In this document: positions 1 to 64,000 of the stretch, piece by piece | How the letters are laid out: each line of letters starts with the position of its first letter | How positions within the stretch are numbered: position 1 is the stretch's first letter | Assembly (NCBI RefSeq): GCF_944801835.1 | Contig: NZ_CALYLN010000001.1 | Location: forward strand, 714,001-778,000 | Direction: 5' to 3' | Origin: Bartonella sp. B1099 | Lineage (GTDB): Bacteria; Pseudomonadota; Alphaproteobacteria; Rhizobiales; Rhizobiaceae | Length of the DNA stretch: 64,000 nucleotides | Position numbers and translations under genes: made by a program | Notes under the pieces: model-generated | What the model was told of the DNA's origin: nothing | What the model saw: only the letters and a program-made list of their open reading frames with translations | Databases searched by the model: none

Positions 1-806
1 GCACGACGAGTGTTCCCTATCACAAATCTCTAAGACATCTTAAGAACTTATATGTTTTTATTCTTTGACTTTGGTGTTAAAACTCACCTCTTGCGCTGGT
101 TAACAAACGGCTTATTTTCTTTTAATAAAAATGACTCTCCAATTAATCACGAACATCAACAGTCCTAAAGTAAAGAAACCTCATAATATAAAAAACCTTA
201 ACAAGGTGATATGTATCCATTAAAAAGAACGGATATGACAATGTTATGTTAGCGAAACGCTAATAGTAGAGCAAGATTTTTTTCAAACGGTTTTCTTAAA
301 GCGCACGCGTTTCACATAAAATAAAGCACCCTCAAAAATATCATTTTTATTGTGTATCCACGTATTTCTAGATTTAACAGTTTCACATATTCATGAGAGT
401 GCCTATGAAGCGTATACTCTCCTTTCCATGAAAGGTATAAAATTCATGATGCTCCCCTATTTTTACTGAAATAGAAGGTACAAACCGATATCTTCATACT
501 CTTTGCTCGTTTCCAATGTGACAATAATTTTTGCATTGAGAGGGAGTATGAGAGGTCTTTTATGCCTTTTTAAAAGTGCTTTTATCCACACACCGTTTCC
601 GTTTATGACATCTCAACAAACCATTGCAATTGGATTCAAGATGAACAGGGTTAAAATGAGAGAGTTTTATGATATCTAGGTTTTCTACTCATGTCATAAA
701 ACGATAAATTATCATTATAAATCAATATATTGACTTAAAAAGGCCAAGCATAGAATTTTATAGTATGTTTTCTTTGGCTGACAAGTTTTGTGAAGTTTAA
801 AGAATA
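1..806. other. Gene-free stretch with a decayed integrase module at its right end
   Basis: No supportable gene lies here. Roughly 1-450 is AT-rich sequence that I cannot assign. From about 455 to 734 the sequence aligns by eye with the integrase-leader module seen elsewhere in the window, listed as its own repeat entry. Confidence 0.6.
455..734 (-). repeat. Integrase-leader module, copy A
   Basis: This is a degraded copy. A stretch near 500-545 resembles the integrase 5' coding region. It is followed by the leader, with an AATGAGAG-like arm near 655, and by a well-kept terminal motif at 706-732 containing TTATAAATCAATATATTG. The module ends about 75 nt from the 3' end of the EI24-domain gene. 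The match is by eye against the best copy near 43.4-43.8 kb. Confidence 0.6.
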
Positions 807-1526
807 TTATTTTTGAGTGATGCGTGCCATGTTTTTTTGGGAAAGCATTTTGTGTAAATGTGTCATAAAAGCAGCTGCAAAAAGTGGTGTAGCTAAATTA
901 AGAATGGGAATTGAAACAAAAACCGCAATCAATAATCCAGCACCAAAAACCGTTGTATAATGAGTATGTAAAAAAGCACGCGCATCTTGCTCTGTTCGAA
1001 AACGATAAGCAGCAAACAAGAAATATTCGTGCCCAAGCAAATAACCATTAATAATATAAAAAGCAATGAAATTAACACCTGGTATGAAGAATAAAATAAA
1101 AGCAATTCCATTACCAAGAAGGCTTAAAATAACAAATTTAAAGGAGAGTATAAGAGAACGCCCAAATGGCATAGCTTGTCCAAGAGGCTCATTTGGATAA
1201 TCTTCCTTTTCAATAATTTCAGCAGCAGAGTCAATGAAAAAACTACCAATCATAGCGGTGATGGGGGCAATCAAAAAAGCCAACAAAAGAGCCAAACCAA
1301 GATTGAAAATGATAAGCATGCTAAATCCCAACCATCCTGCCCAACTCGGGAGTCCAGGAAGAAACTGAGAAACCCAAGGCCAAAAATAAGACACAAAAAG
1401 TTGGTGCACACATAACCATAAAATGGCGAGCACAAAAAAAGTAATCCCCAATGCTTTTAGGATCATAATGCTATATTGTGAAGTCAGCAAACGTTGTAAA
1501 GCACGATAGGCAGCAGTAAAAATCAT
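807..1526 (-). CDS. EI24-domain (CysZ-like) inner-membrane protein
   Basis: A 239-residue polytopic membrane protein. Hydrophobic segments lie at about residues 22-44, 60-95, 128-165 and 192-216, with short hydrophilic links, which is the pattern of the EI24/CysZ family (formerly DUF540). The middle segment carries the proline- and glycine-rich stretch FFIPGVNFIAFYIINGYLLG typical of the family. CysZ in enterobacteria takes up sulfate, but many alphaproteobacterial members have no proven substrate and no cys genes lie nearby, so transport of sulfate here is only a possibility. The gene stands alone: 806 nt of decayed sequence lie downstream and 1.25 kb upstream. The family assignment is firm; the function is not. 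Confidence 0.8.
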   Translation of the reverse strand: MIFTAAYRALQRLLTSQYSIMILKALGITFFVLAILWLCVHQLFVSYFWPWVSQFLPGLPSWAGWLGFSMLIIFNLGLALLLAFLIAPITAMIGSFFIDSAAEIIEKEDYPNEPLGQAMPFGRSLILSFKFVILSLLGNGIAFILFFIPGVNFIAFYIINGYLLGHEYFLFAAYRFRTEQDARAFLHTHYTTVFGAGLLIAVFVSIPILNLATPLFAAAFMTHLHKMLSQKNMARITQK

Positions 1527-2777
1527 AGATTAATAAACTAAGGAAAGAAGCAAAAAAAACAAGAAATATATTTAAAGAAGGTGTTGTGTAATTTTTCCTT
1601 TCTTGAATTAAAGCTCTATTTTCAATAACACTAAAGAAATACATTGATATTGCTTTGTAAAAAAGAGGATTTTCACCTTGTATATATTTATTAAAATCAG
1701 GCTAAATTTTTCTTATAGAATGGATAGAATAAGTAAATTAAAATAAAAAATAACGAAAGCTTCTTCGTTTAAAATAAAATTTGAATCAATAGGAATTTTG
1801 GTTTTAAAAAACCGAGCAGAATTTAAGAAGCAGCTATTGTAGCAGAGTTTTTAAATATTTTCGTATAGAGTTTAGCTTATTGCATTTACATGATATATAA
1901 ATTAAGGTGGTAAGAAATATTGAGTAGGCGTTTTTTACTGATATTTTTTATCCAGTATAGTTTCCTAATTTTGTTTATCGATATCCTTATTTGTTTTGCA
2001 CGATCCCTAATATTTTGAATTTTAAGAGCTATAAAGTAAGAATTTATTGAAACATTTTTCATACAAATGGTGCATTGGAACGAATAATTTTTAGCTAATA
2101 ACACTATTCATTTATGAAGAGAATTTATCATCTTCAATTTTAATGAGGATCCAAAATAGAGAGATATTCTCTCAAATTTTCTCCTACTGTAAGGCTTTCG
2201 TAAAGTTGAAGGGTGGCAAACGATGGTTCTAGCTTGTCTTTTTAGAAGTTGGAAAGACAGTGGTATAAAAAATTCTATTCTTTATGAAGGCTAGGGTAAG
2301 ATGCGGTTAAAAAAAACATGTCTCAACGCTTGTCACACCCATTTTGCAATAGCTCCTGTGAATGGGATAAGGATAAAGCTGCCATGAATACTATAAAAAC
2401 TTATAGGGCACCACTGCCTTTATGCTTAACAAAAGAACACGCCGGTAGCACCATACACTTTGCCAATCCTCTCAATGTTGCGACAAGCACTTAGCCCTTG
2501 AAACAGCTCATTATAGATTTTTTAGTCTTTTCTTAAACATTTTCTATTCATGCAGCCATCCTTGCTAACGTGTAAGCAAATGGTTTTGATTGATTCAATA
2601 TATGGATTTGAAATGAGAGAAGCTTACGATATTCGGGGTTCTCATTCAAGTTGAATAACGCTAGATTATCATGATAAATTAATATGTTATCTAATCTAAT
2701 CGAGATGGATAGATAGCTTCTGTGTCTTCAAAAATTCATCTCTTATTTTATGAGATGTTTTAGCGTTTTAAAATTTA
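1527..2777. other. Long gene-free region between the EI24 gene and coaBC
   Basis: About 1.25 kb with no credible gene. The first 800 nt are very AT-rich, and a 72-codon minus-strand frame in them has low-complexity composition and no family resemblance. The last 370 nt, from about 2320, are a decayed integrase module. The region looks like eroded sequence. Confidence 0.6.
2320..2692 (-). repeat. Integrase-leader module, copy B
   Basis: It runs from a degraded integrase coding part (about 2320-2550, including a recognisable TTTGCCAATCCTCTCAATGT stretch) through the leader to the terminal motif at 2663-2690. The leader keeps the phrase TGGTTTTGATTGATTCAATA and an AATGAGAG arm. The copy stops about 85 nt beyond the 3' end of coaBC. 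Confidence 0.7.
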
Positions 2778-4199
2778 TTATTTGAAATGAGGTGCTTTTT
2801 TCTCATGAGGTGTAGGCATTTGGAGGGCAAAAAATGATACGATTATATTTGCTAATTTTTGCGCTACGTGTTGTTTACGCATAGGGGGCCATTGTTCAAC
2901 TTTTTCTTTACTTACAAGATAAACTTGATTTGTATCAGCGCCCATGACACTTGTGCCATCCGGTTGAAGAGAAATATCATTAGCAAGAATGAAATCAGCG
3001 CCTTTTTCAACACATTTTTTTTGTGCATTGGCAATGATATCACAAGTTTCAGCAGCAAAACCAATAACCAAGGAGGGGCGGTTTGGAGCATGTCCAATTG
3101 TTGCTAAAATATCGGGATTTTCAACCATATGGAGGGATGGTGGTGTTTTATGAGCATTCTTTTTAATTTTATGTAAAGATTGCGTTTGACTGCGCCAGTC
3201 ACAAACAGCAGCAACAAAGATGGCACCATCAGCGGGCAATGATTCTTGAACAGCTTGTAACATTTGTTGTGCTGTTTCAACGTGAATAGTTTTTACATCT
3301 TGTGGATCTGCAAGATTAACGGGTCCACAAATAAGAGTTACTTTTGCCCCCAAATGCGCAAGGGCGGTTGCAATGGCATGACCTTGTTTACCCGAAGATC
3401 GATTAGCAAGATAACGCACTGGATCAATGGGTTCATGGGTAGGACCAGAGGTAACGATGAAATGGCGGCCAGAGAGAGGTTTTTCATGGTCATCTAAAAG
3501 AGCCTCTATGGCAGCGACAATGGTTAAGGGTTCACTCATGCGCCCATGGCCTGTCTCGTCACGTTCAGCCATATTTCCGATTTCTGGTCCGATAATATGA
3601 ACGCCATCTGCGCGCAATTGTGCAACATTGCGAACAGTGGCTGTATGCGCCCACATGGCTGGATTCATAGCGGGGGCAATTAAGAGTGGACAGCGTGCTG
3701 CTAAAAGGATGCAATCGGCGAGATCATCTCCTATACCATGGGCTATTTTTGCAATGCGATTGGCTGTAGCAGGGGCTAAAATAATAAGGTCGGCATCACG
3801 AGCTAGGCGGATATGTCCGATATCATGTTCTTCTTCGCGTGAAAATAAATCAGTATATACAGTACGACCGCTTAAAGCTTCAGCGGCTAAAGGCGTAATA
3901 AATTTTTGCGCTGCTTTTGTCATTACGACATTTAAGTGTGCTCCACGTTCTTTTAAACGACGAATGAGATCAAGCGCTTTATAGGCCGCAATACTTCCAC
4001 CAATAATAAGAAGGAGTGATTTTGATTGCAATGATTGCACCTCAACGGCACTTACATGAGAGAGGTGCGGGGTGAGAGCGGTAGGATTACTTAGAAGACG
4101 GCGCGCTTCTTCTTCCATAGAAATGCCATTTTGCGCGGCGCGTATGCGCAAAGCTTCTTTAATTTCAGGAGAGAGGTTACGAATAGTAATACTGGCCAT
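2778..4199 (-). CDS. coaBC: Bifunctional CoaBC with an N-terminal ribbon-helix-helix domain
   Basis: Two steps of coenzyme A synthesis: ligation of cysteine to 4'-phosphopantothenate (CoaB), then flavin-dependent decarboxylation to 4'-phosphopantetheine (CoaC). At 473 residues it is longer than the usual roughly 400. Residues 1-38 (ITIRNLSPEIKEALRIRAA..., SMEEEARRLL) form a FitA-type ribbon-helix-helix DNA-binding domain. CoaC follows at about 60-235, with catalytic His129 in GHIRL and the PAMN motif at 176-179. CoaB lies at about 243-460, with NRSSGKQG at 266-273 and lysines near 344-347. The flap motif that reads A-C-G in E. coli Dfp reads A-E-R here (211-213). The ATG at 4199 is preceded by TTGGAGAT. 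It lies 68 nt downstream of ubiB. The enzyme identity is firm; the role of the extra domain is unknown. Confidence 0.95.
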   Translation of the reverse strand: MASITIRNLSPEIKEALRIRAAQNGISMEEEARRLLSNPTALTPHLSHVSAVEVQSLQSKSLLLIIGGSIAAYKALDLIRRLKERGAHLNVVMTKAAQKFITPLAAEALSGRTVYTDLFSREEEHDIGHIRLARDADLIILAPATANRIAKIAHGIGDDLADCILLAARCPLLIAPAMNPAMWAHTATVRNVAQLRADGVHIIGPEIGNMAERDETGHGRMSEPLTIVAAIEALLDDHEKPLSGRHFIVTSGPTHEPIDPVRYLANRSSGKQGHAIATALAHLGAKVTLICGPVNLADPQDVKTIHVETAQQMLQAVQESLPADGAIFVAAVCDWRSQTQSLHKIKKNAHKTPPSLHMVENPDILATIGHAPNRPSLVIGFAAETCDIIANAQKKCVEKGADFILANDISLQPDGTSVMGADTNQVYLVSKEKVEQWPPMRKQHVAQKLANIIVSFFALQMPTPHEKKAPHFK

Positions 4200-4267
4200 A
4201 AAATATCTCCAAGAAACAAAATGATTGCAATGATTTCATTGTTGATATTTTTAGCATATTAAGGAGA

Positions 4268-5854
4268 TTAGAAAAGATGAAAAAAGTAAAAAGTGAAAAA
4301 AACACAACAAAGTGCAATAATAAACAGGCTATAACGACCATAACGGTTTCTACGACTTTGTTCAGCAGCAAGTTGTTTGAGGGTCGCAGGAGAAAGATTA
4401 AAACCTGTTTTCCTTATTTGATTGAAATCTTCTTCTATACGCTGGAAATTTTGTACCAATTGTGGTGTTTTGCGTGCCAGAGAAAGGAGAGCTTGCGCTC
4501 CTTCGCTAAAGTCTTTTGCAACACCTATGGGGCCTAAATTTTTACTAATCCATTCTCTGACAACGGGTTCAGAAGCTTTCCACATGTTAAAACTGGGGTC
4601 TAATGTGCGAGCAACACCCTCTACGACAACCATTGTTTTTTGCAGTAAGAGAAGTTCAGGTCGCGTTTGCATGTCAAACAATTCAGTGACTTCAAACAAC
4701 AATGTGAGCAACTTAGCCATGGAAATGCTTTGTGCTGATTGTCCGTGAATTGGTTCACCAATCGCGCGATTGGCTTGCGCAAAGCTTTCAATATTATGGT
4801 GTGAAGGGACATAGCCTGCTTCAAAGTGAGCGCGGGCTACTCGATGGTAATCGCGGGTAATAAAGCCATAAAGAATTTCAGCAAGGAAATGTTTTTCTTT
4901 TTTGCCAAGCCTTCCTGTAATCCCTAGATCAACAGCAACAATACACCCATCTGAGTCTACAAATAAATTACCAGGATGCATATCGGCATGAAAAAAACCA
5001 TTACGCAATGTGTGGCGTAGAAAAGATTGAATAAGCGTAATGGCAAGCGCCTGTAGATCAAAACCCGCTTCTTTAAGCTTGGAAATTTCGGATATTCTGA
5101 TACCATCAATCCATTCCATGGTAAGAACATTACGCCCTGTTCGTTCCCAATCAATTTTTGGCACTCGAAAACCGGTATCCTGTTGAATATTTTCAGCCAT
5201 TTCAGATATGGCTGCTGCTTCTAAGCGTAGATCCATTTCAAGGCGTGTTGTTTGTGCTAAAGTATCCACCACACGAACAGGGCGCAGCCTTCGGGAGGCA
5301 GGGATATAACGTTCTTGTAAATGCGCAATGAGATAAAAACCTCTAAGATCTTTAGAAAAACGCGCGCGGATATTGGGACGAATAACTTTTACGGCACATT
5401 TTTTCTTATGACCGGTTTCATCACGATATTCAGCAGGATGAACCTGAGCGATAGAAGCAGCGGCAATGGGGGGATAAAAATTGACGAATAAATCATCAAT
5501 AGAACGACCAAGAGAACTTTCAATTTGAGCAATAGCGGCGCTGCAAGAAAATGTTTCAACACGATCTTGGAGTTGTGACAAATCGTCTGCAACATTCCGT
5601 CCGACAATATCAGGTCTTGTGGCAAGAAATTGACCAAGTTTTATGTAAGAGGGTCCAAGCTTATTGATGGCATACGAAATATTTTCAGATCGCTGTTTCT
5701 TTTTTGTTTTGCGTCGTGCTAATGCACGCGCTATACGATGACATAACGCTGGAAATCCTTGAAGATCATCATGAGGAAGAGCACTTAAAACACCTTCACG
5801 CGCTAAAACCCATCCTGCACGCATCAATTGAAAGTAAGGAGAAATTTGCACCAT
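4268..5854 (-). CDS. ubiB: UbiB, ABC1/ADCK-type kinase-like ubiquinone biosynthesis protein
   Basis: An atypical protein-kinase-like membrane-associated ATPase needed for ubiquinone synthesis. Visible family marks are the KxGQ-type motif (IKLGQFLATRPD), the alanine-rich loop (AAASIAQVHPA), the catalytic-loop equivalent FHADMHPGNLFV, and the metal-binding VAVDLG. Hydrophobic residues at the extreme C-terminus (SLFIIALCCVFFTFYFF) form the membrane anchor common in UbiB. I start at the ATG at 5854 (MVQISPYF), 2 nt after the ubiE stop, because it has a GGA-containing site about 10 nt upstream. A TTG at 5869 would give five more residues and overlap ubiE. It forms a ubiE-ubiB-coaBC run on one strand. 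Confidence 0.95.
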   Translation of the reverse strand: MVQISPYFQLMRAGWVLAREGVLSALPHDDLQGFPALCHRIARALARRKTKKKQRSENISYAINKLGPSYIKLGQFLATRPDIVGRNVADDLSQLQDRVETFSCSAAIAQIESSLGRSIDDLFVNFYPPIAAASIAQVHPAEYRDETGHKKKCAVKVIRPNIRARFSKDLRGFYLIAHLQERYIPASRRLRPVRVVDTLAQTTRLEMDLRLEAAAISEMAENIQQDTGFRVPKIDWERTGRNVLTMEWIDGIRISEISKLKEAGFDLQALAITLIQSFLRHTLRNGFFHADMHPGNLFVDSDGCIVAVDLGITGRLGKKEKHFLAEILYGFITRDYHRVARAHFEAGYVPSHHNIESFAQANRAIGEPIHGQSAQSISMAKLLTLLFEVTELFDMQTRPELLLLQKTMVVVEGVARTLDPSFNMWKASEPVVREWISKNLGPIGVAKDFSEGAQALLSLARKTPQLVQNFQRIEEDFNQIRKTGFNLSPATLKQLAAEQSRRNRYGRYSLFIIALCCVFFTFYFFHLF

Positions 5855-5856
5855 TT

Positions 5857-6639
5857 TTAAAGTTTCCAACCTGAATGCAGTGCTGCAATCGCACCGGTGA
5901 GATTGCGGTACGATACGCGTGAAAATCCCGCTTGCTTGATCATATGGGCAAAATCATCTTGTTTAGGAAATTTGCGAATAGACTCAACCAAATAACGATA
6001 AGCATCGCCATCATTTGCAATAAATTGACCCAGTTTAGGGATAGCATGGAAAGACCAAAGATCATAAATTTTATCGAGCCAAGGCATCTCGACATTTGAG
6101 AATTCTAGACATAAGAAACGTCCACCGGGCTTTAAAACACGAAAAGCTTCTCTAAGAGCTTGATCAATATGAGGAACATTGCGAATTCCAAAAGCAATCG
6201 TGTAAGCGTCAAAGCTTTGATTTTCAAAAGGGAGATGTTCTGCATTGGCTTCAACAAAATCAATCAGAGGGGCAAGACCATTTTTTTGTGCGCGTTGTTT
6301 GCCAACGTTGAGCATAGAGCCATTAATATCAAGAACCGTAGCATGGGCTTTTTGGCGTGAAGCATTAAGGATACGAAAAGCAATATCACCTGTACCACCA
6401 GCGACATCAAGAACTTTCCAATGAGAAAGTGCTGGTGGAGAAAGCCATGCAACCATAGAATTTTTCCACACACGGTGTAGCCCTAAGGATAAGATATCAT
6501 TCATCTTGTCATAATTTTCAGCAACAGAATGAAACACACCATCCACCATGGATTGTTTTTGTGTTTCATCAACTCTTGTGAACCCAAAGGAGTGCTCCAT
6601 ACCTCCTTGGGCGCCTACACGTTCTGTTTCAGTTGCCAT
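5857..6639 (-). CDS. ubiE: UbiE, demethylmenaquinone/2-methoxy-benzoquinol C-methyltransferase
   Basis: A 260-residue SAM-dependent C-methyltransferase of the ubiquinone pathway. Class I motifs are clear: [12 protein letters not shown] (motif I), the acidic end of strand 2 (VLDINGSML), [13 protein letters not shown] (motif II), and [13 protein letters not shown] (motif III). The signature [17 protein letters not shown] lies near the N-terminus. About 22 extra residues precede the usual family start; an internal Met near residue 14 is possible, but the ATG at 6639 lies after AAGGTCAT and is acceptable. The gene is first in the ubiE-ubiB-coaBC run and abuts ubiB. Confidence 0.95.
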
Positions 6640-6757
6640 ATCTATGACCTTCCTTATTTTTATTTTATCGTAAATGAAAGAGAGAGGTAATGTTCAAATA
6701 CGAAAAAACAACGTATAAAACTGCGACGTTTATACAGCCAAAAACAGAAGAGTACCT

Positions 6758-9765
<3,008 letters not shown>

Positions 9766-10725
9766 ATGAAGCAGCGTTGCATCTTATCTTTGAAAAATGG
9801 GGAAGAGATTTTGAAAATAAGAAAACCTATCCACATCAAACATCTTCAATGGCGTTTACAGTATTTTTTACTCCATAATTTATACACTCTTTTTATTCGT
9901 ATTTTATTTGTAGCAGGGGGATTTCTATTTTTCTCTTACGCAGAAGCTGAAATAGCTGGAAGGTTGCCTTCTTTTTTTGATTCGCATGAACATTTTGTAC
10001 AACCTGATACCAAGGATATCATTCGTTTGCGTTTTGTAACAACTTTTGATTTTCCTCCTTTTAATTTTCTTGATCAAACGGGGCATCTTGCAGGTTATAA
10101 TATCGATTTATTGCGTGCTCTTTGCTCAAAATTAAACTTAGAGAAACTTTGTGAAGTAGAAGTGGTTCCTTGGAAAGAGCTTGTCGAGCATGTCAAAAAT
10201 GGTGGTGCAGAAGTCATTATTGCGGGTTTAAAAGAAACAAGTCAAACCCAACAAGATCTTATTTTTACAAAGTCATATTTGCGCTTTCCAGCGCGATTTG
10301 TTGCTTCTCGACAGTTAAATCTTGATGAACCAATAAGCGATCAATTGGTCCATTTAACCAGTGGTGTTTTGTCTAACAGTATTCACGAAAAGCTTTTTCA
10401 TGATTATTTTCCTAAAGCAAAATGGCAAGGATTTAAAGAGAGAGAAGAGCTCTATAAAGCCTTACAGGAGCATAAAATTGACCTTATTTTTGATGATGGA
10501 TTTGCTTTATCGTTATGGTTCAAAAATCAAAAATCTGTTGATTGCTGCCATTTTGTTGGGGGGGCATATATGGCTCCACAGTTATTGGGTCAAGGAATGC
10601 AGCTTGCTGTTGCAAAAAAGAACGAAAAATTGGTTGATATCCTCAATTATGCCCTAAAATCTTTAGAAGAGGATGGTAAACTCGCAGAGCTTTATTTACG
10701 TTATTTTCCAATAAGTTTTTATTGA
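9766..10725 (+). CDS. Orphan family 3 amino-acid-type solute-binding protein
   Basis: A 319-residue periplasmic binding protein of the SBP_bac_3 family (polar amino-acid type). A hydrophobic segment at residues 41-58 followed by A-E-A around 59-62 is a likely signal peptide. The binding domain runs from about residue 86 (IRLRFVTTFDFPPFNFLDQTGHLAGYNIDLLRALC) to 315. The 40 residues before the signal segment are unusually long, so a downstream start such as the TTG near 9811 (after GGGGAAGAG) is possible. No permease or ATPase gene is adjacent: the convergent neighbour is comM. It may share a transporter encoded elsewhere. The ligand is unknown. Confidence 0.8.
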   Translation: MKQRCILSLKNGEEILKIRKPIHIKHLQWRLQYFLLHNLYTLFIRILFVAGGFLFFSYAEAEIAGRLPSFFDSHEHFVQPDTKDIIRLRFVTTFDFPPFNFLDQTGHLAGYNIDLLRALCSKLNLEKLCEVEVVPWKELVEHVKNGGAEVIIAGLKETSQTQQDLIFTKSYLRFPARFVASRQLNLDEPISDQLVHLTSGVLSNSIHEKLFHDYFPKAKWQGFKEREELYKALQEHKIDLIFDDGFALSLWFKNQKSVDCCHFVGGAYMAPQLLGQGMQLAVAKKNEKLVDILNYALKSLEEDGKLAELYLRYFPISFY

Positions 10726-10736
10726 TGAGCAGTTTT

Positions 10737-12269
10737 TTAGTTAAGAGCTGTTAATCTTTCCGTACCGAGTCGATAGGAGATAGCTTCTGCAAGATGATGG
10801 CGTGAAAGATTATCGGATCCATCAAGATCAGCAATTGTGCGTGCAACTTTGAGAATACGATGATAAGCACGTGCAGAAAGGTGCATTTTTTCACTCACAT
10901 CTTGTAAGAGTATGGCGGCATTTTTATCAGGAATGGCAATTTGTTCTATAATTTTGGCAGGGCAATCGCCATTGGTTCGGATATGATTCAACCCTAGTTT
11001 TGCAAAACGTTTGGCTTGAATGGTACGGCACCGTGCGACACGTTTTGCAACATCACAGCTTTTTTCTGATTTCTCTGGTTGCATAAGGTCCATCGCTGTC
11101 AAAGCAGGAACATCAATTCGTAAATCAATTCGATCGAGCAGCGGACCAGAAATACGGGATTGATAATCGATTTGACAGCGTATACCTTTAGCACAAACAT
11201 GGCCTTTTTCACCTGCCATACCACATCGGCAAGGATTCATTGCGGCAATGAGTTGGAAGCGAGCAGGATAGCTGATATGGTGATTAGCTCTAGCAATAAC
11301 CGCTTCTCCACTTTCTAAAGGTTGACGAAGGGAATCGAGAACTTGCGGAGAAAATTCAGGCAACTCATCAAGAAATAACACGCCATTATGAGCAAGTGAA
11401 ACTTCTCCTGGTCGTCCTTTAAGTCCTCCACCAATCATTGCTGCCATAGAAGCAGAATGATGTGGAGCACGAAAGGGGCAATGAAGTGAAATGGTATTGT
11501 GAATTGTTTCTCCTGTAATAGATGCAATCAGACAGACATCTAAAAGCTCGCGACTATCAAGAGGGGGTAGAATAGAAGGTAAGCGTTGCGCCAACATAGA
11601 TTTTCCAGCACCAGGAGGACCGACAAACAAAAGGTTATGGCGTCCAGCAGCACAAACTTCTAAGGCACGTTTGGCTGTTTTCTGTCCTTTGATTTCACAA
11701 AGATCTGGAAGTTCAGTTTCGATTGTATATTGGCGCGGTTGTGGACGTTTTTGAATTTGGGTCCCTTTAAAATGATTGACTATCGTAAGAAGAGTTTCTG
11801 GGGCAAGAATATTTATTTCTGCATTTGCCCATGCTGCTTCAGGTCCACATTGAAAGGGACAAATCAGTCCTTTATCGAGTGATACAGCTGTCATGGCCGC
11901 TGGTAAAACACCATTGACAGCGGTCAGCGAACCATCCAGTGACAATTCACCTAAAATGACATAGTCTTGCGCTACTTCGGGAGGGAGGATTCCCATAGCA
12001 AGCATTAAGCCTACAGCAATTGGCAAATCATAATGTGATCCCTCTTTAGGCAAATCAGCTGGTGCAAGATTAATCGTAATTCGTTTGGTTGGCATAGAAA
12101 GCCCACAAGCATGGAGGGCTGCTTGTACACGTTCACGGCTTTCTGCAACGGCTTTATCGGCTAATCCAACAATAGCCATTCCTATTTTACCGGATGAAAT
12201 CATAACCTGTACATCGACAGGAACTGCTTCTAGACCGCGAAAAGCAACAGTTGTAATACGTGCGATCAT
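10737..12269 (-). CDS. comM: ComM/YifB-family AAA+ ATPase (Mg-chelatase-like)
   Basis: A 510-residue member of the ComM/YifB family, which in naturally competent bacteria acts as a hexameric helicase promoting branch migration during transformation. The Lon-like N-terminal domain (about 1-170) is followed by the AAA+ core with Walker A GPPGAGKSM, Walker B-like LFLDELPEF, the family motif PFRAPHHSAS, and the zinc-type cysteine cluster NPCRCG...C. The C-terminal region (SARAYHRILKVARTIADL) is the Mg-chelatase C domain. The gene is convergent with the solute-binding protein gene, their stops only 11 nt apart. Whether Bartonella is competent is not shown here; the family role in recombination is the safer statement. 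Confidence 0.92.
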   Translation of the reverse strand: MIARITTVAFRGLEAVPVDVQVMISSGKIGMAIVGLADKAVAESRERVQAALHACGLSMPTKRITINLAPADLPKEGSHYDLPIAVGLMLAMGILPPEVAQDYVILGELSLDGSLTAVNGVLPAAMTAVSLDKGLICPFQCGPEAAWANAEINILAPETLLTIVNHFKGTQIQKRPQPRQYTIETELPDLCEIKGQKTAKRALEVCAAGRHNLLFVGPPGAGKSMLAQRLPSILPPLDSRELLDVCLIASITGETIHNTISLHCPFRAPHHSASMAAMIGGGLKGRPGEVSLAHNGVLFLDELPEFSPQVLDSLRQPLESGEAVIARANHHISYPARFQLIAAMNPCRCGMAGEKGHVCAKGIRCQIDYQSRISGPLLDRIDLRIDVPALTAMDLMQPEKSEKSCDVAKRVARCRTIQAKRFAKLGLNHIRTNGDCPAKIIEQIAIPDKNAAILLQDVSEKMHLSARAYHRILKVARTIADLDGSDNLSRHHLAEAISYRLGTERLTALN

Positions 12270-12671
12270 TTATCTTCCCCCTTCAGACTTGGGAGAGACA
12301 ATCATATCTACGCACAAAAATCAAGAAGCATCTCTATGGTTTTTTAAATGGAGAGGTCTATATGCATACATAGGTTTTTATAGCGTTCTCATGGTAAGTT
12401 ATTTGTACAAATTTAACCATGATAATATGGAGCGCAATAAAACACTTATAATAAGCTAAATGAATATGTTAAGAAGAAGGAATAAGGCTGTTTGTGTGAT
12501 ACAACAGAGCAGAATGTTGTTAAGATATGAGGGGAGGGTGACGTTATGTATCGCAGAGTGTTATTTGATGTGATAAAACGTATAAAGCATGCGAAGTAGT
12601 CATATTTACCTTTTTTATTTTATATTATTTAAAGTGTAGTAGATGCAAAGTGTATTAAAGGTATCTGATTT
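12270..12671. other. Intergenic region between divergent comM and tamA
   Basis: 400 nt of AT-rich sequence. A short out-of-frame ORF on the plus strand overlaps the comM start and has no family features. I see no repeat copy, RNA gene or strong terminator. It presumably carries both divergent promoters. Confidence 0.5.
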
Positions 12672-14636
12672 ATGGTATACCAAGCAAGAATTTTGTTAAA
12701 ATCAGGAACTGTACGCTGTGTATTTATAGGTTTGTGTTTCGCTTTTGCTTTTCCACAGCCACTTGCTGCATTTGATTTTTTCGGCATCCCTCTTTTTGGT
12801 CAAAAGAAAACAAATTCTTCTTCACATTCTGTTAAAAGTACAGAGAGATTTTACAAAGTTGATATTGTTACGCCACCAGGGGCGCCATCGGAAGGCATAA
12901 AAATAGTTAAATCTGTCTCTTCTCTTTTTGCAGATAAAGAGAAAGCATCTGCGAGTTCTTCTGGTTTGTTAGCCAAAGCGCGTTCAGATTATCGTGCTAT
13001 TCTTTCTGCTCTTTATGCTGATGGGCGCTATGGTGGTGTTATTAGTATTAAAATTAATGGCTTAGAAGCTGCTGATTTAAGTCCAGTAACGCAACTTCCA
13101 GCACAATCCAATATTGTTATTACGATTAATGCTGGTCCACAATATGTTTTTAGTATTGCAGATATTGATAAAGTAGCGCCTCCTGAAAAGCGTAAAGCGC
13201 ATAAAATGCTCACCATTGAAGAATTGGGCTATAAAGTTGGAGCTATTGCCAAATCTGAAACCATTTTGAAAGCAGAAAAATGGGCGGTAGAAGGATGGCG
13301 TCAACAAGGTTATGCAAAAGCTAAAATTATAAAAAGTGAGATTGTGGCTGATCATGCTGCGTTGCGTATTGAAGGAAGGATTGTTGTTGATTCTGGACAA
13401 AAGGCTCATTATGGTCCTTTAAGTGTCCGTAATATAAGTAAGGAACCACGTGTCGATTCAGCTTATATCGCATGGATGACCGGATTGAAACCCGGCCAGA
13501 AATACGATTCCGATGCGTTAGCTAAGGCAAATGAACGTCTTGCACGTCTTGGTGTTTTTCGTGCGATCAATATCCGTGAGGCTGATACCATTAACCCAGA
13601 TGGCAGTTTACCGCTTATGCTTATTGTACAAGAACGTAAGCCGCGTCGTTTTGGTGTAGGGGGTAGTTATTCAACATTAGATGGTGCTGGTTTTGAAGCT
13701 TATTGGATGCATAACAATCTTTTTGGTCATGCAGAAGTCCTTAAAATTGAAACAAAAATAAATGGTGTTGGCAGCAACAAAAAACAATCATATAATTTTA
13801 AAAATTTTGATTATCTTTTCGGTAGTACATTTATAAAACCTGGTGTACTCACACCTGATACAGATCTCAGGTCAGAATTAAAAATACAGCAAGATGTTCT
13901 GGAAAATTATACAACGAAAGCTATCAAAGGGAAATTAGGTATTACGCATATTTTCAATAGTAATCTATCGGGACAGGCTGCTATAGAAGTTTCAAATGGT
14001 TACTCACGTGATATCTATTTTGGAAGCCGTAATTTTACAACAATTGGTTTTCCTAGCGGTTTGATTTATGATAGTCGTAATAATAAGTTCAATGCAACAA
14101 AAGGTTTATATGGTGAAGTTTTCATTGAACCCTTTTATGAGATGCGTTTTAGCAATTTTGTTGCAAAAGTAACAGCAGAAGGTCGTTCTTATTGGGCGTT
14201 GGATGAAGGGGATCGTTTTGTTTTTGCTGCGCGGGCAAAGTTTGGTACAATTCTTGGAAATAATACAGCACAAGTCCCTGCGGATACGCTCTTTTTTTCT
14301 GGTGGTGGGGGCTCTGTTCGTGGTTATGCTTATCGTAATATTGGTATCAAAACAGAAAATGATGCGATTGTTGGCGGACGGGCGCTTATTGAGGGATCGG
14401 CAGAATTGCGTGTTTCTTTAAATGATAAAATAGGATTTGTCAGTTTTCTTGATGGAGGTCTCGTAGGGAAAAAGGCGAATTTTGATTTTTCTCAAAAAAT
14501 TAAATGGGGAGCCGGTATAGGAGGTCGTTATATGACAGGTCTTGGTCCTTTACGCGTTGATTTAGCCTTTCCTTTAAAAAGGGAGGAGGGTGATCCTCGC
14601 ATTGGTTTTTATGTGGGTATAGGACAAGCATTTTAA
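12672..14636 (+). CDS. tamA: TamA, outer-membrane component of the translocation and assembly module
   Basis: A 654-residue Omp85-family protein that works with TamB in outer-membrane protein assembly and in lipid transport between the membranes. A signal peptide is visible (residues about 14-32, VFIGLCFAFAFPQPLAAF). POTRA repeats occupy about 40-330. The C-terminal 16-stranded barrel domain (about 335-654) contains the conserved GGGGSVRGYAYRNIG, the RGY motif of loop 6, and ends in the phenylalanine expected of barrel proteins (GIGQAF). The stop codon overlaps the tamB start by one base (TAATG), so the two are translationally coupled. The role is known from the family; membrane location follows from the signal peptide and barrel. 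Confidence 0.95.
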   Translation: MVYQARILLKSGTVRCVFIGLCFAFAFPQPLAAFDFFGIPLFGQKKTNSSSHSVKSTERFYKVDIVTPPGAPSEGIKIVKSVSSLFADKEKASASSSGLLAKARSDYRAILSALYADGRYGGVISIKINGLEAADLSPVTQLPAQSNIVITINAGPQYVFSIADIDKVAPPEKRKAHKMLTIEELGYKVGAIAKSETILKAEKWAVEGWRQQGYAKAKIIKSEIVADHAALRIEGRIVVDSGQKAHYGPLSVRNISKEPRVDSAYIAWMTGLKPGQKYDSDALAKANERLARLGVFRAINIREADTINPDGSLPLMLIVQERKPRRFGVGGSYSTLDGAGFEAYWMHNNLFGHAEVLKIETKINGVGSNKKQSYNFKNFDYLFGSTFIKPGVLTPDTDLRSELKIQQDVLENYTTKAIKGKLGITHIFNSNLSGQAAIEVSNGYSRDIYFGSRNFTTIGFPSGLIYDSRNNKFNATKGLYGEVFIEPFYEMRFSNFVAKVTAEGRSYWALDEGDRFVFAARAKFGTILGNNTAQVPADTLFFSGGGGSVRGYAYRNIGIKTENDAIVGGRALIEGSAELRVSLNDKIGFVSFLDGGLVGKKANFDFSQKIKWGAGIGGRYMTGLGPLRVDLAFPLKREEGDPRIGFYVGIGQAF

Positions 14637-17600
14637 TGAAAAAAAGCGTACGTTTATCAGCTTTCTTTTTTGGATTTGTGTTTTTTTTGGTCGGAGGTTT
14701 TGTTCTTGCGCAAAAAGAAGGCCATCTTCCCTCTAGCGAAGAGACAGCAGATGATCGTTCATGGTTTGTTTCTTTAATTGAAAGCAAGCTTTCAGCACCT
14801 AATCGTCAAGTTCGCTTGCACAATATGCAAGGAGCGCTGTCTTCTCAAACAACAATTGATGCGATTACTGTCAGTGATAAAAAGGGGATTTGGCTTAAAA
14901 TTACTAATGCCAAAATGGATTGGAATCGTCTAGCATTGCTAAGAGGGCGGATGGATATTAATCAGCTTTCGGCAGAACAGATTACGCTTTTACGCAAACC
15001 ACAAGGCAATTCTTCTTTTATTTCTTCTCTTGAGACGGGTAGGTTTTCTTTACCAAAACTGCCGCTTGCTCTTTCGATCAATACACTTACAGCTCAACAT
15101 GTGACATTTGAGCAGAATCTTTTTGGTTTTTCTGCTGATATGTCCTTAGAAGGCAATTTCACTTTGGCAAGTGGTCATTTTGATGTTGATATGGTGGCGC
15201 ATCGTTTAGACGCACCGGGGTCTTTTTCTGTTCTTACCAAGATATCAGAGAACAATCGTACAGCTCACATTGATATCTCTGCTAATGAACCGCAAAATGG
15301 TATTTTGGCGAATGTTTTTAACATTGAAAAACGCCCAGCATTGAATCTCGCGATTAAAGGTGATGGTACTTTTGATGATTTGGTTATCAAGCTTTCTTTA
15401 GAATCCGATCATCATTCTATTTTAGATGGTCATGTTATTCTTGCAAGTGTTTCAGAAGGACACAGTTTTTCTACAAAACTAGAGGGTAGATTGGATCCTT
15501 TAATACCTTCTCAATATCGTCATCTCTTCGCATCTGATATAATATTAAAAGCAGAGGCAAGAAGGACAAGAGAGGGGGTGACTCACCTTGATCAGATGGT
15601 TCTTCAGGGCAAAGCAATGAATGTTATCGCCAATGCTAAAATAACCGCTGATGGATTTTTGCGTCAGCTTTTTATTGATGGCAAAATAGCTCTTGATAAC
15701 GAAAAGGAGTTTGTTCATTTGCCCATATCAGAGGCGTCAAAACCTGCGAATAATGTTGCTTTGAACATTGACTATGGTCGTGAAGGACAACAATCTTGGA
15801 ATGGGCGGCTGGTTGTCCATCATTTTAGCAATAAAAATATTTATATTCGCGATGCGGTTTTTGATATGGGGGGAGTAAGCGAAAATTTTGATAATGCGGC
15901 TTCTCGTCATGTTGGTGTTCAGGTTAATGGAACGCTTCAAGGGGTTAAAAAGATTAAAGGAGGGGTCGTAGAAGATTTAAGCCAAGCAGTTCATGTACAT
16001 TTAGATACGGATATTGTTTCGAATAAACCAATTTTTATTCATGATCTTAGTGTTACGTCTCAGGGTTTTTCTTCTTGGTTAAAAGGGACAATGGAGAATT
16101 TTATTTTTAAAGGTGATCTTGGGTTAAAAGCCCAAACACTAACTCCTTTAGAAGTATTCAGTAAACAACCCCTCTCTGGTAGTGCAGATATTAAAGCCAA
16201 AGGAACGATTGGTTTATTGAGTGGCATTTTTGATTTGAAATTATCAGGAATGGCTGACAATATGAAAATAGGTGTGCAGCCTTTAAATCGTTTATTCAAA
16301 GGAAATATCACTCTTTCAGGTGGTATTGCTCGAAATACGAAGGGCTTTATTTTACGTCATTTAAATTTGAAAAATCAATATACAAACATAAAAGCTAATG
16401 GTTATTTTTCGGATGAAAGCGCTAAAATGGACTTATCTGCTCAAATATCTGATCTCGCCAAATTAGATTCGAAGATAAGCGGTGCGCTTACAATTCAAGG
16501 GACAGCAAGAGGGCGCAATAGCCATATAAAGCTCAATACAAGTGCTCATATTGCTGAAGCCTTCGTTATGGGGAAGAAACTTCAAAACACAACACTTAAT
16601 ATAAAGGCACTTGTAGATAATACAGCACCCGTTACTTCTTTAACGGGGGATGTGAAAGTTGAAGGAACTTTTGCTTATAAACCTCTTCATTTATCTGCTT
16701 CTTTTAAGGATTCTCATAAGATTCGAAAACTTGAGAATATTGATATTAAAGGGGGAAGTGCAAAAATAACGGGTGATCTTTCTCAACGATTTGGAGGTTT
16801 TTTGAAAGGAGCGCTGCATATTGATGCCGATGATATTTCAGTGCTTTCAGCGTTATTTTTACAGGATGGTAGTGGAGAAGTAAAAGGAGATTTTATTTTT
16901 GATGAACAACATGGCAGACAAAAAGCCCATGTGAAGGCGCATGTTAACCATTTGAATTTTGCCAAGAATAAAATAAAAAAACTGGCAATCGATGCCGACA
17001 TATTTGATCCTTTTGGTGCGACACAGTTTGAAGGTGTTATCAATGCAGAGCATATCCAAACTCCTTTGATAATGGTCAACCGTTTAAAAGCTCACGCCAA
17101 TAGAAATAATGAACAAACGGTTTTTACTGTCCAAGCGATGTTGCATGATGCTCTTAATGCTCAGCTTTCTGGTCGAGTAATGGGTGTAGAACTTCCAAAA
17201 GGCATAAAACGAGAAGTGCAAATTGAAACCGTAGATTTAAAACAACACCATTTTCATGCAACATTGCCAAAACCATCGATAATTGTTTTTGATAAAGATG
17301 GGATAACAATCAATGAATTAGGAATTGTAATAAATGGCGGTAAAATTACCCTTGCAGGGAATATTCAAGATACCCTGAATTTGCAACTTACCGTGGATTC
17401 TCTTCCTGCTACTTTAGCCAATCTGTGGAAATCCGATCTTGGGGCAGCAGGGAGTGTAACAGGAAAGGTTATGATTCGTGGTCATTTAAAAAAACCTGAT
17501 ATAACCTACGATATAAAAGGTGAGGAACTGACAACCGTTGCTCTTCAAGATAAAAAAATTATGCCTTTTTCGCTTTCTGCTACGGGGAAAACCTTAGATC

Positions 17601-19288
17601 AAAACCTTACTTTGAATGCAAGTTTAACAGGAGAAGGAGTACAAGCACAAGCTCAAGGGCTGGTATCTTTAGAGAAAGACAAACTTGATCTCCATATTAA
17701 TTTGCAAAATTTATCTGCACGTTTGGCGAATAGCTTTATTGCAGGACAAGCGCTTGATGGGATGGTGATAGGCAAAATTGATATTGATGGGACAATGAAG
17801 GATCCATCGGCTCATTTTGAGCTTTCAAGTCAAAGTTTAACCACTATGACGCATAAAGGACCGATGTCAATCAATATAAATGCTCGTGGTTCTTATAAAA
17901 AAACGACATTGCATATTGAAAATATGATAGCAACTGGAGATAAAGGATTAGATCTTTCCATTCATGGGCCTGTTTCTCTTAATGGTTCAGAGGCAAAATT
18001 AAATGTTAAAGGGATAATGCCTCTTGATTTTGTTAATCTTTTATTAGCTAAGCGTGGTGCATATATAACGGGTACAGCAAGAGTTAATACAGTTCTTAAT
18101 GGTGCGTTATCAAAGCCACAATTTATTGGAAATATTTCTATAGCCGATGGTAGCTTTTTAGATTCAAAAACCCATGTAGGATTGAATAATATAACGCTTG
18201 AAGGCAAATTAAATGGCGATCATATTCTTATAGAAAAAGCTTCAGCTTCTTCATCTGAGGGAGGGGAAATTTCTGCTTCAGGTCGTATCTCTAATGATTT
18301 AGAGACAGATTTGATCTTTCATCTTGATAATGCCAATTATAATGATGGTTCTATGATTCTTGCAACATTGTCAGGTGAGATGACAATGACAGGTCATTTT
18401 CTCAGTGATCTTGTTATTGGTGGAGATATCATCGTTGAAAAGGCTGAAATTCTGGTTCCTGATCATTTTCAAAATGCTAAGTTTCTTGAAGTCAAAAATA
18501 AGAATTTAACAAAGCCAATTCAAACAACACTTGAACGTGCTGATGTTAAGAGCACGAATAAAAGTCCTAGTGTCACAGAAGAATCATCATCTGTTATGTT
18601 ATCAAATATGCGTATTACAGCACGCAATCAATTTTTTGTACGGGGAAAAGGGTTAGATGCCGAACTGGGAGGGCGCATTAATTTAGCAGGTCCATTAAAT
18701 GATGTGCATCCAGTGGGTGAATTTAGAATGATTCGTGGACGTTTTGATATTCTTTCACAACGCCTTAATTTTGATCAGGGACAAGCAAGTTTTAGCGGTA
18801 ATCTTAATCCTACGGTTTATTTTGTAACCAACAATAACAGTGGTGACATTCGCGTCACTGTAACCGTAAGTGGAACGATTGATAATCTTGATATTAATTT
18901 TTCTTCACAACCGAATTTGCCACAGGATGAAATTTTAGCGCGTTTGATTTTTAATCGCTCTCTGAGTGAACTATCACCATTTCAGATTGCGCAACTTGCG
19001 GCCGCCGCCGCTGATCTCGCAGGTGGTTCTAATACATCTTTGTTGAATACTTTACGAACTAAAATTGGACTTGATGATCTTGATGTTATCGTTAATGAAA
19101 AGGGTAATACAGGTTTACGCATTGGACGCTACATACACAATAACATTTATTTAGGCTTTGAAGCAGGATCTGATGGGACGACAAAAGGGACAATTAATTT
19201 GGATATTTCCCGTCACCTCAAAGCTAAAGGCGCTATAGGAAATGAAAAAAATTCGAGTATTGGTCTCTTTTATGAAAGAGACTACTAA
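14636..19288 (+). CDS. tamB: TamB, translocation and assembly module inner-membrane protein
   Basis: A 1550-residue AsmA/TamB-like protein that spans the periplasm from an N-terminal membrane anchor (residues about 8-25, SAFFFGFVFFLVGGFVLAQ) to TamA. Most of the length is repetitive beta-rich sequence, consistent with a long hydrophobic-groove beta structure. The C-terminal 400 residues carry the DUF490/TamB domain, with conserved stretches such as PVGEFRMIRGRFDIL and LPQDEILARLIFNRS. It starts within the tamA stop codon. No frameshift is seen across 4.65 kb. The longest gene of the window. Confidence 0.95.
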   Translation: MKKSVRLSAFFFGFVFFLVGGFVLAQKEGHLPSSEETADDRSWFVSLIESKLSAPNRQVRLHNMQGALSSQTTIDAITVSDKKGIWLKITNAKMDWNRLALLRGRMDINQLSAEQITLLRKPQGNSSFISSLETGRFSLPKLPLALSINTLTAQHVTFEQNLFGFSADMSLEGNFTLASGHFDVDMVAHRLDAPGSFSVLTKISENNRTAHIDISANEPQNGILANVFNIEKRPALNLAIKGDGTFDDLVIKLSLESDHHSILDGHVILASVSEGHSFSTKLEGRLDPLIPSQYRHLFASDIILKAEARRTREGVTHLDQMVLQGKAMNVIANAKITADGFLRQLFIDGKIALDNEKEFVHLPISEASKPANNVALNIDYGREGQQSWNGRLVVHHFSNKNIYIRDAVFDMGGVSENFDNAASRHVGVQVNGTLQGVKKIKGGVVEDLSQAVHVHLDTDIVSNKPIFIHDLSVTSQGFSSWLKGTMENFIFKGDLGLKAQTLTPLEVFSKQPLSGSADIKAKGTIGLLSGIFDLKLSGMADNMKIGVQPLNRLFKGNITLSGGIARNTKGFILRHLNLKNQYTNIKANGYFSDESAKMDLSAQISDLAKLDSKISGALTIQGTARGRNSHIKLNTSAHIAEAFVMGKKLQNTTLNIKALVDNTAPVTSLTGDVKVEGTFAYKPLHLSASFKDSHKIRKLENIDIKGGSAKITGDLSQRFGGFLKGALHIDADDISVLSALFLQDGSGEVKGDFIFDEQHGRQKAHVKAHVNHLNFAKNKIKKLAIDADIFDPFGATQFEGVINAEHIQTPLIMVNRLKAHANRNNEQTVFTVQAMLHDALNAQLSGRVMGVELPKGIKREVQIETVDLKQHHFHATLPKPSIIVFDKDGITINELGIVINGGKITLAGNIQDTLNLQLTVDSLPATLANLWKSDLGAAGSVTGKVMIRGHLKKPDITYDIKGEELTTVALQDKKIMPFSLSATGKTLDQNLTLNASLTGEGVQAQAQGLVSLEKDKLDLHINLQNLSARLANSFIAGQALDGMVIGKIDIDGTMKDPSAHFELSSQSLTTMTHKGPMSININARGSYKKTTLHIENMIATGDKGLDLSIHGPVSLNGSEAKLNVKGIMPLDFVNLLLAKRGAYITGTARVNTVLNGALSKPQFIGNISIADGSFLDSKTHVGLNNITLEGKLNGDHILIEKASASSSEGGEISASGRISNDLETDLIFHLDNANYNDGSMILATLSGEMTMTGHFLSDLVIGGDIIVEKAEILVPDHFQNAKFLEVKNKNLTKPIQTTLERADVKSTNKSPSVTEESSSVMLSNMRITARNQFFVRGKGLDAELGGRINLAGPLNDVHPVGEFRMIRGRFDILSQRLNFDQGQASFSGNLNPTVYFVTNNNSGDIRVTVTVSGTIDNLDINFSSQPNLPQDEILARLIFNRSLSELSPFQIAQLAAAAADLAGGSNTSLLNTLRTKIGLDDLDVIVNEKGNTGLRIGRYIHNNIYLGFEAGSDGTTKGTINLDISRHLKAKGAIGNEKNSSIGLFYERDY

Positions 19289-19568
19289 AGATTAAAGTTT
19301 AAAAAACAAGTTTTTTATTTTTTCTCTCTCATTTCTCGGGCAGGGAAGGAAGCTTAGACTAGAAATATACTCAAAGGAGAAGTGTTTTATTGCGGTGTTA
19401 AGAGAACGATCCAAAATAGTTGATTTTTTGTTTATGACAGTCTCTAAAGAAACAAAGTCTTCATGAAAGAGAGCATATTATTTTGCTGATTTATATTTAT
19501 TTTAGAAAAATACTTAAGCCTTATTCTCAAGCCCATTTCATGCTGTTGACTAAAGAGTGTATTATATA

Positions 19569-19727
19569 CAACATATTGATTTATAAAGTTAATTTATCTT
19601 TATTCACCTTGAATTAGAACTTTGAATGCCGTAAGCTACTCTCATTGCAAATCTCTCTCATATTAAATAAAAACCGTTTTCTTGTATATTAAAGTGGAGA
19701 AGTCTGCGTGGTAAAAACGATTCAGAA
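19569..19727 (+). repeat. Integrase-leader module, copy C (leader part)
   Basis: A plus-strand copy. The terminal motif lies at 19569-19596, reading ACATATTGATTTATAA. It is followed by the leader with a CTCTCAT arm and by the integrase pseudogene that begins at 19728. This is one of only two copies in this orientation; the other lies near 46.9 kb. Confidence 0.65.
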
Positions 19728-20063
19728 ATGCCTCTTATGAATCATCTCGAGAACTAAGGGCTGTCGCAATACCCACGAGCTGACAAAATAGTGTGAATGG
19801 TGCTGGCTTGTTACCCCATAAGCGTAAAGATGGAGGTGCTCAAATGGATTTATCGTTATACAATTTCACGGATGTTGTCGCAAAATGAGTTTGGGAGAAT
19901 ATTGAGAGACGTCTCTTTAAAACAAGCCGGTGAATTTGCAACAGAATGCCATTTTGTTTTACATGAAGGACGTGCGCTCATTAAAGAATGCGATAAACAA
20001 AAGCCTGAGGCAAGCATAGAATTTATAAAATATCGATTTTATTTTCAAACGCAGTTAAAGTAA
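19728..20063 (+). pseudogene. Tyrosine-recombinase (phage integrase) 5' remnant
   Basis: The reading starts MPLMNHLEN and stops, where the better copy near 43.5 kb reads MALMNRLNARSV. After frame changes it continues at 19797-20063 as an 88-codon open frame with LKWIYRYTI, LRDVSLKQAGEFATECHFVL and GRALIKECDKQKPEA. These match the arm-type DNA-binding domain (DUF4102-like) at the N-terminus of P4-type integrases. The catalytic domain with its R-H-R-Y residues is absent. This is a broken gene; the 88-codon frame should not be annotated as a functional protein. Confidence 0.75.
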
Positions 20064-20149
20064 TATTTTTCAATAATAAAAATGACCTATTATTTTTTAC
20101 ATTTTTGTTTATTGTGTTTTTGAATGAGATCACTTTTTTTGTAACGAAC

Positions 20150-20350
20150 GGTTCCCCAACGAAATACCTCAAAATATAACACATTTGTGTTGCAAATTTA
20201 TGGGCTTGTTTAAAAAAATATTTCTTAGTGTGCGCTTGAACCTATTTCACAAGATTGCTTGTGAAAAGGTATAATAGATCCCTTATAGAAGACAGTCATT
20301 TGAAGTGTGGTGATAGTAAGGCGTGTAGCCTCTTTGACCAAGTGTTTTGA
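20150..20350 (-). repeat. Integrase remnant, copy D (coding part only)
   Basis: On the minus strand, the phrase GGGCTTGTTTAAAAAAATAT and the following bases align by eye with the segment encoding LRDVSLKQAREL in the best copy. The next 100 nt are much degraded. No leader or terminal motif is seen. It faces copy C tail to tail. Confidence 0.4.
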
Positions 20351-20518
20351 AAGTATGTAAGGCTTTCATCTAAATCCAAGAAGTTTATTTTCAATAAACC
20401 ATAAATTTTTTGCTAATTCTTAATTGAAATAATACTTTCCCTTGGTAATTCTGTTTTTACAAGTGGGACGTTAGCTTCTATCTATTTTTTAATTTAATCT
20501 TCTTTAAACACCTAGAAA

Positions 20519-22285
20519 TTAAGACGTGTGTTTTTTGAACTGGATATTATGAAGTTTTTTATAAAACCCATGTTCTTTTGCGAGTAATTCTTTCTGAGTT
20601 CCTTGTTCAATTAGTTGCCCATTTTGTATGACCACAATTTTATGAGCACGAGCAATCGTTGAAAGGCGATGCGCAATAATGATCGTTGTACGCCCTTTGG
20701 TAAGATGATGAATGGCTTCATTAATTTGTGTTTCAGTGTGTGAATCAAGAGCGCTTGTTGCTTCATCAAGAATCAGAATCTCACTATCGTGAATCATTGC
20801 TCTAGCAATAGCAAGGCGTTGTTTTTGTCCCCCTGAAAGATTACAGCCATTATCGCCTATCTGTGTATCATAACCCTTTGGCAAATTCATAATAAAGTCA
20901 TGAGCATTTGCTGCTTTTGCTGCTGCGATAATTTCGTCATCACGAGCGCCTTCTTTTCCAAGCCCAATATTATATTTAACGGTTCCTTGAAAGAGAAAAG
21001 TATCTTGCCCTACATAGGCCATCAGGTTTCTCAGAGAACGAAATGTTGTGTAGCGGATGTCTTGATCATTAATCAATATGCGTCCTTTTGTGGGGTCATA
21101 AAGGCGCATAATAAGATTGATAAGGGTTGATTTTCCTGAACCAGATGGTCCTACCAATGCGGTCATTTTTCCGGCTTCTATTTCTAGATTGATGTCTTTC
21201 AATACCATTTTGTTATCAGTGTATGCAAAAGAAACATCCTCGAAATGAATAGTTCCTTGCGTTTTATTTAGATCTTTAGCTTCTTTATGCTCTGTAACAG
21301 TGAGGGGACGATCGAGTATTTCAAACATCGTACGGATATTGACCAAGCCAGATTCAATTTTGACACGGACATTTGCTAGTCTTTTTGCGGGTTCATAAGC
21401 TAAAAGTAAAGCAACAATAAAGGACATAAATTCACCTTGAACACCTGAGCGTTGGGTTGCAAGGTATCCGGAAAAACAGATAATACCGGCAATGGCGACC
21501 CCTGTGAGTGTTTCCATAATAGGATTGGTAATCGCTTCAAGTGTTGCAATATTGTTTGTTTGTTTTTCAACATCACAAATGGCTTTGTCCATCCTTTTTT
21601 TCATGACTTCTTCTAGTGAAAAAGCCTTGATGACTCGAATACCAACAGCCGTTTCCTGCACGATTTTGATAATTTCACCAAGTGAAAGAAGTTCTTTTTC
21701 CATAAGGCGGCGAACGCGTTTTAAAGCCATTCGAACACCTAAAAAAGCCAGTGGTCCTACGATTAAAGTAATGGAGATTAACACAAAGTTTTGAATGAAC
21801 ATGACAAGCAACAAACCGCTAACGGAGAGCAAATCACGCACAAAAGTTGTGATAATCGTATCAATGATATTACGCACAGCTGTTGCATTATGGGTCACAC
21901 GCACAAGCAGATCAGATGACGTGTTATTGTGATAAAAAGAGACACCTTGTTCCATAAGGCGTGCATAAATTTTGCGCTGTTGTTCAGCAATGATACTGTT
22001 GCCTGCTTTGCTTAAGAAGTAAGTTTGGGAAAAAGTTGCAATTCCTTTAAGAATAAAGATAAAAGCAATGAAGCTAGAAATCACAACGATCATAGCAAAA
22101 TTTTGCGCATCAACAATATAATTAACAACATCACGCATAATCCATGCACTGGTTGCCGTTGTGCAGGAAATGATGATCATTGAAATAATCGCTGCACTGT
22201 ACCAACGCGCATGTTTATGAAAATTTTCTCGCAAAAGGCGGATAATAAGATGTTTATCAAAAGAGGAAAGTTGTTTTTTGGCCAT
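20519..22285 (-). CDS. MsbA-type ABC exporter, fused permease and ATPase
   Basis: A 588-residue half-transporter: a six-helix transmembrane domain (about residues 20-310) followed by a nucleotide-binding domain (about 340-585). The ATPase has Walker A GPSGSGKST, the signature LSGGQKQRLAIARA, Walker B EILILDEATSALD, and the switch histidine in IIIAHRLSTI. The overall pattern resembles MsbA and related lipid or drug exporters. A flippase for the lipid A core is the likeliest job in an alphaproteobacterium, but such genomes carry several similar exporters and the substrate cannot be read from sequence. The gene stands alone between two decayed integrase regions. Confidence 0.85.
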   Translation of the reverse strand: MAKKQLSSFDKHLIIRLLRENFHKHARWYSAAIISMIIISCTTATSAWIMRDVVNYIVDAQNFAMIVVISSFIAFIFILKGIATFSQTYFLSKAGNSIIAEQQRKIYARLMEQGVSFYHNNTSSDLLVRVTHNATAVRNIIDTIITTFVRDLLSVSGLLLVMFIQNFVLISITLIVGPLAFLGVRMALKRVRRLMEKELLSLGEIIKIVQETAVGIRVIKAFSLEEVMKKRMDKAICDVEKQTNNIATLEAITNPIMETLTGVAIAGIICFSGYLATQRSGVQGEFMSFIVALLLAYEPAKRLANVRVKIESGLVNIRTMFEILDRPLTVTEHKEAKDLNKTQGTIHFEDVSFAYTDNKMVLKDINLEIEAGKMTALVGPSGSGKSTLINLIMRLYDPTKGRILINDQDIRYTTFRSLRNLMAYVGQDTFLFQGTVKYNIGLGKEGARDDEIIAAAKAANAHDFIMNLPKGYDTQIGDNGCNLSGGQKQRLAIARAMIHDSEILILDEATSALDSHTETQINEAIHHLTKGRTTIIIAHRLSTIARAHKIVVIQNGQLIEQGTQKELLAKEHGFYKKLHNIQFKKHTS

Positions 22286-22439
22286 GAAGTGCTTCTATAT
22301 TTTCTTGTTGTTTTATGCAAGATTGAAGCGCTCTTAATTAAAGCTCCTTAATCTTTTTTACAAAAAGAGCCTTCTTCTTTCAATGTGCGTCATGTTCTTT
22401 CATGCGATAACGTTTCGTATAACGTGAAATTCTTCAGAA

Positions 22440-22716
22440 ATGGTCTGTGCCCTATAGACACCATCTATAAGATATAAGCTGATACCATTACTCTATTGGC
22501 ATTCGCATATTGCAACAATCTCCCCTAGTCGCTTGAAAAGCTTCATAAGAGGATAATGATTTCTTTCTATGCACATCATATCCTCTATGATGCACAAGTG
22601 AGTATTTTTGTTTGATTTCATATTAAAAGATTTGAAAGGAGAAAATTCTACGATATTCACTTCTCTTATTCAAGGAGCAAAAATATAAATTATTATCATT
22701 AATTAATATGTTATTC
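22440..22716 (-). repeat. Integrase-leader module, copy E
   Basis: A degraded copy. An ATATTGCAACAATCTCCCCT stretch corresponds to the start of the integrase coding part, and a leader remnant follows (GATTTGAAAGGAGAAAATTC, about 22630-22650). The terminal motif lies at 22687-22714, ending TTAATTAATATGTTAT. Confidence 0.5.
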
Positions 22717-23049
22717 TATTCCGCTCCATGTAAAATATCGCGCAAGAAATTTTTTATGCTTTGAGCATTTATAAATATATCATTTTCATCCTATAACGTT
22801 GCGTATACGCTTTATCCTATTACATTCAGAAGGTTAAGTTAAAACCAAAGAAATAAAAAATTTTTAAAAGCTTTGGTGATGAATCAACAAAACAACCTCT
22901 CTTTAAAAGAGATAGTGGCTAAAGTTGCTGAGAATGCTGACAATAGAGTAGGATAATAAGGGGAAATTTTTAATGAGGAGATGATCGCTGATTTGAAAAA
23001 ATAAACACAGGTTGTCCACTGGCTTATTGAATACAGTTTGGTAAAGTGT

Positions 23050-23346
23050 TGTTATTAAGCACCTCCATCTTTACGCTTATGAAGAAACAAGCTGACACCA
23101 TCACACACTTTGACAACTCGTGCGCGTAGCGATAACCGCTGGCACTCGAGACGATTTGTGAGAGGCATTTTTACTCTTTTTTTGTATAGTTTTTCTTCAC
23201 ACAATTCTCTTCACTTGTAATGTGCAAGCAAGCGATTTTGATTGATTCAACATGAAACAGATTTGAAATGAAAGAATCCTACAATCTTCGGAACTCTTAT
23301 TCAACATGCAAAACAATGAATTGTTTTATAAACCAATACGTTGCCA
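23050..23346 (-). repeat. Integrase-leader module, copy F
   Basis: A better-kept copy. CCATCTTTACGCTTATGAAG (from about 23065) matches the coding part near 43.49 kb. GATTTTGATTGATTCAACAT in the leader is nearly identical to the best copy. The terminal motif at 23318-23344 has diverged (TTATAAACCAATACGTTG). Confidence 0.7.
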
Positions 23347-23369
23347 TTGCAAGTAACAGATGATGGTGG

Positions 23370-23640
23370 TAGTGCTAAAAGGCACCATTATCTTTATGAT
23401 TACGAAAGTTCAAACTAACACCCCATCATTTCTTTACCAGTTTCCATATTGCTACAGGCTTTGGCATTTTAAATGGTTTACAAAAGATATTTCGAGTTTT
23501 TTAATATTTTATGCATTATCTCTGTTTGTGATGTACAAGAAAATGATTTTTTGCTGGATTCCATGAATAAGAGAGCTGAAAATGAAGAAGACCTTACGAT
23601 GCTAACGCTCTCTCATTTAATATGTTCTTCTTATAAATCA
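23370..23640 (-). repeat. Integrase-leader module, copy G (degraded)
   Basis: It lies directly after copy F in the same orientation. GGCACCATTATCTTTATGAT and GTTTGTGATGTACAAGAAAA correspond to coding and leader parts of the module. The terminal motif is not recognisable. Confidence 0.4.
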
Positions 23641-23787
23641 AGAAAGCACTATTAAACTCTTAAAAAGATCTATACACATTTACAAAACCTTAAAAGCACC
23701 ACACAACCCTATAACATGGTGCCTCTAAACGATATACTTACACGCTCATCTTGATGAGTTGTACATAGGACATATTCCAATGAAAAA

Positions 23788-24324
23788 CTATTTAGGTGCT
23801 ATCACCATCATTATTTGCCGCCCTTCAAGTTTTGGCTCCAATTCAATCTTGGCAATTTCACTTGTATCTTCTTTCACACGCTGAAGAAGCTTTAATCCAA
23901 GATCTTGGTGAGCCATCTCACGACCACGAAAACGCAAAGTAATCTTTACTTTATCACCATGATCAATAAAGCGATGAACAGCCCTGAGCTTGACTCCATA
24001 ATCATGAACATCAACATTCGGACGCATCTTAATCTCTTTGATTTCGATGACTTTTTGTTTTTTACGCGTCTCTGCAGCTTTTTTTTGAGTTTGATATTTT
24101 AATTTGCCCAAATCGATGATTTTACATACGGGCGGTTCGGCATTTGGTACAATTTCAACCAGATCAAGTCCAGCTTCTGCGGCCATAGCAAGAGCCTCTT
24201 GTATTGCAACAACTCCCTGATGTTGTCCCTCATCATTGATAAGCTGCACATGAGATACCCGAATATCCTGATTTGAACGTGGTCCGTCTTTTTGGGTAGG
24301 TGTCATTTTAAACGGTTTACGAAT
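23788..24324 (-). CDS. infC: Translation initiation factor IF-3, apparently starting at ATT
   Basis: IF-3 binds the 30S subunit, prevents premature 50S joining, and checks initiator tRNA and start codon. The N-domain contains [16 protein letters not shown]-like sequence ([12 protein letters not shown]) and the C-domain [17 protein letters not shown], both family signatures. The first ATG (24306) would leave the only good ribosome site, GAAGGAG at 24333-24339, 26 nt away. An in-frame ATT at 24322-24324 sits 8 nt after that site, one codon past an in-frame TAA. It adds the residues RRPFK-like M-R-K-P-F-K, resembling the start of rhizobial IF-3. E. coli infC also starts at ATT and uses it for self-regulation. 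Total 178 residues. It is divergent from the hydrolase gene; no rpmI or rplT follows. Confidence 0.95.
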
Positions 24325-24332
24325 GGTTTATG

Positions 24333-24339
24333 CTCCTTC
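24333..24339 (-). promoter_or_regulatory. Ribosome-binding site that selects the ATT start of infC
   Basis: GAAGGAG on the minus strand, 8 nt before the ATT codon at 24322-24324. A TAA stop in the same frame lies at 24328-24330, so no longer product is possible. Confidence 0.75.
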
Positions 24340-24500
24340 ATTTTGATTCAATTACAGTTAATTTAATATACAATTATGTACATAAAAACAACTATAATTC
24401 GTGTATTTTTCATTATTTGATTTGTTACTTTTTTAAGTGATTTAGATTATAAAAGTTTTTCTCTTGATTTAAAGAAATTGTTTTATGGAGGAAAAGAATC

Positions 24501-25280
24501 ATGAATCAAAATATTCCTTGCCAGTTTTTTTCATTTGAGGACACTGCTCTTGCAGTACGCCATCGCAAAGGGCGCCACTCTCCAGGTTTGGTTTGGCTTC
24601 ATGGCTATCAGTCCGATATGTTGGGAAGTAAGGCGATGTTGATTGATCAGTTTGCTCAAAAGCATGATTTGTCTTGTTTACGTTTTGATTACTCTGGCCA
24701 TGGGGAATCTGAAGGAGATTTTTTTCAGGGAACGATTTCTCGTTGGGTGAGCGAAAGTTTAGCAGCTTTTGAAACCTATTGTGAGGGACCGCAAATTTTG
24801 GTTGGTTCCTCTATGGGAGGATGGATTGCTTTAAGGCTTGCTATGATGCTAGCACAGAAAAATAAGAAGCTTGCTGGTATGATATTAATTGCTCCAGCGC
24901 CTGATTTTACACAAACATTGGTGGAACCAGAATTAGGCCCTGAAGAATGGAAAATTTTGGAAGAAAAAGGCTATATTGAACGACCTGCTGTTGGTGATGA
25001 GGAGCCGATGCCCTTTACAAAAAAATTGATTGAAGATGGACGCGAAAATTGTGTTATGAGAGGATGTATTGATGTTGGCTGTCCAATTCATATTCTCCAA
25101 GGAATGGAAGATGATAAGATACCTTATCAGCATACATTGACTTTACTTGATCATTTACCTCTTCATGACGTAACATTGACACTTGTACGTGATGCAGATC
25201 ACCGTTTTTCTCGTCCACAGGATTTAGATTGTCTAGAAACAGCCTTGAGATCTTTAATTAATCAGATTAATGCAAAATAA
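24501..25280 (+). CDS. Alpha/beta hydrolase
   Basis: A 259-residue serine hydrolase-fold protein. It has an oxyanion-side motif LVWLHGYQSDM, the nucleophile elbow GSSMGGW (Ser in G-S-S-M-G), an acid candidate in ILQGMEDDKIP, and a histidine in RDADHRFSRP near the C-terminus, so the catalytic triad looks complete. It resembles the small cytosolic peptidase/esterase-like group found across Hyphomicrobiales. The start is supported by GGAGGAAAAG upstream. It is divergent from infC and 32 nt ahead of the peptidase gene, so those two are probably co-transcribed. The substrate is unknown. Confidence 0.85.
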   Translation: MNQNIPCQFFSFEDTALAVRHRKGRHSPGLVWLHGYQSDMLGSKAMLIDQFAQKHDLSCLRFDYSGHGESEGDFFQGTISRWVSESLAAFETYCEGPQILVGSSMGGWIALRLAMMLAQKNKKLAGMILIAPAPDFTQTLVEPELGPEEWKILEEKGYIERPAVGDEEPMPFTKKLIEDGRENCVMRGCIDVGCPIHILQGMEDDKIPYQHTLTLLDHLPLHDVTLTLVRDADHRFSRPQDLDCLETALRSLINQINAK

Positions 25281-25312
25281 GGGGGCTATTTATTGATGAT
25301 GAAGATAAATAT

Positions 25313-26059
25313 ATGAGCATTTCTAAAAAGCATTTTATTTTTTCTGATCGTGCTATCCCTATACGTGTGCGGGAGAATAAGCACGCCCGCCGTCTTACCT
25401 TACGTATTGATGCCAGCAGTCAGGAGATTTGTGTAACAACACCACCAGCGATAAATCTCTGTACGGTTGAAAGTTTTATTGAAAAACATCAGTCTTGGAT
25501 TGAGATGCGCCTTAAGCGTATACAAATTTCTCATGAAAATACCTATCTCAAAGAGGGCGCAACAATTCCTTTCTTGGGTGTTTTCCATACCATAAAGCAT
25601 GAGCAAGGACGTGGAGTAACAGAAATTGTTACAGAAGATGCGGAGCAAGGACCTCAAATTATTGTTTATGGTCAATTAGAATATCTTCCAAGACGCATTG
25701 CTGATGTTTTAAAAAAACAAGCAGCACTTATTATAACACCTTTGGTGGCACATTATGCCCATCAGGTAGAGCGGAAAGTTAAATCCATTTGTTATAAAGA
25801 CACGAGAAGTCGTTGGGGATCTTGTTCCATCGATAAGCGTCTTTCTTTTTCTTGGCGCCTTATTATGGCACCAAAAGAAGTTGTTGAGTATGTTGTCGCT
25901 CATGAAGTTGCTCATCTTGTTGAAATGAATCACGGACCAAGATTTTGGGCTCTTTGTGAGAAACTTTGCCCTGATAGTAAAACGTATCGTGCTTGGTTGA
26001 AAGAAAATGCTCATAGACTACACGCCATTAATTTTGATTCATATAAATTAGAGGCGTAA
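25313..26059 (+). CDS. YgjP/SprT-like M48-type metallopeptidase domain protein
   Basis: A 248-residue protein of the YgjP family (DUF45). The zinc motif HEVAHLVEMNHGPRFW (HExxH with a third histidine five residues on) and the preceding RSRWGSCSIDKRLSFSWRLIM signature are intact. No signal peptide is visible, so it is probably cytosolic. Its biological substrate is not established in the family. It probably forms an operon with the upstream hydrolase. Confidence 0.88.
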   Translation: MSISKKHFIFSDRAIPIRVRENKHARRLTLRIDASSQEICVTTPPAINLCTVESFIEKHQSWIEMRLKRIQISHENTYLKEGATIPFLGVFHTIKHEQGRGVTEIVTEDAEQGPQIIVYGQLEYLPRRIADVLKKQAALIITPLVAHYAHQVERKVKSICYKDTRSRWGSCSIDKRLSFSWRLIMAPKEVVEYVVAHEVAHLVEMNHGPRFWALCEKLCPDSKTYRAWLKENAHRLHAINFDSYKLEA

Positions 26060-26281
26060 AAACTTGCAAATGAGAGCAATATTTAACGGAACTTTTTGTT
26101 GAGTGTTTCGTTGTATGTGTGCTTCGTCATGCATGATGAGGAAGCCATTGAAGCTCTCAGCACGATTGTCCTCCCCTGCTTGGTTTGCTGAGTGTCTTCA
26201 ATGTTTTTACTTTATCTTTTTTGCCATTCAGCGTAATACCCTTAAGTTCCGATAATTTATAACAAATGGGAAGGGGTTTTT

Positions 26282-27454
26282 ATGTCTGTTCTTACAGATC
26301 CACTTCAGCTATTACAGGCACTGATTCGTTGTCCTTCTGTTACACCTCATGAAGCAGGGGCTTTATCAACGTTGGAACAATTTTTGAAAAAAATGGGATT
26401 TCATGTTGAGCGCCCTATTTTTACGGATAAAAATACAGATAATGTTGAAAATCTTTATGCAAAAATGGGAAGCGAAGGACCCCATCTTATGTTTGCAGGT
26501 CATACGGATGTCGTACCGCCAGGTGCATTAGAAGATTGGACTTATCCACCTTTTGAAGCTGTTATAGATCAGGGGAAATTATATGGGCGGGGTGCTGTTG
26601 ATATGAAAGGCGGTATTGCCTGTTTTATTGCGGCTCTCGCGCGCGTTCTTGAGAAACAATCCATTAAAGGAACGATAAGCCTTTTAATTACTGGTGATGA
26701 AGAGGGGACTGCTGTTAATGGCACGGTAAAACTTCTCCAATGGGCAGAAGAAAAAGGCGAAAAATGGACTGCGGCTCTTGTGGGAGAACCAACAAGCGTA
26801 AAGGCTGTTGGTGATGTTATCAAAATTGGTCGTCGCGGATCGATTTCTGGGATTATTACTGTGAAAGGTCGCCAAGGTCATGTTGCTTTTCCAGAGCGGG
26901 CTGCTAATCCTTTGCCTTTGGCAAGTAAGCTTATTCAAGCATTGACACAAACGGCTTTAGATCAAGGGACAGAGAATTTTCAACCCAGTAATTTAGAGCT
27001 AACAACCATTGATACCGGTAATTTGGCGGTCAATGTTATTCCAGCGCAGACAACGGTTCGTTTTAATATACGCTACAATGATCTTTGGACAAAAGAAACC
27101 TTGATGGCGGAAATTGAAAAGCGTCTTGCTTTGGTGCAATCAAAAAATAACAGCGGTCAATATCCCTCTTATCAGCTTAAATGGATTCCGAGTTTAGGGG
27201 ATGTTTTTTTGACCAAAAATGATAAACTTATTCAAATTTTATCCAATGCTATTAAAAGTGTAACAGGGAGTGTGCCAGAATGCTCCACATCTGGAGGAAC
27301 TTCAGATGCGCGATTTATTAAGGATTATTGCCCCGTGGTTGAATTTGGCTTACCAGGGCAAACGATGCATATGGTTGATGAATGTGTCGCTCTTGATGCA
27401 GTGGAAACGCTCACAGTTATTTATGAGCGTTTTATTGTTGATTTTTTTGCATAA
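26282..27454 (+). CDS. dapE: Succinyl-diaminopimelate desuccinylase
   Basis: It hydrolyses N-succinyl-LL-2,6-diaminopimelate to LL-DAP and succinate, in the succinylase route to lysine and peptidoglycan cross-links. A 390-residue M20 di-zinc enzyme. Visible metal ligands and catalytic residues are His in [10 protein letters not shown], Asp in [11 protein letters not shown], the Glu-Glu pair in [12 protein letters not shown], and a late His in [10 protein letters not shown]. The ATG follows GGAAGGGG at a good distance. The matching earlier enzyme of the route, dapD, lies at 49.7 kb in this window. Confidence 0.96.
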
Positions 27455-27884
27455 AAAAATAATTGTTTGGTTCAATAGTATCTTTATCTTATTTTACCAC
27501 AAAACCCTTTTGTTCCCATAAAACATTGTCGTTTTAGGTGTTAATATATCAAGTGGTTTTAGAGTACGTGGTGCGCAATTTTAAAGCTGGAATTTTTTCT
27601 CGTAAAGCCTTCAGCTCTGTGAATCATCACCTTTATCGCTTCTAAAAAAGAAAGTTAGACCATCATATATTTTCTATCTCAAAATATGACGATAGCTTTT
27701 GGCATTTGAAAGTGTTCATAAAAGTCATTTTTATCCAAAAATTCCCTTACCTTTAAGGGGTAAGTGAATGGTTGTTATTAATGTATTATAAACAGTTTTA
27801 AAAAAATTTTTACGATATTTTTGTTTCATTTTTGCTATGAAAAATAATTATGATCATTAAAATCAATATGTTGTTATAAAAACT
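27455..27884. other. Intergenic region between convergent dapE and hemW
   Basis: 430 nt. The first 150 nt are unassigned; the rest is decayed integrase module H. I see no clear bidirectional terminator. Confidence 0.5.
27630..27875 (-). repeat. Integrase-leader module, copy H
   Basis: A degraded copy. GCTTTTGGCATTTGAAAGTG (about 27696-27715) has a close twin in copy N, and the end motif AAATCAATATGTTG lies at 27860-27873. The module ends about 11 nt from the stop codon of hemW. Confidence 0.5.
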
Positions 27885-29084
27885 TTAGTTTGCAAGTTGG
27901 CTTATGACATAATCAAGAACAATACGTCCTTTGGTTGTTGCTTTTAAGCGTTGATTATCCACCATTTCGACCAATTCTTGGTGTTGTAAATCGATAAGTT
28001 TTTCTATTGGGATACGTTTTGGACTTAAGGTTTCATAGCGTGTAAGTTCCAAGCCTTCACAAAGGCGCAAACCCATGAGGAGCATTTCATTTGCTTGTTG
28101 CTGAAGAGTTAATCGTTCTGTTTCAATACAGCCATGCCCTGTTTGTTCGACTAATTCAAGCCACTGTTCGGGATTCTTTTCATTGATAGTGACATAACGT
28201 TCATGGTTTTCAAGGTGTGATAAAGATGTTTTTGAAAAGGTGGAAGAATAATTTGGTATGTTCTCAATAAAACGGCCGTGTGCTCCTGGACCAAAGCCTG
28301 CATATTGGTGATAACGCCAATAAAGAAGGTTGTGTGCTGATTCAGCACCAGGCATGGCATGGTTTGAGATTTCATAGGCAGGAAGTCCATACAGAGTTGT
28401 TATTTCTTGGGTAAGATGATACAGATCTGCTGCGAGCTCAGATGGGGGAAGGATAAGCCTTCCTGCATCATGAAGTCGTTTAAAGGCGGTTCCTTCTTCG
28501 ATTGTTAATTGATACAGAGAAAGATGGTCTGCTGCCAAATCAATGGCTTGTACAAGTTCAGATTTCCATTGTTCAAGGGTTTGTTCGGGGCGAGCATAAA
28601 TAAGATCAAAGGATAAGCGTGGAAAAATTTGCCGTGCTAAATCAATGGCATAAAGAGCTTGTTCTACATTATGGAGTCGGCCAAGTTTGCGCAATGCTTT
28701 ATCATTGAGTGCTTGTATTCCTAGAGATAAGCGATTAACACCTGCAGCACGGTATCCGCGAAAACGTTCTGCTTCCACACTGGATGGATTAGCTTCCAAT
28801 GTAATTTCAACTTTATCATCAAGTATCCACTTTTTTGCAAGTGCTTGCAAGAGGGCATCAACAGTTTGCGGCTCCATAAGAGAGGGGGTTCCCCCACCAA
28901 TAAAAATACTCGTAATATGGCGTGGACCTATTTTATGGTATTGCGTTTCTATTTCGCGCTTAAAGGCGGTGACAAAACGCGGCTGATCAACACCATGGAG
29001 GCGAACATGTGAATTAAAGTCACAATAGGGACATTTAGCAGCACAAAAGGGCCAATGAATGTAAATGCCAAAAGGTTCATTCAT
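27885..29084 (-). CDS. hemW: HemW, radical-SAM heme chaperone
   Basis: A 399-residue radical-SAM protein. The cluster motif C-x3-C-x2-C occurs as [11 protein letters not shown] near residue 14, and the family phrase [16 protein letters not shown] lies in the second half. Proteins of this group were once annotated as oxygen-independent coproporphyrinogen oxidase HemN, but lack of the extra N-terminal cysteine of true HemN and the length place this one with HemW, a heme-binding protein that delivers heme to apoproteins. The start codon overlaps the rdgB stop by four bases (ATGA), indicating coupling. Confidence 0.92.
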
Positions 29085-29728
29085 GAGAATGCCAAAAGGT
29101 TTTCAGCCAAAAGTTTAAAAGCTCGTGCGCGATGTGAAAGAGGGGGAATGTCATTGTGTTGCCAGCCGTGTTTTTGCTCTGTTGACATTTCTCCAAAGGT
29201 ATTTTCATATCCATCTGGTAAAAAAATAGGATCAAAGCCAAAGCCTTTATCTCCCCGTGGAGGCCAAATGAATGTTCCTTCAACGTATCCGCGGAAATAA
29301 TCTGCATGAGTATCAGGCCACGCAATGCAAATGACGGATACAAAACGGCATTTCCGTTGGCTTTTTTCTCGTGCTCCGACTTTTTGGAGTTCATCTTCTA
29401 TTTTTTGCATCGCTTTTGGAAAATTACGTGTACCATCGGCTTGAATCGCCCAATCAGCTGTATAAACGCCCGGTGCACCATCCAATGCATCGACCTCTAA
29501 GCCTGAATCATCAGAGAGGGCAGGAAGTCCTGTCTTTTTTGCTGCTGCAAAAGCTTTAATATAAGCATTTTCTTCAAATGTTGTTCCTGTTTCTTTTGGT
29601 TCTGGCAAGCCAAGCTCTTTTGCTGATTGTGTTATTAAACCGAAAGGTGCAACCAAGGTGGTGATTTCATGTAATTTGCCGGCGTTATGCGTCGCAATGA
29701 CAAGTTTTTTATCTGCTATGCTTCTCAT
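29081..29728 (-). CDS. rdgB: XTP/dITP diphosphatase (RdgB/HAM1 family)
   Basis: It hydrolyses non-canonical purine nucleoside triphosphates (XTP, dITP) to keep them out of nucleic acids. 215 residues, with the N-terminal nucleotide motif [11 protein letters not shown], the catalytic stretch [25 protein letters not shown], and the C-terminal SHRARA motif. It is coupled to hemW. In many Hyphomicrobiales an RNase PH gene (rph) lies upstream, between rdgB and divergent hrcA; it is absent here. Confidence 0.95.
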
Positions 29729-30212
29729 ATAGATTTCTCCAAAAATGAAAGGGGAACTATTCTTGTGCTAAGAACCAGCTTAAATGCTCATATACACACA
29801 TTCTGCTTGATTTTATATGATAGAGTTATTTTACTTGTTTTATGATATTTTATTCAAATAAAAATTTTCGTATTTTGTAAAGACAACGATTAAAAAGATA
29901 TGAGAGACGATTTTTTTTATGAAAGTCTTTTTATGGTAGAAATCCAATTTTCTACTTCCAGTGGTTTATAAACAAACAAGCTCTTCTTGGTAAGCTCCTA
30001 AAGAGACCAATTCCTGTCTTAAATATCCAATCACACACTCTAATAAAAAACACTTCATGCACAATTTATATGCTTTATATCATCGCTCTAAAAGATGATG
30101 TTTTATGGCTCAATAGGGATAATATGTTTTGATACTACTTTAGATTATTTGACCAAACCTTAGCAAAACTTATATAAGAGAAGAGTGTTTTTTAAGTAGT
30201 GAAACAATTGTG
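29729..30212. other. Divergent intergenic region where rph is expected but absent
   Basis: 480 nt of AT-rich sequence between divergent rdgB and hrcA. No RNase PH motif remains. A 30-codon minus-strand frame at 29966-30058 (MKCFLLECVIGYLRQELVSL, then GAYQEELVCL) has a protein-like composition but no ribosome site and no family I recognise, so I do not call it a gene. Confidence 0.45.
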
Positions 30213-31283
30213 ATGAAGCACAAGCCTATTGATAATGAACTAAAATATCTTGATGAGCGTTCGCGTGATATTTTCCGCCATATTGTTGAAGCCTATCTTA
30301 ATGATGGTGAACCTGTAGGGTCACGCAATCTTTCGCGACTTTTGCAACAGACCTTATCACCTGCGACGATTCGCAATGTGATGAGTGATCTTGAACATCT
30401 CGGTTTGATTTATGCCCCGCATGTTTCAGCAGGGAGAATGCCAACCCAATCGGGTTTACGTTTTTTTGTTGATGCATTTATGGAAGCGGGTGATTTGCCA
30501 AACGAGGAGCGAGAAAATATTGAAATGCAAGTCAAAGAGGCAGGTCATGCACAATCGGTTGAACATTTTCTTGTTCAAGCAAGCCGAGTTCTTTCAGATC
30601 TTTCCCGTGGAGCAGGGCTTGTTCTCGCAACAAAACAAGAAGGAACATTGAAACATATTGAATTTGTGCGTCTTGATAGAGAGCATGCTCTTGCCGTTTT
30701 AGTGACTCAACAAGGTGAGGTTGAAAATCGTATTGTTCATTTGCCAGAAGGGGTTACCCATGCACAATTGACAGAAGCAACGAATTTTCTCAATGCCCAT
30801 ATTCAAGGGCGTACTTTGAGTGAAGCTAAAGAGGAAATTGCTTGCCTATGCGCAGAAACACGGGCTGCACTTGATGATTTATCGCATCATCTTGTTGAAA
30901 CGGGATTAGCTCTTTGGGGAGGAAAAGATGCTGATCATAAAATACACCTCATTGTTCGTGGACGCAGTAATTTACTTGAAGATGTGAAAGCAGAAGAAGA
31001 TTTAGAACGGTTACGCCATTTGTTTGATGATCTTGAAACACGTGAGAGTATGGCACAGCTTCTCGATTTAACGGATGAAGGGTCAGGGGTCCGAATTTTT
31101 ATTGGTTCAGAAAATAAGTTATTTTCACTTTCTGGTTCTTCTTTAGTTGTAGCACCTTATCGTGATTCACAACAAAGAGTCATTGGTGCTTTAGGCGTTA
31201 TTGGTCCTACACGACTTAATTATGCAAGGATTGTGCCTATGGTTGATTATACAGCTCAACTTGTGTCACAGTTATTGCGTTAA
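30213..31283 (+). CDS. hrcA: Heat-inducible transcription repressor HrcA
   Basis: A 356-residue repressor that binds the CIRCE inverted repeat and represses groESL-type heat-shock genes. The N-terminal winged-helix region reads DERSRDIFRHIVEAYLNDGEPVGSR, with the recognition part SPATIRNVMSDLEHLGLI and GRMPTQSGLRFFVDA. The C-terminal domain ends in the conserved GVIGPTRLNYARIVPMVDYTA. A GTG at 30210 directly before the ATG is an alternative start. No CIRCE sequence is visible upstream of hrcA, grpE or dnaK, so its targets probably lie outside the window. It is 124 nt ahead of grpE. Confidence 0.95.
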   Translation: MKHKPIDNELKYLDERSRDIFRHIVEAYLNDGEPVGSRNLSRLLQQTLSPATIRNVMSDLEHLGLIYAPHVSAGRMPTQSGLRFFVDAFMEAGDLPNEERENIEMQVKEAGHAQSVEHFLVQASRVLSDLSRGAGLVLATKQEGTLKHIEFVRLDREHALAVLVTQQGEVENRIVHLPEGVTHAQLTEATNFLNAHIQGRTLSEAKEEIACLCAETRAALDDLSHHLVETGLALWGGKDADHKIHLIVRGRSNLLEDVKAEEDLERLRHLFDDLETRESMAQLLDLTDEGSGVRIFIGSENKLFSLSGSSLVVAPYRDSQQRVIGALGVIGPTRLNYARIVPMVDYTAQLVSQLLR

Positions 31284-31342
31284 ACGATGCAGGTAAGTAT
31301 TTGTACTATAGAAGCTCATTGTATTAATATGCATTAATACCC

Positions 31343-31371
31343 CTTGATTTTTGTCTGTAAAATTTCGATAT
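31343..31371 (+). promoter_or_regulatory. Possible RpoH-type heat-shock promoter before grpE
   Basis: CTTGATT at 31343-31349 and CGATAT at 31366-31371 are separated by 16 nt and lie about 37 nt before the grpE start. The -35-like CTTGA agrees with alphaproteobacterial RpoH promoters; the -10 part is only a partial match. A suggestion by eye. Confidence 0.3.
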
Positions 31372-31407
31372 CGAGAATAACAAATCTTATGAAGGAATAG
31401 AATTTTT

Positions 31408-32076
31408 ATGTCTGATGAAAAAAACAAATTTACTGACGCTTCATTTGAAAATTGCGATTTAAAAAAACCATCTGATCGTAATACACTTAAACAAGCCGCG
31501 GATGAATTTTTAAAAACACATAAAACAGAAGCACATGGAGAGGTTGAGGAAGAAAATAATGAGGTTGATTCTTTAGTGTCTTTGCAGGATGAAAATAAAG
31601 AGTTGAAAGATCAGCTTTTACGTCTTGCTGCAGATATGGAAAATCTTCGACGCCGTACTGCGCGTGATGTAGCGGATGCAAAGGCTTACTCCATTGCTAA
31701 TTTTGCACGGGATATGTTATCTGTTTCTGACAATCTCAATCGCGCTTTGGAAGCAATACCAGAAGGTTCACGAGAAAGTGATTCTGGTTTGAAATCATTG
31801 GCAGAAGGTGTTGAAATGACAGAACGTGCCATGATGGCAGCATTAGAGCGTCATGGGGTACAGAAAATTCATCCAGAGGGGCAAAAATTTGATCCTCACT
31901 TTCATCAAGCGATGTTTGAAATTCCTAATGCCGATGTTCCCGATAACACTGTTCAACAAGTGGTTCAGGCTGGTTATATTATCGGAGAGAGGGTTTTACG
32001 CCCAGCGATAGTGGGTGTGGCTAAAGGAGGAACAAAAGAAGCCTCTGTTGAAACTGATTCGGCTTCACATCAATAA
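31408..32076 (+). CDS. grpE: Nucleotide exchange factor GrpE
   Basis: The exchange factor that releases ADP from DnaK. 222 residues: an acidic N-terminal tail, a long coiled-coil dimerisation helix (about 55-120, [20 protein letters not shown] followed by [12 protein letters not shown]), and the C-terminal beta domain with the GrpE signature ending [21 protein letters not shown]. The ATG is preceded by GAAGGAA. It follows hrcA and works with DnaK and DnaJ encoded at 39.7-42.9 kb. Confidence 0.96.
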
Positions 32077-32148
32077 CATAACCTCTAACGTAAAATGCAG
32101 CATTCCCTGCAATTTCGCGTGTATTGGGGTCTTTTCTCAAAGAGTTTT

Positions 32149-32176
32149 AAAGGGTGTTACAAACACCCTTTTATCT
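32149..32176. terminator. Bidirectional terminator between grpE and thpR
   Basis: AAAGGGTGTT (32149-32158) pairs perfectly with AACACCCTTT (32162-32171) around a three-base loop, with T-rich flanks on both sides. It lies between the convergent genes and overlaps the thpR stop codon by one base. Confidence 0.75.
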
Positions 32177-32740
32177 CTGAAGGGGCCAATTTCCTTTGAC
32201 AAGATACACGACATCGCTTGAGGGAAATGGTGATGAAAATAAAACAAAGTGATCGACCTCAAAAGGAGAAAATGAAAAATTTCTTCGAAAGAGCAGATAA
32301 GGAACAAGGTCTTCAGGTTTAGTATTGCGCAGTCGCGCAATGGTAATATGTGGCGTAAATTCTCTTTTATCAGGCGTTAGACCTAAATGGCTGCGAATAC
32401 ATTGTATTTTTTCGTGTAAAAGATTGAGAGCTTTACAAGGTTTAATGCGAATAACAAGAGAAGGAGAAGTATTTTCTGAACCAAAAATATCAAAACCATC
32501 TATTTGTAGCATAAAAGGAGGGAGCTTTATTGTATCAAAGGCATGCCTAAGTGCATCTGCTGTAGCATTTTCAACTTCACCGAAAAAAGACAAAGTGATG
32601 TGAAAATTTTGCGGATTAATCCACTGCGTATTTGGTAAGCCCTTTTGCAACGATACAAGTTGTTGCGTTATTTGTTGAGGAATCTGAAGAGCACTAAATA
32701 AACGACCCATTATTATCTCCCTATAATGAAAAGATATCAT
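32171..32740 (-). CDS. thpR: RNA 2',3'-cyclic phosphodiesterase (ThpR, 2H family)
   Basis: A 189-residue 2H phosphoesterase, formerly annotated as 2'-5' RNA ligase. The two catalytic H-x-T/S motifs are visible: FHITLSFFGE near residue 47 and FTPHITIARL near 129. It hydrolyses RNA 2',3'-cyclic phosphates; its role in the cell is unclear. An internal methionine (MGRLFSALQIP, at 32710) matches the usual family start and has GGAGAT upstream, so the first ten residues may not be translated. It converges on grpE. Confidence 0.88.
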   Translation of the reverse strand: MISFHYREIIMGRLFSALQIPQQITQQLVSLQKGLPNTQWINPQNFHITLSFFGEVENATADALRHAFDTIKLPPFMLQIDGFDIFGSENTSPSLVIRIKPCKALNLLHEKIQCIRSHLGLTPDKREFTPHITIARLRNTKPEDLVPYLLFRRNFSFSPFEVDHFVLFSSPFPSSDVVYLVKGNWPLQR

Positions 32741-33266
32741 ATCAAGTGCAATGAAAGATAAATTAAAAGGGAAGAATGCTACAAAAGATAAGGCAATAGT
32801 ATAGAAAAAGAATGTCTAAAAAATGCTTACCATAATTATAAATGTACAAAACTTATTTGTTGTAAGAAAGTGGTTATGATATCGATAAAAATTGCGTTTT
32901 CATGATCCATATCACAATGATCTAAAGTCGGGGATTGCTTGTGTGTTATAAAAAACTGCAAATTGAGTAGAAAATAACGAAAGTTGATCAATTTCTGATT
33001 TGTGAAATTATCTTGATCTTTTTCTTTTGCCTAAAAGCCAACATATTCAGTCCAAGTCAAAATTCTCTTTTCCGTAAAGATATCAATCATACAGTTAAGG
33101 TGGGTAACAGCCATAATACGCAACAACTATTTAAATTGGCGAAATAATGTTAGGAAAGAAAGTAAAAAAAATTTGGCATAAAACGGGAAAAGCAATCAAA
33201 ATTCAAGATAATGGCGGAAATTTTTATTCTCTAAGAATCATCATCCTTGTTTATTATGAGAAAGCG
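32741..33266. other. Gene-free region downstream of ptsH
   Basis: 525 nt of AT-rich sequence between thpR and the ptsH 3' end. In rhizobia an ahcY gene often follows ptsH; I find no trace of it. A plus-strand frame at 33147-33371 runs antisense into ptsH and has no family features. Confidence 0.5.
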
Positions 33267-33563
33267 CTAGTTTTCCTCTCCAAAGTTGTTATTGATGAGC
33301 TTTTCAAGAGCATTAAGAGCATCTGTTGCTTCTGGTCCCCAAACACGAATGGTAAGGTTACAACCTGCTGAAGCCGCTAGCATCATAAGTCCCATAATTG
33401 ATGATCCACCAACGATTTTTCCATCCTTTTCAACTTCAACAGTGGCGTTAAAATTATCAACAGTTTGCACAAATTTTGCGGAAGCCCTTGCATGCAACCC
33501 ACGTTTATTACAGATATTGAAATGACGGCTTATTTGAGAGGGGAGGGCATCTTTGGAAAGCAT
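33267..33563 (-). CDS. ptsH: HPr-family phosphocarrier protein of the nitrogen-type (regulatory) PTS
   Basis: A 98-residue HPr-like phosphocarrier. The phospho-histidine site is His24 in NKRGLHARASAKF. The regulatory serine, target of HprK, is Ser55 in GGSSIMGLMML. About 10 extra residues precede the family start. It follows the EIIA gene by 17 nt and shares a run with hprK and the BatS/BatR genes, with no sugar-specific permease in sight. This arrangement is known in Hyphomicrobiales as a regulatory phosphorelay rather than a sugar uptake system. Enzyme I (PtsP) is not in the window. Confidence 0.9.
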   Translation of the reverse strand: MLSKDALPSQISRHFNICNKRGLHARASAKFVQTVDNFNATVEVEKDGKIVGGSSIMGLMMLAASAGCNLTIRVWGPEATDALNALEKLINNNFGEEN

Positions 33564-33580
33564 CAGTATTGTATCATCCG

Positions 33581-33979
33581 CTATAAAATCATACTTGGTA
33601 CATTAATATATTTACGTCCTGCTTCTTGTGCTATTCTTAACGCGTCTGATAATGAGATATCAGGACATTTGCGAATAGAAATCAATTTAATAAGCATGGG
33701 CAAATTAACCCCCGCAATCATTTCAACGCGTCCTTTTTCAATAGCAGGAATAGCTATATTTGATGGTGTCCCCCCGAACACATCTGTTAATATGATAACG
33801 CCATGATCTGTATTTGTATCGGTTACTGCGGCTATAATATCACCTCGGCGCTGATCTATATCGTCATCGGGATGAACGCATATTGTTGCGAACTTTTCTT
33901 GTGTTCCAACAACATGTTCCACGACATGTAAAAATTCAACAGCCAACTCACCGTGCGTTACAAGCACGAGTCCAATCAT
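33581..33979 (-). CDS. PTS EIIA component, mannose family (regulatory)
   Basis: A 132-residue EIIA-Man-type domain. The phosphorylated histidine is His9 in GLVLVTHGELAVEFL, and the family stretch ILTDVFGGTPSNIA is intact. No EIIB, EIIC or EIID partner is adjacent, which supports a signalling role with the neighbouring HPr and HprK. The ATG has a strong CAGGAG site. It lies 135 nt downstream of hprK, a gap long enough for a separate promoter. Confidence 0.92.
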   Translation of the reverse strand: MIGLVLVTHGELAVEFLHVVEHVVGTQEKFATICVHPDDDIDQRRGDIIAAVTDTNTDHGVIILTDVFGGTPSNIAIPAIEKGRVEMIAGVNLPMLIKLISIRKCPDISLSDALRIAQEAGRKYINVPSMIL

Positions 33980-34114
33980 TTACGCAAACTCCTGTTAACT
34001 AATAAGATCCGACCATATTGGTGGGAAAGGTATTTTACAATGCTTTGTCTTGCTGCCAAGAAAAATTTGCAAAAAAAAGGCAAAAAGTGTGATTTTTTTA
34101 TCTTTAGAAAAAAA

Positions 34115-34579
34115 TTAAACAGGTTTGCGCCATAATTTTCTAAACAAAAATGCTTCAATAGCTTGACAAATGGCGGTACAATCGGCTTCGTGAAGAGAAG
34201 GAAGTTTTAAAAGAGGAATGTGCAAATCTTCAAATTGAAAAGTTTTATTTGTAGAAAAACGTTCATATTCGGGGCCGAGAAAAATAACACAATCGACGGT
34301 TGTGTGCTTTTGAAATTCTATCATATAAAGACCAGCGCCACGAATCTCAATACCGCCCTGTAAGTTGTCAGGCGTGTATCCGTGAAGTTTTCCATTTTCC
34401 ACACGTAGCATTGTATAATCATCACTGATGAGTTTTGCTTCACGTTTTGACCACTCGGCGCGGTCAAGCAAAGCAAGGGTGAGGGTCGATTTTCCTGATC
34501 CCGAGGGACCTTTAATTAACAGCCCCTTTCCCCCCAATTGAAGGCAATTTGCGTGGAGTATTTCACATTTTGTTTTCAT
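34115..34579 (-). CDS. hprK: Short-form HPr kinase/phosphorylase
   Basis: A 154-residue HprK made only of the C-terminal catalytic domain; the roughly 130-residue N-terminal domain of Firmicutes HprK is missing, as usual in alphaproteobacteria. The P-loop reads KGPSGSGKST, followed by LISDDYTML and the region GIEIRGAGLYMI matching the HPrK family signature. It phosphorylates or dephosphorylates the HPr serine. The frame is open far upstream inside batS, giving a spurious 241-codon reading. I start at the ATG at 34579, 22 nt after the batS stop, because homology begins there; AAAGGA lies very close to it, so the exact start is not certain. Confidence 0.88.
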   Translation of the reverse strand: MKTKCEILHANCLQLGGKGLLIKGPSGSGKSTLTLALLDRAEWSKREAKLISDDYTMLRVENGKLHGYTPDNLQGGIEIRGAGLYMIEFQKHTTVDCVIFLGPEYERFSTNKTFQFEDLHIPLLKLPSLHEADCTAICQAIEAFLFRKLWRKPV

Positions 34580-34601
34580 GTCCTTTACTTTGGGTAAAAG
34601 A

Positions 34602-36386
34602 TTATTTAACGAGGGGAAGCATAATAATAAAACGTGCACCAGTTTTACATTTTCCAGGTGACGGATCAATAATATTTTCGGCTGTAATTGTCCCATTGTG
34701 GGCTTCGATGATTTGCCGACTAATAGAAAGACCAAGTCCAGAGTTTTGTCCAAAAGCATCTTCGTTGGGGCGATCAGTATAGAAACGTTCAAAAATACGT
34801 TCAATATTCTCTGAACGAATACCAGGGCCATTGTCTTCAATGGTTAAAATAAGAGTTGAAGCATGGCTTTTCATAGTAATGCAAATTTTGCCACGATTAC
34901 GAGGAATAAAGGAACGTGCATTTTCAAGAAGATTGGAAATCACTTGCCCTAAACGGAGCTCATGTCCTAGCACAAGATAAGGTTTTCCATAAGGACGTGG
35001 GATAATATTCAGGCTTACATCGATGGTTTGTGCATTGCGGTATACTTCCTGAACGGCATGAACAAGACTTTCCAAAAGTGGTGTCATATCAACGATCTCT
35101 GCGGTTTCTCGTGCAAGTTCTGCATCGAGCCGCGATGCATCAGAAATATCTGTAATCAATCGATCAAGACGGCGCACATCATGTTGAATAATTTCAAGCA
35201 ATTTTTCTTGTGCTTCTTCATTTTTCGCCAGAGGGAGGGTTTCAACAGCACTGCGGAGAGAAGTGAGAGGATTTTTTAATTCGTGGCTTACATCAGCCGC
35301 AAAGCGTTCAATGGCTTCAATACGCATATAAAGAGCATTGGTCATGTCACGAATAGAGGTTGAGAGATGACCAATTTCATCTTCACGCATTGAAAAATCA
35401 GGAATTTCTACACGCTGATTATTGCCATTCCGCACTCGGTTAGCAGATGCAGATAATTTGCTTAATGGATGGGCAATCGTATGGGCTAAAAAGAGCGAAA
35501 GAACCAAAAGTACACTGCCCACAACGGCAAAGACTTTGAATATAACCAGTCTTTCGGCTTTTACAATGTTATCAATATCGGAGCCAGTTGTTGAAAGAAG
35601 AAGAGCACCAACCACTGCGCGATAACGTTGAACAGGAACAGCAACAGAAACGATGAGTTGACCTTGTCTATTGCGTCTTTTGGCGGTAGCAAGAGATCCG
35701 TTTAATGCTCGGTAGACTTCTGGATAAGCAATACCACGGTTTTTTGTTTGTTCTCTATCAAGAACAATACCTTTGTCATAAAATGTGTTTGAATACCATG
35801 AAGTAAGACGATCCCATATATTTTGTTCTGTTTTAAGGGGGGGTAAATCATATCTAAAAACGTCTCCACTCGAATAAAGAACCCGCGAATCAAGAAGTAA
35901 AGTAGCATCACGATCATAGATACGTGCTCGTGTCGTTTTAGGTGTGATGAGACGTCGTAAAAGAGGGGCAACTTGCTCAGGGTTAATGGGAAAATCCCAA
36001 GAGTCGGTTGATTGAGGGGCGGGTGTAACGCTTTCACCAGCCTGTAACTCTAAGAGTTTTTGGGGGTCAATCAGGATAGAGTTTGTATCTACTGTTGCAG
36101 AAGCAGCAATGGCCCCAGCAATAATTTTTCCTTGGGTACATAAACTTTTAATTTTTGCTTCAATGAGACCATCGCGAAATTGGTTAAGGTATAAAATGCC
36201 TGTAACCAGAACGGCAAGGGCAGCAATGTTTAAGATAACAATGCGGCGTGTGAGACTGGAAAAAAGCAATTGTCTAAAGAGACGTTGTATTCGAAGGTGT
36301 AAACGAGCAAACATAAGAAATGGCGCTGAGGATATACCGTTAGGGGCTGTTTTTTTTAAAGTTTCCAGTTGAGAATTGTCTGTCAT
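34602..36386 (-). CDS. batS: Sensor histidine kinase BatS (ChvG/ExoS family)
   Basis: The membrane sensor of the BatR/BatS system, orthologous to ChvG/ExoS. 594 residues: transmembrane segment at about 48-68, a periplasmic sensor domain of about 210 residues, a second transmembrane segment near 290-312, then HAMP. The HisKA box is DVSHELKNPLTSLRS (phospho-histidine in SHELKNP) and the ATPase boxes are LLENARSF, DNGPGI and GLGLSI. In Bartonella this pair is known to control the VirB/D4 type IV secretion system and its effectors in response to physiological pH. It follows batR by 39 nt and precedes hprK by 22 nt, which links envelope sensing with the phosphorelay genes. Confidence 0.93.
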   Translation of the reverse strand: MTDNSQLETLKKTAPNGISSAPFLMFARLHLRIQRLFRQLLFSSLTRRIVILNIAALAVLVTGILYLNQFRDGLIEAKIKSLCTQGKIIAGAIAASATVDTNSILIDPQKLLELQAGESVTPAPQSTDSWDFPINPEQVAPLLRRLITPKTTRARIYDRDATLLLDSRVLYSSGDVFRYDLPPLKTEQNIWDRLTSWYSNTFYDKGIVLDREQTKNRGIAYPEVYRALNGSLATAKRRNRQGQLIVSVAVPVQRYRAVVGALLLSTTGSDIDNIVKAERLVIFKVFAVVGSVLLVLSLFLAHTIAHPLSKLSASANRVRNGNNQRVEIPDFSMREDEIGHLSTSIRDMTNALYMRIEAIERFAADVSHELKNPLTSLRSAVETLPLAKNEEAQEKLLEIIQHDVRRLDRLITDISDASRLDAELARETAEIVDMTPLLESLVHAVQEVYRNAQTIDVSLNIIPRPYGKPYLVLGHELRLGQVISNLLENARSFIPRNRGKICITMKSHASTLILTIEDNGPGIRSENIERIFERFYTDRPNEDAFGQNSGLGLSISRQIIEAHNGTITAENIIDPSPGKCKTGARFIIMLPLVK

Positions 36387-36425
36387 CGATTTGATTGCCG
36401 TTCAAATTTTTGCGACAAAGCAGTT

Positions 36426-37148
36426 TTACACCTCGTGAAAGCGATAACCTACACCATAAAGTGTTTCAATCATTGCAAAATCATCATCCACTTGTTTAAA
36501 TTTTTTACGCAGACGTTTAATATGACTATCAATGGTGCGATCATCTACGTAGACCTGATCACTATAGGCAGCATCCATTAAGGCATCACGACTTTTTACA
36601 ACGCCTGGTCTTTGTGCGAGGGTTTGCAGAATCAAAAATTCCGTAACAGTTAAAATAACAGGTTTATCTTTCCAAGTACAGGTATGACGTTCTTGATCCA
36701 TTACAAGATCTCCACGTTTGAGAGAAGAGGTGGAAGAAGTTCCTGTAGAAAGTGGTTGGTTCCGTGCATTGGAACGGCGCAAAATAGCTTTCACGCGCTC
36801 GATGAGAAGACGTTGGGAGAAAGGTTTCGTAATAAAATCATCAGCTCCCATTTTGAGACCAAATAATTCATCAATTTCATCATCTTTGGAGGTAAGAAAA
36901 ATAACGGGAAGATCAGATTTTTGACGTAAACGACGCAAGAGCTCCATCCCATCCATTCGGGGCATTTTAATATCAAAAATAGCTAAATGTGGGGGGTGAA
37001 GTGTGAGACCTTTGAGTGCAGATGCTCCATCTGTATAGCTTTCAACCCGATATCCTTCTGTCTCAAGCGCAAAAGATAGAGATGTCAAAATATTGCGATC
37101 ATCATCAACAAGTACAATCGTTTGCGTGATTGTTGGTGTATCTTTCAT
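36426..37148 (-). CDS. batR: Response regulator BatR (ChvI family)
   Basis: A 240-residue OmpR-type regulator. The receiver domain has the acidic pocket VDDD (residues 14-17), phospho-acceptor Asp59 in [11 protein letters not shown], a Thr in FLTSKDD, and Lys in ITKPFS. The C-terminal winged-helix DNA-binding domain (about 140-238) contains [17 protein letters not shown] and [16 protein letters not shown]. It is the partner of BatS. In other Hyphomicrobiales pckA often lies divergently upstream; here the upstream neighbour is a BON-LysM gene. Confidence 0.94.
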
Positions 37149-37534
37149 GGTTTCTTAGACCTTTCTATTGCTGCGGTAGCAAATTACCCACACTTATTTA
37201 TATGGGAGTTCACATTTTTTTTGCAAAACAAATATGATACAAATTGTAGCAAAGTAAAAAACCTTTTGTTATTCCTGTAAAATCTTGTTTTGCTTTCATA
37301 ATTTATAATGTTTCTCCGTCTATTAAGATCCCTTCGTTTGAGAGAAAATTTGCATAAAGGCTTTTTTTATTAAAATTTATTGCAAAGTTTATTCTTGTCT
37401 TTGTCCCAAAATTGAACATGTTTAGTTTTGATTGTTGAAGTTTAGAAAATCCACCTATGTGTTTTAAGAGCAAAGACAAGAATGTGGCAATATATGCACA
37501 AAAATTTGTTTCTGCTACACGAAAGGAGGTCATA
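37149..37534. other. Intergenic region between divergent batR and the BON-LysM gene
   Basis: 386 nt expected to carry both promoters. It is AT-rich with several A- and T-tracts. No integrase module copy and no convincing promoter boxes were seen. Confidence 0.45.
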
Positions 37535-37990
37535 ATGGGATTTTTTAATTTCATTAAAACTGTAGGGGAAAAGTTAGGTATAGGGGAGCATGAGCCAAAG
37601 GAAAAAGACTTTAAGTCCGCATTTGATCGTTTTCAACTTGATACAGAAAAAGTCAATATTCAAGTTGAAGATGGTAAAGCTATTTTAAGCGGTGAGGTTC
37701 CAGATAGGGAAACACTTGAAAAAGCACTTCTGGTTGTTGGTAATTCACAAGGTATTTCTTCTGTGGATGTTGAGCAATTAAAGGTTATCGATACGACTCC
37801 TAAAAAAACGTCTCGTTTTTATGAGGTTAAGTCTGGTGATAATCTTTGGAAAATTGCTGAAGAAGTTTATGGAAAAGGGCAAGGGAATAAAAACACATTT
37901 ATTTTTGAAGCCAATAAACCAATGCTAAAATCTCCTGATAAAATTTATCCTGGACAAGTTTTACGTATTCCTGAAGTTGATCATCTTTGA
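37535..37990 (+). CDS. BON and LysM domain protein (Kbp/YgaU-like)
   Basis: A 151-residue protein with a BON domain (about 25-90, QLDTEKVNIQVEDGKAILSG and onward) followed by a LysM domain (about 98-149, YEVKSGDNLWKIAEEVYG to IYPGQVLRIPEV). This two-domain plan is that of E. coli Kbp (YgaU), a potassium-binding protein; the family has no signal peptide and neither does this. I start at 37535 because of the AAGGAGGT site 5 nt upstream and because the family begins with MGFF. A longer frame from 37457 adds 26 residues without support. Confidence 0.9.
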   Translation: MGFFNFIKTVGEKLGIGEHEPKEKDFKSAFDRFQLDTEKVNIQVEDGKAILSGEVPDRETLEKALLVVGNSQGISSVDVEQLKVIDTTPKKTSRFYEVKSGDNLWKIAEEVYGKGQGNKNTFIFEANKPMLKSPDKIYPGQVLRIPEVDHL

Positions 37991-38034
37991 TGCCTCAAAG
38001 AGGATAATTTTTTGCTTATGTTATGGCATTAAAC

Positions 38035-38074
38035 AAAATGAAGAAGCGTAAACAATTTCACGCTTCTTCATTTT
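38035..38074. terminator. Strong bidirectional terminator between the BON-LysM and PCu(A)C genes
   Basis: A perfect 15-bp inverted repeat: AAAATGAAGAAGCGT (38035-38049) and ACGCTTCTTCATTTT (38060-38074), with a 10-nt loop. A- and T-tracts at the outer ends make it work on both strands for the convergent genes. Confidence 0.85.
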
Positions 38075-38103
38075 ATAAAATGTGTGTCTATAATAAAAAG
38101 GGC

Positions 38104-38658
38104 TTAATGAGCAGGAGTGGATTTGGAAGGTGAGGTTGTTTTCATAGCGTTTACAGAGAAATCAACATCAATGGTTCCTGCGTTCTCAAATGTCAATTTT
38201 GCGCTAATTTTATCACCTAGCTTGAAGGGTTGTGAAAGCCCCATAAACATAATATGATCACCCCCGGGCTTGAGTGTGACTTCGCCATTTCCCGGAATTT
38301 CAATGCCATTATGCATTTTTTCCATTTTCATAATATCATTAACAACGGCCATAGTGTGCATTTCTGTTGTTTTTACGCCGTTTGTGGAAATAGAAACTAA
38401 ACGATCTGGGGTATTACTGTGATTAATAATATAAAAATAACCGCTACTAACTTTTGCACCTTTAGGTGTTTCGCGTACCCAAGGATTGAGAATTTCTATG
38501 TCACCAAGTTTATATTGCTGAGCACTTGCTGGTAGGGTTACACCAGCAAAAAGAAGAGCACACACGATACTTGCGATAACCTTTTTATACGGAAATAGTG
38601 CATGTATTGTATTCTTAAAGATGAGATTTGTTATTTTCTTAATAATAGATGTTACCAT
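38104..38658 (-). CDS. Periplasmic PCu(A)C-type copper chaperone
   Basis: A 184-residue protein of the PCu(A)C (DUF461) family, which delivers Cu(I) to cytochrome oxidase in the periplasm. A signal peptide ends near VTLPASAQQ after an unusually long 28-residue lead. The mature domain keeps WVRETPKGAKVSSGYFYI and the copper-binding His/Met pattern (E-M-H-T-M, then H-I-M-F-M). I prefer the ATG at 38658 because AAGGAGGG lies just before it; an upstream ATG would add nine residues. No Sco or cytochrome oxidase gene is adjacent. It converges on the BON-LysM gene across a strong terminator. Confidence 0.9.
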   Translation of the reverse strand: MVTSIIKKITNLIFKNTIHALFPYKKVIASIVCALLFAGVTLPASAQQYKLGDIEILNPWVRETPKGAKVSSGYFYIINHSNTPDRLVSISTNGVKTTEMHTMAVVNDIMKMEKMHNGIEIPGNGEVTLKPGGDHIMFMGLSQPFKLGDKISAKLTFENAGTIDVDFSVNAMKTTSPSKSTPAH

Positions 38659-39683
38659 TGATTCACCCTCCTTCATAAGACTCACAATTTAAATTGTTTT
38701 TTTATTTTAGCAGATTTTTTATTTAAAATAAAAGCAAAGAATTACTAAAATAAAATTGATTTAATATGAGAATAGAAATCATAGAATTCTTGAATATTAA
38801 AGAAAGAAAGTCATGTTTACAAAGGCAAAACATCTCGCAACATTTCTGTGTTCATCTCACAAAAGTATTTGTAAATGCTAAAAATTTACGATCCACTATT
38901 ATTCTACTGAATAAAGATACAATACAGAAAGATCATAAACTTTATAAACTCTTAGCGTTACGACAGCTCTTGGTACTTTAAAGCGTTTATACAGAGGCAT
39001 TATTATATATTTTCGAATTTTAGAAGGATACAGTTAAGAAAAAGCTTTTTCGGTGAATTTAAAGCACAGCTTTCAAATAGTAATGAACGATGAGTCTATT
39101 AGAAGAAGAATTTTGTAAGAGGAGATCGATCAAAGATATCGTTATCAATATGAGCATTTGGAAAAGTACCGTTTAATACTTGAAGGAGGTTTATAAAAAA
39201 TAGGTTCATAAGATATGATGGCTATTTTATAGTCTTAAGGAAGGTTTATACTATTTTATGAGATAAGTATTCGCCTTTAAGCGATATTTTTAAAAAGCTT
39301 TTGTGTCAGTATTTCTTACTTCATGATGAGAGATCAAGAGCGCGTGTTCAATGATTCTTTTTATTTTTATAGACAGATATGTTTGTTGAGAATTGCGGGA
39401 AAAATATATGATGATCTCGAGTCTTTCATAAATATGGTATTTATGGGTTATTAGAGTGCCTATTTTAAAAGAAATTTTTTATTTTGGAGATGTTTCTCTC
39501 ATTATTCTCTTGTAGCAATAAAATCCTGTTCTTATATACGGGACAGCGAGGCTTGTTGGCGACTTGCGATTTATTATTATTTATGTTGCTTGAAGCAGAA
39601 TACGGGCTTTGAGTGTTATGAGGAGCTATCTTAAAAAGATGCTTTATGAAGGTTGAGGTAGCTTGCTGAATGGAGATTATAAT
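38659..39683. other. 1-kb gene-free region upstream of dnaK
   Basis: No supportable intact gene. A plus-strand frame of 71 codons at 38766 has unbalanced composition and no family match. A small broken reading frame lies at 39083-39196 (own entry). The dnaK promoter must lie in the last few hundred bases; I could not identify a CIRCE element or a convincing RpoH promoter. Confidence 0.5.
39083..39196 (+). pseudogene. Short broken reading frame of unknown origin
   Basis: One frame reads MNDESIRRRIL, a TAA stop at 39116-39118, then EEIDQRYRYQYEHLEKYRLI and LEGGL before a second stop. The charged, balanced composition on both sides of the stop suggests a decayed small gene. I do not recognise the family. 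Confidence 0.3.
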
Positions 39684-41576
39684 ATGGCAAAAGTAATTGG
39701 TATTGATTTGGGGACGACGAACTCTTGTGTGGCTGTTATGGATGGCAAAAACGCAAAAGTTATCGAAAACTCAGAAGGAGCGCGGACAACACCTTCCGTT
39801 GTTGCCTTTACGGATGGGGGAGAGCGGCTTGTTGGACAGCCTGCTAAACGTCAGGCAGTCACAAACCCTGAAGGGACAGTTTTTGCAGTGAAACGTTTGA
39901 TAGGTCGCCGTTTTGATGACCCTATGGTTGAAAAAGATAAAGCACTTGTGCCTTATAAAATTGTTAAAGGTGACAATGGCGATGCATGGGTTGAAGAAGC
40001 GGGTAAGAAATATTCTCCATCGCAAATTTCAGCGATGATTCTGCAAAAGATGAAAGAAACAGCTGAATCTTATCTTGGTGAAAAAGTTGAGCAAGCAGTT
40101 ATTACCGTTCCTGCTTATTTTAATGATGCACAACGTCAAGCGACTAAAGATGCGGGTAAAATTGCTGGACTTGAAGTTTTACGGATTATTAATGAGCCAA
40201 CTGCTGCTGCTTTAGCTTATGGTTTAGACAAAAAGGACGGCAAAACAATTGCTGTTTACGACCTTGGTGGTGGTACATTTGATATTTCAGTCCTTGAAAT
40301 TGGAGATGGTGTTTTTGAAGTTAAATCAACCAATGGAGATACATTCTTAGGGGGTGAAGACTTTGACATGCGCTTGGTTGGCTATTTTGCCGATGAATTC
40401 AAAAAAGAGCAAGGAATTGATCTGAAAAATGATAAACTTGCTTTACAGCGTTTAAAAGAAGCGGCAGAAAAAGCAAAGATTGAGCTTTCTTCATCACAGC
40501 AAACAGAAATCAATTTACCATTTATCACGGCAGATCAATCAGGTCCCAAGCACTTAACAATGAAATTGACTCGGGCAAAATTTGAATCGCTCGTTGATGA
40601 TTTAGTGCAGCGTACCATAGAGCCTTGTAAAGCTGCATTGAAAGATGCTGGATTAAAGGCTGGTGAGATTGACGAAGTTGTTTTGGTGGGTGGTATGACG
40701 CGTATGCCCAAGATTCAGCAAGTTGTGCAGAACTTCTTTGGCAAGGATCCACATAAAGGTGTTAATCCCGATGAAGTGGTTGCGATGGGTGCTGCCATCC
40801 AAGGGGGCGTTTTACAAGGCGATGTTAAGGACGTGTTGCTGCTCGATGTAACACCTTTATCCTTAGGGATTGAAACATTGGGGGGCGTTTTCACACGTCT
40901 CATTGAGCGCAATACCACGATTCCGACGAAAAAATCGCAAGTTTTTTCAACAGCTGATGATAACCAGAGTGCTGTAACGATTCGCGTTTTCCAAGGTGAA
41001 CGGGAAATGGCCAGTGATAATAAGTTATTGGCTCAATTTGATCTTGTTGGTATTCCTCCAGCACCGCGTGGTATACCGCAAATTGAAGTTACTTTTGATA
41101 TTGACGCGAATGGTATTGTTAATGTTTCGGCCAAAGATAAGGGAACAGGTAAAGAGCATCAAATTCGTATTCAGGCATCAGGTGGTTTAAGTGATGCTGA
41201 TATTGAAAAAATGGTGCAGGATGCAGAAGAGCACGCGGCTGAAGATAAAAAACGCCGTGAAGGTGTTGAAGCCAGAAATCAAGCGGAGGCTCTTATTCAT
41301 TCAACTGAAAAGTCACTCAATGAATATGGCGATAAAGTATCAGCTGAAGAAAAGGGGCAGATTGAAACAGCAATATCTGATTTGAAATCTGCGCTTGAAG
41401 GCAGTGATACGGAAGAAATAACAACAAAGATGCAAAAATTAGCAGAAGTCAGTATGAAGCTTGGGCAGGCTATGTATGAAGCGTCACAAGCAGCGAGCGC
41501 TGACACTGAAACAGAGACAAAGAATGATGATGTTGTCGATGCTGATTTTGAAGAAGTTAATGATAAGAAGAAATAG
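39684..41576 (+). CDS. dnaK: Molecular chaperone DnaK (Hsp70)
   Basis: A 630-residue Hsp70. The three family signatures are present: [12 protein letters not shown] at the N-terminus, [19 protein letters not shown] near residue 195, and [17 protein letters not shown] near 335. The substrate-binding domain with linker [19 protein letters not shown] and the helical lid follow, ending in an acidic tail ([13 protein letters not shown]). I start at 39684 (MAKVIGID) after GGAG; the frame is open for seven more codons upstream. It is followed by dnaJ after a terminator-like hairpin. GrpE, the exchange factor, is at 31.4 kb. Confidence 0.98.
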
Positions 41577-41606
41577 TGTCAGCATGTGTGTTGATTAATT
41601 TATAAA

Positions 41607-41640
41607 CCCGGCCTTTGAAATATAAGGCTGGGCTTTATTA
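41607..41640 (+). terminator. Terminator or attenuating hairpin between dnaK and dnaJ
   Basis: CCCGGCCTT (41607-41615) pairs with AAGGCTGGG (41624-41632), with one G-T pair and an eight-base loop, followed by CTTTATTATTT. It may end most dnaK transcripts and lower dnaJ expression. Confidence 0.7.
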
Positions 41641-41734
41641 TTTGAGATAAGTTGCAAGTTTGTTGCTAAAAATATAAATTAAAAGTGATATTATCCATAA
41701 AGGTGGATGATAGAAAAACTATCAGGAATACATG

Positions 41735-42877
41735 ATGAAGGTTGACTATTATGAAGTTCTTGGCGTGACTCGTGAATGTGATGATAAAAAATTGAAATCT
41801 GCTTTTCGTAAATTGGCAATGCAATATCATCCTGATCGCAACGCCGGGGATAAAGAGGCAGAGCGAAAATTCAAAGAAATTGGCGAAGCCTATGAAGTTC
41901 TTAAAGATCCCCAAAAGCGTGCTGCTTATGACCGATTTGGTCATGCGGCTTTTGAAAATAGCAGTGGTCAAGGGGGAGGCAATCCCTTTAGCGGTTTTGC
42001 TGCTGGTGGTGGATTTGCTGATATTTTTGAAGATTTTTTTGGTGAGATGATGGGAGGTGTGCACCGTAAGCGTGGTGATGGTCGCGAACGTGGTGCAGAT
42101 TTGAGTTATAATATGGAAGTGACCTTAGAAGAGGCATTTTCAGGAAAAACTGCAGAAATTAATATTCCTAGTTCTGTCACGTGCGATGTTTGTGAAGGTT
42201 CAGGCGCGAGAAAGGGCTCTAGGCCGCAAGTTTGTGGAACATGTCATGGATCTGGTCGTGTGCGTGCTGCACAAGGTTTCTTTTCTATTGAGCGAACATG
42301 TCCTACATGTCATGGACGTGGTGAAACGATTACGGATCCATGCCCCAAATGTCAGGGGACACGACGCATAGAGAAAAAACGTTCATTAAGCGTGAATGTT
42401 CCAGCTGGTATTGAAGATGGGACGCGTATTCGTCTTTCTGGTGAGGGTGATGCTGGTATTCGTGGTGGTCCTAATGGTGATCTTTATATTTTCCTTTCTG
42501 TTAAACCGCATGAATTTTTTCAGCGAGAAGGAGCAGATCTTCACTGTCGTGTTCCTATTTCGATGGTAACAGCGGCTTTAGGAGGAGAGTTTGAAGTTTC
42601 TGACCTTGATGGTGTTAAAGCACGTGTTAAGATCCCAGAAGGGACACAAAATGGACGTCAATTCCGTCTTAAAGGCAAAGGCATGCCTATGTTGCGTCGT
42701 CAGCAAGCAAGGGGTGATCTTTATATCCATATCACGATTGAGACACCGCAGAAACTTACGCAAGAGCAACGTGAATTATTGCAAAAATTTGAAAAGCTTT
42801 CCAATCATGAGAATTCACCACAATCACATGGTTTTTTTTCACGGATGAAAGAATTTTTTGAAAATATTTCCGGTTAA
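41735..42877 (+). CDS. dnaJ: Chaperone DnaJ (Hsp40)
   Basis: A 380-residue type I Hsp40. The J domain (1-70) has the HPD motif in [11 protein letters not shown] glycine/phenylalanine-rich linker follows, then four zinc-binding C-x2-C-x-G-x-G repeats between about residues 145 and 215 ([39 protein letters not shown]), and the C-terminal substrate domains. Two ATG codons stand together; I use the second (41735) because AGGA lies 7 nt before it. It is 158 nt after dnaK. Confidence 0.97.
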
Positions 42878-43365
42878 AATAGGTGAATGTTTCCAGAGTA
42901 CATGAGAAAATATTTTGGGAAGGTTATTTTCGTTAAACTTTCGATTGTTTTATTATCTTTGAGAAGCATTCTTTTGGTTTGAAAAGAAAAAAGAGAAACG
43001 ATTAATTTAAGTGTAAGCTCCTGCTGCGCAGAGTTTTTTACATTTAATGAATTTTATGGATAAGCCTTGCTTTGAAATGCCTATAACATTTTAAAAAGAG
43101 CTTATCCATAGAAGGATACACTGAATGACTGATAATACCAGTGTTAATGGCATTTATCTTTTGTGCCATAAAAGATCGTCATTTAAGGCGGTAATACAAG
43201 CCACATAAGCCTCTTGCACACATGAAGTGTTTTTAGAAAGTGCAAGGTTCTTAGGCTTTTTTGTAGAGGCTTCAGTGAATAAATCACATGAGCGGCTATC
43301 AGGTGGAACCGACCCAGTAAGAATCCAGGTTATTTACAGACAAAATCTTTTACGAACATTTTTCT

Positions 43366-43589
43366 TTAAACAGAACGCCATTGGTTTGCCAATTCACGGG
43401 CTTGTTTTAAAGAAACATCTCTTAAGGCACCAAGCCCATTTCGCGACGACGCCCGTGAATGGTATAACGATAAAGCCATTGAGCACCACCATCTTTACGC
43501 TTATGAAGTAACAAGCCGGCACCATCATTATATTTGCCAGCCCCCAATGTTGCGACAGATCTTGCATTAAGCCGATTCATAAGAGCCAT
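43366..43589 (-). pseudogene. Tyrosine-recombinase 5' remnant, best-preserved copy
   Basis: Starting at ATG 43589 (with AAAGGACT upstream), it reads MALMNRLNARSVATLGAGKY, then NDGAGLLLHKRKDGGAQWLY and RYTIHGRRREMGL. A one-base loss in a G run at about 43430 shifts the frame. The next frame gives LRDVSLKQARELANQWRSV and then a stop at 43366-43368. This is the N-terminal arm-binding (DUF4102-like) domain of a P4-type integrase. The central and catalytic domains are missing. It is clearly a truncated gene with one further frameshift. Confidence 0.85.
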
Positions 43590-43765
43590 TTTTAGTCCTT
43601 TCTTATACAATTTTAACCCACACGCCAGCCCCGCTTTTGACGTGCAAGGGAGTGGTTTTGATTGATTCAACATAAACAGATTTGAAATGAGAGAATCTTA
43701 CGTTATTCGGGACTCTCATTCAACACACAAAATAGTAAATTATCATTATAAATCAATATGTTGTA
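43590..43765 (-). repeat. Integrase-leader module, copy I (leader and terminal motif)
   Basis: The reference copy. Upstream of the integrase ATG lie GTGGTTTTGATTGATTCAAC, an inverted repeat AATGAGAG (43687-43694)/CTCTCATT (43713-43720), and the terminal motif at 43738-43763 containing TTATAAATCAATATGTTG. All other copies in the window were recognised by comparison with this one. Confidence 0.85.
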
Positions 43766-43984
43766 CGAAAAAGAAAAGGTTCCAAATTTTGTGTTTATCT
43801 TTCTTGTCTATGATTTTTTACTCAAAACTCTTTTTAAAAGCTCCATCATAAAATTTTAAAATGGCAAAAACTGATCAAGTAAGGTTACAAAAGCTGTTGG
43901 GCAATCTATCTTATTCCCAATAATATAACCTCTCATGATCGATTGTATAAAGTGCTATTTTCATAGTCTTAACCTCAGCCCGCT

Positions 43985-44048
43985 TTAAAATATAGGGCAT
44001 TTTATTCGGATAACGTTAAATTATGATTATAAATCAAATTATATTATA
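43985..44048 (-). repeat. Integrase-leader module, copy K (end fragment)
   Basis: Only TTATTCGGATAACGTTAAAT and a variant terminal motif (GATTATAAATCAAATTATAT, 44018-44046) are recognisable. Confidence 0.45.
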
Positions 44049-44084
44049 AGCTTTATATGGTGTTCATGTGTCAATTTCATTTTT

Positions 44085-44214
44085 AATGTGAAAACCAATG
44101 GTTTTGATTGATTTGTAATTTGAGAGTTAAAATGACAAAACATTCTTCTACCCAAATTTCTTATTTTTTTACGCTATAAAAATATAAATTATTATTATAA
44201 ATCAGTTTATTATA
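44085..44214 (-). repeat. Integrase-leader module, copy J (leader only)
   Basis: CAATGGTTTTGATTGATTTG begins the leader and a terminal motif variant with TTATAAATCAGTTTATTA lies at 44186-44212. No coding part is attached. Together with copies I and K it forms a small head-to-tail cluster. Confidence 0.55.
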
Positions 44215-44699
44215 ACTCCCCATAACGTGCATTTTCGTAAATTATTTCATTGATATTTTCGAAAGTTCAATTTTAAATAAGATATAAATAAAGCAATTGA
44301 GCGATTTTTATGTCGGTGATATATTAACTTTATTATTATAAGAAAATTTTATTTTTATTTCACAAAATCAATGGTTGTATATATTCCTATTCATTGTTAA
44401 GTATCCACAAGGGTAAGCTAATAAGTTGACTGTACAGTGTAGCTTAAAAATTTTACTCTTCAATTTTATACATCAGATCATAAAATAATGACGTTTTTTG
44501 CGCTTATTTTATTTAATTTTTCGTTGCTAATTTTATTGAGGAAGTTGTTTTCTTGTTTCATCTCGTTATTACGTTTTCGTAATTTGAAGGAAATTTGACG
44601 ATTTTCAGGGGGATAGATAGAGTAAAGCTTTGTTTTATTGTTTTCACTTTTCCTAAATTTCACTAAGGGATGGTAAAAAGTGATGAGGAGGCTCTATTA

Positions 44700-45605
44700 A
44701 TGGATGATGCTAAAAACAGTGCTGTTGATGTTTTGGAAAAACAAGCAGCATTTTTATCGTCTGCTTTACCTTATATGCAAAAATACGAAAATGAAACAGT
44801 TGTTGTAAAATATGGCGGTCATGTTATGGGTGATCCCGCTTTGGGACGAGCATTTGCGCGTGATATTGCTCTATTAAAGCAATCGGGGATTAATCCTGTT
44901 GTTGTTCATGGTGGAGGGCCTCAGATTGCTGAAATTTTAATGAAAATGGGGATTGAATCACGATTTGAAAACGGTTTACGGGTAACCGATGAACGGATCG
45001 TTGAAGTGGTTGAAATGGTTTTGGCGGGTTCCATCAATAAGGAGATTGTTGCACTCATCAATGCTGAGGGTGAATGGGCAATAGGGTTGTGCGGAAAGGA
45101 TGGCAATATGGTTTTTGCCGAAAAGGCTTATAGAACTGTCATTGATCCTGATTCGCATATTGAACGTGTTTTAGATTTGGGATTTGTGGGTGAACCTATT
45201 GAAGTTGATCGTACATTACTGGATCTATTAGCGTGTTCTGAAATGATACCAGTTCTTGCTCCTGTAGCTCCAGGTCGGGATGGTAAAACCTATAATATTA
45301 ATGCTGATATTTTTGCTGGAGCTATTGCGGGTGCATTAGAAGCTAAACGTCTTTTATTTCTCACTGATGTTCCTGGTGTTTTGGATAAACAGGGTAAGCT
45401 TTTAAAAGAATTGACAGTTTCTGAAGCTGAGAAACTTATCAAAAATGGAACAATTTCAGGAGGCATGATTCCAAAAGTAGAGACTTGTGTGAAAGCCCTT
45501 CAAAATGGTGTGGAAGGTGTTGTCATTTTGAATGGAAAAACCCCTCATTCTGTTTTACTAGAGCTGTTTACTGAACAGGGAGTTGGAACGCTTATTGTTT
45601 CATAA
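44700..45605 (+). CDS. argB: Acetylglutamate kinase
   Basis: It phosphorylates N-acetyl-L-glutamate in the second step of arginine synthesis. A 301-residue amino-acid-kinase-family protein. The glycine-rich nucleotide region [12 protein letters not shown], the substrate loop [13 protein letters not shown], the [15 protein letters not shown] segment and the regulatory region [18 protein letters not shown] are all present. I start at 44700 because GAGGAGG stands 8 nt before it; the frame is open ten codons further up. It is 32 nt ahead of the DMT transporter gene. Confidence 0.96.
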
Positions 45606-45637
45606 ATTGTGCGGAAAATTGGAGGAGAAGGTCTTTC

Positions 45638-46552
45638 ATGACGAATATCAAACAGTTTAAATATCCTTTATTAAGCAAACCAGAATTGGCAATATTTGCT
45701 GCAACAATATTGTGGGGGATTACATTTTTAGTCATTCACATTGCAGTACGCTATAGCGGTCCTCTGTTTTTTGTTGGATTTCGTTTTATTGTTGCCTCCC
45801 TTATATGTGGAGCAATTTTTTGGCGCTCTATAAAAGGTATAACTGTTTATGAAGTTTTTGCTGGGATGGCAATTGGTTTATCCATGTTTTTGGGTTATGC
45901 TTTTCAAGCAGCTGGACTTCAAACGATTATTAGTAGTCAGTCGGCTTTTATCACAGCGCTTTATGTTCCGATGGTTCCAATCTTGCAATGGATTGTTTTT
46001 AAAAAACCTCCCCGTTTTGCCTGTTGGGTTGGTATTGTTTTTGCTTTTATTGGGCTTGTACTTGTTTCAGGACAAAAGCCAGGAAGTTTTGATTTTTCAA
46101 AAGGCGAAATTTTGACGTTATTGGGCGCTTTAGCGATTGCTGGAGAAGTCATACTCATCGGAATTTTTGCCAACAAGGTTGATAGTCGGCGTGTAACCAT
46201 TATCCAGTTATTCTTTAGTGGTTTTTTTTCATTTTCTTGTATGCCTTTGATGGGTGAAAGCATTCCTGAATTTTCGTGGGTATGGTTTAGTATCGGTATG
46301 GGATTAGCATTAATGAGTGCTATTATTCAATTGGCGATGAATTGGGCACAAAAGTCTATTTCCCCTACGCGTGCAACACTCATTTACGCAGGTGAACCGG
46401 TGTGGGCTGGCATTGTTGGGCGTTTGGCTGGAGAGCATTTATCTCTTTTAGCTTTATTAGGTGGTTTGTTTATTCTGATTGGGATCATTGTTGCTGAATT
46501 ACAACCTTCACAATGGCGTAAAAAAAGTAAAGCAATTGAAAAAATTGATTAG
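45638..46552 (+). CDS. DMT-superfamily transporter (EamA domains)
   Basis: A 304-residue inner-membrane protein with about ten hydrophobic helices in two EamA repeats (first about residues 15-145, second about 155-290). The repeats carry ILWGITFLVIHIAVRYSGP and ATLIYAGEPVWAGIVGRLAGE, typical of the drug/metabolite transporter superfamily. The substrate is unknown; related proteins export amino acids or metabolites. GGAGGAGAAGG precedes the ATG, and it lies close behind argB, so the two are probably co-transcribed. Confidence 0.88.
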   Translation: MTNIKQFKYPLLSKPELAIFAATILWGITFLVIHIAVRYSGPLFFVGFRFIVASLICGAIFWRSIKGITVYEVFAGMAIGLSMFLGYAFQAAGLQTIISSQSAFITALYVPMVPILQWIVFKKPPRFACWVGIVFAFIGLVLVSGQKPGSFDFSKGEILTLLGALAIAGEVILIGIFANKVDSRRVTIIQLFFSGFFSFSCMPLMGESIPEFSWVWFSIGMGLALMSAIIQLAMNWAQKSISPTRATLIYAGEPVWAGIVGRLAGEHLSLLALLGGLFILIGIIVAELQPSQWRKKSKAIEKID

Positions 46553-46594
46553 CGATGCACTTTTCCTATGATGATTTTATTGCATGCGTTTTTT

Positions 46595-46656
46595 GCTTGC
46601 AGCGTTTTCATTTAAATTACAAAACAATAAATGATCATTATAAATCAATATATTAT
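46595..46656 (-). repeat. Integrase-leader module, copy L (end fragment)
   Basis: TTTCATTTAAATTACAAAAC followed by a nearly intact terminal motif at 46628-46654 with ATTATAAATCAATATATT. No leader hairpin or coding part is left. Confidence 0.6.
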
Positions 46657-46908
46657 CCAATTATTTGAAGAAAGTTAATGTTTTTATCTTTAACGGAGGA
46701 AGAAAGGAGTTGTACAAAAAGTACATAAAAACTCTATGCAATAGAGCTTATTTCTACAGTTTTAAACGTTAAAAAGAAAACGATCCCTTTCAACATACAT
46801 TTATTTTATATAAGATTGCTAAAAAAGCAAATTATTGCATACAAATAAAAAGCATTTCTCGCAAATTTTATCGAAAGTTTAAGTGATATACGCGTCCACC
46901 CGATATTC

Positions 46909-47175
46909 ATACAACATATTGATTTATAATGATAATATAACATTATTTATATTGAGTTAAAACTCTGAAGACTGTAAAATTTTCTCATTTCAAATGTTTT
47001 TCATGTTAAATCAATCCCAATCATTTGCTTACACGCCATAAGCGAGAGCCATGTGGTTAAAATTGCATAAAAAAGGCACGCCTTCTATAAATTCTTTCAA
47101 GTATCAAGGACTATCGCAACATTGGAGGTTGGAAAAGTGTGTGATGGTAGCGGCTTACCAGCCTATGAGTCATCA
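46909..47175 (+). repeat. Integrase-leader module, copy M (plus strand)
   Basis: The terminal motif at 46911-46937 (CAACATATTGATTTATAATG) is followed by a leader with TTTTCTCATTTCAAATG, AATCAATCCCAATCATTTGC, and a decayed integrase coding part to about 47175 (CAACATTGGAGGTTGGAAAA, CGGCTTACCAGCCTATGAG). No open reading frame of useful length survives. Confidence 0.65.
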
Positions 47176-47360
47176 AACAAGATGCAAAAAGATCATTTTA
47201 GTCCCTTTGGTATTTAATTTATTAAATAAAAGCCTTATTTTTTATGCTATGAGAAGTTCATGTTTTGAAAGGCTGTTGGGGTTAATATTCTTTTGAAAGG
47301 TTCTCGATAAGACATAATTGGTCTTTGCGTTTTATATTATTCTTTGCTAAATCGCCTTAT

Positions 47361-49166
47361 ATGACAATAGATCGTAATTATATTCGTAATTTTTCCATCG
47401 TGGCGCATATTGATCACGGCAAGTCCACTTTAGCGGATCGTTTGATTCAAATAACAGGGGGGCTTGACACACGTGAGATGAAAGAACAAGTGCTCGATTC
47501 CATGGATATTGAGCGCGAACGTGGAATTACTATTAAAGCACAAACAGTACGTTTACACTATAAAGCACAGGATGGTGAGACCTATATTTTAAATCTTATG
47601 GATACACCAGGTCATGTGGATTTTGCTTATGAAGTTTCGCGGTCACTGGCAGCTTGTGAAGGTTCTCTGTTGGTGGTAGATGCGAGCCAAGGGGTGGAAG
47701 CACAGACATTAGCAAATGTTTATCAAGCCATTGATAATTCCCATGAATTGGTTGTTGTACTCAATAAAGTTGACCTTCCAGCAGCAGAACCTGAGCGTGT
47801 TAAAGAACAAATTGAAGATGTGATAGGCATTGATACATCTGGGGCCGTGGAAATATCAGCGAAAACAGGTTTGGGTGTCCCTGATGTTTTGGAGGCAATT
47901 GTTACACAATTACCCCCTCCACGTACAGGCGATGGTGCAAATCCCTTGAAGGCAATGTTGGTTGATAGTTGGTATGATGCATATCTTGGTGTCATCGTTT
48001 TAGTGCGAGTCATTGATGGTGTGTTAAAAAAAGGCCAAACCATTCGTATGATGGGGACAGGGGCAAAATATCCTGTTGAGCGCGTTGGGGTGTTTACACC
48101 TAAAATGGTGCAGGTTGATGAATTAGGACCAGGTGAGATTGGTTTTATCACTGCTTCTATCAAAGAGGTTGCCGATACACGGGTTGGCGATACGATTACT
48201 GAAGAGCGTCGTCCTTGTGAAAATGTTTTACCTGGTTTTAAGCCTGCGCAACCAGTTGTCTTTTGTGGACTTTTTCCAATTGATGCTGCCGATTTTGATG
48301 ATTTGCGTGCAGCCATGGGCAAATTACGCTTAAATGATGCGAGTTTTTCTTTTGAAATGGAAACATCTGCGGCTTTGGGGTTTGGTTTTCGGTGTGGTTT
48401 TTTAGGGCTTCTTCATCTTGAAATTATTCAAGAGCGGTTAGAGCGTGAGTTTAATTTGGATTTAATCGCGACAGCACCCTCGGTTGTTTATCGTATGAAT
48501 ATGAATGATGGTTCTGTTAAAGAGTTGCACAATCCAGCAGATATGCCTGATGTGGTTAAAATTTCTTCTATCGAAGAACCGTGGATCCGAGCGACAATCA
48601 TGACTCCTGATAATTATCTTGGGTCAATTTTAGAGCTGTGCCAAGAGCGGCGTGGAATACAGGTTGGTTTATCCTATGTTGGAACGCGTGCTATGGTGAC
48701 GTATGATTTACCACTCAATGAAGTTGTTTTTGATTTTTATGATCGCTTAAAATCGATCTCAAAGGGGTATGCTTCTTTTGATTATCAGATGAGGGATTAT
48801 GCCGAGGGGGATTTAGTTAAAATGTCTATTTTGGTGAATGGAGAATCTATAGATGCATTGTCGATGCTTGTGCACCGCACGATTGCGGAAAAGCGTGGGC
48901 GTTCCATGTGTGAAAAACTGAAAGATCTTATTCCCCAGCATATGTTTCAGATTCCAATTCAAGCGGCTATTGGTGGTAAAGTTATAGCGCGCGAAACAAT
49001 TCGTGCTTTGCGTAAAGATGTAACAGCAAAATGTTACGGGGGCGATGTGACACGTAAGCGTAAACTGTTGGAAAAGCAAAAAGAAGGTAAAAAACGGATG
49101 CGCCAATTTGGAAAGGTAGAAATTCCTCAGTCAGCTTTTATTCAAGCCCTTAAAATGAATAAATAA
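47361..49166 (+). CDS. lepA: Elongation factor 4 (LepA)
   Basis: A ribosome-associated GTPase (EF4) of 601 residues. The G domain has P-loop [10 protein letters not shown], the effector motif [20 protein letters not shown] and NKVDLP. Domains II and III and the LepA-specific C-terminal domain follow, ending [20 protein letters not shown] with the expected basic tail. I start at 47361 ([18 protein letters not shown]), the family start; the frame is open 12 codons further up. It has no close partners. Confidence 0.97.
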
Positions 49167-49748
49167 CGAAAAAAGGCGTATTTTCCTCATTAGATTGCGC
49201 TTTTGCTTTTGTTGATTGTTCAGGTTCTTAAAGAGTGCTTCTTAAATGGCAATTTCTCAGTCCTCACATTTTTGGGTATAGTGTGTTTTTTCATTGTGTT
49301 ACGTTGCTCACGTAAAATGGAATGCTTTAAACAAAATACATTGGTGTTGCATATTGGCTCCCTTTTTTTTAAGAAATATCTCTCAATACACCCGATCTCA
49401 TTTCACAATGGTATTTGTCAAAAGGATAATCTAAAGCCTCCGTAAATGACATAAAACCCATTTGGCATGATCATCTTTACATGTCATAAAGACGCGTGCT
49501 GCTATCATCATACTTTTTGCGCATTCAAAATGTTATGATAGCTCTTGGTGTTTGAGAGCGTTCATTAAGGACATTTTTACTCTGTGTATTAAGGTGTGTC
49601 TTACTCATACACTTCTTACGTTTGTGATGTGCAAGGAAATGAGAGCGATTAATTCAATATGCAAGGATTTGAAATAAGAGACTCCTTGTATTTGAGGGTG
49701 TTATTCAAGTTGAAAAACAATAAATGACATTATCAATCAACATGGTAT
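49167..49748. other. Gene-free region between convergent lepA and dapD
   Basis: 580 nt. After about 160 nt of unassigned sequence it consists of decayed integrase module N. No clear terminator hairpin follows either gene. Confidence 0.5.
49330..49748 (-). repeat. Integrase-leader module, copy N
   Basis: One of the longer copies. AAGAAATATCTCTCAATACA (from about 49371) and CATTTCACAATGGTATTTGT correspond to the LRDVSLKQ and RRREMG coding parts. A leader follows (GTGATGTGCAAGGAAATGAG), then a diverged terminal motif at 49722-49747, which ends one base before the dapD stop codon. Confidence 0.6.
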
Positions 49749-50597
49749 CTAATCACGTAAAAGCTCGTTAATGGATGTTTTTTCGCGTGTTTTTTGATCA
49801 ACACGTTTTACAATAACAGCACAATAAAGGTTTGGGCCTGTTTCACCATTAGGGAGTGGTTTTCCAGGAAGAGACCCCGGTACAACAACTGAATAGGCTG
49901 GTACTTCACCGATAAAAATTTCCCCTGTTGTACGATCAATAATCTTTGTAGACTTCCCAATAAAGACTCCCATGCCTAAAACAGCACCTTCACGAATAAT
50001 ACAGCCTTCAACAACTTCAGAGCGAGCGCCAATAAAGCAATGGTCTTCAATAATTGTTGGATTTGCTTGCAGAGGTTCCAAAACGCCACCAATACCAACA
50101 CCACCAGCAAGATGAACATGTTTGCCAATTTGTGCACAAGAACCAACGGTTGTCCAGGTATCAACCATTGTTCCTTCATCGACAAAAGCACCAAGATTGA
50201 TAAAGGATGGCATGAGTATGACGTTTGGTGCAATATAGGCAGAATGACGTGCAATTGCTCCAGGAACGGAACGAAACCCCGCTTTTTGAAAATCATTTTC
50301 TTTCCAACCAGAAAATTTTGAGGGAACTTTATCCCACCAATGTGTTCCATTGATTCCACCAGCAATAATTTGCATTGGGTTTAGCCGAAAAGAGAGCAAA
50401 ACAGCTTTTTTCAACCATTGATGAACATGCCATTGTCCATTTTTTTGCCGTTCTGCAACACGGATTTCACCTTTATCAAGAAGGTTCAATGTGTGTTCGA
50501 CACTCTCACGAATTTCGCCTTTTGTGGTAGTATTGACAGAATCGCGATCATCAAATGCTTTTTCGATAATGATTTCAAGTTGTGTGAGATGGGTCAT
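49749..50597 (-). CDS. dapD: Tetrahydrodipicolinate N-succinyltransferase
   Basis: It adds a succinyl group to tetrahydrodipicolinate in the lysine and diaminopimelate pathway, upstream of DapE. 282 residues with the left-handed beta-helix hexapeptide region (about 110-230): [62 protein letters not shown] start at ATG 50597 ([11 protein letters not shown]), the usual family start, rather than seven codons earlier. It is divergent from the LOG-family gene. Confidence 0.96.
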
Positions 50598-50703
50598 GAC
50601 GAGAGTTCCGTTAAACAAGTTGAAAGCTTCAAGATTTATTCTCTATGACCTACGCGAAGAAATGTTTTCAGTCAATAAAACGATGAGAAAGTAGGACATG
50701 TGC

Positions 50704-51567
50704 ATGAAAAAAGGCTGTAAAGAAAAAAGAAAAGAAGAACAAGAAAATTGGACACCACTTCTTCACACGAGAGAAGCTCTCCAACAGATCCATAAAGTTT
50801 CTAATTCAGCACAAATGTGTTCACCTACTTATCGTTTAGCCTATATCGATCAAGATTTTATGATGCGACCAGAGCTGCGCTCACAACGTATTGGTCTTGA
50901 ATTTTTAAAGCCAGAGATAACACTTAAAGAATATAATATTCAATCAACAGTTGTTTTGTTTGGTGGTGCACGTATTCCTGAACCCGGGCAAGCAGCGTGG
51001 GCTGCAAAAAATGAAATACAAAAGAAAAACTTGCATGCTATGTCGCATTATTACGATGAAGCCAGAGAATTTGCACGTTTGTGTTCCCTTTATTCAGCGA
51101 AAACAGAATATCGTGAATTTGTGATTGTTACAGGGGGCGGACCAGGGATCATGGAAGCAGGAAATCGTGGTGCTTGTGATGTTGGTGCTCCAACAGTTGG
51201 CTTAAATATTATTTTACCGCATGAGCAAGAGCCTAATGCATATGTGTCTCCGCATTTGTGTTTCAATTTTCACTATTTGGGGATGCGAAAAATGCATTTT
51301 TTAGTACGAGCGAAAGCATTAGCTATTTTCCCTGGAGGATTTGGGACCTTGGATGAGTTGTTTGAAACGTTAACCTTAATACAAACAGGGCGTATGAAAC
51401 AGGTACCAATTTTATTGTTTGGCAAAGAATTTTGGAGCAATGCGGTCAATTTTGAATATTTAGCTTCGCAAGGTACAATTGCTCCTACGGATGTTAATTT
51501 GGTGAAATTTGTCAATACAGCAGCAGAAGCTTTCAAAGAAATTCGTTCTTTTTATAAACTGCCTTAA
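50704..51567 (+). CDS. LOG-family protein (TIGR00730, cytokinin riboside monophosphate phosphoribohydrolase-like)
   Basis: A 287-residue Rossmann-like protein with the family motifs VTGGGPGIMEAGNRGA and FPGGFGTLDELFETL (PGGxGTxxE). Members cleave the N-glycosidic bond of nucleoside monophosphates, including AMP and cytokinin precursors. This is the longer bacterial type, with about 90 residues before the Rossmann fold. I start at 50704, since AGGA stands about 7 nt before it; an ATG two codons earlier is possible. The role in a mammalian pathogen is unknown. Confidence 0.88.
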   Translation: MKKGCKEKRKEEQENWTPLLHTREALQQIHKVSNSAQMCSPTYRLAYIDQDFMMRPELRSQRIGLEFLKPEITLKEYNIQSTVVLFGGARIPEPGQAAWAAKNEIQKKNLHAMSHYYDEAREFARLCSLYSAKTEYREFVIVTGGGPGIMEAGNRGACDVGAPTVGLNIILPHEQEPNAYVSPHLCFNFHYLGMRKMHFLVRAKALAIFPGGFGTLDELFETLTLIQTGRMKQVPILLFGKEFWSNAVNFEYLASQGTIAPTDVNLVKFVNTAAEAFKEIRSFYKLP

Positions 51568-51599
51568 TTGTTTTTGAAAAAGTCATTTTTGTGAGACAG

Positions 51600-52343
51600 T
51601 TAATATTCTACTTTGGTTAAATAAAGTCCTGAAGGGGGAGCAACAACACCACAATGTTTACGGTCTTTAGCATGAAGAGCTGCTTCAAGATCTTGAGTTG
51701 TCCAACGTCCAATCCCCACTTCCATGAGGCTTCCTGCGAATGAACGGATTTGATGATGAAGAAAAGAGCGGGCTCGCGCATAAAGGAAGATTTCTTCACC
51801 TTCTCTTTGCACATCGAGGCGTTCAAGGGTCCGAATAGGGCTTTTGGCTTGGCAATGTGCTGAACGGAAAGTTGTAAAATCATGTTGTCCTACAAGCTTT
51901 TGAGCGGCTTCATGCATAGCTTCAGCATCAAGAGGCTTTGGCAACCACCACACACGTTTGGCATTTAAGGCTGGTGGAGAGCGACGATTGAGAATTTTAA
52001 AAAGATAATGACGTTTGATAGCGGAAAATCGTGCATCAAAGTCATCAGGGACATTTTCTACATTTAAGATTGAAATCGCTTCTCCCTGTTGGCGTAAAAG
52101 AGCATTGAGCGCATCCCGTACAGTATATGGAGGCCAGTTTTTTATGAAATCAACATGGGCAACTTGTCCCGTAGCATGCACCCCAGCATCCGTTCGACCC
52201 GCTGTTGTAATAGTTAATTGTTGTCCACTAAAGCGAAAAATCACCTGTTCAAGAGCTCCTTGTATTGTGTGAAGCTCTGCTTGACGCTGCCAGCCAGCAT
52301 AATTTGATCCATCATATTCAAGAGTAAGTTTAAAACGGGGCAT
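51600..52343 (-). CDS. truA: tRNA pseudouridine synthase A
   Basis: It makes pseudouridine at positions 38-40 of the tRNA anticodon arm. 247 residues. The catalytic aspartate lies in [15 protein letters not shown], and the second family motif [15 protein letters not shown] is present. I start at 52343 ([18 protein letters not shown]), the family start; the frame is open 21 codons further into fmt. It follows fmt by one base and closes the def-fmt-truA cluster. Confidence 0.96.
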
Positions 52344-52344
52344 A

Positions 52345-53274
52345 TCAAAAAACAGCAGAAATATGAGCACCTCGCAAAAAGGTTGCGCTCTCAAGGATTT
52401 TACCACCAGATCTTTGCAGGTGGGTTATTTCAAGGAGCCCTTGTCCACAATGGACAATCAAAGAATTTGGTTCTATTCGACCAATTTCAAGAGAAGGACC
52501 AGTTATTAAACGACTTCCAAGAATTTTTACGCGTTCTTCTTGTCCCACGATATTCATGTTACACCAGCAACCAGGAAAGGGAGAGAGTGCACGAATATAT
52601 CGATGAATAAATTCAGCAGATTTTGTCCAATCAATGCGAGTTTCTTCCTTTTTGATTTTGGCAGCATAGGTGATGCCTTCTTCTGATTGGGGGGTCAGTT
52701 TGAGTTGTCCTTTTTCTAAAGTTGATAGAGTTTCTATCATAAGTTCTGCGCCGATATATGAAAGCTTATTTGACAGTTCACCCATAGTGGTTGTATCAGT
52801 GATGGGAATAGAGTGTGAAAGGGCAATAGGCCCTGTATCAAGCCCTTCATCCATTTTCATAATCATCATCCCGGTTTTCTTATCCCCAGCCATAATTGCA
52901 CGCTGAATAGGTGCAGCACCACGCCAGCGTGGTAAAAGCGAAGCATGGGCATTAAAACATCCAAAACGCGGTGTTTCAAGAATAGCTTTTGGTAAGAGGA
53001 GTCCATAGGCAACCACAACAGCAGCATCAACACGAAGTGCTGCAAATTGGGCTTGTTGTTCGGCTTTTTTGAGTGTTTGGGGCGTAAAGATAGGAATAGA
53101 TTTTTCTTCTGCTGCATTTTGCACGGGTGAGGGGATGAGTTTAAGACCACGACGTCCTGCTGGGCGAGGAGGTTGACTATAAACAGCGACAACATCATGA
53201 CCAGCATCCAATAAAGCATGCAAAACGGGAACAGAAAAACTGGGTGTTCCCATAAAACTCAACCGTAATGCCAT
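52345..53274 (-). CDS. fmt: Methionyl-tRNA formyltransferase
   Basis: It formylates the initiator methionyl-tRNA with 10-formyl-tetrahydrofolate. 309 residues. The N-terminal formyltransferase domain carries [12 protein letters not shown] and the catalytic motif [20 protein letters not shown]; the C-terminal domain lies at about 205-305. Its start codon shares one base with the def stop (TAATG), so the formylating and deformylating enzymes are translationally coupled, a common arrangement. Confidence 0.97.
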
Positions 53275-53804
53275 TACAAAATTGCTTCCTGAGTATTTTT
53301 TTCTTTTGCGCGTTTTTTAAATTTTCGTATCACCATATCGCGTTTGATTTTTGAGATATAATCAATAAAAAGACGCCCATCTAAATGATCCATTTCATGC
53401 TGTAAGCAAGTTGCCAACAGATCATCTGCTTCAATTTCTGTCTGTTTTCCTTCACGGTTCTGATAGCGAACACGCAGACGTTTAGGGCGTTCAACTTCTG
53501 CAAAATAGTCAGGAATAGAAAGACAACCTTCCTTGTAAATATTACGTTCTTCTGAAAGCCATAGAATTTCTGGATTGATAATGACAAACGGATTTTTCGG
53601 TTCCTCATTTGGAGAGACATCCATAACTAATATGCGCAGTGGTATACCAATCTGAATAGCAGCAAGACCAATGCCTTTAGCGCAATACATGGTCTCCAAC
53701 ATATCATCTGCAAGCTTTTGGAGGGTTGCATCAACATGCTCGATAGGTTTGGACACTTCGCGTAAAATTGGATCTGGTAAAGTAACTAAAGATCTCATTG
53801 ACAT
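53274..53804 (-). CDS. def: Peptide deformylase
   Basis: It removes the N-terminal formyl group from new proteins with an Fe(II)-type metal site. 176 residues with motif 1 [10 protein letters not shown], motif 2 EGCLSIPDY and motif 3 QHEMDHLDG, which supply the Gln, Cys and two His residues of the active centre. I start at 53804 ([20 protein letters not shown]), which matches rhizobial Def; no good ribosome site is visible, and the frame is open 12 codons upstream. It is divergent from rmuC and first in def-fmt-truA. Confidence 0.96.
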
Positions 53805-53895
53805 AAGGTACAGATTAATCAATGCTTGTGTATGGGTCAATATTGAATAACAAATTTTTGCGCTTTTTTACGATGAGGGCGTTATATTACTTCTC

Positions 53896-55077
53896 ATGTT
53901 TGATTCGTTTTTTTCTATACTGGCTGGTGGGCTTTTTTCTGAACTAACACTTTTGCTTTTATTGATATTTGTCTGTTTGGCATTTTTTATGCTGATACAT
54001 TCTCATCGAAAAAAAGCATTTTTGGAAAATGAAATTGCCAAGCGTGCTCGTGAAGCACAAGAGCAAATGGCTACTTTGCTCAAAACACAAGCTGAAATGC
54101 AAGGGCGCATGCAAACGATGGCGGAAATTTTTGGTCAACGGCAAGCTGAATTGAACAAATCACTCAGTGAGCAACTCAATGGCATGACAACAAGTTTGGG
54201 ACAAACACTTCAGGTACAGACCAAATCAACGTATGAAAATTTGAATCGTTTGCAAGAGCGTTTAGCTGTGATTGATGCGGCACAAAATAATATTCAATCG
54301 CTTACGGGACAAGTTGTTCAGTTGCAGTCTATTTTAAGCAATAAGCAGACACGGGGTACTTTTGGTCAAGGGCGAATGGAAGCTATTATTGCCGATGCCT
54401 TACCAACAAATGCTTATGTTTTTCAGGCAGTTCTTTCCAATGGAAAGCGCCCAGATTGTCTTATTCATATGCCCAATAAAGCACCATCTCTGGTTGTTGA
54501 TGCTAAATTCCCTCTGGAGGCTTGGAATGTTCTGCGTAAAGCTGCATCAGAGCAAGAGCGCCAAGAGGCAGAACGCCAATTTCGTACCGATATGGAAGTC
54601 CATATCCGTGATATTGCGCAAAAATATTTAATTCCTGGAGAAACCCATGACACCGCTTTTCTTTTTGTCCCATCGGAATCGATTTTTGCAACAATTTATG
54701 AAGATTTTGAGCCATTGGTACAAAAAGCCAATAGAGCTCATGTAATTATTGTTTCACCGTCTTTGTTGATGCTCTCTGTTCAAGTTGTCCAAACCATTAT
54801 GAAAGATGCACGGATGCGTGAACAAGCGCATTTAATTCAATCAGAAGTGGCAAAATTGATGGAAGATTTTGGACGAATGGATATACGTGTTCGCGCACTA
54901 CAGAAGCACTTTCACAAAGTAGGTGAAGATATAGAGGGAATTTTAATATCGTCCTCCAAAATTATGAAACGGGCAAATCGCATTGAAACTGTCGAATTAA
55001 AAGAAAATTACTCAGAATCAACAAAAATGACAACATCGGCTCAGTCGCAAACATTGCGTTTGGTTGATGAAGAATAA
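53896..55077 (+). CDS. rmuC: DNA recombination protein RmuC
   Basis: A 393-residue protein with an N-terminal membrane helix (about residues 15-35, LTLLLLLIFVCLAFFMLI), a coiled coil (about 40-150), and the RmuC nuclease-like domain (about 155-350; RPDCLIHMPNKAPSLVVDAK, FLFVPSESIFATIYE). Family members limit DNA inversions between short inverted repeats. It stands alone, divergent from def. This is a family assignment. Confidence 0.93.
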   Translation: MFDSFFSILAGGLFSELTLLLLLIFVCLAFFMLIHSHRKKAFLENEIAKRAREAQEQMATLLKTQAEMQGRMQTMAEIFGQRQAELNKSLSEQLNGMTTSLGQTLQVQTKSTYENLNRLQERLAVIDAAQNNIQSLTGQVVQLQSILSNKQTRGTFGQGRMEAIIADALPTNAYVFQAVLSNGKRPDCLIHMPNKAPSLVVDAKFPLEAWNVLRKAASEQERQEAERQFRTDMEVHIRDIAQKYLIPGETHDTAFLFVPSESIFATIYEDFEPLVQKANRAHVIIVSPSLLMLSVQVVQTIMKDARMREQAHLIQSEVAKLMEDFGRMDIRVRALQKHFHKVGEDIEGILISSSKIMKRANRIETVELKENYSESTKMTTSAQSQTLRLVDEE

Positions 55078-55190
55078 AGAAAAGCAAGCTTCTGAACGAT
55101 TACAAGTTCAGATCATGTTCTTTATTGATTGGTAATAATTTTTTAGTATCCCTATCTTGTTTTATTTCTTAAACGAGAGGAATAGGGAAT

Positions 55191-55778
55191 ATGCGACACC
55201 TTTTGTTTTTAGGGGCACTGGTGTTTTTGCTAGGGGGGTGCACAACAACCACTCCCATCCACACAAACAATGCTTGCGCTATTCTAGCACAAAAAAATGG
55301 TTTTTTTGATAATTGGGGTAGGGCATCTCAAAGAGCAGAAATGCGTTATGGAATTCCTATGCCGATTATTCTGGCAACTATTAATATGGAATCAAGTTTT
55401 CGTCATAATGCACGTCCTCCACGCAAAAAACTACTTGGTTTTATTCCATGGAAGCGTCGGTCGACAGCTTATGGTTATTCTCAAGCGCTTGACAGTACAT
55501 GGGCAATGTATCTGCGCTCTACAGGAAAGTCTTTTGCATGGCGTACGAATTTTGCAGATGCTGCTGATTTTGTTGCTTGGTATCATCGCCAAAGTGTTCA
55601 GCGCAATGGGGTGAGGTTTGATGATGCCTATAGCCTTTATTTAAATTATCATATGGGGCATGGTGCTTATGCGCGGAGTGGTGGACATATTAATGCTGCA
55701 CTTTCACAGGCAGCACAGCGTATGGCAAGGATGTCTAAGCTCTATGCACAGCAATTAAAGAGATGTGGATGGCATTAG
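55191..55778 (+). CDS. Lytic transglycosylase-like lipoprotein
   Basis: A 195-residue lipoprotein: signal peptide with lipobox LLGGC (Cys17). An SLT-type lysozyme-like domain begins near residue 40, with probable catalytic Glu67 in TINMESSFRH and AYGYSQALDSTWAMY resembling the GLMQ-type motif. The C-terminal half (YHMGHGAYARSG) is typical of a group common in Hyphomicrobiales. It probably cleaves peptidoglycan at the outer membrane's inner face. AGGAATAGGG precedes the ATG. It stands alone, with a 1.3-kb decayed gap downstream. Confidence 0.88.
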   Translation: MRHLLFLGALVFLLGGCTTTTPIHTNNACAILAQKNGFFDNWGRASQRAEMRYGIPMPIILATINMESSFRHNARPPRKKLLGFIPWKRRSTAYGYSQALDSTWAMYLRSTGKSFAWRTNFADAADFVAWYHRQSVQRNGVRFDDAYSLYLNYHMGHGAYARSGGHINAALSQAAQRMARMSKLYAQQLKRCGWH

Positions 55779-57104
55779 GAAAGATTTTTAAAAATCTCAA
55801 TTAGGGAATTGATGAATTGATGGGATAAAATTGTTCAAGAGTAAAATTTCTTATGGGGTGATAAGGCAGTATCGTTTTTCCGATTATTAAAGAAACAAAT
55901 TAAAATAAACTCAAGTGACAGAAAGCTTTTGCAAGACATAATCTATTTGAAGACACTCTTGATATTTTTGTCCTCCTTAAGAAGGTATATTTATTCAAAA
56001 AATTTACAATGGATACTATCTTCCATTGAACGCTGGCATTTAACTCTGGGCGAAATGACAGAAATTATTGAAGGAAATTTTTAAATTTCATTATGCGCAT
56101 GATTGGCTTGATTATGACATGAATATTTATTTGTTAAGCGTATAAAAGAGCAATTAAAATAAATGCAATTCAAGCATCATAAAAGGGTAAAACATTCAAT
56201 ATAAAAAATGAGAAATGCATTAAACGAAAGAGCATCGCTTCATAAAAATGTTGCTTCGTATAAAGGTATAGTTGTAGCCTTCCAAAAGACTAATAGTCTT
56301 TAGTATTGTATGAGATGAAGACTTTCCATATTAATTAAAAAGTTATCTTATTGTACGCCCCTATTGTTTAGGGGGGAAGCTATATACTGCTTTCATATAA
56401 TCAAGGCAAGATTTTCTTTTAGCATGAAGTAACATTGGGAGCGGGCAAAATGTGTGATAGCGTCGCTTTGCTCCTATACCTCAACTTTGCTCATGATGTG
56501 CTAAGGAAACGATTTTCATTGATTTAATATGTGAGGATTTATGATAAGAAAAGCATACTCTGTTCGGAATTATTATTGAATAGAGGAGATAATTTAATCA
56601 TGATAAATCAATATGTTCTTTAGGCATTAACATACCTCAGGAATGAGCTGGTGAACATTATTTAAGTGGGGATTTTTTTTAAATTGGTAGGTCATTTGAT
56701 AAGATTAAAAACACTGGAAAAAGTTTTGATTCGCTATGATCGAGAAGTATATCCTGTTCTAGAGCTTTTATTTTAGGTAGCTTGCACCTATTAACAAGAT
56801 ATCCATAACCAATATATTAATTTTGCGGAAATGTTGTAGCGGAGGGGAGTTAAAATTTTGTTTTTAAAACAATGTGTAAGATAAACAATACATTTCTTAT
56901 TTCTATGCAAAGCATAAAAAACGTCACTTACTTTCCGTTACTATGAAAATAAAATTTCACAATCCAACAAATGATTACAAATATATTATAATGCTGAAAG
57001 AAGCGTGCACTAATAGATTAATAGTTACATAGCCCATAACCTTTTTAAATTGATCACACGTTCTCTGCTATAGATTGATTCCTTGAGAGAAGAGCTGGTT
57101 CTTT
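55779..57104. other. 1.3-kb gene-free region before tRNA-Ala
   Basis: No intact gene. Around 55985-56085 one frame reads WILSSIERWHLTLGEMTEII before stopping and looks like a fragment of a decayed gene of unknown kind. Integrase module O lies at about 56420-56620. The rest is unassigned AT-rich sequence. Confidence 0.5.
56420..56620 (-). repeat. Integrase-leader module, copy O
   Basis: A degraded copy. AACATTGGGAGCGGGCAAAA (about 56429) and the leader phrase GATTTTCATTGATTTAATAT are recognisable. The terminal motif at 56591-56618 keeps GATAAATCAATATGTTC. Confidence 0.55.
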
Positions 57105-57180
<76 letters not shown>

Positions 57181-57287
57181 TAAAAACAAATTTTCCCCAA
57201 AAGAATAGTCTATAATTTCAACTTTTCTAAAACGAGAAAAATTGAAGATCAAGAAGAATTTGCATTCAATGAAAAAGATGCCTTCTT

Positions 57288-57668
57288 TTAAGCGTCGTCA
57301 TCATTAGAAACGCCGCCTCCGAGAATATCGGTAACGTCATCATCTTCATCGTCATCATCGTGAGATAAAAATGTATCGTCGTCATCACCAAGATCAACAT
57401 CACTATCTTCCAGATCAGGAAGATCGTCATCTTTAGAACCATCATCATCCTCTTCAAGAAGCATAAAAGCAGACTTTTCAAGTGCTGTATCAAGCTCTTC
57501 AGTATCCACTTCCTCTTCATTATTTGCTTCAGCTGCTGCAACCTCAAAATAAGAACGCGGATAAGAGATTCCTGTATAAGGCGACACAATAGGGTCGCGA
57601 TTTAGATCGTAAAATTTTTTTCCTGTTTCTGGATCAACACGTTTCGTTCCAAGTTCCTGTTTTGCCAT
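57288..57668 (-). CDS. TIGR02300 family protein with acidic C-terminal half
   Basis: A 126-residue protein of an alphaproteobacterial family of unknown function (TIGR02300). The conserved N-terminal part reads MAKQELGTKRVDPETGKKFYD followed by PIVSPYTG, a short motif resembling a treble-clef domain without cysteines. Residues about 55-126 are extremely acidic and low in complexity. The gene is divergent from aroA, its usual neighbour in this group of bacteria. Function unknown; family assignment is good. Confidence 0.88.
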   Translation of the reverse strand: MAKQELGTKRVDPETGKKFYDLNRDPIVSPYTGISYPRSYFEVAAAEANNEEEVDTEELDTALEKSAFMLLEEDDDGSKDDDLPDLEDSDVDLGDDDDTFLSHDDDDEDDDVTDILGGGVSNDDDA

Positions 57669-57833
57669 AAACCGTGCCTCTTTGATTAACTCTATTCCAT
57701 TAAAAGATAAATTTTATGGTGCTTAATCGAAAAATAATGCCTTTGTCAAAGATAAATATACTGTTCCACGTAGATTTTTTCATGACGCCCTTTAAAGCAT
57801 GTGCTAAAGAATGCATAATTTCATACAAGTTAG

Positions 57834-59827
<1,994 letters not shown>

Positions 59828-59846
59828 ATTCATTAAGGTGGCTCCC

Positions 59847-59945
59847 AGCCTAGCGCTAATTTTTCCTCCTTTATTCAAGGGAAAAGGCTAAGGGGTTGCC
59901 CATGTTAACACTAACCTAGCGCTCATACCTTATAAGATAAGGTAT
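59847..59945 (+). promoter_or_regulatory. Structured leader of rpsA with two inverted repeats
   Basis: A perfect nine-base stem ATACCTTAT (59925-59933)/ATAAGGTAT (59937-59945) with a three-base loop ends 5 nt before the rpsA ribosome site AGGAG (59951-59955). A larger interrupted stem, AGCC...TTTTCC with GGAAAA...GGCT, lies at about 59847-59889. The nonamer CCTAGCGCT occurs at 59849-59857 and 59915-59923. The layout suggests control of S1 translation by its own product, as in E. coli, or partial termination after cmk. Confidence 0.5.
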
Positions 59946-59960
59946 ATATTAGGAGTTCTT

Positions 59961-61661
59961 ATGTCACAATACAATCCCACAACAGCGGATTTTGAAGCCC
60001 TTTTAACAGAATCTTTTCAAACCAATGATCTTAATGAAGGATCTGTTGTTAAAGGTCGTGTTATTGCAATCGAAAAAGACATGGCCATTATTGATGCTGG
60101 ACTTAAAGTCGAAGGACGTATACCTCTCAAAGAATTTGGAGCTAAAGCAAAAGATGGTTCTTTGCAAGTTGGCGCTGAAGTTGAGGTTTATATTGAACGC
60201 ATTGAAAATGCGATGGGCGAAGCTGTTTTATCGCGTGAAAAAGCACGGCGCGAAGAAAGTTGGGTCCGTTTAGAGGAAAAATTCAATGCTGGTGCACGCG
60301 TTGAGGGCGTTATCTTTAGCCAAGTAAAAGGTGGTTTTACAGTTGATCTTGATGGTGCTGTTGCTTTTTTGCCGCGCAGCCAAGTTGATATTCGTCCCAT
60401 TCGTGATGTTTCACCTCTCATGCATAATGCACAATCTTTTGAAATTTTGAAAATGGATCGTCGTCGTGGCAATATTGTGGTTTCACGTCGTACAGTCTTA
60501 GAAGAAAGCCGCGCTGAGCAACGTTCAGAAATTGTACAAAATCTTGAAGAAAACCAAATCGTTGAAGGTGTGGTGAAAAATATCACAGATTATGGTGCCT
60601 TTGTTGATCTTGGTGGAATTGATGGTCTTTTACACGTTACAGATATGGCATGGCGGCGTGTAAACCACCCATCTGAAGTGCTTACAATTGGTCAAACGAT
60701 TAAAGTTCAGATTATTCGCATTAATCAAGATACGCACCGTATTTCTCTTGGAATGAAACAGCTTGAAAGTGATCCTTGGGAAAGCATCAGTGTCCGCTAT
60801 CCGATTGGTAAAAAAATTACGGGTGCTGTGACCAACATTACGGATTACGGTGGTTTTGTTGAAATTGAACCAGGGATTGAAGGATTGATTCATGTTTCTG
60901 AAATGAGTTGGACAAAGAAAAATGTTCACCCTGGAAAAATTCTGTCTACATCACAGGAAGTGGAAGTGGTTGTTCTTGAAATTGATCCTTCTAAACGGCG
61001 TATTTCTCTTGGCTTAAAGCAAACATTTGAAAATCCATGGGAAGCTTTTGCCAATAAATTTCCTGTCAATTCACAAATTGAGGGAGAGGTTAAAAATAAA
61101 ACAGAATTTGGTCTGTTTATTGGGCTTGAAGGCGATGTTGACGGTATGGTTCATCTCTCTGATCTTGATTGGAACCGTCCAGGTGAACAAGTCATTGATA
61201 CTTACAACAAAGGCGATATCGTTAAAGCTGTGGTTTTGGATGTTGACATTGAAAAAGAGCGTATCTCTCTTGGAATTAAGCAGCTTTCCAGCGATAAAGT
61301 TGGAGAAGCCGCCGCTTCTGGCGAATTGCGAAAAGGGGCTGTTGTAACCTGTGAAGTGATCGCTGTTAACGAAAATGGCATTGATGTGAAATTGATTGAT
61401 CACAATCTTGAGACAACCATTCGGCGTGCTGATCTCGCGCGTGATCGTGATGAACAACGTCCTGAGCGTTTTGCTATTGGACAAAAGGTTGATGCGCGCA
61501 TCACAGCATTTGATAAAAAAACACGTAAAATTTCAGTATCGATCAAAGCGTTAGAAATTGCAGAGGAAAAAGAAGCTGTCGCCCAATATGGTTCTACAGA
61601 CTCAGGTGCTTCTCTTGGCGATATTCTCGGTGCAGCTTTGAAAAAACAAGAACAAGATTAA
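59961..61661 (+). CDS. rpsA: 30S ribosomal protein S1
   Basis: An mRNA-binding ribosomal protein of 566 residues with six S1 (OB-fold) repeats, seen as recurring phrases such as VKNITDYGAFVDLGGIDGLL, VTNITDYGGFVEIEPGIEGL and VKNKTEFGLFIGLEGDVDGM. AGGAG stands at good distance from the ATG. It follows cmk by 133 nt with structured sequence between, and ends at a strong terminator. Confidence 0.97.
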   Translation: MSQYNPTTADFEALLTESFQTNDLNEGSVVKGRVIAIEKDMAIIDAGLKVEGRIPLKEFGAKAKDGSLQVGAEVEVYIERIENAMGEAVLSREKARREESWVRLEEKFNAGARVEGVIFSQVKGGFTVDLDGAVAFLPRSQVDIRPIRDVSPLMHNAQSFEILKMDRRRGNIVVSRRTVLEESRAEQRSEIVQNLEENQIVEGVVKNITDYGAFVDLGGIDGLLHVTDMAWRRVNHPSEVLTIGQTIKVQIIRINQDTHRISLGMKQLESDPWESISVRYPIGKKITGAVTNITDYGGFVEIEPGIEGLIHVSEMSWTKKNVHPGKILSTSQEVEVVVLEIDPSKRRISLGLKQTFENPWEAFANKFPVNSQIEGEVKNKTEFGLFIGLEGDVDGMVHLSDLDWNRPGEQVIDTYNKGDIVKAVVLDVDIEKERISLGIKQLSSDKVGEAAASGELRKGAVVTCEVIAVNENGIDVKLIDHNLETTIRRADLARDRDEQRPERFAIGQKVDARITAFDKKTRKISVSIKALEIAEEKEAVAQYGSTDSGASLGDILGAALKKQEQD

Positions 61662-61691
61662 TCATCAATCATTAACATTGATGGTATTATT

Positions 61692-61727
61692 AAGGTCACT
61701 CCTAAAATGAGTGACCTTTTTATTTTC
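61692..61727 (+). terminator. Rho-independent terminator of rpsA
   Basis: AAGGTCACTC (61692-61701) and GAGTGACCTT (61709-61718) form a perfect ten-base stem with a seven-base loop, followed by a T-rich run (TTTTTATTTT). Confidence 0.9.
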
Positions 61728-61892
61728 TAAAGAAATTATTTCCTTAATTTTTAATTATCGCATTAAAAATTATTATAACTGCTTGCAAATAAAAACAAAA
61801 AGTTTGTTTTTTGTCTATCAACGGTTCACTATTCAAATAAAATGCTTACAATTTAAATAAAAAGCGATGTAATTGAATGATAATGGGACATT

Positions 61893-64000
61893 ATGGCGTG
61901 CACAATACCTTTCATAAAGTACTTTTTTTCTCAAAAGAAGAGAAAAGACCATTTTATTAATAGTGATTTTCCTCTTCGTGCAATTTATAAAGTACAGGAA
62001 GATCTTTATGATCTAGGGCATGATATAGCTTCTGGCAAAGAAATTTTACTCCCTGAATATGAAGGAGTAGAAGATTTTCGCAAGAGATTGAATGAAAATG
62101 CTAAACTTATTCTTCATGCCTTTCATACCAGTGATTTTGCTGCCCGAAACGATGAAACTATCGCACCGTCTGCGCAATGGCTCATTGATAATCATTACAC
62201 CATTGATAAAACCATACAACAATTACGCCGTAATCTCCCTAAGTCCTTCATAAGGCAACTTCCTCTTTCACCACAAAAAGCAGGAATACCACGCATTTTT
62301 GCTTTAACTTGGCTTTATATTGCGCATACCGATAGCAGTTTTTCACAAGAAACACTGACAGTTATGATCAATGGGTTTCAAGAAGTTTGTGCGCTCACAA
62401 TTGGTGAATTGTGGGCTCTTCCTTTAGTTATGCAAATGCTACTCATTGAAAATGTTCGTCGTCTTTCAGTGCGTATCGAAAAAGCGCGGCAGATGCGCCA
62501 TCTTGCCAGTCAAGTAGCTGATAAAATTTCTCTTGTAGAAAATAAAACCAGTCTAAATTCTCTTTTTACGCAGTACAAACCATTCACTGCTGACCCAACT
62601 TTTTCAGCGCATTTATTCTATCGCCTGCGCAGTGCATCTATCGATTCAACCATAGCGTTAACTTGGCTTGAAAAGCAATTAGAAAGTCAAGGCAGTAGCT
62701 TAGAAAGTGCAACAGCCGATGAGCATACCCGACAAGCGGCAGATGGTGTGACCATGGGCAATATTATCTGTGCTCTTAAAGCGATAGATAATATTGACTG
62801 GACCATATGGTTTGAAACTGTGAGTTGTGTCGATGCTATTTTACGTAAAAAGAGTGATTTTTCTGAAATTGATTCCCATTCACGCAGTATTTATCGACAA
62901 GTCATTGAAAAAATCTCACGTTTTTCATCTCTTAGCGAGCTGGAAGTTGCACACAAATCTGTAGAAATGGCAAACCCCACTTTTGAAGATATGCCTCATT
63001 ATTCCTCTGTTGGGTGGTATCTTGTCGGTGATGGTCGTGGCATATTTGAAAAGGCTTGTGGATATACGCCGCCTCTTCTCATAAAATGGGCACGCGCTTT
63101 TTATTGCTTAAAACTGAGAGTCATTGCCATACCTGTCTCTTTTCTGACGCTTGCCCTTTTGCTTGCAGTCTATACCGTTTTCCAAATATCTGGTATGACA
63201 CTATGGATGTCCCTTTGCTTTACTGTATTAGCGCTTTTTCCTGCTATGGATACGGTTTTTTCTTTCTTTAATACAGTTGTTTCATGGTTTGTTCCATCAA
63301 GACAGCTCATTGGTTATGAATATAAAGAAGGTATTCCAAAACATGCTCGGACAATGGTTGTTGTACCTACCTTGATAACATCATGCGATGATATTGATGC
63401 GCAAGTGCACAATCTTGAAGTGCACTATCTTTCCAATCCTAAAGGTGCGGTCCATTTTGCACTCATTACAGATTGGGTAGATGCTCCCTTGAGAGAAACG
63501 CAAGATGATCTTGATTTGTTGCACTATGCGCAAAAGGGTATTGATAAACTCAATGGTCGTTATCATCGTGATGAATTTCCTGTTTTTTTCCTTTTACATC
63601 GCCGACGTCTTTATAATAGCGGTGAAAAATGTTGGATGGGATGGGAACGAAAGCGGGGAAAACTTCATGAACTCAATCGGCTTTTAAGAGGCGATAAAAA
63701 TACGAGTTTTTACTCTCCTAATCCAAATCTTCCGATGGATTGTCGTTTTGTTATGACACTGGATTGTGATACACGTCTTACCCCTGAAAGTGTGACAAAA
63801 CTTGTTGGAAAGCTTAATCATCCACTCAATCATCCCATTTTTGATCCGCAAAGTGGAAAGGTTGTCAAAGGCTATAGCGTTTTGCAGCCACGCATTATTC
63901 CGTCTCTGACAACAGGAAAAAAAACATCAATTTTCCAACGGGTTTTTTCGACCAGCCGTGGTATTGATCCTTATGTTTTTGCTGTTTCTGATACTTATCA
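61893..64000 (+). CDS. ndvB: Cyclic beta-1,2-glucan synthase, N-terminal part (runs off the window)
   Basis: The frame is open from ATG 61893 to the window end, at least 702 codons. The N-terminal part (PLRAIYKVQEDLYDLGHDIA, SAQWLIDNHYTIDKTIQQLR, LSPQKAGIPRIFALTWLYIA) is the family start of NdvB/ChvB/Cgs. A hydrophobic region near residues 410-465 holds transmembrane helices. The family 84 glycosyltransferase part begins after it, with the DxD-type motif TLDCDTRLTPESV near residue 617. The whole enzyme is usually about 2800 residues and makes periplasmic cyclic glucans from UDP-glucose; Brucella needs its version for intracellular survival. An in-frame TAA at 61881 limits the start. The C-terminal part lies outside the window. 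Confidence 0.9.
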   Translation, partial: MACTIPFIKYFFSQKKRKDHFINSDFPLRAIYKVQEDLYDLGHDIASGKEILLPEYEGVEDFRKRLNENAKLILHAFHTSDFAARNDETIAPSAQWLIDNHYTIDKTIQQLRRNLPKSFIRQLPLSPQKAGIPRIFALTWLYIAHTDSSFSQETLTVMINGFQEVCALTIGELWALPLVMQMLLIENVRRLSVRIEKARQMRHLASQVADKISLVENKTSLNSLFTQYKPFTADPTFSAHLFYRLRSASIDSTIALTWLEKQLESQGSSLESATADEHTRQAADGVTMGNIICALKAIDNIDWTIWFETVSCVDAILRKKSDFSEIDSHSRSIYRQVIEKISRFSSLSELEVAHKSVEMANPTFEDMPHYSSVGWYLVGDGRGIFEKACGYTPPLLIKWARAFYCLKLRVIAIPVSFLTLALLLAVYTVFQISGMTLWMSLCFTVLALFPAMDTVFSFFNTVVSWFVPSRQLIGYEYKEGIPKHARTMVVVPTLITSCDDIDAQVHNLEVHYLSNPKGAVHFALITDWVDAPLRETQDDLDLLHYAQKGIDKLNGRYHRDEFPVFFLLHRRRLYNSGEKCWMGWERKRGKLHELNRLLRGDKNTSFYSPNPNLPMDCRFVMTLDCDTRLTPESVTKLVGKLNHPLNHPIFDPQSGKVVKGYSVLQPRIIPSLTTGKKTSIFQRVFSTSRGIDPYVFAVSDTY

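Follow-up and report, generated by a model that had tools for sequence, protein, structure and literature searches.

The locus considered here raises two questions: why a short piece of an integrase gene, joined to a leader and an AT-rich end, should recur at many places in one stretch of a Bartonella chromosome, and what the unit is that spreads. The stretch analysed, 64 kb in length and hereafter the window, belongs to a genome of 2.29 Mb in five contigs; the EamA protein encoded in it has its best named matches in Bartonella queenslandensis, tribocorum, elizabethae and grahamii (97-98% identity). The reference copy of the module, at 43366-43765, has the layout that an earlier note had described: it combines an integrase 5' fragment on the minus strand with a ~150-nt leader and an AT-rich end (43747-43764). 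The fragment (43369..43589, minus strand; delimited by the empty site in relatives) encodes the arm-binding domain of a P4-type tyrosine integrase. Its start codon is the complement of 43587-43589, and the gene is cut after about 74 codons, where unrelated spacer DNA begins. Upstream of the gene lie the inner part of the leader (43590..43654, minus strand) and the constant integrase-proximal or 'left' end (43655..43764, minus strand), with CAACATATTGATTTATAA outermost. The latter is defined by the alignment of ends and by a score of 101.5 bits against R1, a profile built from sequence alone on the last 111 nt of the left end. The variable core or crossover zone of this insertion is placed at 43765..43773 (minus strand), adjoining target DNA, by the register fit described below and by comparison with the empty site.

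Searched against the window with blastn and nhmmer, the 43.4-kb copy has further matches well beyond chance level (best E 5e-42). With a cut-off of E<=1, R1 finds 13 copies, none weaker than E 1.2e-4, lying at 0.63, 2.1, 2.6, 19.6, 22.6, 23.2, 43.65, 44.0, 44.1, 46.6, 46.9, 49.65 and 56.5 kb in both orientations. Two weak copies, at 23.64 and 27.87 kb, come in addition from a longer profile that covers both the end and the integrase (E<=1e-4). The earlier note had counted about 15 places of one layout; a left end is present in 14 of the 15 by R1 or the longer profile, but the place at 20.2 kb has a 47-nt integrase match only, and the copy at 2.1 kb is additional to that list. Integrase remnants adjoin the left ends at 629..732 (minus strand, remnant to ~426) and 2583..2689 (minus, to ~2330), both found by R1 and the longer profile, and at 19569..19671 (plus, to ~20013) and 23235..23343 (minus, to ~23054), found by blastn/nhmmer as well. 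Further left ends lie at 22606..22713 (minus; R1 and longer profile), 56512..56617 (minus; R1) and, weakly, 2105..2177 (plus; R1 23.4 bits). Degenerate left ends with integrase sequence occupy 23366..23641 (minus; longer profile 35.8 bits, nhmmer 23368-23639) and 27585..27873 (minus; longer profile 24 bits, inner limit approximate), and the isolated integrase scrap lacking a left end lies at 20182..20227 (minus; blastn/nhmmer).

The remaining copies, all found by R1, stand beside identifiable neighbours. An old left-end piece (43995..44040, minus strand, 18.7 bits) and an old left-end copy (44101..44211, minus) precede argB, and for the latter a minus-strand left end occurs at a comparable place in 14 of 30 orthologous stretches. 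The spacer from the EamA gene to lepA holds a left-end piece (46598..46655, minus) and a copy (46912..47021, plus) that is orthologous, with the same truncation point, in several species. Between lepA and dapD lies 49646..49745 (minus), its integrase remnant directed toward lepA, an insertion common to 14 of 31 loci. None of the 13 R1 copies has a single nucleotide inside an ORF of at least 100 aa; random placement of 105 nt in the window gives an overlap of at most 5 nt with such ORFs in 23% of cases.

The family extends well beyond the window. With the window copy as query, at least 48 matches are found in the genome (40 of 174 candidates scored), and it matches 43 of 61 Bartonella genomes, themselves a sample from a larger group. 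R1 gives at least 148 matches in the genome, and as only 150 of 2,249 candidates were scored, the true number of left ends is probably higher. The left end is constant, conforming to YAAnnnATTGATTTATAATGATAAT beside unrelated outer flanks, while truncation points within the integrase differ from copy to copy. This is the pattern that the earlier note had named as support for a mobile unit, and it excludes random ends on both sides. Simple segmental duplication is rejected because flanks differ between nearly all copies, the single exceptions being the pair 34451/1407718 and three copies that have one outer flank in common.

What recurs as the module is one end, the integrase-proximal one, of an integrative island of ~15 kb present across Bartonella. 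Thirty of 159 left-end copies run past the integrase gene, to at least profile position 1400, and the copies that continue past the module share (with a full copy as reference) the integrase, a primase-like protein, a DUF3987 protein, a type ISP restriction-modification enzyme of ~1,640 residues and, after it, beta-solenoid proteins. The integrase gene stands at one end, and its product scores above cut-off for PF13356, PF22022 and PF00589 (arm-binding, core-binding and catalytic domains); it is the one integrase among the listed island ORFs. Among six island proteins scanned there are replication-type proteins, Toprim/primase-like and DUF3987 helicase-like, and no conjugation protein. A second sharp end is visible in six of eight copies compared, four of them being uninterrupted and 13.3-15.9 kb long, one a composite of ~28 kb and one without a left end. 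Of 40 stretches from 11 other genomes, 23 contain the two end profiles as a pair, 14.6-15.9 kb apart in 19 cases, and the far end is present in 31 of 61 Bartonella genomes. The suggestion that leader and terminal motif are the real unit of spread is not supported in that form: the autonomous unit is the ~15-kb island with its conserved far end.

Some islands carry arrays of YdcK-like beta-solenoid proteins (L024:214-1735, L053:12666-14001); our guess is that these genes may be the 29-copy phage-like gene of B. grahamii mentioned in the available part of PMC2697382. Rearranged forms also occur. In genome G000 a stretch of 18.5 kb (C2:144411-162972; L027 12973, minus strand, and L056 4411, plus strand) has inverted left ends on both sides and an inverted integrase copy inside, and is possibly a composite of two islands. 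Elsewhere in G000 two left ends stand back to back ~55 nt apart (C1:399829-400417, L032 3830-4418), the inner end of one of them being ~20 nt from a tRNA-Leu gene (L032 4437-4521).

How the island inserts can be read from its junctions. It behaves as tyrosine-recombinase islands do, with two defined ends, precise insertion and an empty target; in one full island, C, the insertion splits the 3' end of a prophage adaptor-like gene that is also present, uninterrupted, at another place in that genome. The outermost far end carries a sigma-70-like promoter pair directed outward (e.g. L053:11030-11060, 27 junctions), with TTGACT in 24 of the 27; 16 nt beyond it and beside the crossover stands a -10 element that is exactly TATAAT in seven of the 27 and usually resembles that sequence otherwise. 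In the predicted circle this promoter would face and drive the integrase; in the integrated island it could drive neighbouring host genes.

The promoter also supplies a register, a fixed offset of 24 positions between the far-end -10 and the left-end TTGATT. In this register a run of at least 7 nt is common to both junctions in 13 of 27 complete islands, as against none of 27 at each of the 16 shifts from -8 to +8 other than 0. The mean shared run is 6.26, compared with 2.55 for mismatched pairs, and none of 100000 permutations reaches the observed sum; the runs concentrate at positions 9-15. Three pairs (L103/17326, L106/15967, L073/1589) were dropped before this count, and the 6-nt repeat of island E, being out of register, was counted as a miss. 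Target duplication scored without the register is marginal (mismatched mean 5.6, observed 4-17). The core words vary from island to island, although L103 and L108, in one genome, both have TTTGCATC at two different sites. These in-register, site-specific repeats at both junctions argue that the integrase uses a short variable core, and we read it as a tyrosine recombinase whose short core would have to match the target and would drift. In the other 14 islands fewer than 7 nt are common to both junctions, which recombination between copies might explain. Three island ends (L051 15869, L066 7202, L080 15166) adjoin similar GGCGYCGGGCGCTAG-like sequence at different places, which suggests a recurrent target.

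The short copies are one-sided. R2, the profile of the far end, gives 15 matches in the genome among 150 scored of 3,530 candidates, and in the window no match better than E 0.06, against the 13 R1 copies. Over the window plus 30 orthologous stretches (691 kb) there are no far ends to set against 69 left ends at E<=0.01. The genome has 77 integrase matches, with residues 30, 60, 120, 200, 280 and 360 covered by 42, 46, 35, 27, 21 and 15 of them, and 16 matches to the DUF3987 protein, counts in which one copy may contribute several matches. As no far end stands beside the short copies of these stretches, the short unit is not MITE-like with two matched parental ends, a candidate that was rejected on this count. 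The asymmetry would also arise if older islands had possessed a different far end whose remnants the present profile misses. Integrase modules in other surroundings, such as the F region, are consistent with this, as are ~40 nt beside the target in the lepA-dapD insert that are unaccounted for by eye. It is nevertheless very unlikely: the lepA-dapD profile matched the left part of the reference and not its far-end part, other inserts stop directly at target DNA, and no conserved inner-boundary motif is found among 29 truncated copies. That the module is the left end of the island and that the short copies are its one-ended derivatives is, taken together, very probable.

Further information comes from the target DNA. 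The 43.4-kb copy is a clean insert of ~0.4 kb, the dnaJ-argB spacer lacking it and having contiguous flanks in seven of eight relatives; the eighth, G046, lacks a longer stretch there. Of 31 loci, 17 have a lepA-dapD spacer of 65-86 nt and the other 14 one of 484-594 nt, with flanks intact. A comparator was available for 38 of 51 orthologous copies, which were grouped by the author into 12 events with the best comparator for each; the search accepted up to 150 nt between the flanks in the relative, so that larger target losses would be missed. The net difference is within 10 nt either way in seven of the 12 events (43.4 kb, lepA-dapD, EamA-lepA plus strand, ML69/ML70, 220B, B. fuyuanensis 19.8 kb and the B. 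koehlerae group). Two (B. taylorii and 56.5 kb in the window) have more DNA than their comparator, in poor alignments, and two show an apparent loss against poor comparators (50 nt in B. callosciuri, 10-40 nt for EamA-lepA minus strand). In the MM73/G046 event MM73 lacks ~135 nt, G046 shows no loss and ~7 nt are repeated. At lepA-dapD, the copies of rattimassiliensis, grahamii and AU18 come out at 17-42 nt net, an effect of differing estimates of the inner end; all three are orthologous to clean copies.

Nine copies of G000 were also checked. Three are without loss (C1:104242-104508, C1:593883-594331 and C2:494505-494752) and at one, C1:265865, ~38 nt of target are apparently missing. The other five (g, l, m, o and p) have no contiguous site in relatives, their flanks being apart with the insertion present in 6, 6, 3, 3 and 6 of six relatives, respectively. 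In total, of 16 events with a comparator, 11 clearly involved no target loss, two probably none and three perhaps a loss of 10-50 nt. Many short copies sit cleanly between genes, as if one end only had inserted or been left.

One alternative account of such remnants would be ordinary decay, in which full islands inserted and random deletions spared only the integrase end. Truncation after insertion does occur, since in G000 a long-integrase copy and a truncated one have one outer flank in common (L027 and L031); the three events with a possible loss and the MM73 copy are what deletion would leave, and whole islands are presumably costly. Yet random deletion should often keep the far end, which is absent from the 691 kb compared, and should often remove target DNA, of which most events have lost none. 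Orthologues, moreover, mostly have the same truncation point (443-499 at lepA-dapD, with 159 in B. elizabethae; 252-268 and 674-703 for the plus- and minus-strand EamA-lepA copies, with 561 in B. fuyuanensis for the latter; 362-363 in the B. koehlerae group), and none of those compared has a full island at the site. Decay as the general origin of the short copies is therefore unlikely.

A different possibility is that the left end plus leader, some 0.25-0.7 kb, is a non-autonomous mobile unit served in trans by the integrase of a full island. The clean inserts of ~0.25-0.5 kb at many sites would suit such a unit, as would the excess of left ends and a surplus of copies, eight of them in G000, ending at profile 421-426, at the integrase word CCCATTAAAG. 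The sequence beyond 29 truncation points is, however, unrelated between copies, and a common second end was rejected: among the 29 tails the matches that start at the junction are the duplicated pair 34451/1407718 and one pair that is the same DNA stretch, all others lying further out. Recurrent inner ends at reference 612 or 697-725 were likewise discarded, those at 612 including the duplicated pair and fuzzy alignments. With lengths from 94 to 1270 profile positions and no common second end, each short unit would need a different inner boundary, and we consider this alternative improbable, on a par with decay. A full island in L106 also lies at the word CCCATTAAAG, which may be a favoured target or secondary site.

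The inner junctions themselves carry some trace of the core. Words common to core, integrase and target include AAGCGT at C1:104508, AAGAA at C1:593883 and TTAAAG at C3:159124, and sharing of at least 6 nt between core and inner junction occurs in 11 of 62 copies, with 4.07 expected (p 0.004; lepA-dapD orthologues and the L106 tandem left out). The signal is weak overall, with p of 0.05, 0.035, 0.054 and 0.38 at rising score thresholds and of 0.013 and 0.33 in an 80-copy version, and the integrase sequence or consensus alone is not significant at these junctions (p 0.05-0.7). The left junctions of truncated and full copies agree in a preference for T at position 9 and the lack of C at 16, and differ at positions 8 and 14. 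We infer that the left junction would be integrase-made in truncated and full copies alike, and that the inner junction would come either from integrase action at a poor internal site or from end joining.

Selection for retention offers another explanation of the asymmetry, the left ends having been co-opted as functional intergenic DNA, for instance as a terminator, promoter or protein-binding site. Likeness between orthologues is higher across the terminal 110 nt (0.77-0.88, raw values) than across the 50 nt that follow (0.65-0.74) in all four groups, a hint of constraint or repeated conversion, and the window copies found by R1 are all intergenic. In the lepA-dapD group, though, likeness is greater in the flanks than in the left end, and co-option leaves the presence of short copies in intact target DNA unexplained; we regard it as less probable still than decay or a short mobile unit.

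The reading we favour, and think probably right, is that an integrative island has been dispersed by means of a short, changing core and that the short copies are one-ended derivatives of its left end. In this scheme the integrase would recombine a core of ~7 nt with matching chromosomal sites, and since the core sequence would change over time, dispersal to many sites would follow. The truncations may have been made by the integrase itself, a proposal to which we give slightly less than even credence. A complex anchored at the left end would then engage a core-like site inside the integrase gene and not its proper partner. By one route, aberrant excision, the far-end core would recombine with the internal site, the rest of the island being lost and a left-end scar remaining; by the other, a broken or mini-circular copy would integrate by one end. 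Small intergenic scars would be kept for long, and whole islands lost. Aberrant excision, mini-circles and one-ended integration fit the data alike, and we make no choice among them. More tentatively, and with distinctly less confidence than in an integrase-made truncation, the copies could form an interspersed repeat family that grows by one-ended integration, one end being joined to a target by short homology and the other side sealed to a broken interior. Such integration might be fed by the 14-kb random DNA fragments of the Bartonella gene transfer agent, an agent treated in the available part of PMC3610622. If true, it would fill the genome with clean, end-anchored truncated copies in the manner of LINEs.

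It is unusual for an integrase to leave a genome strewn with one-ended copies. Here a single integrase gene is present as dozens of fragments in the small genome of a pathogen, fragments that have a common origin and defined junctions. By accepting short, changing cores, the integrase of the island illustrates how enzymes of its kind can escape fixed sites, and the island brings a restriction-modification enzyme to many chromosomal sites. Its truncated copies, being insertion marks common by descent, are usable as phylogenetic markers and provide a test bed for one-ended integration.

No description of the left-end repeat family was found in the literature searched, most subscription journals lying outside that search. 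Islands and satellites with a P4-type (Arm-DNA-bind_3) integrase resemble the Bartonella island in having the integrase gene at one end, primase/helicase-like genes and defence-type cargo. Their core is classically long, fixed and located in a tRNA gene, whereas the Bartonella core is short and varies from site to site, the copies are numerous, and one-ended truncated copies dominate. Elements of the Tn916/CTnDOT class use a tyrosine recombinase, a variable crossover sequence and many target sites, all of which the Bartonella island has in common with them; it differs in the junction repeats found in half of the islands and in the lack of a conjugation protein among the six scanned. In the available part of PMC5991714 the coupling sequence of Tn916 is named, and Tn916, CTnDOT and SXT/R391 are contrasted with elements that integrate at matching sequences. 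We read the Bartonella core repeats as the same behaviour as that of spacer-matching tyrosine-recombinase elements that leave direct repeats, with the differences that the matching word changes with each island and that the islands occur together with truncated one-ended copies.

Among described tyrosine-recombinase islands, the nearest found are the SE of the Tn6283 group (PMC5991714, PMC10214605), which, in the passages of these papers available to us, are ~15 kb long, carry a tyrosine recombinase at the left end and are putatively non-mobilizable. Their core genes are given as intA, tfp, intB and srap, with one or two copies per replicon, and they are reported from Gammaproteobacteria and not from other taxa (PMC10214605, in the same passages). 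On that account, size and left-end recombinase are alike, but the Bartonella island has one integrase among its listed ORFs, many copies and a Bartonella host. For the fha-repeat of Bartonella grahamii the available passages of PMC2697382 describe an fha/hec cargo, without mention of a left-end family, a core or truncated copies; the island described here carries a type ISP enzyme as its cargo. The short copies also invite comparison with 5'-truncated non-LTR retrotransposons, in their manner of working only. LINEs have one constant end, a variable other end, a mostly intact target and many truncated copies. The Bartonella unit is a bacterial DNA element with a tyrosine integrase and with no reverse transcriptase among the island proteins scanned, yet its short copies display the same pattern of one constant end.
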